Source: Cupriavidus oxalaticus (GTDB taxonomy: Bacteria; Pseudomonadota; Gammaproteobacteria; Burkholderiales; Burkholderiaceae). From it: 64,000 bases of DNA. Where the stretch lies: positions 2,232,001-2,296,000 of the forward strand of contig NZ_CP069812.1 in the NCBI RefSeq assembly GCF_016894385.1. Direction: 5' to 3'. Made by a program: the position numbers and the translations under genes. Shown here one piece after another: positions 1 to 64,000 of the stretch (positions are counted from its first letter, which is position 1; each line of letters starts with the position of its first letter). The notes beneath the pieces are model-generated. The model did not search any database. It was not told the origin of the DNA and saw only the letters and a list, made by a program, of their open reading frames with translations.

Positions 1-751
1 CGTCATACGACAGCCGCTGGCCGAAGCGCATGCCCTGGATATCGAGATAGCTGCGCAGCAGCTCGAACTCCTGCCGCAGCGTGCATTGCTCGGCGCGGGT
101 GTGTGCCAGCGACATGCGCAGGAAGCCGATCAGGCGCTGCAGCAGCTGGCGCGCGGCGGGCGGGTCGGTGGCGATCAGGCCGTCGAGGTTGGCCAGCGAG
201 TTGAACAGGAAGTGCGGCTCGATCTGCGCCTGCAGCGCCATCAGCTGCGCGCGCACCAGTTGCTTTTCGGCCTCCTCGCGCTGCAGTGCATCCAGCGCGG
301 CCTGGCGCTCCAGGTAGGCGAGCTTCTCGCGCGACCAGTAGAAGTAGATCATCGACGCCGATGCCAGCATGCCCACCACCAGGCACATGCGCAGCATGTC
401 GCCGGTTTCGGCCACCGACTTGGGCGGCAGGTCCAGCGCCACGCGCGTGGCCCAGCCACCGATCACCACGCCGGTCGGCACCGCGGCGGCGGCCAGCAGC
501 AGGAAGGGCCAGCGGCGCGGCCGGTCGTTCCACCAGATGCCGACGCGGGGGATATCGATCAGCAGCCAGATCGACAGGCCGATCAGCTGGCTGTAGACAA
601 AGTTGTGCCAGAGCGTGCCGCCGGTCTGGAAGCCATAGTTCAGGCTGACGGCAATCACCGTGTTCATGCACAGCACGAACAGCAGGTCGCGGCCGAGGAT
701 GGTGAGCCGCGATGGGGGCGCGGTGGCAACGGTGGAGAAGCAGCGGTTCAT
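1..751 (-). CDS. LytS/AlgZ-type sensor histidine kinase (3' part outside window)
   Basis: Two-component sensor kinase of the His_kinase (LytS/YehU/AlgZ) family. About four hydrophobic stretches occupy residues 20-140, followed by a coiled segment rich in Glu/Ala/Arg and the phospho-acceptor region with the family signature QIEPHFLFNSLANL, the histidine being near residue 180. The following text (LLQRLIGFLRMSL, EFELLRSYLDIQ) is the conserved helix pair of this family. The reading frame runs off the left edge, so the HATPase_c domain is missing from view. The start ATG lies 9 bases after the stop of the preceding small membrane gene, so the two are probably co-transcribed. A LytTR or similar response regulator would be expected just outside the window. 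Confidence 0.9.
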   Translation of the reverse strand, partial: MNRCFSTVATAPPSRLTILGRDLLFVLCMNTVIAVSLNYGFQTGGTLWHNFVYSQLIGLSIWLLIDIPRVGIWWNDRPRRWPFLLLAAAAVPTGVVIGGWATRVALDLPPKSVAETGDMLRMCLVVGMLASASMIYFYWSREKLAYLERQAALDALQREEAEKQLVRAQLMALQAQIEPHFLFNSLANLDGLIATDPPAARQLLQRLIGFLRMSLAHTRAEQCTLRQEFELLRSYLDIQGMRFGQRLSYD

Positions 752-760
752 GGCGGTATG

Positions 761-1156
761 TTAGCGCTGGCTGGTTTCGGCGCAATCCCCTGACGTGACG
801 CGCGTGCCGCACTCGCCGGTCAGCGCACGCCACCATTGGCCTGACAGCACATAGCGCGGGAAGGTGACCCATTGCTCGGCGAAGATACGGCCGGCGATGT
901 CCGCCGGGCCGGCAAACGGCTCCGGCGCGTTGGCCTCCAGCCGGTGCCCGCGCCCCTGCAGCGCCAGCGACATGCCCATGCACACCAGCCCCAGCGCCAC
1001 CGCAGGCAGCCTCAGCCGCAAGATGCCATAGGCGCACAGCACCGTGCCCGCCATGAACATCGGCACGGCCACGATATGCAGCAGCAGGTTGCGGGGATGC
1101 TGATGGTTGCGGCCATAGCCGCGCCACTGCCAGCGCAGCAGCGATTCGTCACGCAT
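761..1156 (-). CDS. Mpo1-like (DUF962-type) small membrane protein
   Basis: 131-residue protein beginning MRDESLLRWQW. An early HPRNLLLH block followed by two adjacent hydrophobic segments (about residues 19-60) resembles the HxxNxxxH-type start of Mpo1/YGL010w (DUF962) membrane proteins. The C-terminal half is soluble with many aromatic residues (WVTFPRYVLSGQWWRAL). The start is chosen because a purine-rich GGGAGAGAGAC lies just upstream; an earlier in-frame TTG-type start would add 38 low-complexity residues. It ends 9 bases before the sensor kinase. Yeast Mpo1 is a 2-hydroxy fatty acid dioxygenase; whether this protein is an enzyme cannot be read here, so the family call is tentative. Confidence 0.65.
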   Translation of the reverse strand: MRDESLLRWQWRGYGRNHQHPRNLLLHIVAVPMFMAGTVLCAYGILRLRLPAVALGLVCMGMSLALQGRGHRLEANAPEPFAGPADIAGRIFAEQWVTFPRYVLSGQWWRALTGECGTRVTSGDCAETSQR

Positions 1157-1398
1157 GATCGTCTCTCTCCCTTGCCCCTCTTTCCTTGCCCAACGGGCAG
1201 CCGCGCGCAATATCTGTTGCACTGCGGAAGACGTGGCGCGCGCCTGACTGGCAATGCGCGCCACGTGCAAGGACTTTACCCTTCACCCGGGCACGAAGAA
1301 AGCCTGTTGCGACGAACGGTGGACACGGGGCGCGAACGGCACCGTGCGGGGGCAGACGGCGCGCGCGGAATGCGGCGGAGTGCCGCCGGCGCCATGCG

Positions 1399-1419
1399 GC
1401 GCCGGGCGTTGCCCGGCGC
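1399..1419 (-). terminator. Hairpin downstream of cysB, possible weak terminator
   Basis: GCGCCGGGC-GTT-GCCCGGCGC forms a perfect 9-bp GC stem 20 bases past the cysB stop codon. There is no uridine run after it on the minus strand, so it may be a 3'-end stabiliser or Rho-linked end rather than an intrinsic terminator. The rest of the 283-base gap up to position 1157 shows nothing else recognisable. Confidence 0.35.
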
Positions 1420-1439
1420 ACGGCTGACGAGAGTGCCGC

Positions 1440-2384
1440 TCAGGCCGCCAGCGCCTGGCGGTCCTGCTCCGACAGCGCGCTGCTGACGGTGTCGCGCGAC
1501 AGGTGCGGCGCGAACATATTGATGAAGGCGTGCGCATAGCCGCGCAGATAGGCGCCGCGGCGCACGGCCACGCTGGTGGTGTTGGGCGCGAACAGGTGGT
1601 CGGCATTGATGCGCACCAGGCCCGAGTCCTTGCGCTCGTCGTACGCCATCGAGGCGATGATGCCCACGCCCAGCTCCAGCTCGGCGTAGGTCTTGATCAC
1701 GTCGGCGTCCAGCGCGGTCAGCACGATCTCCGGCTGCAGCCCCGCTTCGGCGAAGGCGCTGTCGATCTTGCGGCGGCCGGTGAAGCCGGCGTCATAGGTG
1801 ATGAGCTGGAAGCCGGCCACGTCCTCGAGCGTCGGCTCGGGCAGGCGCGTGAGCGGATGGTCGGGCGAAACCACCAGCACGTGCTGCCAGCTGTAGGCCT
1901 CGAACGAGGTCAGCCCGGCTTCGGTCGCCACCGCTTCGGTGGCGATGCCGATATCGGCCTGCCCCGTCAGCAGCAGTTCGACGATATGCGTCGGCGACGC
2001 TTCCTGCAGGGCCAGCGTCACATGCGGATACTCGCGGCGGAAGGCCTGCACCACGCGCGGCAGCGCGTAGCGGGCCTGCGTATGCGTGGTGGCCACGGTC
2101 AGGCGCCCGATATGGCGACCGGCGAACTCGTCGCCGGCCTGGCGCAGGTTCTCGGCTTCAAGCAGCAGGCGCTCGACGATGCGCACGATCTCGCGGCCGG
2201 GCTCGGTCAGCCCGGTCAGGCGCTTGCCGTAGCGCTCGAAGATCTCGACGCCCAGTTCTTCTTCCAGCTCGCGGATCTGGCGCGACACGCCGGGCTGCGA
2301 GGTGTAGAGCGCGTTGGCGACCTCGGTCAGGTTGAACTGGCGGCGCACCGCCTCGCGGATCGATCGGAGTTGCTGGAAGTTCAT
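1440..2384 (-). CDS. cysB: CysB-type LysR transcriptional regulator
   Basis: LysR-family activator of sulfate/cysteine regulons; the usual inducer is O-acetylserine or N-acetylserine, with sulfate as a possible antagonist. 314 residues: N-terminal winged HTH (residues 1-60, [35 protein letters not shown]) and a C-terminal periplasmic-binding-like domain. The block [11 protein letters not shown] at about residue 99 is characteristic of CysB/Cbl rather than other LysR proteins. Its ATG overlaps the cysA stop in an ATGA arrangement, so it is the last gene of cysTWA and probably translationally coupled. Placing the regulator at the end of the sulfate transporter operon gives feedback between uptake and regulation. 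Confidence 0.95.
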
Positions 2385-3493
2385 CGTGCGGCCTCTTGTT
2401 TTTTGCCTGGCGCAGTGCCGTTGGCTTGCGTAAAGACGCGCAGCTGGCGCGGCCGCACGGCGAGCAGCTCGCCCTCGCGGAAGCCCGCGTGGCGAAAGCG
2501 CTCGAGCGGCAGCGCGACTTCGATCACGTCCTGGTTGTCTTCACGCTCGAGTTCGAGCTGGGCCACCGGGCCCAGCGTCAGCGCGCGGCGCAGCGTCACG
2601 GCGATGCCGTCGGCGCCGGGCGAATAGCGCTCCAGGTCCAGGTCGTGCGGACGGACATAGGCGACCGCATCGCCAGCCGTCTCGTGGCCGCTGCCGACCA
2701 CCGGCAGCACCGCTTCGCCGGTATGCAGCAGGCCGCCGGTCTCGCCCACTTCCAGCCGGCCGTGGAACAGGTTCACGTTGCCGAGGAAGCCGAACACGAA
2801 CGGCGTGGCCGGATGGTTGTAGACCGCCTCGGGCGAGCCGTACTGCTCGACGTGGCCGCGGTTCATCAGCACCACCTGGTCGGCCACTTCGAGCGCTTCT
2901 TCCTGGTCGTGCGTGACGAACACGCTGGTCACATGCAGTTCATCGTGCAGGCGGCGCAGCCAGCGGCGCAGCTCCTTGCGCACCTTGGCGTCGAGCGCGC
3001 CGAACGGCTCGTCGAGCAGCAGCACGCGCGGCTCCACCGCCAGCGCGCGCGCCAGGGCGATCCGCTGGCGCTGGCCGCCGGACAGCTGCGACGGGTAGCG
3101 GTCGGCCAGCCAGTCGAGCTGCACCAGGTCGAGCAGCGAATGCACCTTCTCGCGGATCTGCGCTTCGCTCGGGCGTTCGGCGCGCGGCTTCACGCGCAGG
3201 CCGAAGGCCACGTTCTCGAACACGCTCATATGCTTGAACAGCGCATAGTGCTGGAACACGAAGCCCACCTGGCGCTGGCGCACATGCTGGTCCGAGGCAT
3301 CGCGCCCGGCCAGCACGATCTGGCCCGCGTCGGCGCGCTCCAGGCCGGCGATGATGCGCAGCAGCGTGGTCTTGCCGCAACCGGACGGACCCAGCAGCGC
3401 GGTCAGCTCGCCTTCGTCGAAATCGAGCGAGACATTGTCCAGCGCGACAAAGTCGCCAAAGCGCTTCTCTACGTTCTTGACCTGGATGCTCAT
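2381..3493 (-). CDS. cysA: Sulfate/thiosulfate ABC transporter ATPase
   Basis: ATP-hydrolysing subunit of the CysTWA-Sbp importer. 370 residues starting [15 protein letters not shown]. Walker A is GPSGCGKTT (about residue 36), the signature is [14 protein letters not shown], Walker B is [12 protein letters not shown] and the H-loop is [12 protein letters not shown]-terminal TOBE-like domain follows (about 240-350), as usual for CysA/MalK-type ATPases. The start is fixed by the ATGA overlap with the cysW stop (3490-3493); a longer frame upstream lies inside cysW. The 3' end overlaps the cysB start. Family and operon position agree, so the function is secure, though sulfate and thiosulfate cannot be told apart. 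Confidence 0.97.
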
Positions 3494-4419
3494 GATGCCT
3501 GTCCTTGCAATGTGCCCAGCGGCCGTTCCGGCGCCGTTTCTTCGGTTTCCTGGCGGGCGTGCCACTCCACCAGCGTCTTGATGCCGAGGGTGACCAGCGC
3601 CAGCAGCGTCAGCAGCGAGGCCACCGCAAAGGCCGCCGCGAAGTTGTACTCGTTGTAGAGGATTTCCACGTGCAGCGGCATGGTGTTGGTCAGCCCGCGG
3701 ATATGGCCCGACACCACCGACACCGCGCCGAACTCGCCCATCGCCCGCGCATTGCACAGGATCACGCCATACAGCAGGCCCCAGCGGATATTGGGCAGCG
3801 TGATATGGCGGAAGGTCTGCCAGCCCGAGGCGCCCAGCACGATCGCCGCTTCTTCCTCTTCACTGCCCTGCGCCTGCATCAGCGGGATCAGCTCGCGCGC
3901 GACGAAGGGGAAGGTCACGAAGATGGTCGCCAGCACGATGCCCGGCACCGCGAACATGATCTTGATGTCATGCGCTTCCAGCCACGGGCCGAACCAGCCC
4001 TGCGCGCCGAACAGCAGCACGTAGACCAGGCCCGAGATCACCGGCGATACCGAGAACGGCAGGTCGATCAGCGTGATCAGCAGGTTCTTGCCGCGGAATT
4101 CGAACTTGGCGATGGCCCACGCCGCCGCCACGCCGAACACCACGTTCAGCGGCACCGCGATCGCCGCCACCGTCAGCGTGAGCTGGATCGCGGCCAGCGC
4201 ATCGGGCTCGACCAGCGCTTCCCAGTAGGTCTGCACGCCCTTGCGCAGCGCCTCATAGAAGACCGAGGCCAGCGGCACGAACAGGAACAGCGTGAGAAAC
4301 AGCACCGCCAGCGTGATCAGCGTGTAGCGCACCCATGGTGCCTCGCCGGTGGCGTCGAACTTGTGATGGGCCCGGCCCTGGCGCTGCGCGCCCAGGCGTC
4401 CCGAAACCGCGCCCGCCAT
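3490..4419 (-). CDS. cysW: Sulfate/thiosulfate ABC transporter permease CysW
   Basis: Inner-membrane permease of the sulfate importer. 309 residues with six predicted membrane spans; the ABC-coupling EAA-type loop is visible as [20 protein letters not shown] (about residues 185-205). The start [10 protein letters not shown] is chosen because it lies one base after the cysT stop; a longer in-frame start would run back into cysT. It pairs with CysT to form the membrane channel. The C-terminal tail (about 30 residues, rich in Glu and Pro) is hydrophilic. It ends in an ATGA overlap with cysA, so the operon is translationally linked. Confidence 0.96.
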
Positions 4420-4420
4420 G

Positions 4421-5371
4421 TCAGAACTCCTTGCCCGTCGCGGGCGCTTCCGGTGCAAGGGCAGCGCGCGCACCCGACTGGTGGCGGCGCGTCCAGGCCT
4501 GCAGCAGGTTGATCAACAGCAGCAGTCCGAACGAGATCACCAGCATCACCACCGCCACCGCGGTGGCGCCGGCGTAGTCGTATTGCTCCAGCTTGGAATA
4601 AATCATCAGCGGCGCGATCTCCGACACCATCGGCATGTTGCCGGAGATAAACACCACCGAGCCGTACTCGCCGGTGGCGCGCGCGAACGACAGCGCAAAA
4701 CCCGTCAGCAGCGCCGGCAGGATCGCCGGCAGGATCACGCGCCGGAAGGTCTGCAGCCGGTTGGCGCCCAGGCTGGCGGCCGCCTCTTCCAGTTCCTGCT
4801 CCACGTCTTCCAGCACCGGCTGCACCGTGCGCACCACGAACGGCAGGCCGATGAAGGTCAGCGCCACCACCACACCCAGCGGCGTGAATGCAACCTTGAT
4901 GCCGAGCGGCTCCAGGTAGCGGCCGATCCAGCCGTTGCCGGCGAACAGCGCGGTCAGCGCGATGCCGGCCACCGCGGTCGGCAGCGCAAACGGCAGGTCG
5001 ACCAGCGCATCGATCAGGCGCTTGCCGAAAAAGCGGTAGCGCACCAGCACCCACGCGACGATCAGCCCGAACACCGTATTGACGATGGCCGCCACCAGCG
5101 ACGCGCCGAAGCTCAGCTGCAGCGATGCCACCACGCGCGGCGCCGTGATCGCCGTCCAGAACGCGTCCCACGTCATCGTGAACGTCTTCAGGAACGTCGC
5201 CGACAGCGGGACCAGGACGATCAGCGTCAGGTAGAACAGTGTGAAGCCCAGCGACAGGCCAAAGCCGGGAAGCACGGTGAAGCGCTGCCTGGGGCCGCGT
5301 GGCGCACGCGAGGCCGGCGCATCGGGGACACCCGGCGTGGGGGCATCCGCCAGGGATAGGGATGGTGGCAT
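4421..5371 (-). CDS. cysT: Sulfate/thiosulfate ABC transporter permease CysT
   Basis: Partner permease of CysW (also called CysU). 316 residues; a proline-rich cytosolic N-terminus of about 35 residues precedes the first membrane span, then six spans. The coupling loop is [22 protein letters not shown]. The start [10 protein letters not shown] is preferred to an upstream start that adds 26 Arg/Lys-rich residues without a ribosome-binding site. This is the first gene of cysTWA-cysB. The 157 bases upstream contain a motif also found before sbp (see 5487-5511), suggesting its own sulfur-regulated promoter although the preceding genes run in the same direction. Confidence 0.96.
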
Positions 5372-5486
5372 GTCGTCTCGTCTGTGGTCGGCCGGCTTCG
5401 GGCGCCGCCGCGGCTTGCCGGCTGGCCGGTCCTTATGACGCCGGCGCATATTGCGCCGGCCTACGAGACAGATTCTGCAGAGTCGT

Positions 5487-5511
5487 CCTTATAAACAGAA
5501 CGAATCTTTCT
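5487..5511 (-). promoter_or_regulatory. Candidate CysB-regulated site upstream of cysT
   Basis: On the minus strand this stretch reads GATTCGTTCTGTTTATAAGG. Its core ATTCGTTC-Y-GTT-Y-A is also found upstream of sbp at 13255-13273. Distance to the start codon is also similar (about 120-140 bases here, about 107-125 at sbp). TATAAG directly after the core could be a -10 element. Assignment to CysB is inference from the two genes sharing it, since no biochemically defined site is visible. Confidence 0.45.
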
Positions 5512-5528
5512 GAATTTTCTTAGACGGT

Positions 5529-6215
5529 TTAGATATATGGGGCGCCCGGCGCCACTTCCAGGCCCGCTTCCCATGGCGTGGACGACACTTCGGTGTCGCC
5601 GGCATCACCTGCGGCGGCGATGCGCTGCACCAGCGTGCCCAGCAGCGCCAGGCCCTCGGCCCAGTCGTCCAGGCCCGAATCGGCGTTGATATGCCCCAGG
5701 CTGCCGGCATCGACCAGTTCACTGCCCCACAGCGTGCCCCAGCTGAAGGCGGTGCGCTGCGGCATCCACGGATCGTTGCGGCTGGCCACGAGGATGGTCG
5801 GGAACGGCAGGCGGTAGGTCGGCAGCAGGCTGGCGACGCCGAACTTGTCGGGATCGGCTGGCGCCACCAGCAGCGCGCCGGCGATGCCCGCCGGGTCCAG
5901 CGACGCCTGCCGCAGCGATGCCAGGCAGCCGAAGCTGTGCGCCACCAGCACCGCGCCGCGCGAGGCCACGCGCTGCGCCCGCATCACGCCTTCCGAGACG
6001 CGCTCGGCCCACAGCGGCAGGCTCGGGCGCGACCAGTCATGCTGCTCGACGCGCTGCCAGTCGGGAAAGCGCTGCTCCCAGCAACTCTGCCAGTGCCCCG
6101 GGCCGCTGCCATGCAGGCCAGGCACGGTCAACACCTGCAGGTGTCGCGGAATTTCCAGGCGCGTAGCATGCGCCGCCGAGGATGGCCCCGCCGATGCCCC
6201 GATCGCTTGCGTCAT
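5529..6215 (-). CDS. RBBP9/YdeN-type alpha/beta serine hydrolase
   Basis: 228-residue alpha/beta hydrolase of the RBBP9/YdeN group. After a hydrophilic N-terminus of about 28 residues come the strand and oxyanion region LTVPGLHGSGPGHWQSCWE, the nucleophile elbow AHSFGCLA (Ser), the acid turn SRNDPWM (Asp) and the histidine LGHINADSG, the complete triad in family order. The ATG overlaps the stop of the EAL-like gene (ATGA, 6212-6215), so the two are translationally coupled. It sits between ssu and cys genes, but RBBP9 proteins have no established sulfur substrate; a role in cleaving a sulfate/sulfonate ester or a regulatory lipid is speculation. Confidence 0.88.
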   Translation of the reverse strand: MTQAIGASAGPSSAAHATRLEIPRHLQVLTVPGLHGSGPGHWQSCWEQRFPDWQRVEQHDWSRPSLPLWAERVSEGVMRAQRVASRGAVLVAHSFGCLASLRQASLDPAGIAGALLVAPADPDKFGVASLLPTYRLPFPTILVASRNDPWMPQRTAFSWGTLWGSELVDAGSLGHINADSGLDDWAEGLALLGTLVQRIAAAGDAGDTEVSSTPWEAGLEVAPGAPYI

Positions 6216-7075
6216 ACCGGCTCCTTGCTGAGTTCGTGTGCCGCTGGCGCGCCCGTGGCCGCCACTTGTGCCCGCAGCCCGGCCGTGCTGACCAGCGCGC
6301 CGGCAAAGCTGCCCTGCCCCAGGTCGATGCCGGCGGCCTGCAGCCGCTCCACGCTTTCGGCGTTTTGCAAGCGCCGCCCGATCAGCGTGACGCCGGCGTT
6401 GTCCGCGCTGGCGCGCAGCCCCGCCAGTTGGCGGTCGGTCCAGGTGCGGCGCATGTCGAGCTTGAGCCAGTCCGGCAACGCATGCGCCATCAGCGCGCCC
6501 GCCTCGGCCGGGTCCGACGCCTGCAGGCTGACCGCGAAGCCGTTGCGGCGATAGTTGCCGACCACGTGCAGCAGCAGCGGCAGGTCGTCGTTGGCACTGG
6601 CCGGCACCTGGATCACGAAGCGCTCCAGCGGCAGTCCGAGCGACTGCAACGCGCGCCGGAACGCGGCGCCATGGTCGTCGGCGACCGCGGCCAGCAGCCG
6701 GTTGTGCACGTTCAGCACCAGTTTGTGCGCGCCCTCGGCGGCAAAGTAGTTGATCGCGTGCAGCAGCCGCGACAGGCGGTCCAGCGACACCAGCGTGGTG
6801 TCGTCGGCAGCCATCGCGAACAGCTTCCACGCCGCCAGGCCCACGCCATCGTCGGCATAGGTATGGATCGAGCCTTCGTGCGCCACGACCTGGCGGTCGG
6901 CCAGCGTCACCAGCGGCTCGAAGGCGCTGGTCAGCGAGCAATTGAAGAACTGTCCCTGCACCTGCCCGCGCGCGTCGCGCCACAGTTGCCGGTCGGCCAG
7001 CGGCTGGCGCGGCAGCGATTCCAGATAGCGTTGCAGCGGGTTGGCTGCGCTGGCGGGTTCATGCACGCCTGGCAT
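6212..7075 (-). CDS. Degenerate EAL-domain protein, probably not a phosphodiesterase
   Basis: 287 residues matching the EAL fold end to end but lacking most catalytic positions. The region SAFEPLVTLADRQVVAHEGS (about 50-69) corresponds to FQPIVDL...EAL with the motif changed to EGS. LNVHNRLL keeps the Asn (N122), but the ExTES strand reads IQVPAS, the DDFG turn is replaced by LQASDPA, and the AEGVE strand reads LIGRRLQ. LKLD and GIDLGQGSFAG retain the KID and QGY-type positions. Such proteins usually bind partners or nucleotides instead of cutting c-di-GMP (as in YdiV or the EAL part of CsrD). AAGGAAA precedes the ATG. It lies 104 bases after ssuB and is coupled to the hydrolase, which suggests a regulatory role in sulfur use; that role is inferred. 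Confidence 0.8.
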   Translation of the reverse strand: MPGVHEPASAANPLQRYLESLPRQPLADRQLWRDARGQVQGQFFNCSLTSAFEPLVTLADRQVVAHEGSIHTYADDGVGLAAWKLFAMAADDTTLVSLDRLSRLLHAINYFAAEGAHKLVLNVHNRLLAAVADDHGAAFRRALQSLGLPLERFVIQVPASANDDLPLLLHVVGNYRRNGFAVSLQASDPAEAGALMAHALPDWLKLDMRRTWTDRQLAGLRASADNAGVTLIGRRLQNAESVERLQAAGIDLGQGSFAGALVSTAGLRAQVAATGAPAAHELSKEPV

Positions 7076-7179
7076 GGCGGTTTCCTTCGGTTGACCGGAC
7101 CGCGTCGGGTCCCATGGCCGGATTGGTGATGGCGACGGCGTGCTGTCGCAGCGCGCGCCTGCCTGCTCATGATAGGAGT

Positions 7180-8121
7180 TCAGTGGGCAGCAGCGAATGA
7201 AGATTCCGACCTGTCGATATGCGCGCCGTCGTCGATGCGCTGCGCACGGCGCTTCGTGCCGGCATCGAGCGGCGAAGGCGCCGCCGGCGCCTGCCGCATC
7301 ACGCGCTGCAGCACCGCTGCTTCGAGCTGCGCGAAGCCGGCGGCGCCGCGCTGGCGCGGCCGCGCCAGCGCCACGCGCTCGTCCATGGCGATGTGGCCGT
7401 CCTCGATCAGCACGATGCGGTCGGCCAGTGCCACCGCCTCGGAGACGTCATGCGTCACCAGCAGCGCCGTGAAGCCAAGCCGCCGCCACAGGCCTTCGAT
7501 CAGTCCCTGCATTTCGATGCGCGTGAGCGCATCCAGCGCGCCCAGCGGCTCATCGAGCAGCAGCAACTGCGGGTGATGCACCAGCGCGCGCGCCAGCGCC
7601 ACGCGCTGCCGCTGCCCGCCGGACAGCCGCGCGGGCCACGCCTGTGCGCGGTCGGCCAGGCCTACCTGCGCCAGCACCTCCGCCGCTTCGCCGCGCCGCG
7701 CGCGCGGCAGGCCCAGCGCCACGTTGTCCAGCACGCGCTTCCACGGCAGCAGGCGCGCATCCTGGAACATCACGCGCACGTCGGCGCCGCGCTTGCGGCT
7801 GCTTTTCGGGTGGTCTTGCGCGTCACTGTCGATCGCAATGGTGCCGCCGTCGGCGCCTTCCAGCCCCGCCACCAGCCGCAGCAGCGTGCTCTTGCCGCAG
7901 CCGCTGCGCCCGACGATGGCGACGAATTCACCCGGCGCCACGTCGAGCGCCACATCGTGCAGCACCTCGCGGCCGTCATAGCGCTTGACCACCTGGCGCA
8001 AGCGCAGCGCGACCCCACCAGTGCGGCGCGGTGCCTCCACCTCGTGCCTGACGGCCTCGCGGCGCGCGAGGCCCGCTTCCAGTTCCGCCAGCGCGGCCTG
8101 TTCCACCGGATACATCTGCAT
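7180..8121 (-). CDS. ssuB: Sulfonate ABC transporter ATPase
   Basis: ATPase of the aliphatic sulfonate importer SsuABC. 313 residues, longer than the roughly 255 of E. coli SsuB, with an N-terminal extension of about 38 residues and a hydrophilic C-terminal tail of about 50. Walker A is GRSGCGKST, the Q-loop region reads [14 protein letters not shown], which is typical of SsuB/TauB, the signature is [14 protein letters not shown], Walker B is [12 protein letters not shown] and the switch is [10 protein letters not shown]. It follows ssuC by 45 bases. The tail, with its [15 protein letters not shown] text, is not a known domain and may be lineage specific. Confidence 0.95.
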
Positions 8122-8166
8122 GTCGATCTCCTTGCCGGATGTGCGGCTCTACGTGGTTCATGTGGT

Positions 8167-8970
8167 TCAGGCGGCTGCGTAGCCCGGGTGCCAGCGCAGC
8201 CAGTAGCGCTCCAGCCCGCGTGACAGCAGGTCGGCGAGCTTGCCCAGCAGCGCATAAAGCAGGATGCCCACCAGCACCACGTCGGTCTGCAGGAATTCGC
8301 GCGCGTTCATGGTCATGTAGCCGATGCCGGACTGCGCGGAGATGGTCTCGGCGACGATCAGGATCACCCACATCAGGCCGAGCGAAAAACGCACGCCCAC
8401 CAAAATCCCCGGCAACGCGCCGGGCAGGATCACTTCACGGTACAGCTGCCAGCCAGACAGCCCGTAGCTGCGCGCCATTTCCACCAGCCCGGTATCGACC
8501 GAGCGGATGCCGTGGTAGGTGTTCAGGTACACCGGGAAGAACACGCCCAGCGCCACCAGGAACAGCTTGGCGCTCTCGTCGATGCCGAACCACAGGATCA
8601 CCAGCGGGATCAGCGCCAGCGGCGGGATGTTGCGCACCATCTGCAGCGTGCTGTCGAGCAGCGTGGCCGCGCTGCGGAAGGTGCCGGTCAGCAGCCCCAG
8701 CAGCAGACCCAGGCCGCCGCCGATGGCAAACCCGGCCAGCGCGCGCCAGGTGCTGACGCCCACGTGTTTCCACAATTCGCCCGAACGGGCCAGGTCCCAC
8801 GCCGCCTGCAACACGGCCAGCGGGGCGGGCAGCACGCGGTTCGACAGCCAGCCGTTCTGCGCGGCGGCCTGCCACACCACGACCAGCAGCACCGGCACGA
8901 TCCACGGCGCCACGGCGCGCGCCAGCGCGGCGGGATGGCGGCGTGGCGGCGGAAGATGCGGAGCGCTCAT
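8167..8970 (-). CDS. ssuC: Sulfonate ABC transporter permease
   Basis: Membrane component of SsuABC, 267 residues, six predicted spans. Family text includes NIPPLALIPLVILWFGIDES and the coupling loop YGLSGWQLYREVILPGALPG. The start MSAPHLPPPRRH is taken because AGGAGAGTGG-type purines lie upstream and because earlier starts fall inside ssuD. It begins 11 bases after the ssuD stop. The operon order (ssuE, A, D, C, B) is the same as the E. coli ssu operon. Confidence 0.95.
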   Translation of the reverse strand: MSAPHLPPPRRHPAALARAVAPWIVPVLLVVVWQAAAQNGWLSNRVLPAPLAVLQAAWDLARSGELWKHVGVSTWRALAGFAIGGGLGLLLGLLTGTFRSAATLLDSTLQMVRNIPPLALIPLVILWFGIDESAKLFLVALGVFFPVYLNTYHGIRSVDTGLVEMARSYGLSGWQLYREVILPGALPGILVGVRFSLGLMWVILIVAETISAQSGIGYMTMNAREFLQTDVVLVGILLYALLGKLADLLSRGLERYWLRWHPGYAAA

Positions 8971-8981
8971 GCCACTCTCCT

Positions 8982-10145
8982 TCAGCTCTGCGCGGCGCGC
9001 GGCACGATGCCGGTCGCCATGACTTCGCCGAACGGGCCCGACAGCACCTTGCCCGGCAGCTTCTCGCGCACCGAGCGCGGCAGCAGCGGGAACACCAGCT
9101 CGGCGAAGCGGTAGGCCTCTTCCAGGTGCGGGTAGCCGGACAGCACGAAGGTGTCGATGCCGAGTTCGGCATACTCGCGCATGCGCTCGGCAACGGTGTG
9201 CGGATCGCCCACCAGCGCGGTGCCCGCGCCGCCGCGCACCAGGCCGACGCCGGCCCACAGGTTGGGGCTGATCTCCAGCGCCTCGCGCGTGCGGCGCGCA
9301 CCTCCCGCATGCAACGCGGCCATGCGCCGCTGCCCTTCCGAATCCATCTTCCCGAACACCGCCTGCGCGCGCGCCACGGTCTCGTCGTCGAGGCGGCTGA
9401 TCAGGTCTTCGGCGGCGGCCCACGCGGCGGCATCGGTCTCGCGCACGATCACGTGCAGGCGGATGCCGAACCTGACGGTGCGGCCATGCTTCGCCGCGTG
9501 CCGGCGCACGTCTTCCAGCTTCTGCGCCACGTCCGCCGGCGGTTCGCCCCAGGTCAGGTAGGTATCGACCTGCTCGCCCGCCAGCGCATGCGCCGGCGCC
9601 GACGAGCCGCCGAAGTACACCGGCGGATGCGGCCGCTGCAGCGGCGGATAGAGGACGCGCGCGCCCTTCACGCTCAGGTGCTTGCCCTGGTAGTCGACCT
9701 GGCCGCTGTCATGGCTGGCCGCCAGCACGTCGCGCCAGATGCGCAGGAACTCGGCCGAGGCCTCGTAGCGCGCGCTGTGGTCGAGGAACAGGCCATCGCC
9801 TTCCAGCTCGGCGGTGTCACCGCCGGTGACGAGGTTGATCAGCAGCCGGCCGTTGGAAAGGCGGTCGAACGTCGCCGCCATGCGCGCGGCCAGCGTTGGC
9901 GCCATCAGGCCCGGCCGCACCGCGACCAGGAATTTCAGGCGCTGCGTCACGGCCGACAGCGCCGATGCCGCCACCCACGGGTCTTCGCAGGAACGCCCGG
10001 TGGGAATCAGCACCCCTTCGTAGCCGAGCGTATCGGCGGCCACGGCGACCTGCTTCATGTAGTCGAAGTTGACTTCGCGCGCGCCTTCGGAGGTGCCGAG
10101 GTAGCGGCTGTCGCCGTGGGTGGGGATAAACCAGAATACGTGCAT
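8982..10145 (-). CDS. ssuD: FMNH2-dependent alkanesulfonate monooxygenase
   Basis: Cleaves C1-C14 alkanesulfonates to aldehyde and sulfite using FMNH2 from SsuE and O2. 387 residues of the bacterial luciferase-like fold. The N-terminus [18 protein letters not shown] is the classical SsuD start, and [16 protein letters not shown] and FGGSSAPA are family blocks; RYEASAEFL lies at the expected phosphate-binding region. Start: an ATG 24 bases further upstream is in frame, but AAGGAG sits 7 bases before this ATG, which decides it. Cytoplasmic; the sulfite product feeds the assimilation pathway. Confidence 0.97.
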
Positions 10146-10184
10146 GCCGTGCTCCTTGTTGTTATGCAATGCCGTAGCGATGCA

Positions 10185-11234
10185 TCAGCGCTGTGCTTGC
10201 TGTTGCGGACTCTGTTGCGGCCTCTGTTGCGACACCTCCCAGCGCGCATCGGCCACCTTGACCGGCTTGGGAATCAGCTTGAGCGCGAGGAAGGCATCGG
10301 CGATGCGCTGCTGTTCGGCCAGCACGTCGGCGCTGACCGGGCGCGCGCCGTAAGAGAAGCGCGACACCGCCAGTTCCAGCACCTCCGCGGGCAGGCCGAC
10401 TTCGCCGGTCAGCACGGCGGTCGCGTCCTTGGGGTTCTTTTCCGCCCACGTGCCCAGCGTGGCGAGTTCATCCAGGATCAGGCGCACGATCTCGGGCCTG
10501 GCCTGCGCGTAGGGTCGCGACGCCAGGTAGAACTGGTGATTGCTGACCACGTTCCTGCCGTCGGCGCCACGGCCGTCGGCCAGCACGCGCGCGCCCAGTT
10601 GCTTCTCGGCAGCGGCGAGGAACGGGTCCCAGATCACCCAGGCATCGACCGAGCCGCGCTCGAAAGCGGCGCGCGCATCGGCGGGCGGCAGGTAGACCGG
10701 CTGGATATCGCTGTACTGCAAGCCGGCCTTCTCCAGCTGCCGCACCAGCAGGTAATGCACGTTCGAACCCTTGTTGAAGGCCACGCGCTTGCCGCGCAGG
10801 TCGGCCACCGAACGCAGCGCCGAGCCCTTGGGCACGACGATGGCCTCGGCGGTCGGCGCCGGCGGCTCGTTGCCGACGTAGACCAGTTGCGCGCCCGCGG
10901 CCTGCGCAAAGATCGGCGGGGCCTCGCCCACGGTGCCGAAGTCGACCGCGCCGACATTCAGGCCTTCCAGCAGTTGCGGGCCGGCCGGGAATTCGGTCCA
11001 TTTGACCGTGATGCCCTGCGGCGCCAGCCGCTTTTCCAGCGTGCCGCGCGCCTTCAGCAGCGTCAGCGTGCCGTACTTCTGGTAGCCGATGCGCAGCACC
11101 TTGGCATCGATGTTCTTCGATTGCGCTTCGGCGCGGCCGGGCAGCAGCCCGTAGGCCAGGCCGGTGGCGGCGACCAGTGCGGCAATGAACAGGCGGCGGC
11201 GCAGCGAGCCGGCCGGCTTGATGGTGGTGGTCAT
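10185..11234 (-). CDS. ssuA: Aliphatic sulfonate-binding periplasmic protein
   Basis: Periplasmic solute-binding protein delivering sulfonates to SsuBC. 349 residues. The signal peptide has a Lys/Arg n-region (IKPAGSLRRR), a hydrophobic core and a likely cut after GRAEA near residue 36. The mature part has the NMT1/SsuA fold with IGYQKYGTLTLLKARGTLE at the start and WVIWDPFLAAAEKQLGA, the conserved hinge region. The last 15 residues are Gln-rich (QQRPQQSPQQQAQR), an unusual tail. The start is fixed by the signal peptide; upstream sequence in frame is Arg-rich and not signal-like. A 168-base gap separates it from ssuE. Confidence 0.95.
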   Translation of the reverse strand: MTTTIKPAGSLRRRLFIAALVAATGLAYGLLPGRAEAQSKNIDAKVLRIGYQKYGTLTLLKARGTLEKRLAPQGITVKWTEFPAGPQLLEGLNVGAVDFGTVGEAPPIFAQAAGAQLVYVGNEPPAPTAEAIVVPKGSALRSVADLRGKRVAFNKGSNVHYLLVRQLEKAGLQYSDIQPVYLPPADARAAFERGSVDAWVIWDPFLAAAEKQLGARVLADGRGADGRNVVSNHQFYLASRPYAQARPEIVRLILDELATLGTWAEKNPKDATAVLTGEVGLPAEVLELAVSRFSYGARPVSADVLAEQQRIADAFLALKLIPKPVKVADARWEVSQQRPQQSPQQQAQR

Positions 11235-11401
11235 GCGATTTCTCCGTGGCCGGCCAGGGAGCCGGCGTGTGTTCTGAAGTCGGACTGCTTGGAAACGCGG
11301 GCAACATCCCGCCCTGCCTGCCCGGATTGCCGGTGGCATGTCTGGCGGCGTTGCTGCCGCGGCGCCGGACTGGCCGGCGCCAAATGCATCAGGAATTCAG
11401 A

Positions 11402-12055
11402 TCAGGCGGTACATCGCTGCGCCACCACGGCGGCAGCGGCGGCGCGCTGCACGAAGGCACCGGGCACGACGTCGAGCGCGTCGAGCGGGACCTCGATGCG
11501 CGCATGGGCCAGTGCGTCGCGCACGCGCAGCAGGCCTTCGTCGAGACGGGCGGACAGCGCGGCGTCGAAGCGCGCGTGGCGCACGCCGCCGCCATCGGAG
11601 GAAGCGGAGGAGGCGGAGGTGTCGATCTGCTGATCCACGGCAAAGATGCCGGGCAGGATCTGGCGCGAGCCCAGCGCGGACAGCACCGGGCGCAGGGCGT
11701 AGTCGATCGCCAGCGCATGGGCGAGGCTGCCGCCGGTGGCGATCGGCAGCACGATCTTGTCGCGCAGGCCGGTTTGCGGCAGCAGGTCCAGGAAGGCCTT
11801 GAGCAGGCCGCTGTAGGCGGCCTTGTAGACCGGCGTGGCCAGCACCACCACCTGGGCGTCGGCCACCGCGCGGGTGGCGGCGGCAATGGCGTCGTCGTCC
11901 ACGCGCGCCGCCAGCAGCGGACCCGCCGGCAGGTCGCGCAGCTCCAGGTGGCGGGTGCGTTCGCCGGCAGCCTCCAGCGCGGTGCGCAGGTGCGCCAGCA
12001 CAAGGCCGGAGCGGGACTGGACCGACGGGCTACCGGAGAGCGTCAGGATGGACAT
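11402..12055 (-). CDS. ssuE: NAD(P)H-dependent FMN reductase SsuE
   Basis: Flavin reductase that supplies FMNH2 to SsuD. 217 residues, flavodoxin-like: phosphate loop LSGSPSVQSRSG at the N-terminus and the SsuE block PVYKAAYSGLLKAFLDLLPQ (about 78-97), which includes the tyrosine of the pi-helix insertion that marks two-component FMN reductases. The C-terminal third contains a Ser/Gly-rich loop (SASSASSDGGG) and is about 25 residues longer than E. coli SsuE. The gene lies between sbp and ssuA, 88 bases after sbp, on the same strand. Confidence 0.95.
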   Translation of the reverse strand: MSILTLSGSPSVQSRSGLVLAHLRTALEAAGERTRHLELRDLPAGPLLAARVDDDAIAAATRAVADAQVVVLATPVYKAAYSGLLKAFLDLLPQTGLRDKIVLPIATGGSLAHALAIDYALRPVLSALGSRQILPGIFAVDQQIDTSASSASSDGGGVRHARFDAALSARLDEGLLRVRDALAHARIEVPLDALDVVPGAFVQRAAAAAVVAQRCTA

Positions 12056-12078
12056 CGGGGCTTCCTTCTTCTGGTGGG

Positions 12079-12120
12079 CCGGCTCGGTGCCGGGCCGCCC
12101 CACGCGGCCCGGCACGCCGG
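12079..12120 (-). other. Strong intercistronic hairpin between sbp and ssuE
   Basis: GTGCCGGGCC (12087-12096) and GGCCCGGCAC (12106-12115) pair perfectly around a 9-base loop, and outer CCGGC/GCCGG arms extend the stem. There is no uridine tract. Located between sbp and ssuE, it could stabilise the upstream sbp message or cause partial termination, so that binding protein is made in excess over Ssu proteins. Confidence 0.4.
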
Positions 12121-12143
12121 CCTGATGGGGGTTGTTTCCGGGA

Positions 12144-13148
12144 TTATTTCTTGCCGGGTTGATAAACCTGGTCGAACGAGCCGCCATCGGCGAAGTGGGT
12201 CTTCTGGGCCTTCTGCCAGCCGCCGAACACTTCATCGATGGTGAACAGCTTGACCTTGGGGAAGTTGGCCGCATACTTGGCCGCCACCTTCTGCGAGATC
12301 GGGCGGTAGTAGTTCTTCGCGGCGATCTCCTGGCCTTCGTCGGTGTACAGGAACTGCAGGTAGGCCTCGGCGGCCTTGCGCGTGCCCTTCTTGTCGACCA
12401 CCTTGTCGACCACGGCCACCGGCGGCTCGGCCAGGATCGAGACCGACGGCGCGACGATCTCGAACTTGTCCGGACCCAGTTCCTTGATGGCCAGGATGGC
12501 TTCGTTTTCCCAGGCCAGCAGCACGTCGCCCAGGCCGCGCTCGACGAACGTGGTGGTGGCGCCGCGCGCGCCGGAATCCAGCACCGGCACGTGCTTGAGC
12601 AGCTCGCCGACGAACTCGCGCGCCTTGGTTTCATTGCCGCCCGGCTGGCGCAGCGCATAGCCCCACGCGGCCAGGTAGTTCCAGCGTGCGCCGCCCGAGG
12701 TTTTCGGGTTCGGTGTGATCACCTGCACGCCAGGCTTGACCAGGTCGCCCCAGTCCTTGATGCCCTTGGGATTGCCCTTGCGCACCAGGAATACGATGGT
12801 CGAGGTGTACGGCGAAGCGTTATGCGGCAGGCGCTTTTGCCAGTCCGTCCTGATCAGGCCCTTCTCCGCGATGGCGTCGACGTCGTAGCCCAGCGCCAGC
12901 GTCACCACGTCTGCGTCCAGCCCGTCGATCACCGAGCGGGCCTGCTTGCCGGATCCGCCATGCGACTGGCGCACGGTCACGGCATCGCCGCCCTGGGCCT
13001 TCCAGGCCTTGGCGAAGGCGGCATTGACGTCGACGTACAGTTCGCGGGTCGGGTCATAGGAAACATTGAGCAGGGTGGTCGCCGAAGCGGTCTGCGCCGC
13101 GCCCAGGGCGCCCAGGACTGCCAGGCCGATGGCCAGTTTGCGGATCAT
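12144..13148 (-). CDS. sbp: Periplasmic sulfate-binding protein
   Basis: Solute-binding partner of CysTWA. 334 residues with a clear signal peptide ([23 protein letters not shown], cut near residue 23). The mature start [21 protein letters not shown] is the hallmark of Sbp/Cys[22 protein letters not shown] and [20 protein letters not shown] are sulfate-binding blocks. The RBS GGGAG lies 8 bases upstream. It is the first gene of the sulfur block, separated from cysTWA by the ssu genes, so the sulfate binder is transcribed with sulfonate genes. Upstream lies a motif shared with cysT. Thiosulfate may also be a ligand. Confidence 0.96.
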
Positions 13149-13254
13149 TTGTGTTGCTCCCGTCTGTCGTGAATGGGCGCCAGGCGCCTCTGGTTGCTTC
13201 GCCCGCCGTCTGGGGCGGGCTTGTGTCAGGAGCAAGACTACCGACGGGGCTATC

Positions 13255-13273
13255 TGAACGGAACGAATGGTTT
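13255..13273 (-). promoter_or_regulatory. Candidate CysB-regulated site upstream of sbp
   Basis: Minus strand AACCATTCGTTCCGTTCAGA, sharing ATTCGTTC-Y-GTT-Y-A with the site before cysT. A longer inverted repeat, CCGATC (13276-13281) and GATCGG (13302-13307) with 20 bases between, lies immediately upstream. Both fit a LysR-type activation region but neither is proved. Confidence 0.45.
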
Positions 13274-13362
13274 CGCCGATCCTTTACTGTTTTTTGCATA
13301 AGATCGGACGGAAATATCGGCATGCCGTCACAGGGGGACGACAGCGGCACCGGGGGGGCGGA

Positions 13363-13399
13363 GTGGCGCGGGTGGCGCGGGTGGCGCGGGGTGGCGCAA
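13363..13399. repeat. Short tandem GTGGCGCGG repeat
   Basis: GTGGCGCGG begins at 13363, 13372 and 13381, followed by GTGGCGCAA at 13391, so three and a half copies at 9-10 base spacing. It lies in the 444-base non-coding region 13149-13592, which otherwise holds the sbp regulatory region and the terminator of the ferritin-like gene. No coding role is seen. Confidence 0.7.
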
Positions 13400-13410
13400 G
13401 CGGCACGCAC

Positions 13411-13446
13411 AAAAGAAAACGCCCGCACCGGCAAACCGGCGCGGGC
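13411..13446 (-). terminator. Intrinsic terminator of the ferritin-like gene
   Basis: On the minus strand GCCCGCGCCGG and CCGGTGCGGGC form a stem with a short TTTG loop (13421-13446), followed by GTTTTCTTTTG. It is about 150 bases past the ferritin-like stop codon. Confidence 0.8.
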
Positions 13447-13592
13447 GAAGTTTCCATTCCGGAAACGGGTAGACAAGTCATGAAGAGCGCCCCCGCATCT
13501 CCATGACAAGATGAATGGTATCGGGTCGCCGCCGGGTCCGGTTTGATCGCCGTCAAGTCCGGAACAACCCGCAGCAAATCGCCGCGCGGGCC

Positions 13593-14132
13593 TCAGCCGC
13601 CCTGGCGCGCCAGCAGATCCGCCATGTCGTCGGCGTGTTCTTCTTCCACCGCCAGGATCTCTTCCATCATCCGGCGCGAAGTCGGGTCGCGCTCGCCCAG
13701 GAACGTGATGATCTCGCGATAGCTGTCGATGGCGATACGCTCGGCCACCAGGTCTTCCTTGATCATCTCGGTCAGGCTGTTGCCCGGTACATATTCGGCA
13801 TGCGAGCGGCGGGTCAGGCCGTCCGGCGCGAAGTCGGGCTCGCCCCCGAGCTGGACGATGCGCTCGGCGATCTGGTCGGCATGGCCCTGCTCTTCGTTGG
13901 AGTGGGCCAGGAATTCTTCGGCGACGCTCTTCGAGTTCGGGCCCTGGGCCATGAAGTAGTGGCGGCGATAGCGCAGCACGCAGACGATTTCAGTGGCCAG
14001 CGCATCGTTGAGCAACTTCAGCACCGTCTCGCGGTCCGCCGTATAGCCCGCGGTCACGGCACCCTCGTCGATGTGCTTGCGGGCGCGCTCGCGCAAGGTC
14101 TTGACGTCTGTGAGAAAGGACTTGTCGGTCAT
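13593..14132 (-). CDS. Ferritin-like (bacterioferritin/Dps-type) protein
   Basis: 179-residue ferritin-like four-helix protein. Di-iron ligand positions are visible: E48 (ALATEIV), E81 and H84 (EEQGH), E131 (VAERIAID) and E163/H166 (VEEEH), the ExxH pairs of a ferroxidase centre. Length and sequence (MTDKSFLTDVKTLRERARKHIDEGAVT) match a betaproteobacterial bacterioferritin-related group that lacks the haem-ligand Met arrangement of classical Bfr. Probable role: iron storage or peroxide detoxification in the cytoplasm. It is monocistronic: it has its own terminator, and a 240-base gap separates it from clpB upstream. It is distinct from Dps, which uses inter-subunit ligands. Confidence 0.88.
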   Translation of the reverse strand: MTDKSFLTDVKTLRERARKHIDEGAVTAGYTADRETVLKLLNDALATEIVCVLRYRRHYFMAQGPNSKSVAEEFLAHSNEEQGHADQIAERIVQLGGEPDFAPDGLTRRSHAEYVPGNSLTEMIKEDLVAERIAIDSYREIITFLGERDPTSRRMMEEILAVEEEHADDMADLLARQGG

Positions 14133-14314
14133 GGATCGGCTCCTGTGGGGATGGCTGCATGGCGGTGCAGCGCTTCATAAGGAAACTCAACCTTTTTGCA
14201 ACGCGAAAAGTGTGCCACTTGGTGTTCGGCGGGATCGCACGGGCGCCGGCTCCCTGGCGTGTGCAAAATTTTCACGCGTCCGGTCCGCGTTACACGCGCC
14301 AGCCGCCAGACAGA

Positions 14315-14347
14315 CAAAAAACCCCCTGCGTCGCAAACGCAGGGGGT
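14315..14347 (-). terminator. Intrinsic terminator of clpB
   Basis: ACCCCCTGCG (14321-14330) pairs with CGCAGGGGGT (14338-14347). On the minus strand the stem is followed by TTTTTTG. It begins 27 bases after the clpB stop. Confidence 0.92.
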
Positions 14348-14373
14348 TATCGGCATCAGGGCTGCCTCAGATC

Positions 14374-16962
14374 TTAGTGGATGTCCCGCCCGAACGTGAA
14401 CTCGCCATCCGCATAGTCCACCGGCACCACATCCTTCGCCGTGAACTTGCCTTCCAGGATGGCGCGCGCCACCGGGTTCTCGATCTGCTGCTGGATCGCC
14501 CGCTTGAGCGGACGCGCCCCGAACACCGGGTCATAGCCCGCGCTGGCGATCTTCTCCAGCGCCTCCTCGCTGACCTCCAGCGTCATGTCCATGCGGGCCA
14601 GGCGGGCCTGCAGGCGTTGCAGCTGGATGCGCGCGATCGACTCGATGTTCTTCTGGTCGAGCGCGTGGAACACCACGACTTCATCGATCCGGTTCAGGAA
14701 CTCCGGCCGGAAATGCGTGCGCACTTCCTGCCAGACCGCGCCCTTGATCGCTTCCTGCGGCTCGCCGGCCATCGCCTGGATGATCTGCGAACCCAGGTTG
14801 GACGTCATCACGATCACCGTGTTCTTGAAGTCCACCGTGCGTCCCTGGCCATCGGTCAGCCGGCCGTCGTCCAGCACCTGCAGCAGCACGTTGAAGACGT
14901 CCGGGTGGGCCTTCTCGACTTCATCGAGCAGCACCACGCTGTACGGCTTGCGGCGCACGGCCTCGGTCAGGTAGCCGCCTTCCTCGTAGCCCACGTATCC
15001 CGGCGGCGCGCCGATCAGGCGGCTGACGCTGTGCTTCTCCATGAATTCGCTCATGTCGATGCGGATCAGGTGCTCCTCGGAATCGAACATGAACTCGGCC
15101 AGCGCCTTGCACAGCTCGGTCTTGCCGACCCCGGTCGGGCCCAGGAACAGGAACGAGCCATAGGGCTTGTTCTCATCCGCCAGCCCGGCACGCGAACGGC
15201 GGATGGCGTCGGACACCAGCCGCACGGCCTCGTCCTGGCCCACCACGCGCGCATGCAGGCGCTCTTCCATCTTCAGCAGCTTCTCGCGCTCGCCCTGCAT
15301 CATCTTCGACACCGGGATGCCGGTCGCGCGGCTCACCACTTCGGCGATTTCCTCGGCGCCCACCTGCGTGCGCAGCAGCTTGTTGGGCTGCTTCTGCTCG
15401 CTGGCTTCGGCGTCGGTCGCGGCCTTGAGCTTGCCTTCCAGGCCCGGCAGCTTGCCGTACTGCAGCTCGGCGACCTTGTCGAGCTTGCCTTCGCGCTGCA
15501 GCTTCGCAATCTCCAGCTTGACCTTCTCGATCTCTTCCTTGAGCGCGGCCGTGCCCTGCGCGGCGCCCTTCTCGGCCTTCCAGATCTCGTCGAGGTCCGC
15601 GTATTCCTTCTCCAGGCGCGTGATTTCCTGCTCGATCAGGTCGAGGCGCTTGAGCGAAGCCTCGTCGGTCTCTTTCTTGACCGCTTCGCGCTCGATCTTG
15701 AGCTGGATGGTGCGGCGCTCGAGCTTGTCCATCGCCTCCGGCTTGGAGTCGATTTCCATCTTGATGCGCGCGGCCGCCTCGTCGATCAGGTCGATGGCCT
15801 TGTCGGGCAGGAAGCGGTCGGTGATATAACGATGCGACAGCTCCGCCGCGGCGACGATGGCCGGGTCAGTGATCTCCACGCCGTGGTGCAGCTCATACTT
15901 CTCCTGCAGCCCGCGCAGGATGGCGATGGTGGCTTCCACGGTAGGCTCGTCCACCAGCACCTTCTGGAAGCGGCGCTCCAGCGCGGCATCCTTCTCGATG
16001 TACTTGCGGTATTCGTCCAGCGTGGTCGCGCCGATGCAGTGCAGCTCGCCGCGCGCCAGCGCCGGCTTGAGCATGTTGCCCGCGTCGATCGCGCCCTCGG
16101 CCTTGCCGGCGCCGACCATGGTGTGGATCTCGTCGATGAAGACGATGGTCTGGCCCTCGTCCTTGGCGACATCGTTCAGCACCGCCTTCAGGCGCTCCTC
16201 GAACTCGCCGCGGTACTTGGCGCCGGCCAGCAGGCCGGCCATGTCCAGCACCAGCACGCGCTTGTTCTTCAGGCTCTCGGGCACCTCGCCATTGACGATG
16301 CGCTGCGCCAGCCCTTCCACGATCGCGGTCTTGCCCACGCCCGGCTCGCCGATCAGCACCGGGTTGTTCTTGGTGCGGCGCTGCAGGATCTGGATCGCGC
16401 GGCGGATTTCGTCGTCGCGGCCGATCACCGGATCGAGCTTGCCGATGCGGGCGCGCTCGGTCAGGTCGATGGTGTACTTCTTCAGCGCCTCGCGCTGGCC
16501 CTCGGCCTCGGCGCTGTTGACGGATTCGCCGCCGCGCACGGCCTGGATGGCCGACTCCAGCGACTTGCGGTTCAGGCCGTTCTCGCGCGCGATGCGGCCG
16601 GCGTCACCCTTGTCGTCGGACACGGCAAGCAGGAACAGCTCGCTGGCGATGAACTGGTCGCCGCGCTTGAGCGCTTCTTTCTCGGTGGCGTTGAGCAGGT
16701 TGACCAGGTCGCGGCCGATCTGGACCTCGTTGGTGCCCTGCACCTGCGGCAGGCGCTTGATGGCGGCGTCCAGCGCCGCCTGCAGGCCCTGCACATTGAC
16801 GCCGGCGCGTGCGAGCAGCGCGCGGGCGGCGCCGTCGTCCTGCGACAGCAACGCGCGCAGCACGTGCTGCGGGTCGATATATTGGTTGTCGTTGGCCAGG
16901 GCCAGGCTTTGCGCTTCAGCCAGCGCTTCCTGGAACCGGGTGGTCAGCTTGTCAAGACGCAT
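14374..16962 (-). CDS. clpB: ATP-dependent disaggregase ClpB
   Basis: Hsp100 chaperone that works with DnaK/DnaJ/GrpE to resolubilise protein aggregates. 862 residues: N-domain repeats (1-145), first AAA+ domain with Walker A GEPGVGKT and Walker [12 protein letters not shown], a middle coiled-coil domain (about 405-525, Lys/Glu-rich), and second AAA+ domain with GPTGVGKT and [11 protein letters not shown]. It lacks the ClpP-binding IGF loop, as expected for ClpB versus ClpA. Pore-loop tyrosines are in [12 protein letters not shown] and [10 protein letters not shown] heat-shock promoter (17069-17096) and a strong terminator make it a single-gene unit. Cytoplasmic hexamer. Confidence 0.98.
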
Positions 16963-17068
16963 AGGATTCCCTCTCTCGGATAGGTCGTGTCCTGATGCGA
17001 AGGGCGTGCGGGCACCGGTTGTTATTGCCGGGTCGCCTGGATGCCCAGCCGGACACTGGATATCCGAA

Positions 17069-17096
17069 AGATAAGGCTTTGTCGCGACATTTCAAG
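17069..17096 (-). promoter_or_regulatory. Sigma-32 type heat-shock promoter of clpB
   Basis: Minus strand CTTGAAA (17096-17090), a 13-base spacer, then CCTTATCT (17076-17069). This fits the CTTGAAA-N(11-15)-CCCCATNT consensus with two mismatches in the -10. It lies about 107 bases before the clpB ATG. The sigma assignment is from consensus only. Confidence 0.65.
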
Positions 17097-17154
17097 GACC
17101 GCCGCCGCACGAAGTCGAGTGCAGCAAACGGTACGCGAACCTGCCATGAACCCG

Positions 17155-18027
17155 CTATGCCGCCCGGCTCTCGCTTCCCTTTTCCGCCAGGTTGCGCACC
17201 AGCACCAGCGACTCGCCCTGCACGACCACACGGCCATCCTCCCCGGTGACCACGCTCGCGAGGTTGACCAGGTCCTTGCCGGCGCGCAGCCGGACGATGC
17301 GCACCTGCGCCGTCAGCGGCTCATCCAGCCGCGCTGCCGAGGCCAGGCGCAGCGATTGCTTCATCCAGCCGGTGCCGCGCCCCGGCAGGCGCGTGCCGAG
17401 CAGGTCCGAGAACATGCCGGCCAGCAGCGGCAGCGGCACCAGCGCCTCGCCGAACCCGCGCGCGCGGGCGAAAGCGGAGTCGGCGTGGTACGGGTTGGCG
17501 TCGCCGGTCAGGGCCACGTACTCGCCGATATCGGCCGCGGTAAAGGCACGCGTGGCGCTAGCGGACTGCCCGGGGCGCAGGCCATACAGCGCCGGATCGC
17601 CCCCGGCCTCCGGCTGCTCGCCCGGCCACGATGGCAGCCGGCCCGGTGCTGCCTCGGCCAGCCACGACGATTCGCCTGCGGCCGCGACGCGCGGCGCCGC
17701 GCCGCGGATGCCCGCGCTGACCGTGGTGCCGAAAGCCGCCAGCCCCGCCTGCGGCTGCGGGACCAGCGCAAACGCCACCGCGTCGCCAACGAAGGCCGGC
17801 GTCGGGAACATCAGCGTCTGCGCCACCGGCAGCGCGGGTGCGGCCAGCTCCCGCCACGTATGGGCGCACAGCAGCGAAAACAGGAACATGCCGTGCGCCA
17901 CCGTGGCACCGAAATGCGTGCCGCGGGCAAAGGCCGGATCGCAGTGGATCGGGTTGTCGTCGCGCGACAGCGCGGCGAAGCGGTCGAAGTCGCGTTGCGT
18001 CAGCACGCGCGGCATGGCATCGGCCAT
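17155..18027 (-). CDS. MaoC-like dehydratase with two hotdog domains
   Basis: 290 residues made of two consecutive MaoC/hotdog domains. The N-terminal domain carries the R-hydratase signature (AALSRDDNPIHCDPAFARGTHFG-like block at about 19-41, then GMFLFSLL). The C-terminal domain repeats it: ALTGDANPYHADSAFARARGFGE (about 170-192). Both keep the Asp and His of the hydratase motif (D..NP.H), so both sites could be active; they may be an enoyl-CoA hydratase pair. The ATG shares one base with the stop of the 3HB oligomer hydrolase (TGATG), placing it as the last gene of that operon. A role in hydrating an enoyl-CoA made from the activated acid is inferred. Confidence 0.82.
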   Translation of the reverse strand: MADAMPRVLTQRDFDRFAALSRDDNPIHCDPAFARGTHFGATVAHGMFLFSLLCAHTWRELAAPALPVAQTLMFPTPAFVGDAVAFALVPQPQAGLAAFGTTVSAGIRGAAPRVAAAGESSWLAEAAPGRLPSWPGEQPEAGGDPALYGLRPGQSASATRAFTAADIGEYVALTGDANPYHADSAFARARGFGEALVPLPLLAGMFSDLLGTRLPGRGTGWMKQSLRLASAARLDEPLTAQVRIVRLRAGKDLVNLASVVTGEDGRVVVQGESLVLVRNLAEKGSESRAA

Positions 18028-20177
18028 CAGTTGGGCACCTCCACGGTCAAGGCATTGACGGTGATCGCATTGCCCGGCGCGGGCGTGGCGGCGATCGGCG
18101 GGACATTGGACGGCAGCAGCGTCGGCGCCGGCGTGTTGAAGGCACCGCCACGCGGCGTGGTGCGCACCACCTGCGACGGCGGCAACGCCTTGCCGGTGGT
18201 CAGGTTGTCATAGACGGCGTCGAGCGCGCGGTTCAGGTAGACATGGAGCGGCACGTAGCGGTTGCTGTAGCCCGCCACCAGCCCGATGAAGGCATCGAAA
18301 TGCTGGGCGTTCTCCACCTCGATGTACGACAGCTTGCTGGCCACGCCCTCCTGCTGGCGGTTCAGCCCCAGGTACGGGCGCGAGGTATGGTTCACCGGCA
18401 GCAGGCCGTCGCTGCGGCCATGCACGATCACCGCCGGCTTGCCGCGCAGGTTGCCGTTGCGCAGCGTCAGCGCCTGGCCCGCCTGCAGTGCGCGTGCCGT
18501 GGCGTCGGTGCCGGCCAGCAGCTTGCGCAGGCAATCGGCGCCATCGTAGTTGAGGTCGGTGCGGCCGGTCGATGCCGACACGGAAACCAGGTTCAGGTAC
18601 GGGCCGTGCGTCGGGTCGAGATCGTTGATCAGCTGCACCGAGGGCGGCTGCGGCGGGATGCCGTTGCCGGTGGCGAACATCGACGCCAGCGCGGCGGGTG
18701 CGATCGCCGCGGGCTTCAGGTCGGTCAGCGTATTGGCGAAGCTGTAGCCGCACAGCTTGTCGGTCACGCTCGCCTGCGCGTAGGCGTTGGCATAGGTCAC
18801 GGTAATCGCGGCAGCCGTGTCGAATGCGGACAGCGACGGGTGCAGGTCATCGGACTCCGGTTCCCAGCCCGCTTCATGCAGGGCCTGCAGCGCGCTGGCG
18901 CTCTGCTCGCTGGTATTGGCGCCGGTGACCAGTCCCTTTTCCGCGAGCGTGGTGCAGCGTGCGGCAAAGAACGGCGCCGTGGTCGGGTTGTCGTAGAACG
19001 GCGACTGCGTCAGCGCGGTGGTGCGCGCGGCGCAGTGCTGCAGCAGGTTGGCCGTGCTGGTGTAGTCATACAGCGTGCGGCCGGAGGACAGCACCTGCAC
19101 GCCGCCGCGCCGCACCACGACGCCCGTGTCCGGTGGCATGTTGAGGTTGGGCTCGCCCACGGCCACACCGTCGATCAGGCCATCGGCATCCTGCTCGGCC
19201 GCGGCCACCGCGGCGCCGCCGCCGTTCGACACGCTCGACGCAATCACCAGGATCTTGTCCTTGTCCAGGCTGCGCTGGCGCGTGCCGTTGGCGGACACCG
19301 CGCCGAAGCGGTCGTTGATCGCCCAGATCGCGAACTCGACCGCCTGCAGCGTGAACTTGCCCCAGTCCTTCTCCGGATTGCGCTGCGAATGCGCATGCTT
19401 GAACGCGAGCCGGTGCGGGCTGGCCGCGGTGAAGTCGGCCAGCGACGTGGCGCCGGCGGGCGCGGCAAATTGCGCATTCTTGCCGGCGGCCGCGCGCGTG
19501 GCGCGGGTGCCGTCGATCAGCGGCACGGTATCGGTGTCCAGGTCGTGCGGCGCGGCACCGGTGCCCTTGTCGGTATAAGCCACCGCGCAGCCGCGCTTCA
19601 GTCCCCATTCGCCGGTGGCGATGGCGCCGTACACGCCGCGCGAGCCCGACGACGTGGCGGTGATCACGCACGGCCTTGCGGTATCGAAGCCAGCCGGGAT
19701 CTGCACCAGCATGGTCACGTTCTGCTGGCCTGTGCCGTCGTCCGAGTACGCCAGGTATTCCACGCCCGCGATCTTGCCTTCCGAGCCGGTGACATTGCCC
19801 TGCGCGTCCACGTTGGGCCCATACAGCGAGCCATAGCCGCCGGCCGCGGTGGTATCGACGATGGCGCGGTAGTTGGCGTAGATCGCATAGCGCCGCAGTT
19901 CCGCCGCGGTCGGCGCGGTGGCATTGGCCGGCAGCGGCGCGGTGGCGCTGGAAAGTCCATCCTTGCCCAGCCCCGCGGTCAGCAGGTCGTCGCTGCTGCC
20001 GTTGTAGCTATTGATGGTGACCGTGCCGATATAGGCGGGCTTGGTGTTGGGGTTGCTGCCGTTGCCATTGTTGTCATCGCCCGAGCCGCAGGCAGCGGCC
20101 AGCATCGCGGCTGCGATGGCGAACACCGTGCGGCGCAGGCGGCTTTCCTGCTGCGGCGGAAACTGCTTGGATTGCAT
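18027..20177 (-). CDS. 3-hydroxybutyrate oligomer hydrolase, predicted lipoprotein
   Basis: D-(-)-3-hydroxybutyrate oligomer hydrolase family (3HBOH), which splits 3HB dimers and oligomers released from polyhydroxybutyrate. 716 residues. The nucleophile is within SSVSNGGG (S317); QHFDAF near the C-terminus is the likely catalytic His, and HGRSDGLLP the likely Asp region. The first 30 residues (Arg-rich n-region, TVFAIAAAMLAAAC) end in a lipobox-like LAAA-C30-G, so the mature protein may be a lipid-anchored envelope enzyme. GAAGGAGGGTGAC is a strong RBS. It lies downstream of the acyl-CoA synthetase (113 bases) and is coupled to the MaoC gene, consistent with hydrolysis and uptake of oligoesters. 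Confidence 0.9.
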   Translation of the reverse strand: MQSKQFPPQQESRLRRTVFAIAAAMLAAACGSGDDNNGNGSNPNTKPAYIGTVTINSYNGSSDDLLTAGLGKDGLSSATAPLPANATAPTAAELRRYAIYANYRAIVDTTAAGGYGSLYGPNVDAQGNVTGSEGKIAGVEYLAYSDDGTGQQNVTMLVQIPAGFDTARPCVITATSSGSRGVYGAIATGEWGLKRGCAVAYTDKGTGAAPHDLDTDTVPLIDGTRATRAAAGKNAQFAAPAGATSLADFTAASPHRLAFKHAHSQRNPEKDWGKFTLQAVEFAIWAINDRFGAVSANGTRQRSLDKDKILVIASSVSNGGGAAVAAAEQDADGLIDGVAVGEPNLNMPPDTGVVVRRGGVQVLSSGRTLYDYTSTANLLQHCAARTTALTQSPFYDNPTTAPFFAARCTTLAEKGLVTGANTSEQSASALQALHEAGWEPESDDLHPSLSAFDTAAAITVTYANAYAQASVTDKLCGYSFANTLTDLKPAAIAPAALASMFATGNGIPPQPPSVQLINDLDPTHGPYLNLVSVSASTGRTDLNYDGADCLRKLLAGTDATARALQAGQALTLRNGNLRGKPAVIVHGRSDGLLPVNHTSRPYLGLNRQQEGVASKLSYIEVENAQHFDAFIGLVAGYSNRYVPLHVYLNRALDAVYDNLTTGKALPPSQVVRTTPRGGAFNTPAPTLLPSNVPPIAATPAPGNAITVNALTVEVPN

Positions 20178-20290
20178 GTCACCCTCCTTCTGTCGCCCGT
20201 GTCGGGGCGGTAGAGACGAACGTCAATGGAGAACAGCGGAGACTGCGGACAGCGGAACTGCGGGAAATACGTATGGCGGGGCGCGGCGCG

Positions 20291-21835
20291 TCAGCCGGCA
20301 AACCTGGCGCGCAGCTTGTGCTTTTCTACCTTGCCGGATGGCGTGCGCGGCAAGGCGTCGACAAAGCGCACATGGCGCGGCACCTTGTAGCCCGCAAGCT
20401 GCGCCTTGCAATGGGCGATGACCTGCGCTGCATCGAGCGAGGCGCCAGCGCGCAGCACCACCAGCGCCATGCCGGCTTCGCCCCAGCGTTCGTCCGGCGT
20501 GCCGATCACGGCGGCCTCGGCCACGCCCTGCAGCTGGAACAATACGTTCTCGACTTCCGCGGGATAGACGTTCTCGCCGCCGGAGATGTACATGTCCTTG
20601 GCGCGGTCGACAATGTAGTAGTCGCCCTCCTCGTCGCGCCAGGCGATATCGCCGGAATGCAGCCAGCCGTCGCGGATCGCATCGGATGTCGCTTCCGGCA
20701 GGTTCCAGTAGCCGGGCGTGACGCCTGGCCCCTTGATCAGCAGTTCGCCGCGCTCGCCGGGCGCGACGTCGTTGCCCAGCGGGTCGACGATGCGCGTCAG
20801 CATCGACCCCACCGGCTTGCCGATGGTGCCGATCTTGCGGCGCGCGGTGCCTTCGTCGCAGACAAAGACCGTGGGGCCGGTTTCGGTCATGCCGAAGCCG
20901 AAGCAGATGGTCACGCCCTTGGCCAGGTAGGCTTCCAGCAGCGGCCGCGGCACCGGCGAGCCGCCCGCCGACATGTTGCGCACGCCTGAGAAGTCCGCTT
21001 GCGCGAAGCCGGCATGCTGGCTCAGGAACAGGTAGACCGCCGGCACCGCGAAGAACATGGTGATGCCCTCGCCCGATCTGCTGTCAAGCCGGTCCAGCAC
21101 GACCTGCGGCTCGAACTGCCGCATGATGTGCACCGTGCCGCCGGCGTGCAGCACCGGGTTGGCATACAGGTTCAGGCCGCCGGTATGGAAGAACGGCAGC
21201 ACGTTCAGGAACACGTCGTCGCGCGTGATCTTGTTGGCCAGCATGGCGTTGACGGCGTTGAAGAACACCATGCCATAGGTCTGGATCACGCCCTTGGGCT
21301 TGCCGGTCGTGCCGGAGGTGTATAGCAGGTGCCAGACCTCGGACTCGTCGCGGCACGGCATCTCGACGATGCGTCCCGAGGCCGCGTCGAGCACGGCTTC
21401 GTATTCGGTCCAGCCACCGGGTACATCGGCCGCCTCGTCGTCGGCAAGATGCAGTACCGCGCGCAGCGGCACGGTGCGCGCCAGCTCGGCGGCCACGGCC
21501 AGGAAGCCGTCGCCGGCGACCAGCACCTCGGGCGTGCAGTCCTGCAGGATCGGCAGCAACTCGGCCGCGGGCAGGCGCCAGTTCAGGCACACCATCACCA
21601 TGCCGGCCTTGGCGCAGCCGTACAGCATCTCGAAATAGTCGGAACTGTTGTGCGCCAGCACGGCGACGCGCGTGCCCGGTGCCAGTTGCAGGCCTTCGGC
21701 CAGGTATTCGGCGAAGCGGCTGGCGCGTTCGTCAAACTGGCGATAGGTCACCCGGCGGCCGCTTTCCACGTCCACCAGCGCGATCTTGTCGGGAGTGTGC
21801 TGCGCGTTCTTGTGCAGCCAGTCGATCACGTACAT
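20291..21835 (-). CDS. AMP-forming acyl-CoA synthetase
   Basis: ANL-superfamily ligase that activates a carboxylic acid to its CoA thioester through an acyl-AMP. 514 residues. The P-loop motif is LLYTSGTTGKPKG (about 171-183); FGMTETGP is the A5 region, LHSGDIAWRDEEGDYYIVDR the A7-A8 hinge, and TPSGKVEKHKLR contains the catalytic A10 lysine. Substrate cannot be read from sequence: the length fits medium-/long-chain and aryl-acid CoA ligases. It starts 15 bases after livM, so the imported solute of the Liv-type transporter is a plausible substrate. Cytoplasmic. Confidence 0.92.
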   Translation of the reverse strand: MYVIDWLHKNAQHTPDKIALVDVESGRRVTYRQFDERASRFAEYLAEGLQLAPGTRVAVLAHNSSDYFEMLYGCAKAGMVMVCLNWRLPAAELLPILQDCTPEVLVAGDGFLAVAAELARTVPLRAVLHLADDEAADVPGGWTEYEAVLDAASGRIVEMPCRDESEVWHLLYTSGTTGKPKGVIQTYGMVFFNAVNAMLANKITRDDVFLNVLPFFHTGGLNLYANPVLHAGGTVHIMRQFEPQVVLDRLDSRSGEGITMFFAVPAVYLFLSQHAGFAQADFSGVRNMSAGGSPVPRPLLEAYLAKGVTICFGFGMTETGPTVFVCDEGTARRKIGTIGKPVGSMLTRIVDPLGNDVAPGERGELLIKGPGVTPGYWNLPEATSDAIRDGWLHSGDIAWRDEEGDYYIVDRAKDMYISGGENVYPAEVENVLFQLQGVAEAAVIGTPDERWGEAGMALVVLRAGASLDAAQVIAHCKAQLAGYKVPRHVRFVDALPRTPSGKVEKHKLRARFAG

Positions 21836-21850
21836 TGCGCGGGCCTCCGC

Positions 21851-22927
21851 TCAGGTTGCCACGTCCTGCACGGCACGATTGCCGCGCAGCCGCCCCACCA
21901 CGCCCTGCGGGAAGTAGTAGACGCTCAGGATAAACAGCAGCCCCAGCCACAGCAGCCAGCGGTCCGGGTGCAGCAGCGACGACAGCAGCGGCAGCGCCAT
22001 GGTAGCGTCGCTGGCCAGCTTCATCACGTCCTGCAGGTAGGTCTGCGCCACCAGGAACAGCACCGTGCCGATCACCGCGCCGTAGATCGTGCCCATGCCG
22101 CCGATCACCACGATCAGCAGGATGTCGACCATGATCTCAAATGACAGCGACGTATCCGGACCGTTATAGCGCAGCCACACCGCCATCAGCACCCCGGCCA
22201 GCGTGGCGAACATCGCAGACAACACCGTCGACACCGTGCGGTAGACCACAGTACGGTAGCCGATGGCCTCGGCGCGGAAGTCATTCTCGCGGATCGCCTG
22301 CAGCACGCGGCCGAAGGGTGAGTTGACGATGCGCAGCAGCGCCAGGAACAGCACCAGCGCGCCGGCGAACACCAGGTAGTAGCTCAGCAGCTTGCCGGTC
22401 AGCGGCACGCCCAGCAGCTCGGCCTCGCCGAGCGAGAAGCCCGGGCGCAGCGCCTCGGGCACCTTGAAGGTCAGCCCGTCCTCGCCGCCGGTCCACTCCG
22501 ACAGCTGCGACACCAGCGTGGCGAATGCGGTCGCCACCGCCAGCGTGATCATCGCGAAAAAGATCGCGCGCACGCGCAGCGAGAACAGGCCGATCAGGAA
22601 CGCGAGCAGCGCCGAGACCGCCAGCGCGCCCACGGCGCCCACGGCGAGCGCGCCCCAGCCCGGCTCCATGCGCGACATCGCGATGGCCACGCCATAGCCG
22701 CCGATGCCGAAGAACATGGTGTGCGCGAACGAGACGATGCCGGTGTAGCCCAGCAGCAGGTCATAGCTGGCCACCAGCACCACGAAGATGCAGATCTTGG
22801 CCGCCATGTTCAGCGCCCGCGCGCCGGGAAAGGCGAACGGCGCGCACGCCAGCGCCAGCAGGATCAGCACCAGGATCACGGTCAGCACGCGGCTGCGCGG
22901 CAGGTCGCCGGAGAGAAGTCGGATCAT
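21851..22927 (-). CDS. livM: Branched-chain amino acid-type ABC transporter permease LivM
   Basis: HAAT-family inner-membrane permease, 358 residues, about ten hydrophobic spans. LivM signatures are present: SYDLLLGYTGIVSFAHTMFFGIGGY and RYNGPDTSLSFEIMVDILLIVVIGGMGT. The coupling region is LQAIRENDFRAEAIGY. The start MIRLLSGDLPRSR lies 17 bases after the livH stop. The preceding part of the frame lies within livH and was excluded. The ligand of such transporters ranges over amino acids, amides, aromatic acids and short-chain acids. Confidence 0.93.
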   Translation of the reverse strand: MIRLLSGDLPRSRVLTVILVLILLALACAPFAFPGARALNMAAKICIFVVLVASYDLLLGYTGIVSFAHTMFFGIGGYGVAIAMSRMEPGWGALAVGAVGALAVSALLAFLIGLFSLRVRAIFFAMITLAVATAFATLVSQLSEWTGGEDGLTFKVPEALRPGFSLGEAELLGVPLTGKLLSYYLVFAGALVLFLALLRIVNSPFGRVLQAIRENDFRAEAIGYRTVVYRTVSTVLSAMFATLAGVLMAVWLRYNGPDTSLSFEIMVDILLIVVIGGMGTIYGAVIGTVLFLVAQTYLQDVMKLASDATMALPLLSSLLHPDRWLLWLGLLFILSVYYFPQGVVGRLRGNRAVQDVAT

Positions 22928-22944
22928 GGGTCGTGTCCTTCCGT

Positions 22945-23967
22945 TCAGCGCCGCGCCACCGGGAACAGCCCTTGCGGGCGCCACAACAGGATCAGCATCA
23001 TCAGCAGGATGTTGGAGAACAGCGCAACCTTCGGGAACAGGAAACCGGTGTAGTTCGCCATCAGGCCGACCAGCAGCGCGCCGACGAAGCAGCCCGTGGT
23101 CGAGCCCAGACCGCCGATGATGATGACGATAAAGATCAGCACGTTCACCTGCGCGCCGATCGCCGCGGTGATGTTCTGCTGGTACAGGCCCCACAGCACG
23201 CCGCCCAGCCCGGCCAGGCCGGCGCCGGCCACGAACACGCCGATGAACAGCCGGCGGATGCGATAGCCGAGCGCCTCGACCATCTCGCGATTTTCCACGC
23301 CCGCGCGGATCAGCAGGCCGATGCGGGTGCGGTTGAGCAGCAGCAGCATCGCGATGAAGATCACCAGCCCGAGGGCCATCGCGATCAGCCGGTATTTCTC
23401 GATCGCCGCATCGCCCAGCAGCACCGCGCCGCGGAAAGTGGTGGGCACCTGCAGCGCGATGGTTTCCGGGCCCCAGATCGCCTTGATCAGCTGCTCGGCC
23501 ACGATCATGCCGCCCATGGTGATCAGGATCTGCTTCAGGTGCTGGCCGTAGACCGGGCGCACCACCACGCGCTCGAAGAACAGGCCGACCGCGCCGGCGG
23601 CGACCATGGCCGCTGCGATCGCCAGCGCGAAGACCGCGAGGTTCTGCACGAGGCTGTCTGCCTCCACCCAGCCTGCCATCGGCAGCAGCACAGACGCTGC
23701 AACGTAGGCGCCCAGCGCGATGAAGGCGCCATGGCCGAAGTTGAGCACGTCCATCAGGCCGAAGACCAGCGTCAGGCCGGAGGACACCACGAAGATGATC
23801 ATCCCCATCGCCAGCCCGGCAACGGTCAGCGTGAGCCAGGTCGAAGGGCTGCCGACCAGCGGGAAGGCCAGCAGCATCAGCAGCGGCGCCAGGGCCAGCG
23901 GAGTCCAGTCAAGGCGGACCTTGGGCAGGGCTGCCGGCGCTGTGGCCGGCAAGGTCGAAGTGGTCAT
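22945..23967 (-). CDS. livH: Branched-chain amino acid-type ABC transporter permease LivH
   Basis: Second permease of the HAAT importer, 340 residues. LivH blocks: SSGLTLVFGLMDVLNFGHGAF (about 62-82), the coupling loop IRAGVENREMVEALGY, and VIIIGGLGSTTGCFVGALLVG. The N-terminus has about 25 hydrophilic residues before the first span, longer than E. coli LivH. It starts 15 bases after livF and ends 17 bases before livM. Confidence 0.93.
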   Translation of the reverse strand: MTTSTLPATAPAALPKVRLDWTPLALAPLLMLLAFPLVGSPSTWLTLTVAGLAMGMIIFVVSSGLTLVFGLMDVLNFGHGAFIALGAYVAASVLLPMAGWVEADSLVQNLAVFALAIAAAMVAAGAVGLFFERVVVRPVYGQHLKQILITMGGMIVAEQLIKAIWGPETIALQVPTTFRGAVLLGDAAIEKYRLIAMALGLVIFIAMLLLLNRTRIGLLIRAGVENREMVEALGYRIRRLFIGVFVAGAGLAGLGGVLWGLYQQNITAAIGAQVNVLIFIVIIIGGLGSTTGCFVGALLVGLMANYTGFLFPKVALFSNILLMMLILLWRPQGLFPVARR

Positions 23968-23982
23968 TGGTCTCGTCCCGCG

Positions 23983-24723
23983 TTACTGGTGCGCCGCCAG
24001 CGACAGCCCCAGCAGTTGCTGTTGCAGCGCCTCATCCCCCGCCAGCGCCGCCATCGTTCCCGCATGCACGGTGCGTCCGTCATCCATCACCGCCACCGTA
24101 TCCCCCACCGACTTCGCCATGTTGAAGTTCTGCTCCACCAGCAGGATCGACACGTCGGTCTGCTTGAGCTCGCGGAATACATGGATCATGTTCTGGATGA
24201 TGGCCGGCGCCAGCCCCTTGGTGGGTTCATCCACGATCAGCAGCTTGCGCGGCTCGATGATCGCACGCGCCACCGACAGCATCTGCTTCTGCCCGCCCGA
24301 CAGCACGCCGGCACGCTGGTGCCAGAAGGTCTTCAGTGCCGGGAACATGCGAAAGACCCAGTCCAGCCGCCGTTCGTCGATGGCCCCGCTGCGTGCGGCC
24401 AGGCGCATGTTCTCGGCCACGGTGAGGTCGGAGAACACGCTCATGTTCTCCGGCACGTAGGCAATGCCCGCCTGCGCGATCGACGGCGTGCTGTGGCGCG
24501 TGATGTCCGTGCCGTCGAAGCTCACCGAGCCCGCGCTCGCCTGCCACAAGCCCATGATGGTCCGCAGCGTCGTAGTCTTGCCGGCGCCGTTGCGTCCCAG
24601 CAGCATGGTCACGCCGCCGCGCGGCACGTCGAAGCTGACGCCGTGCAGGATGTGGTACGGGCCGATATGGGTCTGCACGCCCTGCAGCCGCAGGATCGGC
24701 GTGGCGGGTCGCGCGTCAGCCAT
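23983..24723 (-). CDS. livF: Branched-chain amino acid-type ABC transporter ATPase LivF
   Basis: 246-residue ABC ATPase. Walker A is GRNGAGKTTTL, the signature LSGGQKQMLSVARA, Walker B LLIVDEPTKGLAP and the H-loop region LLVEQNFNMA. YVPENMSVFSDLTVAENM is the LivF Q-loop region. The gene overlaps the 3' end of livG by 8 bases, indicating translational coupling. It forms a heterodimer with LivG. Confidence 0.94.
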   Translation of the reverse strand: MADARPATPILRLQGVQTHIGPYHILHGVSFDVPRGGVTMLLGRNGAGKTTTLRTIMGLWQASAGSVSFDGTDITRHSTPSIAQAGIAYVPENMSVFSDLTVAENMRLAARSGAIDERRLDWVFRMFPALKTFWHQRAGVLSGGQKQMLSVARAIIEPRKLLIVDEPTKGLAPAIIQNMIHVFRELKQTDVSILLVEQNFNMAKSVGDTVAVMDDGRTVHAGTMAALAGDEALQQQLLGLSLAAHQ

Positions 24724-25576
24724 GGTTCCCCTCCTCCTCCGCCATGCCCAGGTAGGCCTGCTGCACCACCGGCGAGGCGATCACCTCGGCCGGGTCGCCG
24801 TCGGCCACCAGCGTGCCGTTGTGCAGCACGATGATGCGGTCGGCCAGCGAGCGCACCACGTCCATCTTGTGCTCGACCAGCAGCACGGTCTTGCTGCGGT
24901 CCTGGCGGATCTCGCGGATCAGGTCCAGGATCACCGGCACCTCGTCCACGCTCATGCCCGCGGTGGGCTCGTCGAACATGAACACGCGCGGCTGCAGCGC
25001 CAGCAGGATGCCGACCTCCAGCTTGCGCTGGTCGCCATGCGGCAGCGACGCCACCGTCAGGTGCTGCTTGCCCGCCAGCGCCACGCGCTCCAGGATCGCC
25101 AGCGCCTGCGCGCGCACGTCGCGGTGGCTGGTCCACATCGAGAACAGGTCGATGCCGCGCTGCTGCCGTGCCTGCACCGCCAGCCGCACGTTCTCCAGCA
25201 CCGACAGCTGCGGGAACAGGCTGGTCAGCTGGAAGGCCCGGCCGATGCCGCGCCGGGTCTTCTGCGACACCGGCAGGCGCGTCACGTCCTCGCCGTCGAG
25301 CAGGATCTGCCCGGCAGTGGGCGGCAACTGCCCCGAGACCAGATTGAAATACGTGGTCTTGCCGGCGCCGTTCGGGCCGACGATGCAGGTCAGCTCGCCT
25401 GGCCGGAACGCGCACGACACCGCATTGACCGCGACATGGCCGCCGAAGCGGATGGTCAGCTCGCGCGTCTCGAGCAGCGGCCGGGCGCCGGCCGCCACTG
25501 CCGTGCCGCGCTGCACAGCGGGCGATTGCACCCCCGGCATGTCGGCAGCGCGTACGGAAGAGGCTGGCGCGTCCAT
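24716..25576 (-). CDS. livG: Branched-chain amino acid-type ABC transporter ATPase LivG
   Basis: 286 residues; Walker A GPNGAGKTTYFNLVSGQLPP, the long LivG-specific insertion FQLTSLFPQLSVLENVRLAVQ, degenerate signature LPHGDQRKLEVGILLAL, Walker B VFMFDEPTAGMSVDE and LLVEHKMDVV. The usual LSYG signature is replaced by LPHG, as seen in some LivG proteins. A Pro/Ala-rich extension of about 33 residues precedes the core. Its ATG shares one base with the livK stop (TGATG at 25574-25578). Confidence 0.94.
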   Translation of the reverse strand: MDAPASSVRAADMPGVQSPAVQRGTAVAAGARPLLETRELTIRFGGHVAVNAVSCAFRPGELTCIVGPNGAGKTTYFNLVSGQLPPTAGQILLDGEDVTRLPVSQKTRRGIGRAFQLTSLFPQLSVLENVRLAVQARQQRGIDLFSMWTSHRDVRAQALAILERVALAGKQHLTVASLPHGDQRKLEVGILLALQPRVFMFDEPTAGMSVDEVPVILDLIREIRQDRSKTVLLVEHKMDVVRSLADRIIVLHNGTLVADGDPAEVIASPVVQQAYLGMAEEEGNHG

Positions 25577-26763
25577 CAGCGGTGGTTGCGCACAGGCACG
25601 TTCATTTCTTCGGGCTTGATCTCGCGCACCAGTTCAGGCACGCCCCACGCGAAGGCCGGGTCCACCTTGATCTTGAAGTGGTACATCGACTGCATCGCCT
25701 GGTGGTCTTCCTTGCGGAAGGTCATCTTGCCCTTGGGCGTCTCGAACGACATGCCTTCCATCGCCATGATCAGCTTGTCGGTGCCCGTGTCGCCGCTGGT
25801 TTTCTTCAACGCCTCGACCAGCGCGATGCCCGCGGTCATGCCGCCGGCGGTGAAGAAATCGGGCGGCGCCTTGAACTTGCTGTAGTGATTGGACACCAGC
25901 CATTCGTTGGCCTTGTTCTTGGGGATGCCGAAGTAGTAGTACGTGGCCCCTTCCATGCCGGGAAAGTTCTTGTAGCTGGTCATCGCCGGCAGGATGTTGC
26001 CGCCGGTGGCGATCTCGATGCCGTAGCGCTTGGGATCGAGGTCGGCGATCTTGAACGGGTTGCCCGCACCCGCCCAGATGATGAAGATCACCTTGCGGCC
26101 GGGCTTGTCCTTGAGCGCATCGAACAGGCGCTGCGCACCGGCAGTGAAGTCGGTGGTGTTCGTCGGCAGGTATTCCTCATGGACGATCTTGGCGTTCTTG
26201 AGCGCGCCCTTGAACGCCTTCACGCCGTCACGGCCGAAGGCGTAATCCTGCGCCAGCGTGGCGATGGTCACGCCGGGCTTGTCCAGCGCCACCGCATTGG
26301 AGATCGCATCCTGCGACGAATTGCGGCCGGTGCGGAAGATATAGCGGTTCCACTTGTCGCCGGTGATCGAGTCGGCGACGGCGGGCTCGACCAGCAGCAC
26401 CTTCTTGTATTCTTCGGCCACGGACAGCATCGCCAGCGCGGTGCCGGACGACGTCGGGCCGACGGCGATATCGGCGCGGTCGTCGCTGTAGGCGGCAGCG
26501 AGCTGCGCCTTGGCCACGTCAGGCTTGCCCTGCGTATCCTTTTCGATCACCACCAGCTTGTTGCCGTTGACCGTCATGGTGCCGTTGGTGGCGTATTCCA
26601 GGCCCATCATCAGGCCGGTCTGGGTCTGCTTGGCATACGCTTCCAGCGCGCCGGTCTTGTCGTAGACGTGGGCGATGCGGATGTCCTTGGCCAGCGTTGC
26701 GCCGCCGGCAAGAAGGCCGGCGGCCATGACCAGGGCGCGTACGGCGAGGGGGTTGCTTTGCAT
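25576..26763 (-). CDS. livK: Branched-chain amino acid-type periplasmic binding protein
   Basis: Substrate-binding protein of the HAAT importer (Peripla_BP_6). 395 residues. A signal peptide (ALVMAAGLLAGGATLAK, cut near residue 25) is followed by the mature start KDIRIAHVYDKTGALEAYAKQ. VGPTSSGTALAML and TLAQDYAFGRDGVKAF are hinge blocks. AGGAGACA precedes this ATG; an upstream non-ATG start would lack a signal peptide. The pocket differs from the Leu-binding type, and the neighbouring acyl-CoA ligase argues for an organic acid instead of an amino acid; this is inference. It is the first structural gene after tetR. Confidence 0.92.
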   Translation of the reverse strand: MQSNPLAVRALVMAAGLLAGGATLAKDIRIAHVYDKTGALEAYAKQTQTGLMMGLEYATNGTMTVNGNKLVVIEKDTQGKPDVAKAQLAAAYSDDRADIAVGPTSSGTALAMLSVAEEYKKVLLVEPAVADSITGDKWNRYIFRTGRNSSQDAISNAVALDKPGVTIATLAQDYAFGRDGVKAFKGALKNAKIVHEEYLPTNTTDFTAGAQRLFDALKDKPGRKVIFIIWAGAGNPFKIADLDPKRYGIEIATGGNILPAMTSYKNFPGMEGATYYYFGIPKNKANEWLVSNHYSKFKAPPDFFTAGGMTAGIALVEALKKTSGDTGTDKLIMAMEGMSFETPKGKMTFRKEDHQAMQSMYHFKIKVDPAFAWGVPELVREIKPEEMNVPVRNHR

Positions 26764-26912
26764 GGCTGTCTCCTGTGTTCGCTTTCTTTGTGTTGGTAGG
26801 ACTGGAACCTGCTGCAACTGCGTGGAATGCCTGCTGCCCGGCTATGTGAGGGTCCGCCCGGCAAGCAAGCCGCGCATGGCGCCGGCGCTCTGCGCGACGA
26901 AGGCGGCCATGT

Positions 26913-27566
26913 TCATCGCGGCTGCAGGCCGTGGGCGATCAGGTCGAAGGCGGTATCGACCACCTTCTCCATGGAGGCCGGGCGCTTCCAGCGCGCATAG
27001 CGCATGCCGAGGAAGTTGCTGATGCCGATCAGGCACCAGGCACGTACCTCCGCATCGCCGGGGACGATCTCGCCCTGCTCTTCGGCGCGCTCCAGCCGCC
27101 GGCTGTAGAGATCGGCAAAAACCTGGAAGTAGCTGCTGTAGATGGTTTCGTCCACCGAGTAAGAGTCCAGCACGATGCGGTACAGGTTCTTGTGGCGCGA
27201 AACGAAAGAGAGAAAGGCCTTCAGGCCCAGCCGTTCGGCTTCCATCTGGCTGGCGGCATTGGCCACGTGCTTGCGCAGGTGGGCGCGCACCAGTTCCAGC
27301 ATGTGGCCGACCAGCGCGCGGAAAATGTCTTCCTTGTCCTTGAAGTACAGGTAGAAGGTGCCCATGGCAACCTTGGCTTCCTGCGTGATCTCGGAGATCG
27401 ACGCCGCGTAGTAGCCCTTCTCACCGAACACCTTTTCGGCGGCGCGCAGCAATGCCGCGCGGGTCTTCTGCCCGCGCGCGGTCTTGGGCGGGCACATGCC
27501 GCCGGCGTGGGCCATGTCGCGTGTTTCACGGGCTTCGCCGACTTCGCCAGTCTCGGTCTGGGACAT
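26913..27566 (-). CDS. TetR-family transcriptional regulator
   Basis: 217 residues from MSQTETGE; GGAGACA precedes this ATG, and a longer frame starting 108 bases upstream has no RBS. About 30 hydrophilic residues precede the TetR HTH (about 30-80: RAALLRAAEKVFGEKGYYAASISEITQEAKVAMGTFYLYFKDKEDIF). The ligand domain follows. TetR proteins of this shape often respond to acyl-CoA or fatty acids. The gene heads the liv-type operon on the same strand (149 bases before livK) and is divergent from the hydrolase at 27790. An inverted repeat in the divergent region is a candidate operator. Confidence 0.9.
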   Translation of the reverse strand: MSQTETGEVGEARETRDMAHAGGMCPPKTARGQKTRAALLRAAEKVFGEKGYYAASISEITQEAKVAMGTFYLYFKDKEDIFRALVGHMLELVRAHLRKHVANAASQMEAERLGLKAFLSFVSRHKNLYRIVLDSYSVDETIYSSYFQVFADLYSRRLERAEEQGEIVPGDAEVRAWCLIGISNFLGMRYARWKRPASMEKVVDTAFDLIAHGLQPR

Positions 27567-27707
27567 CTTGTCTCCGGTGGCGCTGCGCGCCTTGTCATGG
27601 GAATGCCAGCCGCTTCGGGTCACGCCGCAGGCGCCTCCTCGCGCCTGCCGCCCCGGAAACCGATATGCAGGCAAAACCTGATATCTGATTCATGTTTCAT
27701 CGTATAA

Positions 27708-27729
27708 ATTGACCGGTGTGAATGTCAAT
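27708..27729. promoter_or_regulatory. Inverted repeat, candidate TetR operator
   Basis: ATTGAC-N10-GTCAAT, perfect 6-base arms, in the AT-richer divergent region between tetR (start 27566) and the hydrolase (start 27790). Size fits a TetR dimer. No second copy was found before livK. Confidence 0.4.
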
Positions 27730-27789
27730 AGAGGGGCACCCTGCCCTCCGTTGCGTTGCTTCCCACCCACTGCCTGGAGAGACACGTCG

Positions 27790-28668
27790 TTGGACGCTCC
27801 CGATTCGGCTTGTGACAGCCCCGCCGACAGCGCCCCCGCCCCGCCCTTTGCCACCCATCCCGCGCACGGCACCTTGCCGGGCTGGCGCGAAGCCGGCGAC
27901 GGCCGGCCGCTGCTGCTGCTGCACGGCTGGTCCGTCAATGGCGAGGCCTTCGACGGCCAGCGCGCGCTGGCGCGGGCGGGGTTCCGGGTGATTGCGCCCG
28001 ACCATGCCGGCCACGGGCTGTCGCGGCACGGCACCGGCACCACCATCGCGGCGCTGGCGCGCGATGCCGCGGCGCTGGTCAGCCATCTCGGACTGGCCGA
28101 TGTGGTCGTGGTGGGCTGGTCGATGGGCGCGATGGTGGCATGGACGCTGCTGCGTGACCATCCGGGTTGTCCACTGGCCGCGGTCGGCAGCATCGACATG
28201 ACGCCCCGGCTGGTCACCGATCCGCAATGGCCGCACGGCCTCCGCGGCCACTACGACATGACCCAGGCCAGGCAGATGGCCGCACGCATCCGCGCCGACT
28301 GGCCGCGGCTGGCGCCTTCGGTGGCATTGGGATTGTGGGCGGCGGGACGGCGCCCCGACGGCGCGGCGATGCAGCGCCTTGCGCGAATGGCGCAGCGCTG
28401 CGAGGCCGCCACGCTGGCATCGCTATGGGAAGACATGGCCAGGCAGGATTTCCGCGACACGCTGCGTGCGGCGCGCCTGCCGCTGTTCCACCTGTATGGC
28501 GCGGCCAGCCGGCTGTATGCGCCGGCGGTGGCCATCGCCACCCGCGCCTTGCGGCCCGATGCGGGCCTGAGCGTGGTCGCCGGTGCCGGCCACAGCCCGC
28601 ACATGGAGCAGCCGCAGGCCTTCAACGCCGCACTGCGCGCGCTCGTGGCTCAGGCCAGCACGCGGTAG
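27790..28668 (+). CDS. Alpha/beta hydrolase (BioH/3-oxoadipate lactonase-like)
   Basis: 292 residues if translation starts at TTG 27790, which is preceded by GGAGAG at good distance; another in-frame TTG 81 bases upstream has no RBS and overlaps the putative operator. [17 protein letters not shown] is the oxyanion loop, [12 protein letters not shown] the nucleophile elbow (Ser), [12 protein letters not shown] the region where the acid is expected and [11 protein letters not shown] the His. In YGAASRLY the usual Asp (YG..D..) is Ser/Arg, so the acid may come from elsewhere. About 30 Pro/Ala-rich residues lead the protein. The 3' end overlaps crcB tail-to-tail by 19 bases. Substrate unknown; it could be an esterase or a biotin-pathway BioH analogue, but no bio gene is near. 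Confidence 0.8.
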
Positions 28669-29030
28669 GTCCAGAGCCCCACCGCGGTCAGCAGCAGCGA
28701 GCCGCCCAGGTGCAGCAGCAGGTGCATCCCTGCCCAGCCATAGTCGCCGGCGAGCAGGTTGGCAACCACCTCGCTGGAAAAGGTGGAGAACGTGGTCAGG
28801 CCGCCAAGGAAACCGGTGATGGCCAGCAGGCGCCATTCCGGCGGCAGGCCGGCATGGGTATCGAAAAAGCCGACGGCCAGCCCGATCAGGTAGCCACCCA
28901 GCAGGTTGGCGGCCAGTGTGCCGTACGGCAGCGCGGGGTTGAGCGCATTCCACAGCACCGAGAAACCCCAGCGCAGCCATGCCCCCGCCGCGGCGCCGAC
29001 GCCGACGGCGACAAACCCCATCGGGCCCAT
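28650..29030 (-). CDS. crcB: Fluoride exporter CrcB/Fluc
   Basis: Small four-span fluoride channel, 126 residues; functions as an antiparallel dimer. [17 protein letters not shown] carries the pore Asn, and [13 protein letters not shown] is the TM3 break with the Thr/Phe track and central Na+ site. The ATG shares a base with the moaE stop (TGATG). No fluoride riboswitch is visible, because the gene is embedded at the end of the moa cluster; expression would follow those genes. Confidence 0.95.
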
Positions 29031-29533
29031 CAGGGCTTGCCCTCGCTGCCCTCGCTGTCCTCGCCGCTGGCGTTGATCGACTTGATGCCCCAGCGCTTGA
29101 GCGCGTCTTCGTCGGTCACGCGCGCGTCGACCCAGCGCGCACCCTCCGGCGTTTCTTCCTTTTTCCAGAACGGCGCTTCGGACTTGAGGTAATCCATGAT
29201 GAATTCGCAGGCCGCGAACGCATTGCCGCGATGTTTCGATGCAACCGCGACCAGCACGATCTGGTCAAGCGGCAGCAGCGGGCCGACGCGATGGATGATG
29301 GTGACGCCCAGCAGTTCCCAGCGCGCGCACGCCGCCGCCTCGATCTGCGCCAGCGCCTTCTCGGTCATGCCCGGGTAGTGCTCCAGCTCCATCGCACTGA
29401 CGGCGCTGCCCTCGCTGACATCGCGCACGGTGCCGATAAAGCTGGCCACGGCGCCGACCTGCGGGTTGCCGGCGCGCAGTGCCGCCACCTCGGCGCCCAG
29501 GTCGAAATCCTCGCGCTGAACCCTGACGCTCAT
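29030..29533 (-). CDS. moaE: Molybdopterin synthase large subunit MoaE
   Basis: Converts precursor Z (cPMP) to molybdopterin with MoaD. 167 residues. [53 protein letters not shown] and the catalytic stretch [15 protein letters not shown] (conserved lysines and Arg/His) are all present. The C-terminal tail ([14 protein letters not shown]) is acidic. The start is one base past the moaD stop, and the stop overlaps crcB. Confidence 0.96.
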
Positions 29534-29534
29534 C

Positions 29535-29792
29535 TCAGCCTCCGGTAACGGGCGGGAAGAAGGCAACCTCACAGCCATCGGAGATCGCCGTGTCGGGGCG
29601 CGCCACCGCGTGGTCGACGGCCATGCGCAGCGCGCGGCCTTCGGCCAGGGTCTCGGCCCAGGCACCGCCGCGCTGGCGCAGCCACTGGCGCAGCTCGCCC
29701 ACGGTGCGCACCTCGGCCGGCACCTCGGCGCGCTCCTCGGCCACGCCGAGCTGTTCGCGCACGCTGGCAAAGAATCGTAGTTCGATGGTCAT
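29535..29792 (-). CDS. moaD: Molybdopterin synthase sulfur carrier MoaD
   Basis: 85-residue ubiquitin-fold protein ending in the required Gly-Gly (PPVTGG), which is adenylated and thiocarboxylated. ELRFFASVREQLGV and EVAFFPPVTGG match the family. It is next to moaE with a one-base gap and 36 bases after moeA. Confidence 0.96.
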   Translation of the reverse strand: MTIELRFFASVREQLGVAEERAEVPAEVRTVGELRQWLRQRGGAWAETLAEGRALRMAVDHAVARPDTAISDGCEVAFFPPVTGG

Positions 29793-29828
29793 GACTGCCT
29801 CTGTCTGCTTGCTGGTAATGCGGGCCGG

Positions 29829-31070
29829 CTATGCGAGCAGGCCGTCAAACGGGATGAACTGCACGGTGTCGCCGCGCGCGATGGTCTGGTTGGGCGGGTT
29901 GTCGATCAGCCCGTCGCCCCATACCGTGGACGTGAGCACGCCGGAGCTCTGGTTCGGGAACAGGTCCAGCCCGCCTTCGGCGTTGATGCGCGCGCGCAGG
30001 AACTCATTGCGGCGGTCGCCCTTCGTGAGCTCGAAATCGGCGCGCAGCGGCAGGCGGCGCGGTGCCACGTCGGCCACGCCCTGCAGGCGCAGGATGAACG
30101 GCCGCACGAACAGCAGGAAGGTCACGAAGCTCGACACCGGGTTGCCCGGCAAACCCAGGAAGAACGCCGGGTCGGCACCTGCGCTGGTGACCTGGCCGAA
30201 GGCCAGCGGCTTGCCCGGCTTGATCGCGATCTGCCACATGTCGAGCCGGCCTTCGGCCTCGACCGCGGGCTTGATATGGTCTTCCTCGCCGACCGACACG
30301 CCGCCCGACGTGATGATCAGGTCGTGCCCCTGCGCCGCGCGGCGCAGCGTCTCGCGCGTGGCCGCCAGCGTATCGGGCACGATGCCGAAGTCGCTGACCT
30401 CGCAGCCCAGGTTTTCCAGCAGGCCGCGCAGCGTGAAGCGATTCGAGTTGTAGATCGCGCCCGGCTTGAGCGGCTCGCCCGGCATCGCCAGTTCGTCGCC
30501 GGTGAAGAACACCGCGACACGCACGCGGCGCACCACGTCGAGCTTCGCCTGCCCGACCGATGCGGCCAGGCCCAGCGCCTGCGGCGTCAGCCGCGTGCCC
30601 GCGGGCAGGATCACGCTGCCTGCCTCGATGTCCTCCCCCGCGCGCCGGATCCATTCACCGGATTGCGGCACGTGGTTGACGATCACGTCCTCGCCTTCCG
30701 CCGCGCATTGCTCCTGCATCACGACGGCATCGGCACCCGGCGGGACCAGGCCGCCGGTGAAGATGCGCGCCGCGGTGCCGGGCTGCAGCTCGGTGCCGAC
30801 ATGCCCCGCCGGAATCCGCTGCGACACGCGCAGCCGCGTGCCCGCCGCCGGGACGTCGGCGGCGCGCATGGCGTAGCCGTCCATCGAGGTGTTGTCTGCC
30901 GGCGGCACGCGCAGCGTGCTGGTCACGGGCGCGGCCAGCACGCGGCCGTTGGCGTCAAGCGTGTCGACCTGCTCCGCCTGCGCCAGCGGGCGCGCGGCGG
31001 ACAGCAACGCGTCGAGCGCCTGGGCCATGGTCAGCATCGGGGGACGGGAAGGTGCTGCGGCTTGGGTCAT
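29829..31070 (-). CDS. moeA: Molybdopterin molybdenumtransferase MoeA
   Basis: Inserts molybdate into adenylylated molybdopterin. 413 residues. GRVLAAPVTSTLRVPPADNTSMDGYAMRA at the N-terminus, the MPT-binding SGGVSVGEED and GLPGNPVSSFVTF are diagnostic. The start MTQAAAPS is the first ATG; an upstream TTG would add 14 residues. The usual Asp in SGGVSVGDYD is Glu here. First of the moeA-moaD-moaE-crcB set; 183 bases of non-coding DNA separate it from thrC. Confidence 0.95.
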   Translation of the reverse strand: MTQAAAPSRPPMLTMAQALDALLSAARPLAQAEQVDTLDANGRVLAAPVTSTLRVPPADNTSMDGYAMRAADVPAAGTRLRVSQRIPAGHVGTELQPGTAARIFTGGLVPPGADAVVMQEQCAAEGEDVIVNHVPQSGEWIRRAGEDIEAGSVILPAGTRLTPQALGLAASVGQAKLDVVRRVRVAVFFTGDELAMPGEPLKPGAIYNSNRFTLRGLLENLGCEVSDFGIVPDTLAATRETLRRAAQGHDLIITSGGVSVGEEDHIKPAVEAEGRLDMWQIAIKPGKPLAFGQVTSAGADPAFFLGLPGNPVSSFVTFLLFVRPFILRLQGVADVAPRRLPLRADFELTKGDRRNEFLRARINAEGGLDLFPNQSSGVLTSTVWGDGLIDNPPNQTIARGDTVQFIPFDGLLA

Positions 31071-31253
31071 GGTGCGATGTGCAGGAAGGGTTGGCCCATG
31101 CGGGTTGACCAAATAGAAACGGCCCGCGCATTGCCTGCACCCATGACGGGGAAAGCAATCCGGGGGCCGGGGATCGGGCCCGCAGCCTGATTGTAGCGAG
31201 TTGGCGCGGACACGGCACGCGGCGGTGCCGCAGCGTGCCCATGGCGCCGACGC

Positions 31254-32699
31254 TTACAGGCCGGTATGGCCGGCGATATAGGCCTTGACCCTGGCGGCGT
31301 CGGCCGGCATCACTTCAAAGCGCTGCGGCAGGCTCTCGATGCCTTCGAACCGAGCCGGACGCTCCGGCTCATGGCCGAGCGCCTCGCGGATGGTATCGGC
31401 GAACTTGGCCGGCAGCGCCGTTTCCAGCACCACCATCGGCACGCCGGCGCTGAGATGCTCGCGCGCCACCTTGACGCCATCGGCGGTGTGGGTATCGATG
31501 GTGATGCCGTAGCGCGACGACAGGTCGCGGATGGTCGCCAGCCGGTCCTCGTGCGTGCTGCGGCCCGAGACAAAGCCGAACTCGCGGATGCGGTCGAATT
31601 CCGGCGTGCCCGACAGGTCGAAGCCGCCCTGCACTTCCACGTCGCGGAACAGCGCGGCCAGCTTGCCGGCATTCTGGCCCAGCAGGTCGAACACGAAGCG
31701 CTCGAAGTTCGACGCCTTGGAGATGTCCATGCTCGGGCTGGAGGTGTGGTACGTCTCGGCCGACTTGCGCACGCGGTAGGCGCCGGTGCGGAAGAACTCG
31801 TCGAGCACGTCGTTCTCGTTGGTGGCCACCACCAGCTTGTCGATGGGCAGGCCCATCATGCGCGCGATATGGCCGGCGCAGACATTGCCGAAATTGCCCG
31901 ACGGCACGCAGAACGAGACCTTCTGGCCGGGGCCATCGGTCGCCAGCAGCCAGCCCTTGAAGTAGTACACCACCTGGGCCACCACGCGCGCCCAGTTGAT
32001 CGAGTTGACCGTGCCGATCTTCTGGCGCGCCTTGAAGTCGAGGTCGTTGGAGACGGCCTTGACGATGTCCTGGGCGTCGTCGAACACGCCCTCGACGGCG
32101 ATGTTGAAGATGTTCGGGTCCTGCAGGCTGAACATCTGCGCGGTCTGGAACGCGCTCATCTTGCGGTGCGGGCTCAGCATGAACACGCGGATGCCGCGCT
32201 TGCCGCGCATCGCGTATTCGGCGGCGCTGCCGGTATCGCCGGAGGTGGCGCCCAGGATGTTCAGCTCCTGGCCGGCACGGGCAAGCGCGTACTCGAACAG
32301 GTTGCCGAGCAGCTGCATCGCCATGTCCTTGAAGGCCAGCGTCGGCCCGTTGGACAGGCCCAGCAATTGCAGCTTCGTACCGCCTTCCTCGCCCAGCGTG
32401 CGCAGCGGCGTGATGTCGGCGGTGTTATCTCCCTCGCGCGCGTTGCAGTACACCTCGGCGGTGTAGGTCCTGCGCGTCAGCGCGCGCAGGTCCTCGGCGG
32501 GAATGTCGTCGCAGAACTTGCGCAGGATTTCGTAAGCCAGGTCGGCATACGGCAGCTTGCGCCAGGCCTCCAGCTCGTCGGCCGTGACTTGCGGATACTG
32601 CTTCGGCAGGTACAGGCCGCCATCCGGGGCCAGGCCGCCGAGCAGGATCTCGGAGAACGATTGCGGCATGTCATGGCCGCGGGTCGACTGGTATTTCAT
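31254..32699 (-). CDS. thrC: Threonine synthase
   Basis: PLP enzyme converting O-phosphohomoserine to threonine. 481 residues, the long (class II) form typical of proteobacteria. The PLP lysine is in GPTLAFKDMAMQ, the phosphate loop is GATSGDTGSAAEYA, and VPSGNFGNVCAGHIARMMG is a family block. It begins 22 bases after hom, so hom-thrC form one unit with alaA possibly leading. Confidence 0.97.
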   Translation of the reverse strand: MKYQSTRGHDMPQSFSEILLGGLAPDGGLYLPKQYPQVTADELEAWRKLPYADLAYEILRKFCDDIPAEDLRALTRRTYTAEVYCNAREGDNTADITPLRTLGEEGGTKLQLLGLSNGPTLAFKDMAMQLLGNLFEYALARAGQELNILGATSGDTGSAAEYAMRGKRGIRVFMLSPHRKMSAFQTAQMFSLQDPNIFNIAVEGVFDDAQDIVKAVSNDLDFKARQKIGTVNSINWARVVAQVVYYFKGWLLATDGPGQKVSFCVPSGNFGNVCAGHIARMMGLPIDKLVVATNENDVLDEFFRTGAYRVRKSAETYHTSSPSMDISKASNFERFVFDLLGQNAGKLAALFRDVEVQGGFDLSGTPEFDRIREFGFVSGRSTHEDRLATIRDLSSRYGITIDTHTADGVKVAREHLSAGVPMVVLETALPAKFADTIREALGHEPERPARFEGIESLPQRFEVMPADAARVKAYIAGHTGL

Positions 32700-32721
32700 G
32701 TGTACGGTACGGTGGCTGCGC

Positions 32722-34032
32722 TCAGTTCAGTTCTTCCATGCGCAGGCGCGTCACGTCGGACAGCACCGTCGACAGCGCCTCGATCTTGGCGATGGCGGCG
32801 TTGACGTGCTTCTCGCGCGTGATGTGCGTCAGGATGATGATGTCGGTCTGCGGCTCGCCTTCGCGCGATTCCTTCTGCAGCATGGCGTCGATCGAGATGC
32901 CGCCCTCGGCCAGGATGCGGGTGATCTCGGCCAGCACGCCGGTCTCGTCGGCCACGCGCATGCGCAGGTAGTACGAGCTGTTGATCTCTTCGATCGGCAG
33001 CACCGGCACGCTCGACAGTTCGTCCGGCTGGAACGCCAGGTGCGGCACGCGGTGGTTCGGGTCCGCGGTGTGCAGGCGGGTCACGTCGACCAGGTCGGCA
33101 ATCACGGCCGAGGCGGTCGGCTCGGCGCCGGCGCCCTTGCCGTAGTACAGCGTTGCGCCCACGGCGTCGCCCTGCACCAGCACGGCGTTCATTGCGCCTT
33201 CGACGTTGGCGATCAGGCGCGCGGCCGGCACCAGCGTCGGGTGCACGCGCAGCTCCACGCCGTCGTCGCGGCGGCGGGTGATGCCGAGCAGCTTGATGCG
33301 GTAGCCCAGTTCCTCGGCGTACTTGATGTCGGTGGCGGACAGCCTGGTGATGCCCTCGACGTGCGCCTTGTCGAACTGCACCGGCATGCCGAAGGCGATG
33401 GCGCTCATCAGCGTGACCTTGTGCGCGGCATCGACGCCCTCGATGTCAAACGTGGGATCGGCCTCGGCGTAGCCCAGCTGCTGCGCTTCCTTCAGGACCA
33501 CGTCGAAATCCAGGCCCTTGTCGCGCATCTCGGACAGGATGAAGTTGGTGGTGCCGTTGATGATGCCGGCGATCCACTGGATGCGGTTGGCGGTCAGGCC
33601 TTCGCGCAGCGCCTTGATGATGGGGATGCCACCGGCGACCGCGGCCTCGAAGGCCACGATCACGCCCTTCTTGCGCGCGGCCTCGAAGATCTCGTTGCCG
33701 TGCACGGCCAGCAGCGCCTTGTTGGCGGTGACCACGTGCTTGCCGTTCTCGATCGCCTTCAGCACCAGCTCGCGCGCCACGCCGTAGCCGCCGATCAGCT
33801 CGATGACGATGTCGATGTCCGGGCGGTTGACCACCTCGTTGGCATCGCTGACGATCTCCACTTCCCCGTTGGTCAGTTCGCGCGCGCGTTCGGTGTTGAG
33901 ATCGGCCACCACGGCAATCTCGATGCCGCGGCCGGCGCGGCGACGAATTTCTTCCTGGTTGCGCTTGAGCACGTTGAACGTGCCGCTACCGACGGTACCG
34001 ATGCCGAGCAGGCCAACTTTGATAGGGTTCAT
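32722..34032 (-). CDS. hom: Homoserine dehydrogenase
   Basis: Reduces aspartate semialdehyde to homoserine. 436 residues starting MNPIKVGLLGIGTVGSGT (NAD(P) Rossmann motif GIGTVG); the first ATG is used instead of a TTG 6 bases upstream, with AAGAGAAG as RBS. ANKALLAVHG, AAVAGGIPIIKAL and INGTTNFILSEM are substrate-domain blocks. A C-terminal ACT domain (about 355-430, YYLRMRVADETGVLAEI) gives threonine feedback control. Confidence 0.97.
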   Translation of the reverse strand: MNPIKVGLLGIGTVGSGTFNVLKRNQEEIRRRAGRGIEIAVVADLNTERARELTNGEVEIVSDANEVVNRPDIDIVIELIGGYGVARELVLKAIENGKHVVTANKALLAVHGNEIFEAARKKGVIVAFEAAVAGGIPIIKALREGLTANRIQWIAGIINGTTNFILSEMRDKGLDFDVVLKEAQQLGYAEADPTFDIEGVDAAHKVTLMSAIAFGMPVQFDKAHVEGITRLSATDIKYAEELGYRIKLLGITRRRDDGVELRVHPTLVPAARLIANVEGAMNAVLVQGDAVGATLYYGKGAGAEPTASAVIADLVDVTRLHTADPNHRVPHLAFQPDELSSVPVLPIEEINSSYYLRMRVADETGVLAEITRILAEGGISIDAMLQKESREGEPQTDIIILTHITREKHVNAAIAKIEALSTVLSDVTRLRMEELN

Positions 34033-34081
34033 GGACAATCTTCTCTTTGCTTAAGGATGGGTTGCGGCGCGGCCAGTGAAA

Positions 34082-35317
34082 TCAGGCCGCTGCCTTGCCA
34101 TGGCGTTTTCGGTACGCCTCGAGGAAGCGCGCGATGCGGCTGATGGCTTCGCGCAGGTCTTCCTCATGCGGCAGGAACACGATGCGGAAATGGTCGGGCT
34201 TGGCCCAGTTGAAGCCCGAGCCCTGCACCAGCAGCACCTTGGACTCCTGCAGCAGTTCGTAGATGAACTCCTGGTCGTCCTGCACCGGGTACATCGACAG
34301 GTCCAGCTTCGGGAACAGGTACAGCGCCGCCTTGGGCTTGACGCAGGTCACGCCCGGGATCGCGGTGATCAGTTCGTAGGCCAGGTCGCGCTGGCGGCGC
34401 AGGCGCCCGCCCTCGGCGACCAGGTCATTGATGCTCTGGTAGCCGCCCAGCGCGGTCTGGATCGCCCACTGGCCCGGCACGTTGGCGCACAGGCGCATCG
34501 ACGACAGCATGTTCAGGCCTTCGATGTAGTCGATGGCCGGGCGCTTGTCGCCCGACACCACCATCCAGCCGGCGCGGTAGCCGCACGAGCGGTAGTTCTT
34601 GGACAGGCCGTTGAAGGTCACCGTCAGCACGTCGGTCGACAGCGAGGCGATCGAGGTGTGGGTGACGCCGTCGTACAGGACCTTGTCGTAGATCTCGTCG
34701 GCGAAGATGATCAGGCCGTGCTCGCGCGCGATGGCGACGATCTCCCGCAGCAGTTCGTCCGAATACAGCGCCCCGGTAGGGTTGTTCGGGTTGATGATGA
34801 CGATGGCCTTGGTATGCGGCGTGATGCGCGCGCGGATATCGGCCGGATCGGGCATCCACTCGTTGGCCTCGTCACAGATATAGTGCACCGGCGTGCCGCC
34901 CGACAGGCTGACCGCGGCGGTCCACAGCGGGTAGTCGGGCGCCGGCACCAGCACTTCATCGCCGGTGTTGAGCAGCGCGTTGACCGCCATCACAATCAGC
35001 TCGGAGGCGCCGTTGCCGACATAAATATCGTCCAGGCCAACGCCTTCGATATTTTTTTGCTGGGTATAGTGCATGATCGCCTTACGTGCAGCGAAAATGC
35101 CCTTGGAATCGGAATAACCTGCCGAATTCGGCAGGTTTCGCATCATGTCCTGCTGAATCTCTTCCGGCGCGTCAAAACCGAATACGGCCAGGTTGCCGAT
35201 ATTCAGCTTGATGATCTTGTGCCCTTCTTCCTCCATCTGCTTGGCCTTTTCCAGCACCGGACCGCGGATGTCGTAGCAAACGTTATTGAGTTTGTTGGAT
35301 TTCTGGATGGGTTTCAC
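34082..35317 (-). CDS. alaA: Glutamate-pyruvate (alanine) aminotransferase AlaA
   Basis: Class I PLP aminotransferase close to E. coli AlaA/YfbQ. 411 residues; IKLNIGNLAVFGFDAP, the NPNNPTGALYS block, DEIYDKVLYDG and the PLP lysine in FNGLSKNYRSCGYRAGW are visible. AlaA makes alanine from pyruvate and glutamate. It sits 49 bases upstream of hom on the same strand, an order common in betaproteobacteria. The 377-base region before it holds direct repeats and a divergent promoter. Confidence 0.93.
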   Translation of the reverse strand: MKPIQKSNKLNNVCYDIRGPVLEKAKQMEEEGHKIIKLNIGNLAVFGFDAPEEIQQDMMRNLPNSAGYSDSKGIFAARKAIMHYTQQKNIEGVGLDDIYVGNGASELIVMAVNALLNTGDEVLVPAPDYPLWTAAVSLSGGTPVHYICDEANEWMPDPADIRARITPHTKAIVIINPNNPTGALYSDELLREIVAIAREHGLIIFADEIYDKVLYDGVTHTSIASLSTDVLTVTFNGLSKNYRSCGYRAGWMVVSGDKRPAIDYIEGLNMLSSMRLCANVPGQWAIQTALGGYQSINDLVAEGGRLRRQRDLAYELITAIPGVTCVKPKAALYLFPKLDLSMYPVQDDQEFIYELLQESKVLLVQGSGFNWAKPDHFRIVFLPHEEDLREAISRIARFLEAYRKRHGKAAA

Positions 35318-35445
35318 GGCGATGTCGGGGCAAGCTGTCGGGCAGGCGGTCGGGCAGGGATAGTGTGCCGCGTCGGCGGCACCGGGCAGAAAACCTGGCT
35401 AAATCTGAACGAACGCGGAGGCGCCGTCCGCTGCGATGCAACGCG

Positions 35446-35478
35446 GGCGTGGCACAGGCGTGGCACAAGCGTGGCAAA
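35446..35478 (+). repeat. Three phased 11-bp direct repeats upstream of a promoter
   Basis: GGCGTGGCACA (35446-35456), GGCGTGGCACA (35457-35467) and AGCGTGGCAAA (35468-35478), in immediate tandem. The 11-base step places each copy on the same helix face, as in sites for PhoB/OmpR-type regulators. The last repeat ends 15 bases before TATAAT. A second, less regular pair (GTCGGGCAGG twice near 35338-35358) lies further left. The remainder of 35318-35694 holds no recognised gene. Confidence 0.75.
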
Positions 35479-35499
35479 CAGGGAGGCAAAAGCTATAAT
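35471..35499 (+). promoter_or_regulatory. Sigma-70 type promoter with TATAAT
   Basis: GTGGCA (35471-35476), 17-base spacer, TATAAT (35494-35499). The -10 is perfect; the -35 matches at 4 of 6 positions and lies inside the third 11-bp repeat. A start point near 35506 is predicted, reading towards the Mth938-type gene. Confidence 0.6.
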
Positions 35500-35509
35500 T
35501 TATCGGATT

Positions 35510-35698
35510 ATGACAGACTTCGGCAGGGATTCTTGCATTGCAGCGTACGCCAGCGGCGCGCGCGGCAAGCGAACGCGGGCCATGGCCCGGCCCTGCGCCT
35601 GTCCTGCCCGTCACACCACGACCGCCCGCGCTGCCGGCCATCCGCCCCACGGGCCGGCCAGGCAATCCGCGGCGGCCGCCGCAGAGGCCTCCAAGTGA
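35510..35698 (+). CDS. Possible 62-residue leader ORF, coupled to the next gene
   Basis: ATG at 35510 opens a 62-codon frame (MTDFGRDSCIAAYASGARG...) whose TGA overlaps the GTG start of the next gene (GTGA at 35695-35698). The ATG would be within a few bases of the predicted transcript start, so it would be leaderless. Composition is Ala/Arg/Pro-rich with no domain and no RBS, so it may be just the 5' untranslated region. Confidence 0.25.
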   Translation: MTDFGRDSCIAAYASGARGKRTRAMARPCACPARHTTTARAAGHPPHGPARQSAAAAAEASK

Positions 35699-36084
35699 AA
35701 CTCCACGCCGACCAGCCCCAGTCGCTGAATACCGTCACGGCCTATGGGCCGGACTATATCGAGATCAACCTCGTCCGCCACACCACCTCGATCCTGGTCA
35801 TGCCCGAAGGCGAGATCCGGCCCTGGCCGGTGAACCGCTTCGAAGACCTCGAGCCGGTTCATTTCGAACAGCTGGCCGAACTCAATCCCGAAGTGGTGCT
35901 GCTTGGCACCGGCTCCCGCCTGCGCTTCCCGCATCCGCGCCTGACCGCGTCGCTGTCGCGCCGCCATGTGGGCGTCGACGCGATGGACATGCAGGCCGCC
36001 TGCCGCACCTACAACATCCTGATGGCCGAGGGGCGCAAGGTAGCTGCGGTGCTGCTGCTCGAGCCGGCTGCCGGAGCCGCCTGA
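35695..36084 (+). CDS. Mth938/DUF498 domain protein
   Basis: 129 residues from GTG 35695; the homologous region begins at once (MKLHADQPQSLNTVTAYGPDYIEIN), which decides the start although the RBS is weak. The Mth938-type fold (related to NDUFAF3) is recognised by NTVTAYGPDYIEIN, SILVMPEGEIRPWPV and the core EVVLLGTGSRLRFPHPRL, followed by GVDAMDMQAACRTYNILMAEGRKVAAVLL. The biochemical function is unknown; eukaryotic relatives help assemble complex I. It is 153 bases upstream of bcp on the same strand. Confidence 0.88.
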   Translation: MKLHADQPQSLNTVTAYGPDYIEINLVRHTTSILVMPEGEIRPWPVNRFEDLEPVHFEQLAELNPEVVLLGTGSRLRFPHPRLTASLSRRHVGVDAMDMQAACRTYNILMAEGRKVAAVLLLEPAAGAA

Positions 36085-36237
36085 TACCGCCTGATGCCGC
36101 AGCAGGACCGCATGGCGCCCACGCAAAGTTGAGCCCACGCCACGCTTGAAGTCCGGGGGGCGCGCCCCAATCTGCTCCCGCTAAGGTGGCAGCCCCCCTT
36201 CCCGAATCTCCCTGCCCCTTGCCAAGGAGCCACAAGA

Positions 36238-36702
36238 ATGACGATCAGTCTCAACAAGGCCGTACCCGACTTCAGCGCGCCGATGACCGGCGACGCCACC
36301 TTCCGCCTTGCCGACTTCCGCGGCAAGACGGTGGTGCTGTACTTCTATCCGAAGGACAACACGCCGGGTTGCACCACGGAGGCCATGAACTTCCGCGATC
36401 AGTATGACGATTTCACCAAGGCCGGCGTGCAGGTGTTCGGCATCTCGCGCGACAGCATCCGCTCGCACGAGAACTTCAAGGCCAAGCTCGAGCTGCCGTT
36501 CGAACTGATCTCCGATGCCGACGAAGCGGTGTGCTCGCTGTTCGATGTCATCAAGATGAAAAAGCTCTATGGCAAGGAGCACCGCGGCATCGAGCGCAGC
36601 ACCTTTGTCATCGACGGCAAGGGCATCCTGCGACACGAGCTGCGCGGCATCAAGGTGCCGAACCATGTCGATCAAGTCCTGGAACTGGTGCGCGCCATCT
36701 GA
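36238..36702 (+). CDS. bcp: Thioredoxin-dependent peroxiredoxin Bcp/PrxQ
   Basis: Reduces H2O2 and alkyl peroxides. 154 residues; the peroxidatic Cys is C45 in NTPGCTTEAMNF. The resolving Cys that E. coli Bcp has five residues later is absent (Met50), and the only other Cys is C99 (DEAVCSLFDV). The protein therefore probably uses a C45-C99 disulfide or acts as a 1-Cys enzyme. AAGGAGCCAC is the RBS. Followed by a candidate small RNA and phoH. Confidence 0.95.
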   Translation: MTISLNKAVPDFSAPMTGDATFRLADFRGKTVVLYFYPKDNTPGCTTEAMNFRDQYDDFTKAGVQVFGISRDSIRSHENFKAKLELPFELISDADEAVCSLFDVIKMKKLYGKEHRGIERSTFVIDGKGILRHELRGIKVPNHVDQVLELVRAI

Positions 36703-36761
36703 GGTCTTGCGTGCCTGCGACACAGCGTACAGCCGGCGCCGCAATGGGTTGGCAAACCCAA

Positions 36762-36790
36762 TTGCCAAACCCGGGACCTTCAGATACATT
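36762..36790 (+). promoter_or_regulatory. Promoter between bcp and phoH
   Basis: TTGCCA (36762-36767), 17-base spacer, TACATT (36785-36790): 5/6 and 4/6 matches to sigma-70 consensus. It is followed 109 bases later by an intrinsic terminator, with no credible gene between. Confidence 0.5.
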
Positions 36791-36796
36791 GGCCCG

Positions 36797-36938
36797 TAAT
36801 GAGTTCAGATTCCGGATGCCACGCTGATTCGACTTCCCGGCCCAGGCGGTTCGCGCCACAGGCCGGTCGCGGACCTGCCGTGTCGCCGGTCCGCAAAGAA
36901 GCCGCCAACCCTGTTATGCAGGCATGGCGGCTTTTTTG
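36797..36938 (+). ncRNA. Candidate small RNA or phoH leader/attenuator
   Basis: A transcript from the promoter at 36762-36790 would begin near 36797 and end at the terminator at 36899-36937, giving about 140 bases. The segment is GC-rich with several CCGG-type stems and no RBS-preceded reading frame. It could be an independent sRNA, or an untranslated leader where termination limits phoH expression. No Rfam family is recognised by eye. The 365-base gap 36703-37067 contains nothing else. Confidence 0.35.
36899..36937 (+). terminator. Intrinsic terminator upstream of phoH
   Basis: AAGCCGCCA (36899-36907) pairs with TGGCGGCTT (36925-36933) and is followed by a run of T to 36937. It is nearly 200 bases past the bcp stop and 130 bases before phoH. 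Confidence 0.85.
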
Positions 36939-37067
36939 TTTGCGCTCATGCCTGTCCGCGCCGGGTGCCTCGCGCATGCATGCCCCGGCTACTGGCCACG
37001 ACGCAGTCGACCGTCGTGGCGCGGACGCCTTAGCCCCTCTCTCGTCCCCCTGAAAGGAAAGCCAAGC

Positions 37068-38771
37068 ATGCCGCTGCCTACCATGCCCGCCAAGCCTGCC
37101 CAATTGCTGGATCCGAGCGAATTCGCTCCGGTCTCCGCGGTGCCCAAGGCCAAGTCCGCCACACAGTCGAAGAAACCTGTGCCGGCACTCGAGCGCGTGG
37201 CATTGCTGGAAACCGGCGAGGCCAAGCCGCCTGCCGTGAAGGCGCGCGCCGCCGGTGGCACCCGAGCCCGCAGCACCGAAACCCCGGCCGGGCCCGCGCC
37301 GACGGCCAGCGCCCCGCCGGTCAGCCTGGTCAAGCCCGTGGCCGGCACCTCGCGCCGCGCGCGCAAGGCCGAAGGCCCGAGCAAGCTGTTCGTGCTCGAC
37401 ACCAACGTGCTGATGCACGACCCGAGCTCGCTCTTCCGCTTCGAGGAACACGACATCTATCTGCCGATGATGACGCTCGAAGAACTGGACAACCACAAGA
37501 AGGGCATGAGCGAAGTCGCGCGCAACGCGCGCATGGTCAGCCGCACGCTCGATTCGCTGGTGGGCGGCACCGACGGCGTGCTCGACGAAGGCTTGCCGCT
37601 GGAAAAGCTCGGCAACCGCGACGCGCAGGGCAAGCTGTTCTTCCAGACGCGGCTGAACGATATCAAGCTGCCCGAGGGCCTGCCGCAGGGCAAGGCCGAC
37701 AACCAGATCCTGGGCGTGGTCAGCGCGCTGCAGCAGCAGTACCCCGAGCGCCAGGTCGTGCTGGTGTCCAAAGACATCAACATGCGCATCAAGGCGCGCG
37801 CACTCGGGCTGCCGGCGGAGGACTACTACAACGACCAGGTCCTGGAAGACAAGGACCTGCTCTACGCGGGCGTGATGCAGTTGCCCGGCGACTTCTGGAC
37901 CAGGCACGGCAAGGGCGTGGAAAGCTGGCAGGATCCCAAGTCCGGCGCGATGTTCTATCGCCTGACCGGCCCGCTGGTGCCCTCCTTCCTGGTCAACCAG
38001 TTCGTCTACCTGGAACCGGTCGACGGCAGCCTGCCGCTGTACGCGCAGGTCAAGGAAATCAACGGCAAGACCGCGCTGCTGCAGACGCTCAAGGACTACA
38101 CGCACCACAAGAACAATGTGTGGAGCGTGACCGCGCGCAACCGCGAGCAGAACTTCGCGCTCAACCTGCTGATGAATCCGGATATCGACTTCGTCACGCT
38201 GCTGGGCCAGGCCGGTACCGGCAAGACGCTGCTGGCGCTGGCGGCGGGCCTGGAGCAGGTGCTCGACCAGAAGCTCTACAACGAGATCATCGTCACCCGC
38301 GCCACGGTGCCGGTCGGCGAGGACATCGGCTTCCTGCCCGGCACCGAGGAAGAGAAGATGCAGCCGTGGATGGGCGCATTCGACGACAACCTCGAAGTGC
38401 TGCAGAAAAGCGACGACAGCGCCGGCGACTGGGGCCGCGCCGCCACGCAGGAGCTGATCCGCTCGCGCATCAAGGTCAAGAGCATGAACTTCATGCGCGG
38501 CCGCACCTTCGTCAACAAGTTCGTCATCATCGACGAGGCGCAGAACCTGACGCCCAAGCAGATGAAGACGCTGGTGACGCGCGCAGGCCCCGGCACCAAG
38601 ATCATCTGCCTGGGCAATATCGCGCAGATCGACACGCCGTACCTGACCGAAGGCTCGTCCGGCCTGACCTACGTGGTGGACCGCTTCAAGGGCTGGAGCC
38701 ACAGCGGGCATATCACGCTGGCGCGCGGCGAGCGCTCGCGCCTGGCCGACCACGCCGGCGACGTACTCTGA
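37068..38771 (+). CDS. PhoH family ATPase with N-terminal PIN domain
   Basis: 567 residues. A disordered Ala/Pro-rich N-terminus (1-100) precedes a PIN nuclease-like domain (about 104-250, KLFVLDTNVLMHDPSSLFRF with acidic residues of the active site). The C-terminal PhoH P-loop domain (about 345-560) follows, with Walker A GQAGTGKTLLAL and Walker B FVIIDEAQNLTPKQMK. This is the PhoH2 (YlaK-like) architecture, linked in other bacteria to RNA helicase/RNase activity. AAAGGAAA precedes the ATG; an earlier frame extension is not coding-like. Cytoplasmic. Possible link to phosphate status through pitA further on is only positional. Confidence 0.93.
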   Translation: MPLPTMPAKPAQLLDPSEFAPVSAVPKAKSATQSKKPVPALERVALLETGEAKPPAVKARAAGGTRARSTETPAGPAPTASAPPVSLVKPVAGTSRRARKAEGPSKLFVLDTNVLMHDPSSLFRFEEHDIYLPMMTLEELDNHKKGMSEVARNARMVSRTLDSLVGGTDGVLDEGLPLEKLGNRDAQGKLFFQTRLNDIKLPEGLPQGKADNQILGVVSALQQQYPERQVVLVSKDINMRIKARALGLPAEDYYNDQVLEDKDLLYAGVMQLPGDFWTRHGKGVESWQDPKSGAMFYRLTGPLVPSFLVNQFVYLEPVDGSLPLYAQVKEINGKTALLQTLKDYTHHKNNVWSVTARNREQNFALNLLMNPDIDFVTLLGQAGTGKTLLALAAGLEQVLDQKLYNEIIVTRATVPVGEDIGFLPGTEEEKMQPWMGAFDDNLEVLQKSDDSAGDWGRAATQELIRSRIKVKSMNFMRGRTFVNKFVIIDEAQNLTPKQMKTLVTRAGPGTKIICLGNIAQIDTPYLTEGSSGLTYVVDRFKGWSHSGHITLARGERSRLADHAGDVL

Positions 38772-38899
38772 CGCGGGCGGCAGCCGGGGCGCCTGCCTTG
38801 AGGCCGGTGCCCCGGCCCGCTGTCGTGAACGGCAAGCACAATGCGGCTATGATGTCCGCACATCCGCTTGTTGTCCCGCACCCCCAACCGGAGGCGTCG

Positions 38900-39307
38900 A
38901 TGAACCAACAGCATCTCCGCCTGGCCGCGCTGATTGGCGCTGCCATGGCCCTGGCCTGCCCGCTGCAGGCACGCGCCGCGGCCGACGACCTGGTGATCCG
39001 CACCATGGGCCCGGTCAGCTATGTCTGCGGCGGTGTCGCCGAAGACGAGCGCCAGGCGCTTGCCGCGCGCGAGAAGGATTTCAATATCGGCATCCTGTTC
39101 ACGCAGGGCGCCGCGGGCGAGTTCCTGTCCGACGTCGCGGTCAAGCTGGTGCGCGACGAACAGGAGGTCGCAACCTTTCGCGCCGCCGGACCCCGCTGCC
39201 TGATACGTGCGCCGGAAGGCAGCTACAATATCGAAGCCACTTACAACGGCCAGGCCAGGTCGATCAAGGTCAGCACCGGTACGCGCAACGCCCAGCTACG
39301 CTGGTAG
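38900..39307 (+). CDS. Exported hypothetical protein
   Basis: 135 residues; GGAGG lies 6 bases before this ATG. A clear signal peptide (LRLAALIGAAMALACPLQARAAA, cut near residue 27). The mature part has two Cys (VSYVCGGVAEDE, GPRCLIRAPEG) and a short beta-rich C-terminus (SYNIEATYNGQARSIKVSTGT) resembling a carboxypeptidase-regulatory or transthyretin-like strand pattern. Probably periplasmic with one disulfide. No function is known to me. It lies 128 bases after phoH and 47 bases before the NlpC/P60 gene on the same strand. Confidence 0.8.
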   Translation: MNQQHLRLAALIGAAMALACPLQARAAADDLVIRTMGPVSYVCGGVAEDERQALAAREKDFNIGILFTQGAAGEFLSDVAVKLVRDEQEVATFRAAGPRCLIRAPEGSYNIEATYNGQARSIKVSTGTRNAQLRW

Positions 39308-39354
39308 CGGCAAGGTTGCCGGTGCGCCGGCAGGCCGGCGACCGGAATCCAGGC

Positions 39355-40032
39355 ATGCCATTGCGCCGTACCAGCAGCTCTTCCAATCCTCCCACACCGC
39401 CAGGCCCGCTCGCCCGGGCCGGCCTGCCGCTGCTCTGCGCCGCCGCACTGCTGCTGGCAGCGTGCGCCAGCTCCCCATCCTCTCGCCATGGCAGCTTGCC
39501 GCGTGCACCCGGCAAGCCCATGGTCGATCCCAGCGCCGGACTGGAGGAGATCTCGATCCAGGCGATGTCGCTGGTCGGCACGCCTTACCGCTACGGCGGC
39601 AACACGCCGGATGCCGGTTTCGACTGCAGCGGACTGGTGCGCTATGTGGTATCCCGTGCCGCCAACGTCAACCTGCCGCGCACCACCGAAGCCATGGGCA
39701 CCCGCGGCACCATGCTTGACCGCAGCGAAGTCGCTTCGGGCGACCTCGTGTTCTTCAACACCACCGGACGCGCCAACTCGCACGTCGGCATCTACGTCGG
39801 CCAGAACCGCTTTGTCCATGCGCCATCGTCTGGTGGCACCGTCCGGCTGGAGGACATGGGCAAGCCTTACTGGGCCTCGCGCTACAACGGCGCGCGGCGG
39901 GTGGTTGCCGGCGCGATCAACCTGCCGCCGCCCGCGCCGGCGACACCGGCCCCGGTCCCGGTCCCGCTGGTGCCGCAACCGGCCCCGCTGCCCGACGACG
40001 ACGATCCCATCGCCGCCTTCGCCAACCGCTGA
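39355..40032 (+). CDS. NlpC/P60 cysteine peptidase lipoprotein
   Basis: 225 residues. The signal sequence ends in a lipobox (ALLLAAC), so the product is a lipid-anchored envelope protein. The NlpC/P60 domain (about 65-190) has the catalytic Cys in DAGFDCSGLV, His in ANSHVGIYVG and the third polar residue in FVHAPSSGG; such enzymes cut D-gamma-Glu-meso-Dap bonds in peptidoglycan stems. A Pro-rich tail (PAPATPAPVPVPLVPQPAP) of about 40 residues ends in DDDDPIAAFANR. The start is the first ATG (39355); a TTG 39 bases upstream is unlikely. Ends before a perfect bidirectional terminator. Confidence 0.92.
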   Translation: MPLRRTSSSSNPPTPPGPLARAGLPLLCAAALLLAACASSPSSRHGSLPRAPGKPMVDPSAGLEEISIQAMSLVGTPYRYGGNTPDAGFDCSGLVRYVVSRAANVNLPRTTEAMGTRGTMLDRSEVASGDLVFFNTTGRANSHVGIYVGQNRFVHAPSSGGTVRLEDMGKPYWASRYNGARRVVAGAINLPPPAPATPAPVPVPLVPQPAPLPDDDDPIAAFANR

Positions 40033-40053
40033 GCGCCCGGCGCGCGGGCAAAC

Positions 40054-40081
40054 AAAAAGCCAGGCAGCTGCCTGGCTTTTT
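40054..40081. terminator. Bidirectional terminator between the NlpC/P60 gene and pitA
   Basis: AAAAAGCCAGGCAG and CTGCCTGGCTTTTT form a perfect 28-base palindrome with T/A runs on both sides. It serves the plus-strand NlpC/P60 gene and the minus-strand pitA. Confidence 0.92.
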
Positions 40082-40113
40082 GCAAGACCATCCAATCCCG
40101 CGTTACAGGATAG

Positions 40114-41121
40114 TTACAGGATATGCCGGCCGATCCACCATGCGATCGCCGCCATGAAGGCCGATGCCGGAATCGTCAGCACCCAGGCCCACACGATATT
40201 GCCGGCCACGCCCCAGCGCACCGCCGACATCTTCTGCGAGGAGCCGACCCCGACGATGGCACCGGTGATCGTATGCGTGGTGGACACCGGCACGCCCAGC
40301 GCCGAGGCAAAGAACAGCGTCATCGCACCGCCGGTCTCCGCGCAGAAGCCGCCCACGGGCTTGAGCTTGGTGATCTTCTGGCCCATGGTGCGCACGATGC
40401 GCCAGCCGCCGAACAGCGTGCCCATGCCGATGGCCACGTAGCAGCTGACGATCACCCACGTCGGCGGCGGATCGCCGGCCAGCACATGGCCGCTGGCGAT
40501 CAGCAGCATCCAGATGATGCCGATGGTCTTCTGTGCGTCATTGCCGCCGTGCCCCAGGCTGTACAGCGAAGCCGATACCAGTTGCAGCCGCCGGAACCAG
40601 CGGTCAACGCGCGATGGCGGCGTGCGGAAAAAGGTCCAGCCGACGACGACCATCATCAGCGAACCCAGCAGGAAGCCGAGGAAAGGCGACACCAGGATGA
40701 ACGCCACCGTCTTCAGCAGGCCGCTGGCAACCAGCGCGCCAGTGCCGGCCTTGGCCACCGCGGCACCCACCAGCCCGCCGATCAGCGCATGCGACGACGA
40801 CGACGGAATCCCGTAGTACCAGGTGATGACGTTCCACGCGATCGCCCCGACCAGCGCGCCGAAGATGACATAGTGGTCAACGACACCACCCTGGATGGTG
40901 CCGGTTCCGACCGTGGCCGCCACCTTCAGGTGGAACACGAAGATCGCGACGACGTTGCACATCGCCGCCATCGCCACCGCATGGTGCGGCTTGAGCACGC
41001 CCGTGGACACCACCGTGGCGATCGAGTTGGCTGCGTCGTGGAAGCCGTTCATGAAGTCGAACAGCAGCGCGAGCGCCACCAGCAGGGCAATCACCCACAG
41101 GCTCATTTGAATGGTCTGCAT
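40114..41121 (-). CDS. pitA: Low-affinity phosphate (metal-phosphate) transporter PitA
   Basis: Proton-coupled inorganic phosphate permease of the PiT family. 335 residues, about ten spans. The duplicated signature is present: FDFMNGFHDAANSIATVV near residue 22 and SLGHGGNDAQKTIGI near 193, with the PVSTTHTITGAIVGVG block near 275. It is shorter than the 499-residue E. coli PitA and lacks the long central loop, as in many PiT proteins paired with DUF47. 13 bases follow the DUF47 gene. Confidence 0.94.
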   Translation of the reverse strand: MQTIQMSLWVIALLVALALLFDFMNGFHDAANSIATVVSTGVLKPHHAVAMAAMCNVVAIFVFHLKVAATVGTGTIQGGVVDHYVIFGALVGAIAWNVITWYYGIPSSSSHALIGGLVGAAVAKAGTGALVASGLLKTVAFILVSPFLGFLLGSLMMVVVGWTFFRTPPSRVDRWFRRLQLVSASLYSLGHGGNDAQKTIGIIWMLLIASGHVLAGDPPPTWVIVSCYVAIGMGTLFGGWRIVRTMGQKITKLKPVGGFCAETGGAMTLFFASALGVPVSTTHTITGAIVGVGSSQKMSAVRWGVAGNIVWAWVLTIPASAFMAAIAWWIGRHIL

Positions 41122-41134
41122 GCCGATTGCCGCC

Positions 41135-41761
41135 TCAGGCGTTTTCCAGGACGATGCCTTCGATGATATTGGCGACGTCCTCGCACTTGTCGGTGATCGT
41201 CTCGAGCTGTTCGTAGATGGCCTTCAGCTTGATCAGGCGCTTGACGTCGGTCTCGTCCCGGAACAGCTTGGACATGGCCGAACGCATCACGCGGTCGGCC
41301 TCGGACTCGAGCTGGTCGATCTGCTGGGCGGTCTTCAGGATGGTGCTGGCGTTGCCCATGTCCTCGAGCAGGCCCACCGCGATCTTGACCTGGTCGCAGC
41401 ACTGCACGCAGATCGCGGCGAGGCGCAGCGCCTCGTCGGTCAGGTTGGTCACGTCATACAGGGAGATGGTCTCGGCCACGTCTTCCATCAGGTCCAGGAT
41501 ATCGTCCATGGTCGTGATGAGCTTGTGGATCTCGTCGCGGTCCAGCGGCGTGATGAAAGTCTTGTGCAGCAGGTCGATGGTGTCGTGCGTGATCCGGTCG
41601 GCCTTCTTCTCGGTGGCCTGGACGCGGCGGGCATGCGCCTCGGCGTTGGGCAGGTCGTTGACCAGGGCCTGGAGCTCGTGGGCGGCGGTCACCGCGCAGT
41701 CGGCGTGCTGGTTGAAATATTCGAAGAACTTGCCCTCTGTGGGCATGAATCGGCCGAACAT
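41135..41761 (-). CDS. DUF47 (PhoU-like) Pit accessory protein
   Basis: 208 residues, all-helical PhoU-like family DUF47. MFGRFMPTEGKFFEYFNQHADC is the typical start; EKKADRITHDTIDLLHKTFITPLDRDEIHKLITTMDDILDLMEDVAE carries the metal-binding E/DxxxD repeats. It modulates the adjacent Pit transporter in other bacteria. The start is fixed by AAGGAA in front of MFGRF. First gene of the two-gene operon. Confidence 0.94.
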   Translation of the reverse strand: MFGRFMPTEGKFFEYFNQHADCAVTAAHELQALVNDLPNAEAHARRVQATEKKADRITHDTIDLLHKTFITPLDRDEIHKLITTMDDILDLMEDVAETISLYDVTNLTDEALRLAAICVQCCDQVKIAVGLLEDMGNASTILKTAQQIDQLESEADRVMRSAMSKLFRDETDVKRLIKLKAIYEQLETITDKCEDVANIIEGIVLENA

Positions 41762-41953
41762 GGAATGTTCCTTAAGGCGGCGCATGTAGCGCTGCTGATG
41801 TGTTGCAGATGGATTGAACGCGAAGCACGACAGCCGCCGGGTGGGCGGTTGTCATCAAAGCGCAATATTTTACAGGGTTACGCGGACACTGCCCGCCAAT
41901 TTGGCACAAACGAGACGGCCTGCGGCGCGATCTCGCGGGCGGGCTTGACTTCG

Positions 41954-43345
41954 TCAGGTGTCGTTGTCGAAGAACGCCGGGCCGCCGGTGAAGTTGTCGA
42001 ACTTGGTGAACTGGCCCAGGAAGGTCAGCCGCACCGTGCCGATCGGGCCGTTACGCTGCTTGCCGATAATGATTTCGGCGGTGCCCTTGTCCTGCGAATC
42101 GGGGTTGTAGACTTCGTCGCGGTAGATGAACAGGATCACGTCGGCATCCTGTTCGATAGCGCCGGATTCGCGCAGGTCGGACATCACCGGACGCTTGTTC
42201 GGGCGCTGCTCCAGGCTTCGGTTCAGCTGCGACAGCGCGATCACCGGGCAGTTGAGCTCCTTGGCCAGGCCCTTCAGCGAACGGGAGATTTCTGAAATTT
42301 CCGTCGCGCGGTTCTCACCGCCGCCGGAGCCCGACATCAGCTGCAGGTAGTCGATGATGATCAGGCCGAGCTGCCCGCACTGGCGCGCCAGGCGACGCGA
42401 GCGCGCCCGCAGTTCCATCGGGTTCAGCGCCGGGGTTTCGTCGATGAACAGCTGTGCATCGTTCATGCGCTGGATGGCATGCGTCAGGCGCGGCCAGTCT
42501 TCATCCAGCAGGCGGCCGGTACGCAGCCGGTGCTGGTCCAGCCGGCCCACAGAGCCGAGCATACGCATGGCCAGCTGCGTGCCCGCCATTTCCATCGAGA
42601 ACACCGCCACCGGCAGGCCCTGCTCCACCGCCACGTGCTCGCCGATGTTCAGCGAGAACGCGGTCTTGCCCATCGACGGACGGCCGGCCACGATGATCAG
42701 GTCGCCACCCTGCATGCCGCTGGTCATCCGGTCCAGGTCCACGAAGCCCGTGGGCACGCCGGTCACGTCGCTGGTGCTGTCGCGATGGTAAAGCTCGTCG
42801 ATCCGCTCCACCACCTGCGTCAGCAGCGGCTGGATTTCCTGGAAGCCGGCCTGGCCGCGCGCGCCTTCCTCGGCGATCGCAAACACCTTGGATTCGGCTT
42901 CGTCCAGCAGTTCGCGGACTTCCCGCCCCTTGGGCGCGAAGGCGGCCGAGGCGATGTCGTCGGCCACGGTGACCAGCTTGCGCAACACCGCACGCTCGCG
43001 CACGATTTCCGCGTAGCGGCGGATATTGGCCGCGCTGGGCGTGTTCTGTGCCAGCGAATTCAGGTACGCCAGCCCGCCAACCTCCTCGGCCTTGCCCGCA
43101 ACCTGCAGCATTTCGTAGACCGTGATCACGTCGGCCGGCTTGGTGGCCGAGATCAACCGGGCGATGCTCTGGAAGATCATCCGGTGGTCGAAGCGGTAGA
43201 AATCCGCCTCCGAAAGGAAGTCCGCAATGCGGTCCCAGGCGGCATTGTCCAGCAGCAGGCCACCGAGCACCGACTGCTCGGCTTCGATGGAATGCGGCGG
43301 AACCTTGAGGTTGTCGAGTTGGGGGTCGGCGACGGGCGCGTTCAT
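41954..43345 (-). CDS. dnaB: Replicative DNA helicase DnaB
   Basis: 463 residues: N-terminal primase-interacting helical domain (to about 150), linker, and RecA-like C-domain with Walker A GRPSMGKTAFSLN, Walker B LIIIDYLQLM and QLNRSLEQRPNKRP. No intein interrupts the P-loop. Forms the hexameric helicase loaded at the origin and at restart sites. It follows rplI by 186 bases, beyond the rplI terminator, so it has its own promoter. Confidence 0.98.
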   Translation of the reverse strand: MNAPVADPQLDNLKVPPHSIEAEQSVLGGLLLDNAAWDRIADFLSEADFYRFDHRMIFQSIARLISATKPADVITVYEMLQVAGKAEEVGGLAYLNSLAQNTPSAANIRRYAEIVRERAVLRKLVTVADDIASAAFAPKGREVRELLDEAESKVFAIAEEGARGQAGFQEIQPLLTQVVERIDELYHRDSTSDVTGVPTGFVDLDRMTSGMQGGDLIIVAGRPSMGKTAFSLNIGEHVAVEQGLPVAVFSMEMAGTQLAMRMLGSVGRLDQHRLRTGRLLDEDWPRLTHAIQRMNDAQLFIDETPALNPMELRARSRRLARQCGQLGLIIIDYLQLMSGSGGGENRATEISEISRSLKGLAKELNCPVIALSQLNRSLEQRPNKRPVMSDLRESGAIEQDADVILFIYRDEVYNPDSQDKGTAEIIIGKQRNGPIGTVRLTFLGQFTKFDNFTGGPAFFDNDT

Positions 43346-43449
43346 GGGGAGGGATTATAACGGCGGGGCGCTGGCAGGAGGACGCACTACAGCGGACATT
43401 TGCCCGACATCTGCCTGACATCTGCCAGCCAGCGCAAGCGGGACAACAA

Positions 43450-43479
43450 AAAAGGCAGGAGCCAGGGCTCCTGCCTTTT
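43450..43479 (-). terminator. Intrinsic terminator of the rpsF-priB-rpsR-rplI operon
   Basis: AAAAGGCAGGAG (43450-43461) pairs with CTCCTGCCTTTT (43468-43479), and a TTTTTTG run follows on the minus strand. Located 50 bases past the rplI stop. Confidence 0.92.
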
Positions 43480-43531
43480 CTGCTTGCAGTGCTTCACGCG
43501 GCGCCGCGGCGCGGCACCGCTGCAACAGGTT

Positions 43532-43984
43532 TTAGACCTGCTCGCCCAGCACCGACACAGTCACGTCGACCACGACGTCGGTGTGCAGCGCGACGCTGAT
43601 CGGGTGGTCGCCCACCATCTTCAGCGGGCCGTTCGGCAGGCGAACCTGAGCCTTCTCGACCTTGAAGCCCTGGCCTTCCAGTGCCACGGCGACGTCGGCG
43701 TTGGTGACCGAGCCGAACAGACGGCCGTCCACACCCGACTTCTGGCTGATCTGGACGGTCAGGCCGTTCAGCTTCTCGCCTTCGGCTTGCGCGGCGGCCA
43801 GCTTCTCGGCAGCGGCCTTTTCCAGCTCGGCGCGCTTGACTTCGAACTCGCCGATCGCGGTTTGCGTGGCGCGGCGCGCCTTTTTCGACGGGATCAGGAA
43901 GTTACGTGCGTAACCGTCCTTCACCTTGACGATGTCACCCAGGTTGCCCAGGTTGATGACTTTTTCCAGCAGAATGACTTGCAT
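43532..43984 (-). CDS. rplI: 50S ribosomal protein L9
   Basis: 150 residues. [32 protein letters not shown] is the conserved N-domain that binds 23S rRNA; the long central helix and the C-domain ([13 protein letters not shown]) follow. Last gene of the ribosomal operon, 31 bases after rpsR. Confidence 0.98.
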
Positions 43985-44015
43985 CGTATTTTCTCCGTTA
44001 CGGACCTAGGGCCTA

Positions 44016-44294
44016 TCAGTTCTTGTGCAGGTCGGTGTACGGCATCAGCGCGAGGAAACGCGCGCGCTTGATGGCCGTATCCAGCTGACGCTGATAGTGG
44101 GCCTTGGTACCGGTCAGGCGGGCCGGCGTGATCTTGCCGTTGTCGCCGATGAAGTCCTTCAGGGTGTCCAGATCCTTGTAGTCGATCTGTTCCACGCCAG
44201 CCACGGTGAAGCGGCAGAAGCGCTTGCGCTTGAACAGCGGGTTCTGTTGCTGGAAGCGCTTCTTGTTCTTGTTGTCACGTTTGACGAATGCCAT
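44016..44294 (-). CDS. rpsR: 30S ribosomal protein S18
   Basis: 92 residues with the S18 core [25 protein letters not shown] and a basic N-terminus. It starts 3 bases after the priB stop, which means probable translational coupling. Confidence 0.98.
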
Positions 44295-44297
44295 GAT

Positions 44298-44597
44298 TCA
44301 ATCCTTTACGAATGCTTTACATCCGGTGATGTGAAAGACGAGAGCCTTGCTGTTGCGGTGCTTGCGGGCGAGGAATCCTTCGCAGTCGAGCAGCGTGCCG
44401 AGCGGGAGCCGCTCAAGCCGCTGGCCAACCGGCCCGATCCCCATCGCTGCGATGGCAAACTCGACCTGCCGCGGCGTTTCCGCCTCGACCGCCTCGCCGC
44501 TGTACTGCAGGATGCAGTTCACGACGGGCACCCCGGCCGGGGTATAGCGCAGGGCGTCGCGTTCCGCCAACGTGGCGGCAAGCCGAAGCTGGTTCAA
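44298..44597 (-). CDS. priB: Primosomal replication protein N (PriB), TTG start
   Basis: Single-stranded DNA-binding OB-fold protein that helps PriA restart forks. 99 residues: NQLRLAATLAERDALRYTPAGVPVVNCIL, then GPVGQRLERLPLGTLLDCEGFLARKHRNSKALVFHI. No ATG is available near the N-terminus; the codon is TTG (44597), with AGAGG 8 bases before. It lies between rpsF (77 bases) and rpsR in the classical order. Confidence 0.95.
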   Translation of the reverse strand: MNQLRLAATLAERDALRYTPAGVPVVNCILQYSGEAVEAETPRQVEFAIAAMGIGPVGQRLERLPLGTLLDCEGFLARKHRNSKALVFHITGCKAFVKD

Positions 44598-44674
44598 CGC
44601 GGGGCCTCTTGCTGTTTGCCATCGGTGCCGCCCTGGCCGACGCTGTCAGCCGTGGCTCGCACCGCAGTCCGCAC

Positions 44675-45049
44675 TCAGGCGGGCTGGCCTTCGGTGGTCG
44701 TTTGCGCAGCCTTGCGGGCTTCTTCGCGCTGCACTTCCTTCATCATCGGCGAAGGAGCGGTCTCGGCCTTCTTGGTCTGCACGATCAGGTGGCGCAGGAC
44801 GGCGTCGTTGAACTTGAACGCGTGTTCCAGTTCAGCCAGGGTGTCCTTGCCGCATTCGATGTTCAGGCAAACGTAGTGAGCCTTGGCCAGCTTCTGGATC
44901 ATGTAGGCCATCTGGCGACGGCCCCAGTCTTCCACGCGGTGAACGTTGCCGTTCTGCGAGGTCACGAGCTGCTTGTAGCGCTCGATCATGGCCGGCACTT
45001 GTTCGCTCTGGTCCGGGTGGACGATGAAGACGATTTCGTAATGACGCAT
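44675..45049 (-). CDS. rpsF: 30S ribosomal protein S6
   Basis: 124 residues starting [21 protein letters not shown], with AAAAGGAGCG as a strong RBS; earlier in-frame codons would be untranslated leader. [32 protein letters not shown] is the S6 fold. The C-terminal tail ([21 protein letters not shown]) is charged. First gene of the operon; S6 and S18 bind together. Confidence 0.98.
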
Positions 45050-45117
45050 TGACGCTCCTTTTGGGATTAGCCACCCGGGCGTCACGAGTCCGGTGTGGCA
45101 AGGTTGAATAGCCGTAA

Positions 45118-45147
45118 ATTATAGCCCGGCGCCGGTCCGCCGTGCAA
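45118..45147 (-). promoter_or_regulatory. Probable promoter of rpsF
   Basis: Minus strand TATAAT (45123-45118) with TTGCAC 18 bases upstream (45147-45142). Predicted start about 60 bases before the rpsF ATG. Confidence 0.55.
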
Positions 45148-45161
45148 GCAGCAAGCCTGCC

Positions 45162-46154
45162 TCAGGCTTGGGCAAACGCTGCCTGCAGGCGCAAGGGGTC
45201 CCGCGCCAGCGCAGGATCCGCCGCAAGCGCCAGTGCCAGCAGCACCCTCGCCTTGTATGGGTTCAGGTCCGCGGCAGAGACAAAAACGCCATCGGACGGG
45301 CTGGGGTGCGCCGGAATCGCCACATGGCCTGCCCCGGTGCGTGAACTGCGCACCACTGCCACGCCGGCGATGGCGGCATCCACCAGGGCTTCCGCCAGGA
45401 CTTCATGTATCGAACCATTGCCGGCCGCGGCCACCACCAGGCCCGCCACGCCGGCCTGCACCAGCGCGTCGACGGCGATCCGGCCCGGTTGCGCGTAGCT
45501 TGCGACGATCTCAACCACCGGCCATGCGCGTGGCATCGGCCCGATCGCCCATGCCTGCCGGGGCGTGCGGGCGAAGCGCACGTAGTCATCCTGCACCATC
45601 CCGAGCGGCCCGCATTGGGACACGAAGGCATCCACCGCCGACGTATGCGCCTTGGCGACATCGCGCGCCGCGTGGATCTGCTGGTTCAGCACCACCAGCA
45701 CGCCCTTACCGCACGCATCCGGATGCGCCGCCACCCGGACCGCGTCGAGCAGGTTGAGCGGGCCGTCGGCGGATAGCGAGGTGGACGGTCGCATCGCTGC
45801 CGTCATCACCACCGGAACCGGACACGCCTGCGTCAGGTGCAGCGCCATCGCGGTCTCTTCCAGCGTGTCGGTGCCGTGCGTGATCACGATGCCCGCCACA
45901 TCCGCCTGCGCAGACCAGTGTTCGACGCGCGCCGCCAGCGCGGCCCACAGCGCGAAGGTCATGTCCTTGCTGTCGACCTGCGCCACCTGCTCGGCTTCGA
46001 TCCGCGCCACCGACTTCAGCGCCGGCACCGCCGCCAGCAACGACGAGACGGGCACGGTGGCCGCCTGGTAGTGTGCGCTGCTGGCGGGGTTGCCCGAAGC
46101 GCCGGCAATGGTGCCGCCGGTAGCCAATACAACGATGCGAGGCAATTGGTTCAT
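45162..46154 (-). CDS. L-asparaginase (type II-like, no signal peptide)
   Basis: Hydrolyses L-asparagine (and some L-glutamine). 330 residues. Nucleophile Thr in [10 protein letters not shown] (T15); second-site Thr-Asp in [31 protein letters not shown] matches the type II enzymes. Unlike periplasmic AnsB it has no signal peptide: homology begins at residue 5, so it should be cytosolic. In-frame upstream codons lack a hydrophobic core. Weak RBS. It is divergent from lexA, with 280 bases between the starts. Confidence 0.92.
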
Positions 46155-46302
46155 GGGTGCTGGGGGGCAGGAAACAGGAAGGTAACGCATGCGCAGGGCG
46201 CATCGAATCGCGATTGTAATGGCGGACCTCCGCCTGCATGGCGTGCGCCGAGGCCTATCGGTCACCGCGCGCCGCCAAAAATTCTGCTTGCGCTGACGCC
46301 GA

Positions 46303-46342
46303 TACTGTATAAAATCACAGCATACTGTTTAAACATACAGTG
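46303..46342 (+). promoter_or_regulatory. Two tandem SOS boxes controlling lexA
   Basis: Box 1: CTGTATAAAATCACAG (46305-46320). Box 2: CTGTTTAAACATACAG (46325-46340). Both have CTG-N10-CAG with TA flanks and are spaced by exactly 20 bases, two helical turns. TATAAA inside box 1 could be the lexA -10, so binding would block polymerase. Confidence 0.93.
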
Positions 46343-46436
46343 CCCGGCCCGCCGGATGCAGGATTTGCGGACAGCCCCGTTCGTGGGCAACCCGCTCCCA
46401 CCCCTGCCCAGCGCGCCCGCACGGAACGGCGATCCC

Positions 46437-47093
46437 ATGGCGACCCTGACACCCCGGCAGCAGCAGATTTTCGATCTGATCCGCAGTACGATCCGCCGTA
46501 CCGGCTTCCCGCCCACGCGCGCCGAAATTGCTGCCGAATTCGGCTTTTCCTCGCCAAATGCCGCGGAAGAACACCTGCGGGCGCTGGCCCGCAAGGGCGT
46601 GATCGAGCTGACGCCGGGCGCCTCGCGCGGCATCCGCCTGAAGGTTTCGCGCAGCGATTCGGAAATGCCGGACCAGTTCTCGCTGCCTGTCCCTGGCGTA
46701 TTGCAGCTGACGCTGCCGCTGGTGGGGCGCGTTGCCGCCGGCAGCCCCATCCTTGCCGCCGAGCATATCGACCGCCAGTACCAGGTCGATGCCTCGGTCT
46801 TCGATGAACGCCCCGACTATCTGCTGCGCGTACGCGGCCTGAGCATGCGCGACGCCGGCATTCTCGACGGCGACCTGCTCGCCGTGCGCCGCGCCAGCGA
46901 AGCGCCCAACGGCAAGATCGTGGTGGCACGGCTCGGCGACGATGTCACAGTCAAGCGCCTGCAGCGCCGCGGCGGTCATATCGAGCTGATCGCGGAAAAC
47001 CCGGACTTCGCCAACATCATCGTTGAACCCGGGCGCGAAGAGTTTTCGCTGGAAGGCATCGCGGTCGGCCTGATCCGATCCTCCGGCTTCTAG
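46437..47093 (+). CDS. lexA: SOS response repressor LexA
   Basis: 218 residues. N-terminal winged HTH (1-70, [37 protein letters not shown]), linker, and S24 peptidase domain. Self-cleavage Ala-Gly bond at A101-G102 (GRVAAGSP), nucleophile S136 (RGLSMRDAG), general base K173 (VTVKRL), with the same 37-residue spacing as E. coli. Two SOS boxes lie 95-135 bases upstream, so it is autoregulated. A 56-codon gene follows by 113 bases on the same strand. Confidence 0.98.
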
Positions 47094-47206
47094 CCGGGCA
47101 CGGCAGGCCTTGCGCCTGCACGGACCCACACGCTCCATTGCTTTGCAGACGCCGCCCGGCTTGCCGGGTGTTGACCCCGCTTTTGCCTGAAAAAAGAGGT
47201 GCAACC

Positions 47207-47377
47207 ATGCCGCAAACCCACGACGTCGCCGCCCGCCGCCCGGTCAAGCCGGTACCCTTCCGCCAGTGCAAGGGCGTACGCGTTTATCAGGGCGCGCAGC
47301 GCCGGACCATGGTAGGCAGCATGGCCGCTATCTGCAGGATGCTTGAACTGGAAACCACGAACAAGCTGGCCGTTTGA
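47207..47377 (+). CDS. Small basic hypothetical protein downstream of lexA
   Basis: 56 residues starting MPQTHDVAARRPVKPVPFRQ; AGAGGTG lies 8 bases before the ATG. Net basic N-half with no hydrophobic segment; the C-half (MVGSMAAICRMLELETTNKLAV) could form a helix. No family recognised. It is on the lexA strand with 113 bases between, containing a small CCGGC hairpin without a T run, so it might be co-transcribed and SOS-induced. Confidence 0.55.
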   Translation: MPQTHDVAARRPVKPVPFRQCKGVRVYQGAQRRTMVGSMAAICRMLELETTNKLAV

Positions 47378-47413
47378 AGCGGCGCCACTTTCTGACCTGC
47401 GCCCTGCCCTGAA

Positions 47414-47797
47414 TCAGCTACGCGCGCACGCCTTGGTTTCCGTTTCCAGTTCTTCCGGCGTCATCTGCGGGAACCATGTATTGGTCTTGCGGAGTTCGAC
47501 GGCCGTGCCATCAGGCCTGGCCGTCAGCGAAATCAGGTAGGCATAGGCAAACTCGCCGCTGCCGTTTGGCTGCCCGATCCGGATTTCCGTCTGGTTCCGT
47601 GCCGGCAGGTTGACGACCGTCGCCTCATCGCCGAGATTGTTGCGCAGGCATTTGGCAACGTCAGCCATTTTTGCCGGCGTGAACAAGCGCATCGGGGGAC
47701 GCGCACGAATGTCTTTTTCCGACGTGCCAGTGGCACACCCGGCCATCATCGCGGCCACTGCCACGCCAGCGCCCACTACCGCTGCTCGAAGGAACAT
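47414..47797 (-). CDS. Small lipoprotein
   Basis: 127 residues. MFLRAAVVGAGVAVAAMMAGC is a lipoprotein signal with lipobox MAGC (C21). The mature part contains two more Cys (AKCLRNNL and KACARS) and a beta-rich centre (TEIRIGQPNGSGEFAYAYLISLTARP). No domain is recognised. It is placed right after the tRNA-His terminator, and its gene tail abuts the plus-strand small gene. Confidence 0.8.
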   Translation of the reverse strand: MFLRAAVVGAGVAVAAMMAGCATGTSEKDIRARPPMRLFTPAKMADVAKCLRNNLGDEATVVNLPARNQTEIRIGQPNGSGEFAYAYLISLTARPDGTAVELRKTNTWFPQMTPEELETETKACARS

Positions 47798-47824
47798 ATG
47801 AACCCTTTGGAATCAGATCCAGAA

Positions 47825-47859
47825 AGCAAAACAGCGCCCGTAAAGGCGCTGTTTTGCTT
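47825..47859 (-). terminator. Terminator after tRNA-His
   Basis: AGCAAAACAGCGCC and GGCGCTGTTTTGCT form a 14-bp perfect stem around CGTAAA. It begins just past the encoded CCA of the tRNA and lies 28 bases before the lipoprotein start; it would also end any plus-strand readthrough. Confidence 0.85.
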
Positions 47860-47866
47860 GGCAACT

Positions 47867-47943
47867 TGGGGTGGCTGATGGGACTCGAACCCACGACGAC
47901 AGGAATCACAATCCTGGACTCTACCAACTGAGCTACAGCCACC
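47867..47943 (-). tRNA. tRNA-His (anticodon GTG)
   Basis: Cloverleaf is clear on the minus strand: acceptor GTGGCTG/CAGCCAC with the extra G-1 opposite C73, D-arm GCTCAGTTGGTAGAGT, anticodon loop TTGTGAT giving GTG, and T-loop GGGTTCGAGTCCC. CCA is encoded (47867-47869). G-1 and C73 are the histidine identity elements. Confidence 0.97.
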
Positions 47944-47951
47944 GTAGAGGT

Positions 47952-47989
47952 CATCAGCGAAGCGCTGATCGACGAAAACCAAGATTATA
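47952..47989 (-). promoter_or_regulatory. tRNA-His promoter -10 and hairpin leader
   Basis: Minus strand TATAAT at 47989-47984, about 40 bases before the tRNA 5' end; no good -35. The predicted leader contains ATCAGCG-CTT-CGCTGAT (47953-47969), a hairpin next to the mature 5' end that RNase P must pass. Confidence 0.45.
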
Positions 47990-48043
47990 CAAACACTTTT
48001 CCGAGATGGCTAGTATTCCGCACAAATTTTTTCGGGGCCTGCA

Positions 48044-48322
48044 TCACGCCTTGCGCGGCTGCCACTTGGCCTCCAGCAACACTGCCTGCTTGATGGCGGC
48101 AATGGTCTCCGCCTCGGTGTCGAAGTGGCCCAGCAGCCGCCGTGACTTGCCGTTGAGGACGGCCTCCTGCAGCGCCCTGCCCGACGCTTCCGAGGTGCCG
48201 TGGTGCCAGCAGTAGCGCGCCGTCCATTTGCCATCCTGTAGTGGTTCAGCGACCCAGACCAGCCTGAAGTCCTCAAACACCTCGCCGAATGACTCTTCGT
48301 TGTTTGCGTTCGCTTTGTCCAC
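48044..48322 (-). CDS. Conserved hypothetical protein, about 92 residues
   Basis: A coherent soluble domain reads FEDFRLVWVAEPLQDGKWTARYCWHHGTSEASGRALQEA and continues to HFDTEAETIAAIKQAVLLEAKWQPRKA. Start GTG 48322 gives 92 residues; the RBS is weak, and the frame stays open far upstream through the divergent lipoprotein gene and a terminator hairpin, so a short form is preferred. The Trp-rich beta pattern and lack of membrane segments suggest a small cytosolic protein. No family recognised. Confidence 0.6.
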   Translation of the reverse strand: MDKANANNEESFGEVFEDFRLVWVAEPLQDGKWTARYCWHHGTSEASGRALQEAVLNGKSRRLLGHFDTEAETIAAIKQAVLLEAKWQPRKA

Positions 48323-48481
48323 GCTTGCTGCCGTCCATTCGCCTGTGGCGATGCGAAGAATCGTAGCACGCAGGCCAGGTTGCCAGAGATGGGGGCGGTA
48401 CGCGGGCGCGACAGAGGTTCGCCGGAACCTGGCGCATTGGCCGTGGCCCAACCATCTTCTGGAAGATTGCAAGGAAGGAGC

Positions 48482-48637
48482 ATGCGAACAATGCTTGGAC
48501 GCCTGGCGGGAGTCTTGTCGCTGCTGGGAATGGTCGCGGCCCTGGCGGGCTGTGCGGGCGGCGGAGCCGATGGACGGGAGTCGGGGATTACGGCCTACGG
48601 AACGCTGGACGTCGGCATCAGCCATACTTCGCGATAG
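48482..48637 (+). CDS. Tiny lipoprotein with porin-like motif
   Basis: 51 residues; AAGGAAGGAG immediately before the ATG is a strong RBS. The signal ends with lipobox LAGC (C24). The mature 28 residues contain GITAYGTLDVGISHTSR, similar to the first beta-strand of betaproteobacterial general porins (VTLYGTIDAGV-type). It could be a decayed porin start fused to a lipoprotein signal or a genuine micro-lipoprotein. Divergent from the 92-residue hypothetical gene. Confidence 0.6.
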   Translation: MRTMLGRLAGVLSLLGMVAALAGCAGGGADGRESGITAYGTLDVGISHTSR

Positions 48638-48721
48638 ATTTCGCGCACCAGGCGTGACCGATGGAACTCTTTTCCATGCCGTGCGGTCAAATCGGCTCGA
48701 ATGGTGCGATCGCAACAGGGC

Positions 48722-48749
48722 AAAAAAAGAGTCCGCAGCGCGGACTCTT
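48722..48749. terminator. Hairpin with A/T run, terminator
   Basis: AAGAGTCCGC (48727-48736) pairs with GCGGACTCTT (48740-48749); an A run before it gives a T run on the minus strand. 90 bases after the tiny lipoprotein, so it may end that transcript too. Confidence 0.75.
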
Positions 48750-48848
48750 AACTTTAGCGATCTCAAATGCCCTGAAGGCCGTTGCAATGTAACTGTCATC
48801 CGGGAATTACACCATTCGGGTAAACGAAAAGCGCCGGACGCGCCGACG

Positions 48849-48873
48849 AAAAAAAAGCCCGCCGAAGCGGGCT
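48849..48873 (-). terminator. Intrinsic terminator downstream of dusA
   Basis: AGCCCGC-CGAA-GCGGGCT, followed by TTTTTTTT on the minus strand. About 245 bases after the dusA stop. The 480-base region 48638-49116 contains this, the hairpin at 48722-48749 and the one at 48906-48937, but no gene. Confidence 0.85.
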
Positions 48874-48905
48874 GAATAATCAGTTGAAGAAAGCCCTGTA
48901 TTCGA

Positions 48906-48937
48906 GGGCAGGCACAGTGTAAAAAAGTGCCCTGCCC
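48906..48937 (-). other. Imperfect hairpin in the dusA 3' region
   Basis: GGGCAGGCAC pairs with GTGCCCTGCCC with one bulged base around a loop containing AAAAAA. Together with the terminator at 48849-48873 it forms a structured segment that could be a 3'-derived small RNA. Confidence 0.35.
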
Positions 48938-49116
48938 CGGCGAATTAGGGGAATCCCTTTGAAACCCTTTACGGACGCCGGTTTCCAGTCGATCCGACAT
49001 GGCAAGTGTCGCACCCGCTACCCTCGGGAACCGATGCATAGATTGGCGATTCGGTGTTAGAGCAAGGACTCAAGCGCCCATAGCGGGACGATGCCCAGCG
49101 TTCAGCGCGAATCGTG

Positions 49117-50154
49117 CTATGCCGCCAGCGGCTCTGACGCCAGGGGACGCAGGTGTGTACGCGCCTCGGCAAACAGTGCATCCACATCGGCGCGAGTGCG
49201 CGCGGCATGCATGCGTTTTGCATCGGACAGCACGCGGCGCCAGCCTCGTCCTCCCGCAACGCCGCGGTACAGCCCCAGCATATGTCGAGTGACTGCGCCC
49301 ATATACCCGCCGCGTTCGACCATGTCGCCGATATAACCCTGCATCGCTAGCTCTACATCCAGCCGCGATCGCACTGTTGCCTCGGCGTCGCCATAGAAGC
49401 GCACGTCCATTTCAGCCAGTACATAGGGCTGGTGATATGCCTCGCGGCCAATCATCACGCCGTCGACGTGCTGCAGATGCCGCGCCATCTCGTCATAGGT
49501 GACGATGCCGCCATTGATCAGGATCTCGAGCTGCGGAAATTCCTGTTTCAGCTGGTATGCCACTTCATAGCGCAGCGGTGGAATCTCGCGGTTTTCCTTT
49601 GGGCTCAGGCCTTTCAGGATGGCATTGCGCGCATGAACGATAAATGTGTCGCAGCCCGCCTCCGCGACCCTGCCGACAAAGTCCCGCACGAAATCGTAGT
49701 GCTCGATGGTATCGATGCCGATGCGATGCTTCACCGTCACCGGGATGCTGACCGCGTCGCGCATCGCCTTCACGCAATCGGCAACCAGCTCGGGCTCCGC
49801 CATCAGGCAGGCGCCGAAGGCACCGCGCTGCACGCGCTCGGACGGGCAGCCGCAATTCAGGTTGATCTCCTTGTAGCCCCATTGCTCGCCCAACTTCGCC
49901 GCCGCGGCCAGGTCTGCGGGTTCGCTGCCGCCCAGCTGCAGCGCGACAGGCTGCTCCGCCGCATCGAAATCCAGGTGGCGCGGCACGTCACCATGCAGCA
50001 GCGCGCCGGTGGTCACCATCTCGGTATACAGCCAGGTATGGCGACTGAGCTGGCGGTGGAAGGTGCGGCAATGACGGTCAGTCCAATCCATCATCGGCGC
50101 CACGGATACGCGGCGCGGACTAGCCGCGGCAGGTTTACCTTGAAAAATGGTCAT
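49117..50154 (-). CDS. dusA: tRNA-dihydrouridine(20/20a) synthase DusA
   Basis: FMN enzyme reducing U20/U20a in tRNA D-loops. 345 residues. VSVAPMMDWTDRHCRTF start, NLNCGCPSERVQRGAFGACLM with the catalytic Cys, TVKHRIGID, FIVHARNAILKGLSPKENR, and INGGI/VMIGREAY at the FMN site. SVAPMxDWTDRH and the length mark DusA rather than DusB/C. The start MTIFQGK is the ATG nearest the homology; one 30 bases upstream is possible. No operon partner. Confidence 0.95.
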   Translation of the reverse strand: MTIFQGKPAAASPRRVSVAPMMDWTDRHCRTFHRQLSRHTWLYTEMVTTGALLHGDVPRHLDFDAAEQPVALQLGGSEPADLAAAAKLGEQWGYKEINLNCGCPSERVQRGAFGACLMAEPELVADCVKAMRDAVSIPVTVKHRIGIDTIEHYDFVRDFVGRVAEAGCDTFIVHARNAILKGLSPKENREIPPLRYEVAYQLKQEFPQLEILINGGIVTYDEMARHLQHVDGVMIGREAYHQPYVLAEMDVRFYGDAEATVRSRLDVELAMQGYIGDMVERGGYMGAVTRHMLGLYRGVAGGRGWRRVLSDAKRMHAARTRADVDALFAEARTHLRPLASEPLAA

Positions 50155-50363
50155 GGGGAGCGGATCGGCGTGACCAATCCTCATGCTACTTGCAGATATC
50201 AACGGCGCCCGGGAAGGCGGTTCCCGTGCGCCGGGGGCGTCGCACACAATTCAGCCGCAGCAGTATCGCGGCTTTTCGGGAGGCGCATGAGTTTACCACC
50301 CCGGCAGATCTTTCGCCGGAGATGCTGCCCGCACGGCGAAAACCTCGACGCCCGCGCCCAGGC

Positions 50364-50927
50364 TTATCGCGTGGCTGCGGTCTTGTCGATCCACGTGGCG
50401 AACGCGGCCAGGAACTTGTCGAGAAAGCCCCGCGTGGATTCGTTCGCTATGCCGCCCTGCTCGTCGAACAGCTTGTCGACGCCGCCGATATAGGCTTCGG
50501 GCATTTGCAGCAGCGGGACATTGAGGAACACCATCGACTGACGCAGGTGGTGGTTGGCACCAAATCCGCCGATGGCACCCGGCGAGGCACTGATGATGGC
50601 GCCGGGCTTGCCGTCCCAGACGCTGCTGCCATAGGGGCGCGAGCCCACGTCGATGGCGTTCTTCATTGGCGCGGGGACGGAGCGGTTGTACTCAGGCGTG
50701 ACGAACAGCACCGCATCGGCACGGCGCACGCGGTCGCGGAATGCAGCCCAGGGCTGGGGCGGCTTGTCGTCCAGGTCCTGGTTGTAGAGCTGCAGTTCGC
50801 CGATCTCGACGATCTCCAGCTTGAGTTGCGCCGGCGCCTGCGCGATCAGCGCCTTGGCCAGCTTGCGGTTATACGACTCCTTGCGCAGGCTTCCCACCAG
50901 TACAACGACATCACGAGGATTGCTCAT
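50364..50927 (-). CDS. NADPH-dependent FMN reductase (ChrR/YieF-type)
   Basis: 187 residues, flavodoxin-like quinone/chromate reductase family. VVVLVGSLRKESYNRKLA is the FMN phosphate loop, and FVTPEYNRSVPAPMKNAIDVGSRP is the ChrR/YieF signature. AAAGGAG precedes this ATG; a longer frame runs upstream without RBS. Probable two-electron quinone reductase that limits oxidative stress. It lies 160 bases after the HIBCH-like gene. Confidence 0.92.
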   Translation of the reverse strand: MSNPRDVVVLVGSLRKESYNRKLAKALIAQAPAQLKLEIVEIGELQLYNQDLDDKPPQPWAAFRDRVRRADAVLFVTPEYNRSVPAPMKNAIDVGSRPYGSSVWDGKPGAIISASPGAIGGFGANHHLRQSMVFLNVPLLQMPEAYIGGVDKLFDEQGGIANESTRGFLDKFLAAFATWIDKTAATR

Positions 50928-51087
50928 CACGGCTCCTTTGTCTGTGTGGACACTTGAAGCGGACGGCGCGGGCGCCATGGCTGGCATGGCTGCCCGCGCC
51001 GGTCCAGCCACTACTCTACCCGAGTCGCGACTGGCCTGCCGTGAGGCGAGCGGCGCGCACGGCCGCCCGGCAGTGGCGACGGGCTGC

Positions 51088-52176
51088 TCAAGCGTCCTTG
51101 CCCAGCGCGGCGAGCGGATGGTCTTCCGCACGCCACGGGCTGTCGAAGAACGACTGGACTGTCTCGCGACCAACCTCATCCAGCCGGGCATGCTGCCAGC
51201 GCGGCTTGTGGTCCTTGTCGATCGCCAAAGCGCGGATGCCCTCGACGCCGTCGCCCTTGCGGAACACGTAGTACATCATGTCCAGTTCCATGCGCAGCTC
51301 ATCCTCGAGCGACATGCCGCGCGCGCGGCGGATCTGCTCCAGCGACACACACAGCATCAGCGGCGAGCGGCTGCGCAGCATGGCAGCGGTCTGCGCAGCC
51401 CAGTCGCCCGGTGCATCGCTGACGGCCGCCAGGATATCCTGCGCGGTATTGCCGGCGAACAGCGCGTCGATCTGTGCGGACAGGCCCGCCAGCGTGCTTT
51501 GCGCAGGCTGGCAGTCAGCGCGGTGCGGCGCGGTGAAGCCTTCGATATGCGCAAGGACGGCATCGCCGCTGGCAAACTGCTGCGCGCGCAGCGAATCGAC
51601 CAGCTCGGCCAGCCGGTTGCCCGGCAGCCAGGCATCGGCCAGGCCTGCGTACAGTGCATCGGCCGCGCTGATCGCGGTGCCGGTCAGCCCCAGGTATTCG
51701 CCGATATGGCCCGGCGTGCGTGCCAGGAACCAGCCACCGCCGACATCGGGGAACAGGCCGATATTGGTTTCGGGCATGGCCATCCGGGTGCGATCGGTGA
51801 CCAGGCGCAGCCGGGCTCCTTGCGAAATGCCCATGCCGCCGCCCATCACCACGCCGTCCATCAGCGCGATATAAGGCTTGGCGTAGCGATGGATCAGGAA
51901 ATTGAGCGCGTATTCCTCGACGAAGAACTGGTCGAGCAGCGGATCGCCTTCATGCGCCGCCTTGTGGAAGTAGCGGATATCGCCACCGGCGCAGAATGCC
52001 TTGCCGCCGGCACCGGCAACCACCACCGCCACCACCTCGGGCGCCGAAGCCCACGCCTGCAGCGCCTGGGTCATGGCGCGGATCATGTCCAGCGACAGCG
52101 CGTTGAGCGCCTGCGGACGATTCAGCGTCAGGTATCCGATGCCACCGTGGACTTCGGTCGTGACGAATTCAGTCAT
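51088..52176 (-). CDS. 3-hydroxyisobutyryl-CoA hydrolase-like crotonase
   Basis: 362 residues, crotonase fold with the long C-terminal extension of HIBCH. KAFCAGGDIRYFHKAA is the first oxyanion-hole strand; VMGGGMGISQGARLRLVTDRTRMAMPETNIGLFPDVGGGWFLART has the conserved Glu and Asp of HIBCH. HIBCH releases 3-hydroxyisobutyrate in valine breakdown; other members are enoyl-CoA hydratases. No other valine gene is adjacent, so the substrate is not certain. Confidence 0.88.
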   Translation of the reverse strand: MTEFVTTEVHGGIGYLTLNRPQALNALSLDMIRAMTQALQAWASAPEVVAVVVAGAGGKAFCAGGDIRYFHKAAHEGDPLLDQFFVEEYALNFLIHRYAKPYIALMDGVVMGGGMGISQGARLRLVTDRTRMAMPETNIGLFPDVGGGWFLARTPGHIGEYLGLTGTAISAADALYAGLADAWLPGNRLAELVDSLRAQQFASGDAVLAHIEGFTAPHRADCQPAQSTLAGLSAQIDALFAGNTAQDILAAVSDAPGDWAAQTAAMLRSRSPLMLCVSLEQIRRARGMSLEDELRMELDMMYYVFRKGDGVEGIRALAIDKDHKPRWQHARLDEVGRETVQSFFDSPWRAEDHPLAALGKDA

Positions 52177-52271
52177 GTCTTACTCCTCCAATGCAACGGG
52201 TGATTCTACGCCAGCCGCGCCGGTGGACATATCCCGTGGGCAGCTTGCGGCGCATGCACCGCGGCAATCGT

Positions 52272-53840
52272 TCAGGCCAGCCTGAACGTCGCCACCAGCG
52301 CGGTCAGCCGCTGCGCCTGGTCTTCCAGCGAAGCGGCGGCGGCAGCGGCCTGCTCGACCAGCGCCGCGTTCTGCTGGGTCATGCTGTCCATCTGCGACAC
52401 CGCCACGTTGACCTGCTCGATGCCGTGCGACTGTTCGTCCGAGGCCGCGCTGATATCGCCGATGATGCCGCTCACGCGCCGCACGGCGTCGACGATGTCC
52501 TGCATGGCGCGGCCGGCATCGTCGACCAGCCCCGCCCCTTCGCGCACGTTCGCCACCGAAGCGCCGATCAGCGTGCGGATTTCCTTAGACGCGCCGGCGC
52601 AGCGCTGGGCCAGGTCGCGCACATCGCCCGCCACCACCGCGAAGCCGCGGCCGTGCTCGCCGGCGCGCGCCGCTTCGACGGCAGCGTTGAGCGCCAGGAT
52701 ATTGGTCTGGAACGCGATCCTCTCGATCACGTCGATGATGTCCACGATCTTGCTCGAACTGCCGTCGATCGAGCGCATGGTATCGACCACGCGCGACACC
52801 GCCTCGCTGCCCCGCTCCGCCAGCGCACTGGCGTCCGTGGCCAGCGTGCGCGCCTCACGCGCGCTGTCGGCGTTCTGGCGCACGGTGCTGGTCAGCTCTT
52901 CCATGCTGGATGCGGTTTCTTCCAGCGATGCGGCCTGCTGCTCGGTGCGCTGCGACAGGTCGGCATTGCCGCTGGCGATCTGCTTGCTGGCCGAGGCAAT
53001 CGCGTCGGCACCACCGCGCACTTCGCCCACCATCGCCACCAGGCTGTGTTGCATGCGGCCCAGCATGCCCAGCATGCGCGCGGTTTCGTTGCGCGCTGAC
53101 TCATCTGCCTGCACCTCACCGCCGGACGCTGCCTGGGCACTCAGGTCCCCGCCGGCGATCCTGTCGAAGCGCGTGATCGCAACATCGAGGGGCTGCACGA
53201 TCGAACCACGCAGGCGCCACGCCACCACGGTGCTGAACGCGAGACCGAGCACCAGTGCAATGACCGACATCGTGAACAGGTTGCGATAGCGGTGCTGCGA
53301 CGCTTCGTAGACCTCCTTCGCGCTGGCCAGTTGCAGCTTGTTGAGTTCGGCATTGGCCGCGGTGAAGGCGATGTCGAGTTTGGGGATTTCCTCGAGCACG
53401 TACTTCATCACTGCATCACGATCGGCCGCGTGCAACGCGGCGATCATCGGCGCCACGCCTTGCTTGAACAGCGCATCGCGCCTCGCGGTGACATCATCGA
53501 CCATCCTGTCTTCTTCAGCCGAGCGCGGCAGCGCAAGGTAGGCCTTCCATGCTTTCTCGGAATCGCGCGCAAAGCCCTCGGCGGTCGCGGCGCGGGCCTT
53601 GGCGTCGGCGGGATCCGTGACAAGGGTGGCCTGGTCGAGCAATACCCGCACCAGCAGCTGGTTCGAGCGCGCTTCGGCAAGATGCACCGCTGCCGACAAT
53701 TGCTGCGAATAGATCTGGCGCGTGGCATCGTTGCTGCGTGACATGCCATGCCAACCTACGGCGGCAACAATCAGAAGCAGCAAGTTGGCAACGATCGTCA
53801 GGAACCACAATCTGGCTCCGATGGTAGTGTTCTTGAACAT
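52272..53840 (-). CDS. Methyl-accepting chemotaxis protein
   Basis: 522 residues. Short cytosolic start MFKNTTIGAR, TM1 about 12-32, periplasmic four-helix-bundle sensor (about 33-190), TM2 about 190-212, HAMP (LRGSIVQPLDVAITRFDRIAGGDLS), then the signalling hairpin with tip IAFQTNILALNAAVEAARAGEHGRGFAVVA. Adaptation Q/E pairs flank it. No C-terminal CheR pentapeptide. GGAG precedes the ATG. No che genes nearby, an orphan receptor; ligand unknown. Confidence 0.95.
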   Translation of the reverse strand: MFKNTTIGARLWFLTIVANLLLLIVAAVGWHGMSRSNDATRQIYSQQLSAAVHLAEARSNQLLVRVLLDQATLVTDPADAKARAATAEGFARDSEKAWKAYLALPRSAEEDRMVDDVTARRDALFKQGVAPMIAALHAADRDAVMKYVLEEIPKLDIAFTAANAELNKLQLASAKEVYEASQHRYRNLFTMSVIALVLGLAFSTVVAWRLRGSIVQPLDVAITRFDRIAGGDLSAQAASGGEVQADESARNETARMLGMLGRMQHSLVAMVGEVRGGADAIASASKQIASGNADLSQRTEQQAASLEETASSMEELTSTVRQNADSAREARTLATDASALAERGSEAVSRVVDTMRSIDGSSSKIVDIIDVIERIAFQTNILALNAAVEAARAGEHGRGFAVVAGDVRDLAQRCAGASKEIRTLIGASVANVREGAGLVDDAGRAMQDIVDAVRRVSGIIGDISAASDEQSHGIEQVNVAVSQMDSMTQQNAALVEQAAAAAASLEDQAQRLTALVATFRLA

Positions 53841-53860
53841 TGAAGCTCCGGGGGTAGAAA

Positions 53861-53886
53861 CGCGAAGAAAACAGCGCGAAGAAAAC
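53861..53886. repeat. Direct repeat upstream of the chemoreceptor
   Basis: CGCGAAGAAAAC at 53861-53872 and again at 53875-53886 (14-base step), 20 bases before the chemoreceptor ATG on its transcribed side. Could be a regulator or sigma-28 related site; a canonical sigma-28 pattern was not found. Confidence 0.5.
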
Positions 53887-54078
53887 GGGGCGAGGCCCTG
53901 CTCATCTACGGCGTGCACGATGCTTCCTTGACCCGGATTAGCTGCCTTCCTATGCGCGACACAACTGCACGCGAGTGCAGGAATGCAAAGATGTGCCGGC
54001 TGCAGCGCACCAACCTCATCGCGAAGATTTGGAGGAATTCCTCGTAGCAATTCCGGACGGAATGTGCACACTTGCGGG

Positions 54079-54942
54079 ATGACCACCGAATCGCTCGATC
54101 CCGGACTCGTGCTGCTGGCGTTTGCGCCGGTCTTCCTGCTGGCCATTGCCGGCGAGGCCTGGTACTGGGCACGCCGCGACCGGTCGGTGTACAGCCTGCG
54201 CGATACCGCCTCCAACGCCGCGCTCGCGCTGATGCACCAGGCCTCGGACGCGTTCTTCCTCTGGCTGATGATCCGGACGGTGTACAGCTGGTGTTACCAG
54301 CATGGATGGCGTGCCGTCCCGGAGACGGCGTGGTCATTCGCGCTGTTGCTGCTGTTGCAGGACTTCCTCTATTACTGGTTCCACCGCGCCAGCCATCGCG
54401 TGCGCTGGCTATGGGCGTCGCACGTGACGCATCATTCGTCGGAAGGCATGAATTTCTCGACGGCGTTCCGGCAGAGCCTGACGTATCCGCTGTCCGGGAT
54501 GTGGCTGTTCTGGATTCCGCTGGCGTATATCGGCTTTACGCCGGACTGGGTGGTCCTGGCCGTCGGCCTGAACCTGGCATTCCAGTTCTTCGTCCATACG
54601 CGGCTGGGAGTGCGCTGGCCCTGGATCGAATCGGTGTTCAATACGCCTTCGGTCCATCGCGTGCATCACGCCAAGAACCCGCAGTACATCGACCGCAACT
54701 ACGCCGGCGTTCTGACGGTGTGGGACAGGCTCTTCGGCACCTTCGTCCCCGAGCGGGAGGCGCCGGTGTACGGCATCACGCGCCAGCTGCGCACGCACAA
54801 CCCGCTGACGCTGACCTTCCACGAATGGCGCGACATGTTCGTCGATGCGTGGCGCGACCGCGATCTGCGCTACCTGTGGAAGCCGCCGGAATGGCGCAGC
54901 CCGCGTGCGCCGGCAATGGCGCCGCTGCCCGACGCGCAATAA
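54079..54942 (+). CDS. Fatty acid hydroxylase/sterol desaturase family membrane protein
   Basis: 287 residues, about four to five spans. Histidine clusters of the di-iron family are intact: FHRASHRVRW (HX3H), SHVTHHSSE (HX2HH) and SVHRVHHAKNPQYIDRNYAG (HX2HH), plus LTFHEWRDM. Family members hydroxylate or desaturate fatty acids, sterols or carotenoids. Weak RBS; the start ATG 54079 is the first before TESLDPGLVLLAF. Upstream bases contain GAGGAATTCCTC (54032-54043), a 12-base palindrome. Confidence 0.9.
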   Translation: MTTESLDPGLVLLAFAPVFLLAIAGEAWYWARRDRSVYSLRDTASNAALALMHQASDAFFLWLMIRTVYSWCYQHGWRAVPETAWSFALLLLLQDFLYYWFHRASHRVRWLWASHVTHHSSEGMNFSTAFRQSLTYPLSGMWLFWIPLAYIGFTPDWVVLAVGLNLAFQFFVHTRLGVRWPWIESVFNTPSVHRVHHAKNPQYIDRNYAGVLTVWDRLFGTFVPEREAPVYGITRQLRTHNPLTLTFHEWRDMFVDAWRDRDLRYLWKPPEWRSPRAPAMAPLPDAQ

Positions 54943-54970
54943 AAAGCCGCGCCCTGGGGCGCGGCTTTTT
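54941..54970. terminator. Bidirectional terminator between the fatty acid hydroxylase gene and typA
   Basis: AAAAAGCCGCGCC and GGCGCGGCTTTTT around CTGG; perfect 13-bp arms overlapping the stop codon of the plus-strand gene and 16 bases from the typA stop. Confidence 0.92.
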
Positions 54971-54986
54971 ATGACCAGCTCAACGC

Positions 54987-56807
54987 TTACGCGCCTTCGC
55001 GCGAAGCACGCTTGCGCTCGTGCTCCTTCAGGTGACGCTTGCGCAGGCGGATGCTCTTGGGCGTGAGCTCGACCAGCTCGTCGTCGGCGATGAATTCCAC
55101 CGCATACTCCAGCGACATCTGGATCGGCGGCACCAGGCGCACGGCCTCGTCGGTACCCGAAGCACGCACGTTGGTCAGCTGCTTGCCCTTGATCGGGTTG
55201 ACCACCAGGTCATTGTCGCGGCTGTGGATGCCGATGATCATGCCTTCGTACAGCGCATCGCCCGGCTTGACGAACATGCGGCCGCGGTCCTGCAGCTTCC
55301 ACAGCGCGTAGGCCACGGCGTCGCCGTCGTCCTGCGAGATCAGCACGCCGTTGTGGCGCTCCCCCAGGCCGCCTTCGCGCACCGGCGCGTAGTCGTCGAA
55401 GATATGGCTGATCAGGCCGGTGCCGCGCGTCAGCGTCAGGAACTCGCCCTGGAAGCCGATCAGGCCGCGGGCCGGGATGCGGTATTCCAGGCGGGTACGG
55501 CCCTTGCCGTCCGAGGCCATGTCGAGCAGTTCGCCCTTGCGGCGGCCCAGCTCTTCCATCACGCCGCCCTGGTGGCTGTCTTCGACGTCCACGGTCAGCA
55601 GTTCGTACGGCTCGTTCTTGACGCCGTCGATTTCCTTGAACACCACGCGCGGACGCGACACGGCCAGCTCGTAGCCTTCGCGGCGCATGTTTTCCAGCAG
55701 GATGGTCAGGTGCAGTTCGCCGCGGCCCGACACTTCGAAGATGGTGTCGTCGCCGGTATCGGCCACGCGCAGCGCCACGTTCGATTTCAGTTCGCGGTCC
55801 AGGCGCTCGCGCAGCTGGCGGCTGGTCACGAACTTGCCTTCACGGCCGGCCAGCGGCGAGGTGTTGACGCAGAAGTTCATGGTCAGCGTCGGCTCGTCCA
55901 CCTTCAGCATCGGCAGCGCGTCCTGCGCGTCCGGCGCACACACGGTGCAGCCGATGCCCAGTTCTTCGATACCGTTGATCAGCACGATGTCGCCGGCTTC
56001 GGCCTCGGGCACGATCTCGCGCTCCAGGCCCTGGAACTTCAGCACCTGGTTGATGCGGCCCTTGATCGGGTTGCCTTCCGGGCCAAACTTGACCACCACG
56101 TCCTGCAGCGGCTTGGCGCGGCCACGCGAGATGCGGCCCACGCCGATCTTGCCGACGTAGCTGGAGTAGTCCAGCGAGATGATCTGCAACTGCAGCGGGC
56201 CGTCCGGATCGTCGTTACGCACCGGCACCTTGTCCAGCACGGTCTCGAACAGCGGCTTCATGTCGCCGCCGCGCACGTCATCGGTCAGGCCGGCAAAGCC
56301 GTTCAGGCCCGAGGCGTAGATCACCGGGAAGTCGAGCTGCTCGTCGGTCGCGCCCAGCTTGTCGAACAGGTCGAAGGTCTGGTTGATGACCCAGTCCGGA
56401 CGCGCGCCCGGGCGGTCGATCTTGTTGACCACCACGATCGGCTTCAGGCCCAGCGCCAGCGCCTTGCGCGTGACGAAGCGGGTCTGCGGCATCGGACCTT
56501 CCACGGCGTCGACCAGCAGCAGCACGCCGTCGACCATCGACAGCACGCGCTCCACTTCGCCGCCGAAGTCGGCGTGGCCCGGGGTGTCGACGATGTTGAT
56601 ATGGGTGCCGTTGTATTCGACGGCACAGTTCTTCGCGAGAATCGTGATCCCGCGTTCCTTTTCCAGGTCGTTCGAGTCCATCACCCGCTCGGCGACTTGC
56701 TGGTTGTCGCGGAAGGTGCCTGCCTGGCGCAGGAGCTGGTCGACCAGGGTGGTCTTGCCATGATCGACGTGGGCGATGATGGCGATGTTTCGGATGGCGC
56801 GGGTCAT
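54987..56807 (-). CDS. typA: Ribosome-associated GTPase TypA/BipA
   Basis: Translational GTPase involved in 50S assembly and stress/cold growth. 606 residues: G1 [11 protein letters not shown]2 ERGITI, G3 [13 protein letters not shown]4 [10 protein letters not shown]; domains II, III, V and a BipA-specific C-terminal domain ([24 protein letters not shown]). Cytosolic. Stands alone between two terminators/gaps. Confidence 0.98.
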
Positions 56808-56920
56808 TGCTGCGTCTCGCTAAAAGCGACTCTCGCAAGGAGGGTCGGAGAATCTGAGGTAACCCAACATTCTAGCATGTTGCGGCGCAAGATGCGTTGA
56901 CCTCAACCGTCACTCCCAAT

Positions 56921-57002
56921 GCAAATATTATTGCAAAAATAGAAATAACCAATTTCCGTTCTTGCGCATCCTTAAACGTGAACATATATTTGCCTCAGCA
57001 AA
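56921..57002. promoter_or_regulatory. AT-rich control region of the MarR-efflux operon with two inverted repeats
   Basis: GCAAATATTATTGC (56921-56934; arms GCAA/TTGC) and TTTGC-CTCA-GCAAA (56989-57002). Both carry TTGC/GCAA half-sites. The stretch is markedly AT-rich against the GC-rich neighbours. Candidate MarR operators overlapping the promoter of the efflux operon. Confidence 0.5.
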
Positions 57003-57018
57003 GATTGCAAAGGCAAAG

Positions 57019-57504
57019 ATGTCACAGGACCCACCTTCCGGACTGCCGGCAACAGAATCCGGGTTGTTCGATCCCGCCAAATACCAGATGTGCGACAGCG
57101 TCGGCTACCTGCTGCAACGCGCGAAGAACACGCTCGCACATACCGTGGAGCAAGAGGTCAGCAGCCTGGACATTACGCATGCGCAGGCCAGTTGCCTGAT
57201 CATGATCGCCACCGGACGTGCCGCGACCGTCACAGATCTGGGGCGCGAACTGAATACCGACATGGGCTCGGTCACGCGCCTGCTCAGCCGCATGGAAAAG
57301 CGCGGCCTGATCGAACGGCAGCGCCGCGACGCCGACCGCCGCGTGGTCGATCTGCTGCTGACCGAACAGGGCCAGGCCCTGGCAGACCGCCTGCCGGCCA
57401 TCTTCTGCAAAGTACTTTCCCAGCACTTCAGCGGATTTTCCGCCGACGAAGTCCAGCTGCTGAAAAGCATGCTGCGTCGGGTCATCGACAACTACAGCGG
57501 GTAG
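57019..57504 (+). CDS. MarR-family repressor of the efflux operon
   Basis: 161 residues from MSQDPPSG; AAAGG lies 5 bases before this ATG. An upstream TTG start would add 19 residues and overlap the operator. Winged-helix core about 55-125: ITHAQASCLIMIATGRAATVTDLGRELNTDMGSVTRLLSRMEKRGLIERQRRDADRRVV, with the wing DxRxxxVxLT-like DRRVVDLLLTEQG. Related to EmrR/MprA in size and context: it directly precedes the NodT-EmrA-EmrB genes on the same strand (104 bases). Confidence 0.93.
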   Translation: MSQDPPSGLPATESGLFDPAKYQMCDSVGYLLQRAKNTLAHTVEQEVSSLDITHAQASCLIMIATGRAATVTDLGRELNTDMGSVTRLLSRMEKRGLIERQRRDADRRVVDLLLTEQGQALADRLPAIFCKVLSQHFSGFSADEVQLLKSMLRRVIDNYSG

Positions 57505-57608
57505 CGCGGCGCCGGCCGGACCCCTAACCCGGCAAGACAGACCGTCCGGCACGCCGGATACCCCGTACCACCCGTCACAAAGCATGGCTCCGGACACGGA
57601 GCGACACC

Positions 57609-59162
57609 ATGAAACAAGCCCTCTCTTCACCAGCCCCCCTGCCGGCGCGCCCGCTCGAGCTGGCACGCCGCGCGGGCACGCTGGCATTGACCGCCGTGGC
57701 CGCGGCGGTTCTGGCCGGCTGCGCCGCATTCGGCAACTCGCACAGTACCCAGACCCTGGCCGACCCGGTCACGATGGCCAGCTCGCAAACCCTGCCCGGC
57801 GAACACGGCCAGTGGCCCACGCAGGACTGGGTAGACCAGTTCAAGGACCCGCAACTGAGCGCGCTGGTCGACGAAGCCGTCAAGGACAATCCCAGCCTGC
57901 AGGCGGCCTTTGCCCGCGTGGAAGCCTCGCGCGCCATGGCCGAGGCCACGCGCAGCGCACTCTACCCGCACCTGGAATTCGAAGGCAGCCTGATCCGTGA
58001 GCGCTTCTCCAGCAATGACCTGTTCAAGGGCACGCCGCTGGCCGGCTCGTGGCAGAACCAGTCGCGCCTGCAGGTGGGCCTGTCCTACGACTTCGACTTC
58101 TGGGGCAGGAACCGCGACGCGCTCGAAGCCGCGCTGTCGGACGACCGTGCCGCCGAGGCGGAAAGCCAGGCCTCGCGCCTGATCCTGGCGACCTCGATCG
58201 CGCGCAACTACGCCCGCCTGGCCGCGCTGTATGCCCAGCGCGACGTCGCCGAGCGCGCCATCGCGCAGCGCCGCGACCTGACCGAGCTGTCGCGCCAGCG
58301 GCTGGCCGCGGGCCTGGACACGCAGGTCGAGACCACGCAGGCTCGCGGCACCGTGGCCGCATCGCAGACCGACCTGCAGCGCGTGGACGAAGAGATCGCG
58401 CTGGCCCGCAACCAGCTCGCCGCGCTGCTGGGCAAGGGGCCGGACCGCGGCCTGCAGATCCAGCCTCCGGTGCTGCTGGCGCAGGCCACACCCACCCTGC
58501 CCGACGACCTGACCATCGGCCTGCTGGGCCGCCGCCCCGACCTGGTGGCGGCGCGCTGGCGCGTCGAAGCGGCGTCCAAGGACATCAACGTCGCCAAGAA
58601 GGAATTCCTGCCCGATGTCAGCCTGACAGCCTTTGCCGGCCTGGCCGCGCTGGACCCGTCGAACCTGCTGATGGGTATCAGCCGCACCTTCGGCATCGGC
58701 CCGACCATCCGCCTGCCGATCTTCGAGGGCGGCAGGCTACGCGCCAACCTGAAGGGCAAGTACGCCGGCTACGACATCGCCGTGGCCAACTATAACCAGG
58801 CGCTGGTCGATGCGCTGCGCGAAACCGCCGACACCATGACCAGCATCCGCAGCGTCGACAAGCAGATCCAGACCCAGCGCGAAGCCCTGGACCTGGCCGA
58901 GCACGCCTACGCGCTGGCGACCACGCGCTACAAGGCAGGCCTGGGCACGCAGCTGACCGTGCTGAATGCGGAAAGCAACGTGCTGCAGCAGCGCCGGCTT
59001 GCAACCGACCTGCAGGCACGCCGGCTTGACTTGCAGATGGGCCTGATGAAGGCGCTCGGCGGCGGCTACCAGGAGCCCGCCGAAGAAGAGAGCCACGCAG
59101 GCCACGGCCAGACCGGCACCGCGCAGCAACAGGACAAGACCCAGGCGGGCGCCCGCGGCTGA
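57609..59162 (+). CDS. NodT-type outer-membrane efflux lipoprotein
   Basis: 517 residues. Lipoprotein signal ending AAVLAGC (C38). Two OEP domains follow; WVDQFKDPQLSALVDEAVKDNPSLQAAFARVEASRA, SLIRERFSSNDLFKG, YDFDFWGRNRDALEAA and LGRRPDLVAARWRVEAASKDINVAKKEFLPDVSL are hallmark blocks. Forms a trimeric channel through the outer membrane and periplasm for the EmrAB pump. The C-terminus (EESHAGHGQTGTAQQQDKTQ) is low-complexity. GGAG RBS. Confidence 0.95.
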   Translation: MKQALSSPAPLPARPLELARRAGTLALTAVAAAVLAGCAAFGNSHSTQTLADPVTMASSQTLPGEHGQWPTQDWVDQFKDPQLSALVDEAVKDNPSLQAAFARVEASRAMAEATRSALYPHLEFEGSLIRERFSSNDLFKGTPLAGSWQNQSRLQVGLSYDFDFWGRNRDALEAALSDDRAAEAESQASRLILATSIARNYARLAALYAQRDVAERAIAQRRDLTELSRQRLAAGLDTQVETTQARGTVAASQTDLQRVDEEIALARNQLAALLGKGPDRGLQIQPPVLLAQATPTLPDDLTIGLLGRRPDLVAARWRVEAASKDINVAKKEFLPDVSLTAFAGLAALDPSNLLMGISRTFGIGPTIRLPIFEGGRLRANLKGKYAGYDIAVANYNQALVDALRETADTMTSIRSVDKQIQTQREALDLAEHAYALATTRYKAGLGTQLTVLNAESNVLQQRRLATDLQARRLDLQMGLMKALGGGYQEPAEEESHAGHGQTGTAQQQDKTQAGARG

Positions 59163-59206
59163 TCCGCGCACCCAGTGATTGCAGACCAGATTCAGCAGAG
59201 AACATC

Positions 59207-60475
59207 ATGAGCAATAACCAGCAAGCGGCCGGCACCAGCAATCCCCAGCAAGTCCCGGCCACCGACAACAACGGCAAGCGCAAGCGCATGCTGCTGTCGC
59301 TGACCGCGGCGATCGTCGTCGCCGGCATCGGCTACGGCGTGTACTGGGGCCTGTATGCCCGCCATTTCGAAACCACCGACGATGCCTACGTCGCCGGCAA
59401 TGTGGTGCAGGTGACCCCGCTGGTCGGCGGCACCGTGGTGTCGATCGCCGCCGACGACACGCAGCTCGTCACCGCCGGCCAGCCGCTGATCCAGCTTGAC
59501 CGGGCCGATACCCAGGTGACGATGGAACAGGCCGAGGCGCAACTGGCGCAGGCCGTGCGCGAGGTGCGCACGCTGTACGTCAACAACGGTTCGCTCGCCG
59601 CCAACGTGGCGCTGCGCGAAGCCGATGTCGCCAAGGCGCGCGAAGACCTGCGCCGCCGCCAGGCCATCGCCGGCTCGGGCGCGGTCTCCAATGAAGAGAT
59701 CGCGCACGCGCAGGCCGCGCTCAAGGCCGCGGAATCGGCACTGCTGGCCGCGCGCGAGCAGCTCGCGTCGAACAAGGCGCTGACCGACCAGACCACGGTG
59801 GAGAAGCACCCCAACGTGCAGCGCGCCGCCGCCAACCTGCGCTCGGCCTACCTGTCGTTCGCACGTTCGACGCTGCCGGCGCCGGTGACCGGCTACGTGG
59901 CCAAGCGCTCGGTGCAGGTGGGCCAGCGCGTGGCCGCGGGCGCGCCGCTGATGGCGGTGGTGCCGCTGGACCAGGTCTGGGTCGACGCCAACTTCAAGGA
60001 AGTGCAGATCACCCATATGCGCATCGGCCAGGCGGTGACGCTGGAGGCCGACGTGTACGGCTCCAGGGTGGAGTACAAGGGCAAGGTCGCGGGCTTCTCG
60101 GCCGGTACCGGCTCGGCCTTCTCGCTGCTGCCGGCACAGAACGCCACCGGCAACTGGATCAAGGTGGTGCAGCGCCTGCCGGTGCGTATCGCGCTGGATC
60201 CGCAGCAGCTCAAGGACCACCCGCTGCGCGTGGGCCTGTCGATGACCGTGAAGGTCGACGTGCGCCGCGAGGAAGGCGCCGCCATGGCCAATGCCGCGCC
60301 GGCCAGGCCGATGCAGACCGATGTCTATGACAAGGTAGCGCAGGACGCCGACCAGCTGATCGCGCAGATCATCACCGCCAACAACGGCGGCCGCGCCGCC
60401 GGCCTGCCGTTTGCCAACGGAGGCAACACCGCCAACGCGGCCAGCGCCGCCAACGCCAAGCCTGCCCGCACCTGA
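59207..60475 (+). CDS. emrA: EmrA-type membrane fusion protein
   Basis: 422 residues, HlyD family. One TM near 24-46; VYWGLYARHFETTDDAYVAGNVVQVTPLVGGTVV is the EmrA lipoyl half; alpha-hairpin (85-210); ARSTLPAPVTGYVAKRSVQVGQRVAAGAPLMAVVPLDQVWVDANFKE is the second half and barrel. A tail of about 70 residues is unusual in length and Ala/Asn-rich. It starts 44 bases after nodT-type gene; emrB starts 2 bases after its stop. Confidence 0.95.
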   Translation: MSNNQQAAGTSNPQQVPATDNNGKRKRMLLSLTAAIVVAGIGYGVYWGLYARHFETTDDAYVAGNVVQVTPLVGGTVVSIAADDTQLVTAGQPLIQLDRADTQVTMEQAEAQLAQAVREVRTLYVNNGSLAANVALREADVAKAREDLRRRQAIAGSGAVSNEEIAHAQAALKAAESALLAAREQLASNKALTDQTTVEKHPNVQRAAANLRSAYLSFARSTLPAPVTGYVAKRSVQVGQRVAAGAPLMAVVPLDQVWVDANFKEVQITHMRIGQAVTLEADVYGSRVEYKGKVAGFSAGTGSAFSLLPAQNATGNWIKVVQRLPVRIALDPQQLKDHPLRVGLSMTVKVDVRREEGAAMANAAPARPMQTDVYDKVAQDADQLIAQIITANNGGRAAGLPFANGGNTANAASAANAKPART

Positions 60476-60477
60476 CC

Positions 60478-62088
60478 ATGGCCAACTCCGTCACCGCCGC
60501 GCAGTCCGGCGCCGGCACGCCGGCGCGGCCTGCCACGCCGCTGGCGCCGCAGCAGCCGCAGCCGCTGACCGGCGGCAAGCTGGTGATCGGCACCATCGCG
60601 CTGTCGCTGGCCACGTTCATGAACGTGCTCGACTCATCGATCGCCAACGTGTCGATCCCGGCGATCTCGGGCGACCTCGGCGTGGCGCCCAACCAGGGCA
60701 CCTGGGTCATCACCTCGTTCGCGGTGGCCAATGCGATCTCCGTGCCGCTGACCGGCTGGCTGACCACGCGCTTCGGCGCGGTGCGGCTGTTCATCACGTC
60801 GATCCTGCTGTTCGTGCTGGCGTCGTGGCTGTGCGGCGTCGCGCCCAACCTGGAAACGCTGCTGGCGGCCCGGGTGCTGCAAGGCGCGGTGGCGGGGCCG
60901 ATGATTCCGCTGTCGCAGTCGCTGCTGCTGTCGAGCTATCCGCCCGCCAAGAGCACCATGGCGCTGGCGCTGTGGGGCATGACCACGCTGGTGGCGCCCA
61001 TCATGGGCCCGCTGCTGGGCGGCTGGATCTCCGACAACATGACGTGGCCGTGGATCTTCTATATCAACGTGCCGGTGGGCATCATCACCGCCTACGCCAC
61101 CTGGGCCATCTACAAGGACCGCGAGACGCCGACCAAGGTGCTGCCGATCGACCGCATCGGCCTGGCGCTGCTGGTGATCTGGGTGGGGTCGATGCAGTTG
61201 ATGCTCGACAAGGGCAAGGAGCTGGACTGGTTCCACTCCACCGAGATCGTGGTGCTGACGCTGGTCGCCATTGTCGGCTTCCTGTTCTTCCTGGCGTGGG
61301 AGAGCTATGAGAAGCATCCGATCGTCGACATCAGCCTGTTCAAGGGCCGCAACTTCAGCTCGGGGGTGATCGCCATCTCGGTGGCCTACGGGTTGTTCTT
61401 CGGCAACCTGGTGATCCTGCCGCTGTGGCTGCAGACCATCGTCGGCTATACCGCGACGGATGCCGGCATCGTGATGGCGCCGGTGGGGATCTTCGCGATC
61501 CTGCTGTCGCCGGTGATCGGGCGCAACCTGCCGAAGATGGATGCGCGCTGGGTCGCAACGGCCGCGTTCATCACCTTCGGCATCGTCAGCCTGATGCGTT
61601 CGGGCTTCACCACGCAGGTCGATACCTGGACGCTGATGGTGCCGACGCTGATCCAGGGCGCGGCGATGGCGATGTTCTTCATCCCGCTGACGTCGATCAT
61701 CCTGTCGGGACAGCCGGCCGAGAAGATCCCGGCGGCATCGGGCCTGTCGAACTTCGTGCGGATCACCTTCGGCGGCATCGGCGCCTCGATCTCGACCACG
61801 GTATGGGAGAACCGCACGGCCCTGCACCATGCGCAGCTGGTCGAGCAGGTGAACCCGTACAACCCGGCCTACCATGAACAGCTCAACCACCTGATGCAGA
61901 TGGGCATGAGCCAGGCGCAGGCGGTGGGTGTGATCGAGCGCAGCATCACCCAGCAGGCCGCCATGCTGGGCGCCAACGATATCTTCTGGATCTCCGGGAT
62001 GCTGTTCTTCGTGCTAATCGGCTTTGTCTGGCTGACGCGGCCAGCCAGGCGCGGGGGCGGTTCGGCGGATGCAATGGCGGCGCACTGA
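60478..62088 (+). CDS. emrB: EmrB-type DHA2 multidrug MFS transporter
   Basis: 536 residues, fourteen predicted spans. SLATFMNVLDSSIANVSIPAISGDL is the DHA2 motif D1; LTTRFGAVRLF motif A; APIMGPLLGGWISDNM motif C. Proton-driven drug/phenolic exporter that works with EmrA and the NodT-type channel. A Pro/Gln-rich N-terminus of about 30 residues precedes TM1. Ends at a terminator 25 bases later. Confidence 0.96.
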   Translation: MANSVTAAQSGAGTPARPATPLAPQQPQPLTGGKLVIGTIALSLATFMNVLDSSIANVSIPAISGDLGVAPNQGTWVITSFAVANAISVPLTGWLTTRFGAVRLFITSILLFVLASWLCGVAPNLETLLAARVLQGAVAGPMIPLSQSLLLSSYPPAKSTMALALWGMTTLVAPIMGPLLGGWISDNMTWPWIFYINVPVGIITAYATWAIYKDRETPTKVLPIDRIGLALLVIWVGSMQLMLDKGKELDWFHSTEIVVLTLVAIVGFLFFLAWESYEKHPIVDISLFKGRNFSSGVIAISVAYGLFFGNLVILPLWLQTIVGYTATDAGIVMAPVGIFAILLSPVIGRNLPKMDARWVATAAFITFGIVSLMRSGFTTQVDTWTLMVPTLIQGAAMAMFFIPLTSIILSGQPAEKIPAASGLSNFVRITFGGIGASISTTVWENRTALHHAQLVEQVNPYNPAYHEQLNHLMQMGMSQAQAVGVIERSITQQAAMLGANDIFWISGMLFFVLIGFVWLTRPARRGGGSADAMAAH

Positions 62089-62110
62089 GGCACACGCCTG
62101 CTGATGGACT

Positions 62111-62138
62111 AAGGGACGCTTGCGAGCGTCCTTTTTTT
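62111..62138 (+). terminator. Intrinsic terminator of the efflux operon
   Basis: AAGGGACGCT-TGCG-AGCGTCCTTT with a seven-T run. Confidence 0.93.
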
Positions 62139-62202
62139 GTCTTCTCGCCGGTCCCTCTTGTATTCCGGTCCCGGCCGTCCTATGATTTCCAAACCGATTT
62201 AC

Positions 62203-62229
62203 GGAACCATGGTTCCAAAAAACGGAACC
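62203..62229. promoter_or_regulatory. Palindromic operator of the IclR gene
   Basis: GGAACCATGGTTCC (62203-62216) is a perfect palindrome; a third GGAACC half-site follows at 62224-62229. Located 32-58 bases before the GTG start of the IclR gene; typical size for IclR autoregulation. Confidence 0.65.
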
Positions 62230-62260
62230 AAATGAAAAATCAGAAAGGCGGAGCGACGGT

Positions 62261-63049
62261 GTGAGCATTCTCGAAGGCGTGGAAAGCGTGCTGGCCATGT
62301 TCGAACAGGGCCGGCACGAGGTCACGTTCAACGACGTCATTGACGAACTCGGCCTGGCCAGGAGCTCGGCTTCGCGGCTGCTGGCGCAGATGGTGCGCTA
62401 CCGGCTGCTGGAGCTGCAGCCGTCGACGCGGCGCTACCGCCCGGGGACGCTGCTGATCCGCGCCGCCCAGGCGGCGACGCAGGCACATCCGTTCGACGAG
62501 CAATGCCGGGCCATCCTGGCCGCGCTGTCGGACTCCACCGGCTTCACTGCCTACCTGTCGATGCTGGACGGCACCGACACCGTGGTCCTGCAGCGCCTGA
62601 ACGGCAGCAACCCGGTGCAAGTGCTGTCGCCGCCGGGCGCGCGCCGGCCGGCCTTCACCACCGCGATGGGTCGCGTCCTGCTCTCGCGCCTGCCCGAAGC
62701 CGAATTCCGAGCACGTTATGGCACCTCCGGCGCGCGCGAGCTGCCCGAGGCGCCGGCCGGCTGCCCCACTACCGTGGCCGAGCTGGCCGAGCGCGTGGCA
62801 AGCGCCAGCCGCGAGCGCAGCGCGATCGCGGTGAATGAAGGCATGCCGGGCATCGGCGCGGTGGCCACCACGCTGGCCGATCCGCTTTCCGGCGATGTGC
62901 GCGGCCTGTGCCTGTCTTTCACCGCGATGCAGGTCAGCCAGGCCCAGGCCCAGGCGCTGCGCGAAACACTGGTGCAGGCGGTGGCGCCGGTCGGGCAGCG
63001 CATCGGCGATCCGCTCTGGCTCCATCCCGGCGACACCACCGGTCAATAG
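62261..63049 (+). CDS. IclR-family regulator, GTG start
   Basis: 262 residues. Start GTG with AAAGGCGGAG upstream. Winged HTH (1-70, FNDVIDELGLARSSASRLLAQMVRYRLLELQPSTRRYRPG) and an IclR effector domain (75-250) with RRPAFTTAMGRVLL and NEGMPGIGAVATTL. Followed by dipeptidase E after 19 bases on the same strand, so it likely controls a peptide-use operon. Its inducer is unknown. Confidence 0.93.
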   Translation: MSILEGVESVLAMFEQGRHEVTFNDVIDELGLARSSASRLLAQMVRYRLLELQPSTRRYRPGTLLIRAAQAATQAHPFDEQCRAILAALSDSTGFTAYLSMLDGTDTVVLQRLNGSNPVQVLSPPGARRPAFTTAMGRVLLSRLPEAEFRARYGTSGARELPEAPAGCPTTVAELAERVASASRERSAIAVNEGMPGIGAVATTLADPLSGDVRGLCLSFTAMQVSQAQAQALRETLVQAVAPVGQRIGDPLWLHPGDTTGQ

Positions 63050-63068
63050 CAATCCTGCCGCCTATTCC

Positions 63069-63785
63069 ATGGAACTCCTGTTACTGAGCAATTCCACCAG
63101 CGACGCGGGCTACCTCGTCCATGCCCACGACGCGCTCCGCGAACTGGCCGCCGGCCGCACCCGTGCCTGCTTCCTCCCGTTCGCCGGCGTCACGCGCGAC
63201 TGGGACACCTACGAAGCGCTGGTGCGCGACGCACTGGCCCCGGCCGGCATCGAAGCGCACTCGCCGCACCGGCTGTCCGATGCCGACTGCGTGCGGGCGG
63301 TCGAAGCGGCCGAGCTGATCGTCATCGGCGGCGGCAACACCTTCCGCCTGCTGCAATGCCTGCGCGAGCGCGGCCTGCTGCCCGTCATCGCGCGCCAGGT
63401 GGCTGCGGATGCGGCGCGCTATATCGGCTGGAGCGCCGGCACCAATGTCGCCTGCCCGACCATCCGCACCACCAACGACATGCCGGTCGCCGACCCCGGC
63501 GGCCTCGATGCGCTCGCGCTGGTGCCCTTCCAGATCAACCCGCACTACTTCAACCTGGTGGTGCCGGGCTTCCGCGGCGAAACGCGCGACCAGCGGCTGG
63601 CCGAGTTCACGGTGCTGCAGCCGCGGATGCCGGTGCTGGGCCTGCCCGAAGGCAACTGGGTGCGCGTATCGGGCGATCGCATGGAGATGGGCGGCGCGCA
63701 TGGCGCGCGCTGGTTCCTTGGCCAGAAGATCGCAGACGTCGCCCCCGGCGCATTGTCCGTGCCGGCCGGCGCCGCTGCCATCTGA
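63069..63785 (+). CDS. pepE: Dipeptidase E (alpha-aspartyl dipeptidase)
   Basis: 238 residues, peptidase family S51. Catalytic S122 in IGWSAGTNVA, D137 in TTNDMPV and H159 in QINPHYF, each 2 residues offset from E. coli PepE. MELLLLSNSTSDAGYLVHA and IVIGGGNTFRLLQ are family blocks. Hydrolyses dipeptides with N-terminal Asp. ATG 63069 is chosen; longer frames overlap iclR. Confidence 0.95.
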   Translation: MELLLLSNSTSDAGYLVHAHDALRELAAGRTRACFLPFAGVTRDWDTYEALVRDALAPAGIEAHSPHRLSDADCVRAVEAAELIVIGGGNTFRLLQCLRERGLLPVIARQVAADAARYIGWSAGTNVACPTIRTTNDMPVADPGGLDALALVPFQINPHYFNLVVPGFRGETRDQRLAEFTVLQPRMPVLGLPEGNWVRVSGDRMEMGGAHGARWFLGQKIADVAPGALSVPAGAAAI

Positions 63786-63827
63786 CCCATCGCAATACAG
63801 GAAAGCTAGCAAGGAACCCAAAGCAAC

Positions 63828-64000
63828 ATGTCCATCAAGCAGGTGATTGAATCGATCGAGCTGCTGTCCGCAGCCAACATCGACGGCGCAACCGTTGCCA
63901 CCTTGCTGCGCGCACGCGGCATCCGCGACGTCACGGTGACGCGCGTGGAAGAGAACGGCCTTTACACCGACTTCCTCGCCTGCACCCTGCCCGGCCGCAA
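63828..64000 (+). CDS. Probable DUF1177 family protein (3' part outside window)
   Basis: First 57 codons of a gene 42 bases after pepE: MSIKQVIESIELLSAANIDGATVATLLRARG, then VTVTRVEENGLYTDFLACTLPGR. The VxELLxxxxxxGxxVAxLLxxRG start and TDFL...PG pattern resemble DUF1177, whose genes often sit with pepE, AroM-type and oligopeptide transporter genes. The frame leaves the window; function unknown. AAGGAA lies about 12 bases before the ATG. Confidence 0.55.
   Translation, partial: MSIKQVIESIELLSAANIDGATVATLLRARGIRDVTVTRVEENGLYTDFLACTLPGR

Follow-up and report, generated by a model that had tools for sequence, protein, structure and literature searches.

A TetR-led importer and hydrolase operon in Cupriavidus oxalaticus, probably for scavenging extracellular poly-3-hydroxybutyrate fragments

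Gene order and promoter of the operon

The window analysed here is a stretch of 64,000 nucleotides from Cupriavidus oxalaticus, in which gene calls and Pfam matches place nine co-directional genes on the minus strand (17155-27566), as the first-pass annotation had claimed. The operon opens with a TetR-family regulator (tetR, 26913..27566) and continues with a complete HAAT-type importer, whose binding protein, two ATPases and two permeases lie together: livK (25576..26763; periplasmic binding protein, PF13458 Peripla_BP_6, 158.5 bits), livG (24716..25576; PF00005 ABC_tran and PF12399 BCA_ABC_TP_C), livF (23983..24723; PF00005), livH (22945..23967; PF02653 BPD_transp_2) and livM (21851..22927; PF02653, start taken from the gene call). 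These are followed by an AMP-forming acyl-CoA ligase (lig, 20291..21835; PF00501 AMP-binding 280 bits, PF13193 AMP-binding_C 85 bits), a PhaY1-type 3-hydroxybutyrate (3HB) oligomer hydrolase with a lipoprotein-like N-terminus (hyd, 18027..20177), and a two-domain hotdog hydratase (maoC, 17155..18027; PF01575 MaoC_dehydratas 87.7 bits over two stretches, plus FAS1_DH_region). In transcription order the junctions measure 149 (tetR-livK), -1, -8, 15, 17, 15, 113 (lig-hyd) and -1 bases, negative values being overlaps, such that the earlier description of junctions as overlapping or 15-113 bases long holds for most pairs and fails for tetR-livK.

Alignment of 18 loci revealed a conserved palindrome, AAACATGA-N8-TCA[GT]GTTT, which abuts the -10 box before tetR. 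The window holds an exact match, AAACATGAATCAGATATCAGGTTT (27674..27697, minus strand), where 0.10 matches are expected at three mismatches, and a sigma-70-like promoter (TTGACA-18-TACGAT; 27699..27728, minus strand) stands directly before it, with its TTGACA kept in 18/18 aligned loci. The promoter scan by itself proves little, since it returned 2 promoter-like sites against 1.3 expected. TetR has a helix-turn-helix domain (PF00440 TetR_N, 57.6 bits, cut-off 24) and its own promoter carries the palindrome, the two features looked for in a repressor acting on its own operator, to which it is predicted to bind. We saw no sign of the separate, unrelated regulation of the hydrolase that the first-pass annotation had named as evidence against its reading: a scan of the operon allowing up to three mismatches found the operator pattern nowhere else, and hyd and maoC share one base. 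The tetR-livK and lig-hyd gaps also gave no inverted repeats, in a search whose settings miss the operator as well, so that the operator-pattern scan is the better test.

Operator sites and conservation within Cupriavidus

Allowing one mismatch, we found 44 operator sites in the 21 tetR-bearing Cupriavidus genomes, every one of them at one of three kinds of target: the present operon (21 sites, lying before tetR in 21/21 genomes), livG of a second HAAT importer (20 sites) and an extracellular PHB depolymerase (3 sites). The reversed pattern, used as a control, gave 1 match in 36 genomes. None of the 13 tetR-less Cupriavidus genomes that have the second importer carries the operator there (Fisher p 1.5e-8 for tetR-bearing against tetR-less genomes, with kinship among genomes ignored). 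At two mismatches the pattern also yields unassigned sites and control matches, which makes the site G028:C3 weaker than the others. The window's own genome holds only type-1 depolymerase genes, which lack the operator, and no type 2 above the NCBIfam cut-off, a point against the explanation preferred below.

The tetR gene and at least part of the set behind it (the cassette) are kept between moaE and clpB in 21/36 Cupriavidus genomes, the window's own included, and this retention at the same place is more than chance. Divergent from tetR lies an alpha/beta hydrolase gene (27709..28668, plus strand; PF12697, 80.6 bits), a possible further member; its start is listed as a TTG that overlaps the promoter of tetR, and this call may be incorrect. 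The gene is present in the window, in 14/18 cassette loci for which this stretch was read, and in 0/14 cassette-less loci. In 14 of the 36 genomes hyd occurs without the cassette, which counts against the explanation preferred below. In both the hyd and the MoeA trees, Cupriavidus with the cassette are interspersed with those without it. This pattern is better matched by repeated loss from one site than by a recent arrival of the cassette next to an existing hyd, which we consider less likely; the trees are not decisive, because several forks are open and the hyd tree came from a quick search. Among the non-Cupriavidus Liv-linked rows of the hyd-tree clade, 13/14 came from the LivK search and are hence Liv-linked by construction, with only L104 entering via the hydrolase scan.

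Importer, enzymes and neighbourhoods beyond the genus

The first-pass annotation had proposed a ligand other than an amino acid for the importer, and the binding protein supports this. LivK has Ile, Val and Ala at the positions of E226, T102 and Y202 in E. coli LivJ, where we take E226 to be the residue binding the ligand's amino group, and it scores 50.5 bits on the NCBIfam LivJ/LivK subfamily model against a cut-off of 477, which places it outside that amino-acid-binding subfamily. Its nearest solved chains are 3n0x (589 bits) and 3nnd (566 bits); we found no literature naming 3N0X or the locus tag RPA4397.

Oligomer hydrolysis is predicted for hyd from its family, as PF10605 (3HBOH) matches at full length (1085.6 bits, cut-off 27, profile 2-688 of 688), and a search for solved relatives gave only one match, at E 0.61. 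Its N-terminus, MLAAACG, contains a less usual lipobox (AAAC, with Ala rather than Leu at -3), and a lipobox-like N-terminus occurs by a loose pattern in 66/76 hydrolases. The ligase belongs to the AMP-forming family (best NCBIfam model 472, cut-off 476), and activity on 3HB is predicted; its orthologues at 65-69%, from three further genomes of Burkholderiales, all follow a livKGFHM set. R-specific enoyl-CoA hydratases of the MaoC/PhaJ type bear an Asp-x-Asn-Pro-x-His-type motif, which appears in the N-half of MaoC as DDNPIHCD in 17/19 rows; the C-half matches the PhaJ-type chain 1iq6 (74 bits) and retains the Asp and His of GDANPYHAD in 12/19 rows.

The neighbourhood comparison proposed in the earlier annotation was carried out on the best 80 of 579 confirmed livK loci, so that its counts favour close relatives; of these 80, 13 belong to Cupriavidus or its kin, and 11 of the 67 others were dropped for having less than 7.5 kb after livK. 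In 53 of the remaining 56 loci we found hyd (20), a type-2 extracellular PHB depolymerase (19) or abH6, a probable PhaY2-type hydrolase (47, counting L180 and L185, which the locus end cuts, the fragmentary L197 and the weak, 29% L186); leaving out L186 and L197 turns the 53 into 51. The depolymerases at L104 and L107 exceed the NCBIfam cut-off, and at L062, L107 and L110 hyd has a Liv set of another, second type next to it. Two counts weigh against the preferred explanation: hyd was found near livK in 0/14 livK loci outside Burkholderiales, and starting from hyd elsewhere in the order, a Liv set adjoins in only 4/20 fetched stretches. The latter derive from 19 of the 29 non-Cupriavidus genomes matched by the hydrolase scan, with G056, G057, G061, G108, G178, G193, G209, G229, G234 and G253 outside the count; the 17.5 kb of G057 (L064) contain no Liv set, and in G253 (L094) a type-2-like depolymerase follows hyd.

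A candidate regulon for PHB fragments and its relation to known systems

The sequence results establish an operon whose promoter carries a conserved operator. They also show this operator ahead of a second HAAT importer and, for some relatives, ahead of an extracellular PHB depolymerase, and a repeated linkage of the importer family to PHB-degrading genes in Burkholderiales. The best reading is a TetR regulon for the uptake of 3HB and short oligomers, and we give a probability of roughly 0.7 to the operon being the main unit of such a regulon, serving to catch and burn extracellular PHB fragments. The scavenging role suggested at first pass is largely borne out by the depolymerase and hydrolase genes beside the importer family in other genera and by the further operator targets. 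TetR would act as a repressor until it is released by a product of the breakdown, for which 3HB and its CoA ester are possible candidates. In the envelope, oligomers would be trimmed by the lipoprotein-like hydrolase; 3HB, and probably also its dimers or short oligomers, would enter through LivKHMGF, and the second Liv system would work alongside it. In the cytosol a PhaY2-type hydrolase would cut remaining oligomers, the ligase would form (R)-3HB-CoA, and MaoC would dehydrate it to crotonyl-CoA for beta-oxidation.

Hydrolase and ligase might instead turn over the cell's own PHB granules, with the importer recovering leaked 3HB or carrying something else. The H16 oligomer hydrolase has been described as intracellular, and hyd stands alone in the cassette-less genomes. 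The accessible part of PMC2842291 likewise assigns two such hydrolases to intracellular PHB mobilisation, whereas that of PMC11767486 calls phaY extracellular; given also the lipobox-like N-termini and the linkage to extracellular depolymerases and importers, we regard granule turnover as quite improbable. Somewhat less doubtful, yet still unlikely, is that importer and ligase handle another acid, for instance an aromatic or branched one, with hyd as a passenger. Among solved chains, the ligase is closest to one named feruloyl-CoA synthetase, with one named fatty-acyl-CoA synthase a close second; Liv, tetR, ligase and maoC occur without hyd in L270, L274 and L277; and outside the order L271 and L272 lie beside genes that, judged by eye, resemble amino-acid or aromatic catabolism. 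Some of the neighbour gene calls, including those of L062, L271 and L272, were made by a crude script that misplaced some starts, and the names assigned there by eye are leads. Against another acid stand the hydrolases at nearly all of the close livK loci surveyed and the tetR operator preceding extracellular PHB depolymerases.

An ordinary branched-chain amino-acid importer beside unrelated enzymes is very improbable: it draws on family names and on the 18 PF12399 matches in the genome, and is opposed by the LivK substitutions and subfamily score described above. The 18 matches do make such importers common, giving any gene a chance of about 5% of having one within 9 kb, and we rejected a chance neighbourhood since this figure cannot explain the operator pattern.

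A bolder version of the scavenging regulon is possible and tentative: a dedicated extracellular PHB-oligomer regulon in which a single TetR repressor would control two different HAAT importers and PhaY1 would be an envelope scavenger and not a granule-turnover enzyme. The window's strain, having no operator-bearing extracellular depolymerase, may then feed on oligomers released by other bacteria. We found no description in the open-licence literature of how bioplastic-derived PHB monomers or oligomers enter Gram-negative cells; the present analysis names two candidate importers, a repressor and an operator in the genus to which the model PHB producer belongs, and gives PhaY1 a different probable job.

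Several known systems invite comparison. The window's hyd shares genus and PF10605 family with PhaY1 of Cupriavidus necator H16, which the accessible text of PMC3430594 lists as H16_A2251 and as a 3HB oligomer hydrolase, a comparison by family and not by identity; the portions of the literature found connect PhaY1 with neither an importer nor TetR. Of the extracellular short-chain PHA depolymerases classed by NCBIfam, type 2 is encoded next to this importer family in other genera and type 1 follows the same operator in some Cupriavidus; none falls within the window's operon. E. coli LivKHMGF, of the same HAAT family, likewise has all five components within one operon, and the window's LivK differs from it by the Ile at LivJ E226 and the score below the LivJ/LivK cut-off. 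Finally, HbcR-type clusters for 3HB catabolism are sigma-54 regulated and include a 3HB dehydrogenase; L062, which joins a sigma-54 regulator, a permease-like ORF, a 3HB dehydrogenase, a Liv set, hyd and a type-1 depolymerase, resembles them, whereas the window's operon differs by its TetR regulator and a different Liv set.

The operon and its retention within Cupriavidus

All nine genes of the operon, tetR, livK, livG, livF, livH, livM, lig, hyd and maoC, occupy 27566-17155 on the minus strand, bearing out the co-directional arrangement described in the first-pass annotation. They include genes for an AMP-forming acyl-CoA ligase (lig), a 716-aa 3HB-oligomer hydrolase (hyd; PF10605, 1085.6 bits) and, in last position, a two-domain MaoC hydratase (maoC). 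Three junctions overlap, three measure 15-17 bases and lig-hyd measures 113, in keeping with the overlapping or short junctions (15-113 bases) described there, but tetR and livK are 149 bases apart. The operon is flanked upstream by a divergent alpha/beta hydrolase, moaE and moeA, and downstream by clpB; the window also holds a tRNA-His gene (47867-47942, minus strand).

Across 36 Cupriavidus genomes (the window's own and G001-G035), 21 have tetR together with some or all of the cassette, the tetR of G019 and G031 being found on separate contigs; hyd stands alone between moaE and clpB in 14 and is absent from one (G011, 54% complete). Ligase and maoC are missing from L049 and from L124, a locus named as C. 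pinatubonensis, both of which keep tetR-livKGFHM-hyd, while L052 retains tetR-hyd-maoC, L127 has no match to maoC and L130 reads lig-maoC-hyd. The hyd and MoeA trees do not separate rows with the cassette from rows without it, and we read this pattern as repeated loss, although the trees are not decisive. In L047 (G016:C3) the maoC match is broken into two pieces with at least about 2.6 kb between them, which looks like the result of an insertion, and L068 and L069 (G026:C5, G027:C3) carry second, very divergent PF10605 copies (38-39%). Among the best 80 of 579 confirmed livK loci, the 13 closest relatives (91-98% identity) bear the names Cupriavidus (11), Burkholderiaceae bacterium 16 and uncultured Ralstonia.

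A candidate TetR operator and the genes it precedes

A candidate promoter, TTGACA-18-TACGAT, precedes tetR (27728-27699, minus strand), and TTGACA and the -10-like stretch are kept in all 18 aligned loci. Directly 3' of the latter, again in 18/18 loci, lies an inverted repeat, AAACATGA-N8-TCA[GT]GTTT (27674-27697 in the window; one change in L049), a candidate operator. At one mismatch this pattern matched in 24 of the 36 genomes, including all 21 with tetR, with no match in 12 of the 15 tetR-less genomes; a reversed-pattern control matched once across the whole set. The tetR-less G003, G005 and G030 match through a different strong palindrome, AAACCTGACC-N4-GGTCAGGTTT (G003:C9:178896, G005:C75:88741, G030:C4:1186609), which lies before or at another gene in the two loci inspected (L254, L255) and may serve another regulator as its operator; G030 has one further match to the operator pattern.

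Sorted by coordinates, the 44 distinct operator places at one mismatch in the 21 tetR genomes fall before tetR (21), before livG of a second importer (20) or before an extracellular depolymerase (3), and none lies elsewhere, a sorting backed by gene reading at seven importer and three depolymerase loci. The window's genome has two, at the tetR operon and at G000:C2:3749568, and a tighter pattern, allowed three mismatches, matched nowhere else in it. The F, K, H and M parts of its second importer (L244) share 55-66% identity with the Liv set adjoining hyd in L107. Orthologues of the second LivK (at least 85%) occur in 21/21 tetR genomes and 13/15 others; the operator lies 1.8-1.9 kb upstream of this livK in 20 of the former, G020 having a two-mismatch operator ~310 bp before livG, and at one mismatch in none of the 13 tetR-less genomes with the orthologue (Fisher's exact p 1.5e-8, related genomes not being independent). 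The tetR-bearing genomes do not form one single clade in the hyd and MoeA trees. Two genes judged by eye, one GMC-oxidoreductase-like and one aldehyde-dehydrogenase-like, stand before the second importer in the window's genome and share its strand (L244 8678-11938); the former also occurs in L245, L246, L249, L250, L251 and L253.

The depolymerases belong to one type-1 extracellular PHA depolymerase subgroup. Across the 36 genomes it is represented by five complete genes scoring 193-208 bits (cut-off 150), together with partial matches in G004, which lacks tetR, and perhaps in G033. Four of the five have the operator 131-205 bp upstream, at one mismatch in G007, G018 and G017 and at two in G028:C3, a level at which control matches begin to appear. 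These four are 78-84% identical to the fifth, in L062, whose cluster includes a sigma-54 regulator and lacks the operator. The window's genome, unlike 9/36 genomes, has no type-2 depolymerase over the cut-off; its two type-1 depolymerases, which score 251 and 256 bits, are of another kind and have no operator. In L247 (G007:C3:350000-361011), an operator and a complete depolymerase follow what is left of a permease-3HB dehydrogenase-hyd cluster, in which the hyd copy is broken.

Importer, hydrolase and ligase neighbours in other genera

Among 56 non-Cupriavidus livK loci, drawn from the best 80 of 579 confirmed loci, hyd is present in 20, a type-2-like depolymerase between livK and livG in 19, the alpha/beta hydrolase gene abH6 in 47 and a sigma-54 regulator in 40; at least one of hyd, depolymerase and abH6 occurs in 53, all three being missing from L143, L146 and L178. 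The type-2 depolymerases scanned, those of L104 and L107, score 371 and 386 bits (cut-off 280). In the window's genome the best match to abH6 (40%, E 1.2e-47; next match 1.9e-11) has as neighbours a 3-oxoacid CoA-transferase subunit and a 3-hydroxybutyrate dehydrogenase, the latter scoring 392 bits (cut-off 307). It is probably PhaY2, since its size fits the H16_A1335 (phaY2) homologue, an 870-bp alpha/beta hydrolase in the available part of PMC11767486, and its genomic setting agrees. A Liv set of a different type adjoins hyd in L062, L107 and L110, and hyd also has a ligase of another type beside it in L111, in L112 and, behind the Liv set, in L110. A search of 200 genomes gave ligase orthologues (65-69%) in three others, G213, G118 and G137, each following livKGFHM, in L213 with maoC. 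The LivK of Geothrix fermentans (L186), an organism of another phylum, shares 81% identity with that of the window, suggesting horizontal transfer; L109 (G420:C16) has two PF10605 hydrolase genes in tandem.

The neighbourhood comparison proposed in the first-pass annotation also gave results against the association. Outside the order, hyd was near livK (55-70%) at 0/14 loci. Two of these have abH6 (L269, L273), three have tetR (46-47%), ligase (44-49%) and maoC genes (L270, L274, L277), four a sigma-54 regulator (L266, L267, L283, L284) and two a PLP-decarboxylase-like neighbour (L271, L272), L271 also a ring-hydroxylase-like one, by eye. Of 20 hyd loci retrieved from the rest of the order, a Liv set directly precedes hyd in four (L103, L104, L107, L110), two more have a ligase and 14 neither. 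With 4 to 22 PF12399 matches per genome (12 genomes), chance would give slightly under one Liv neighbour within 9 kb, so this adjacency taken alone is modest evidence. The two solved chains nearest the window's ligase are named feruloyl-CoA synthetase and fatty-acyl-CoA synthase.

Predicted ligand, pathway and relation to known systems

At the place of Glu 226 of E. coli LivJ, which we take to be the residue binding the amino group, the window's LivK and 8/8 aligned relatives have Ile, and three second-type LivK proteins have Leu, Leu and Met. The T102 place holds Val in the window's type and Gly in the second; the Y202 place holds Ala, once Pro. In line with the first-pass annotation, these residues speak against an amino-acid ligand, but they do not point to 3HB specifically. 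The C-half of MaoC matches chain 1iq6, an (R)-specific enoyl-CoA hydratase. In L277 (5113-5873) each half is encoded by a gene of its own; the two lie side by side, and the second lacks the catalytic motif. The window's protein therefore resembles a fusion in which the N-half carries the more certain active site.

Judged from sequence, TetR bound at the -10/start region would repress both the operon and the second importer. Oligomers reaching the envelope, from the cell's own depolymerase in some relatives or from others, would be shortened there by the hydrolase, whose predicted location accords with a lipobox-like N-terminus in 66/76 relatives (loose pattern). LivK would pass 3HB, and probably short oligomers too, to LivHMGF; that oligomers are imported is suggested by abH6, which follows livM in many other genera and has no visible signal peptide. 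The ligase would then form 3HB-CoA, its predicted product, for dehydration by MaoC.

In the portions available, published accounts disagree on hydrolase location: PMC2842291 assigns two hydrolases of this kind to the mobilisation of PHB inside the cell, whereas PMC11767486 calls the oligomer hydrolase phaY extracellular. PhaY1 and PhaY2 are given as H16_A2251 and H16_A1335 in the available part of PMC3430594, and that of PMC12542648 makes no mention of oligomers. The open-licence literature searched yielded no description of the operon, the operator or a HAAT importer for 3HB. The main line of the first-pass annotation, use of extracellular PHB fragments, stands on stronger evidence than it had. 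The parts of the operon are of known kinds; the novelty lies in how they combine, as a predicted TetR regulon whose HAAT importers would take up PHB fragments.
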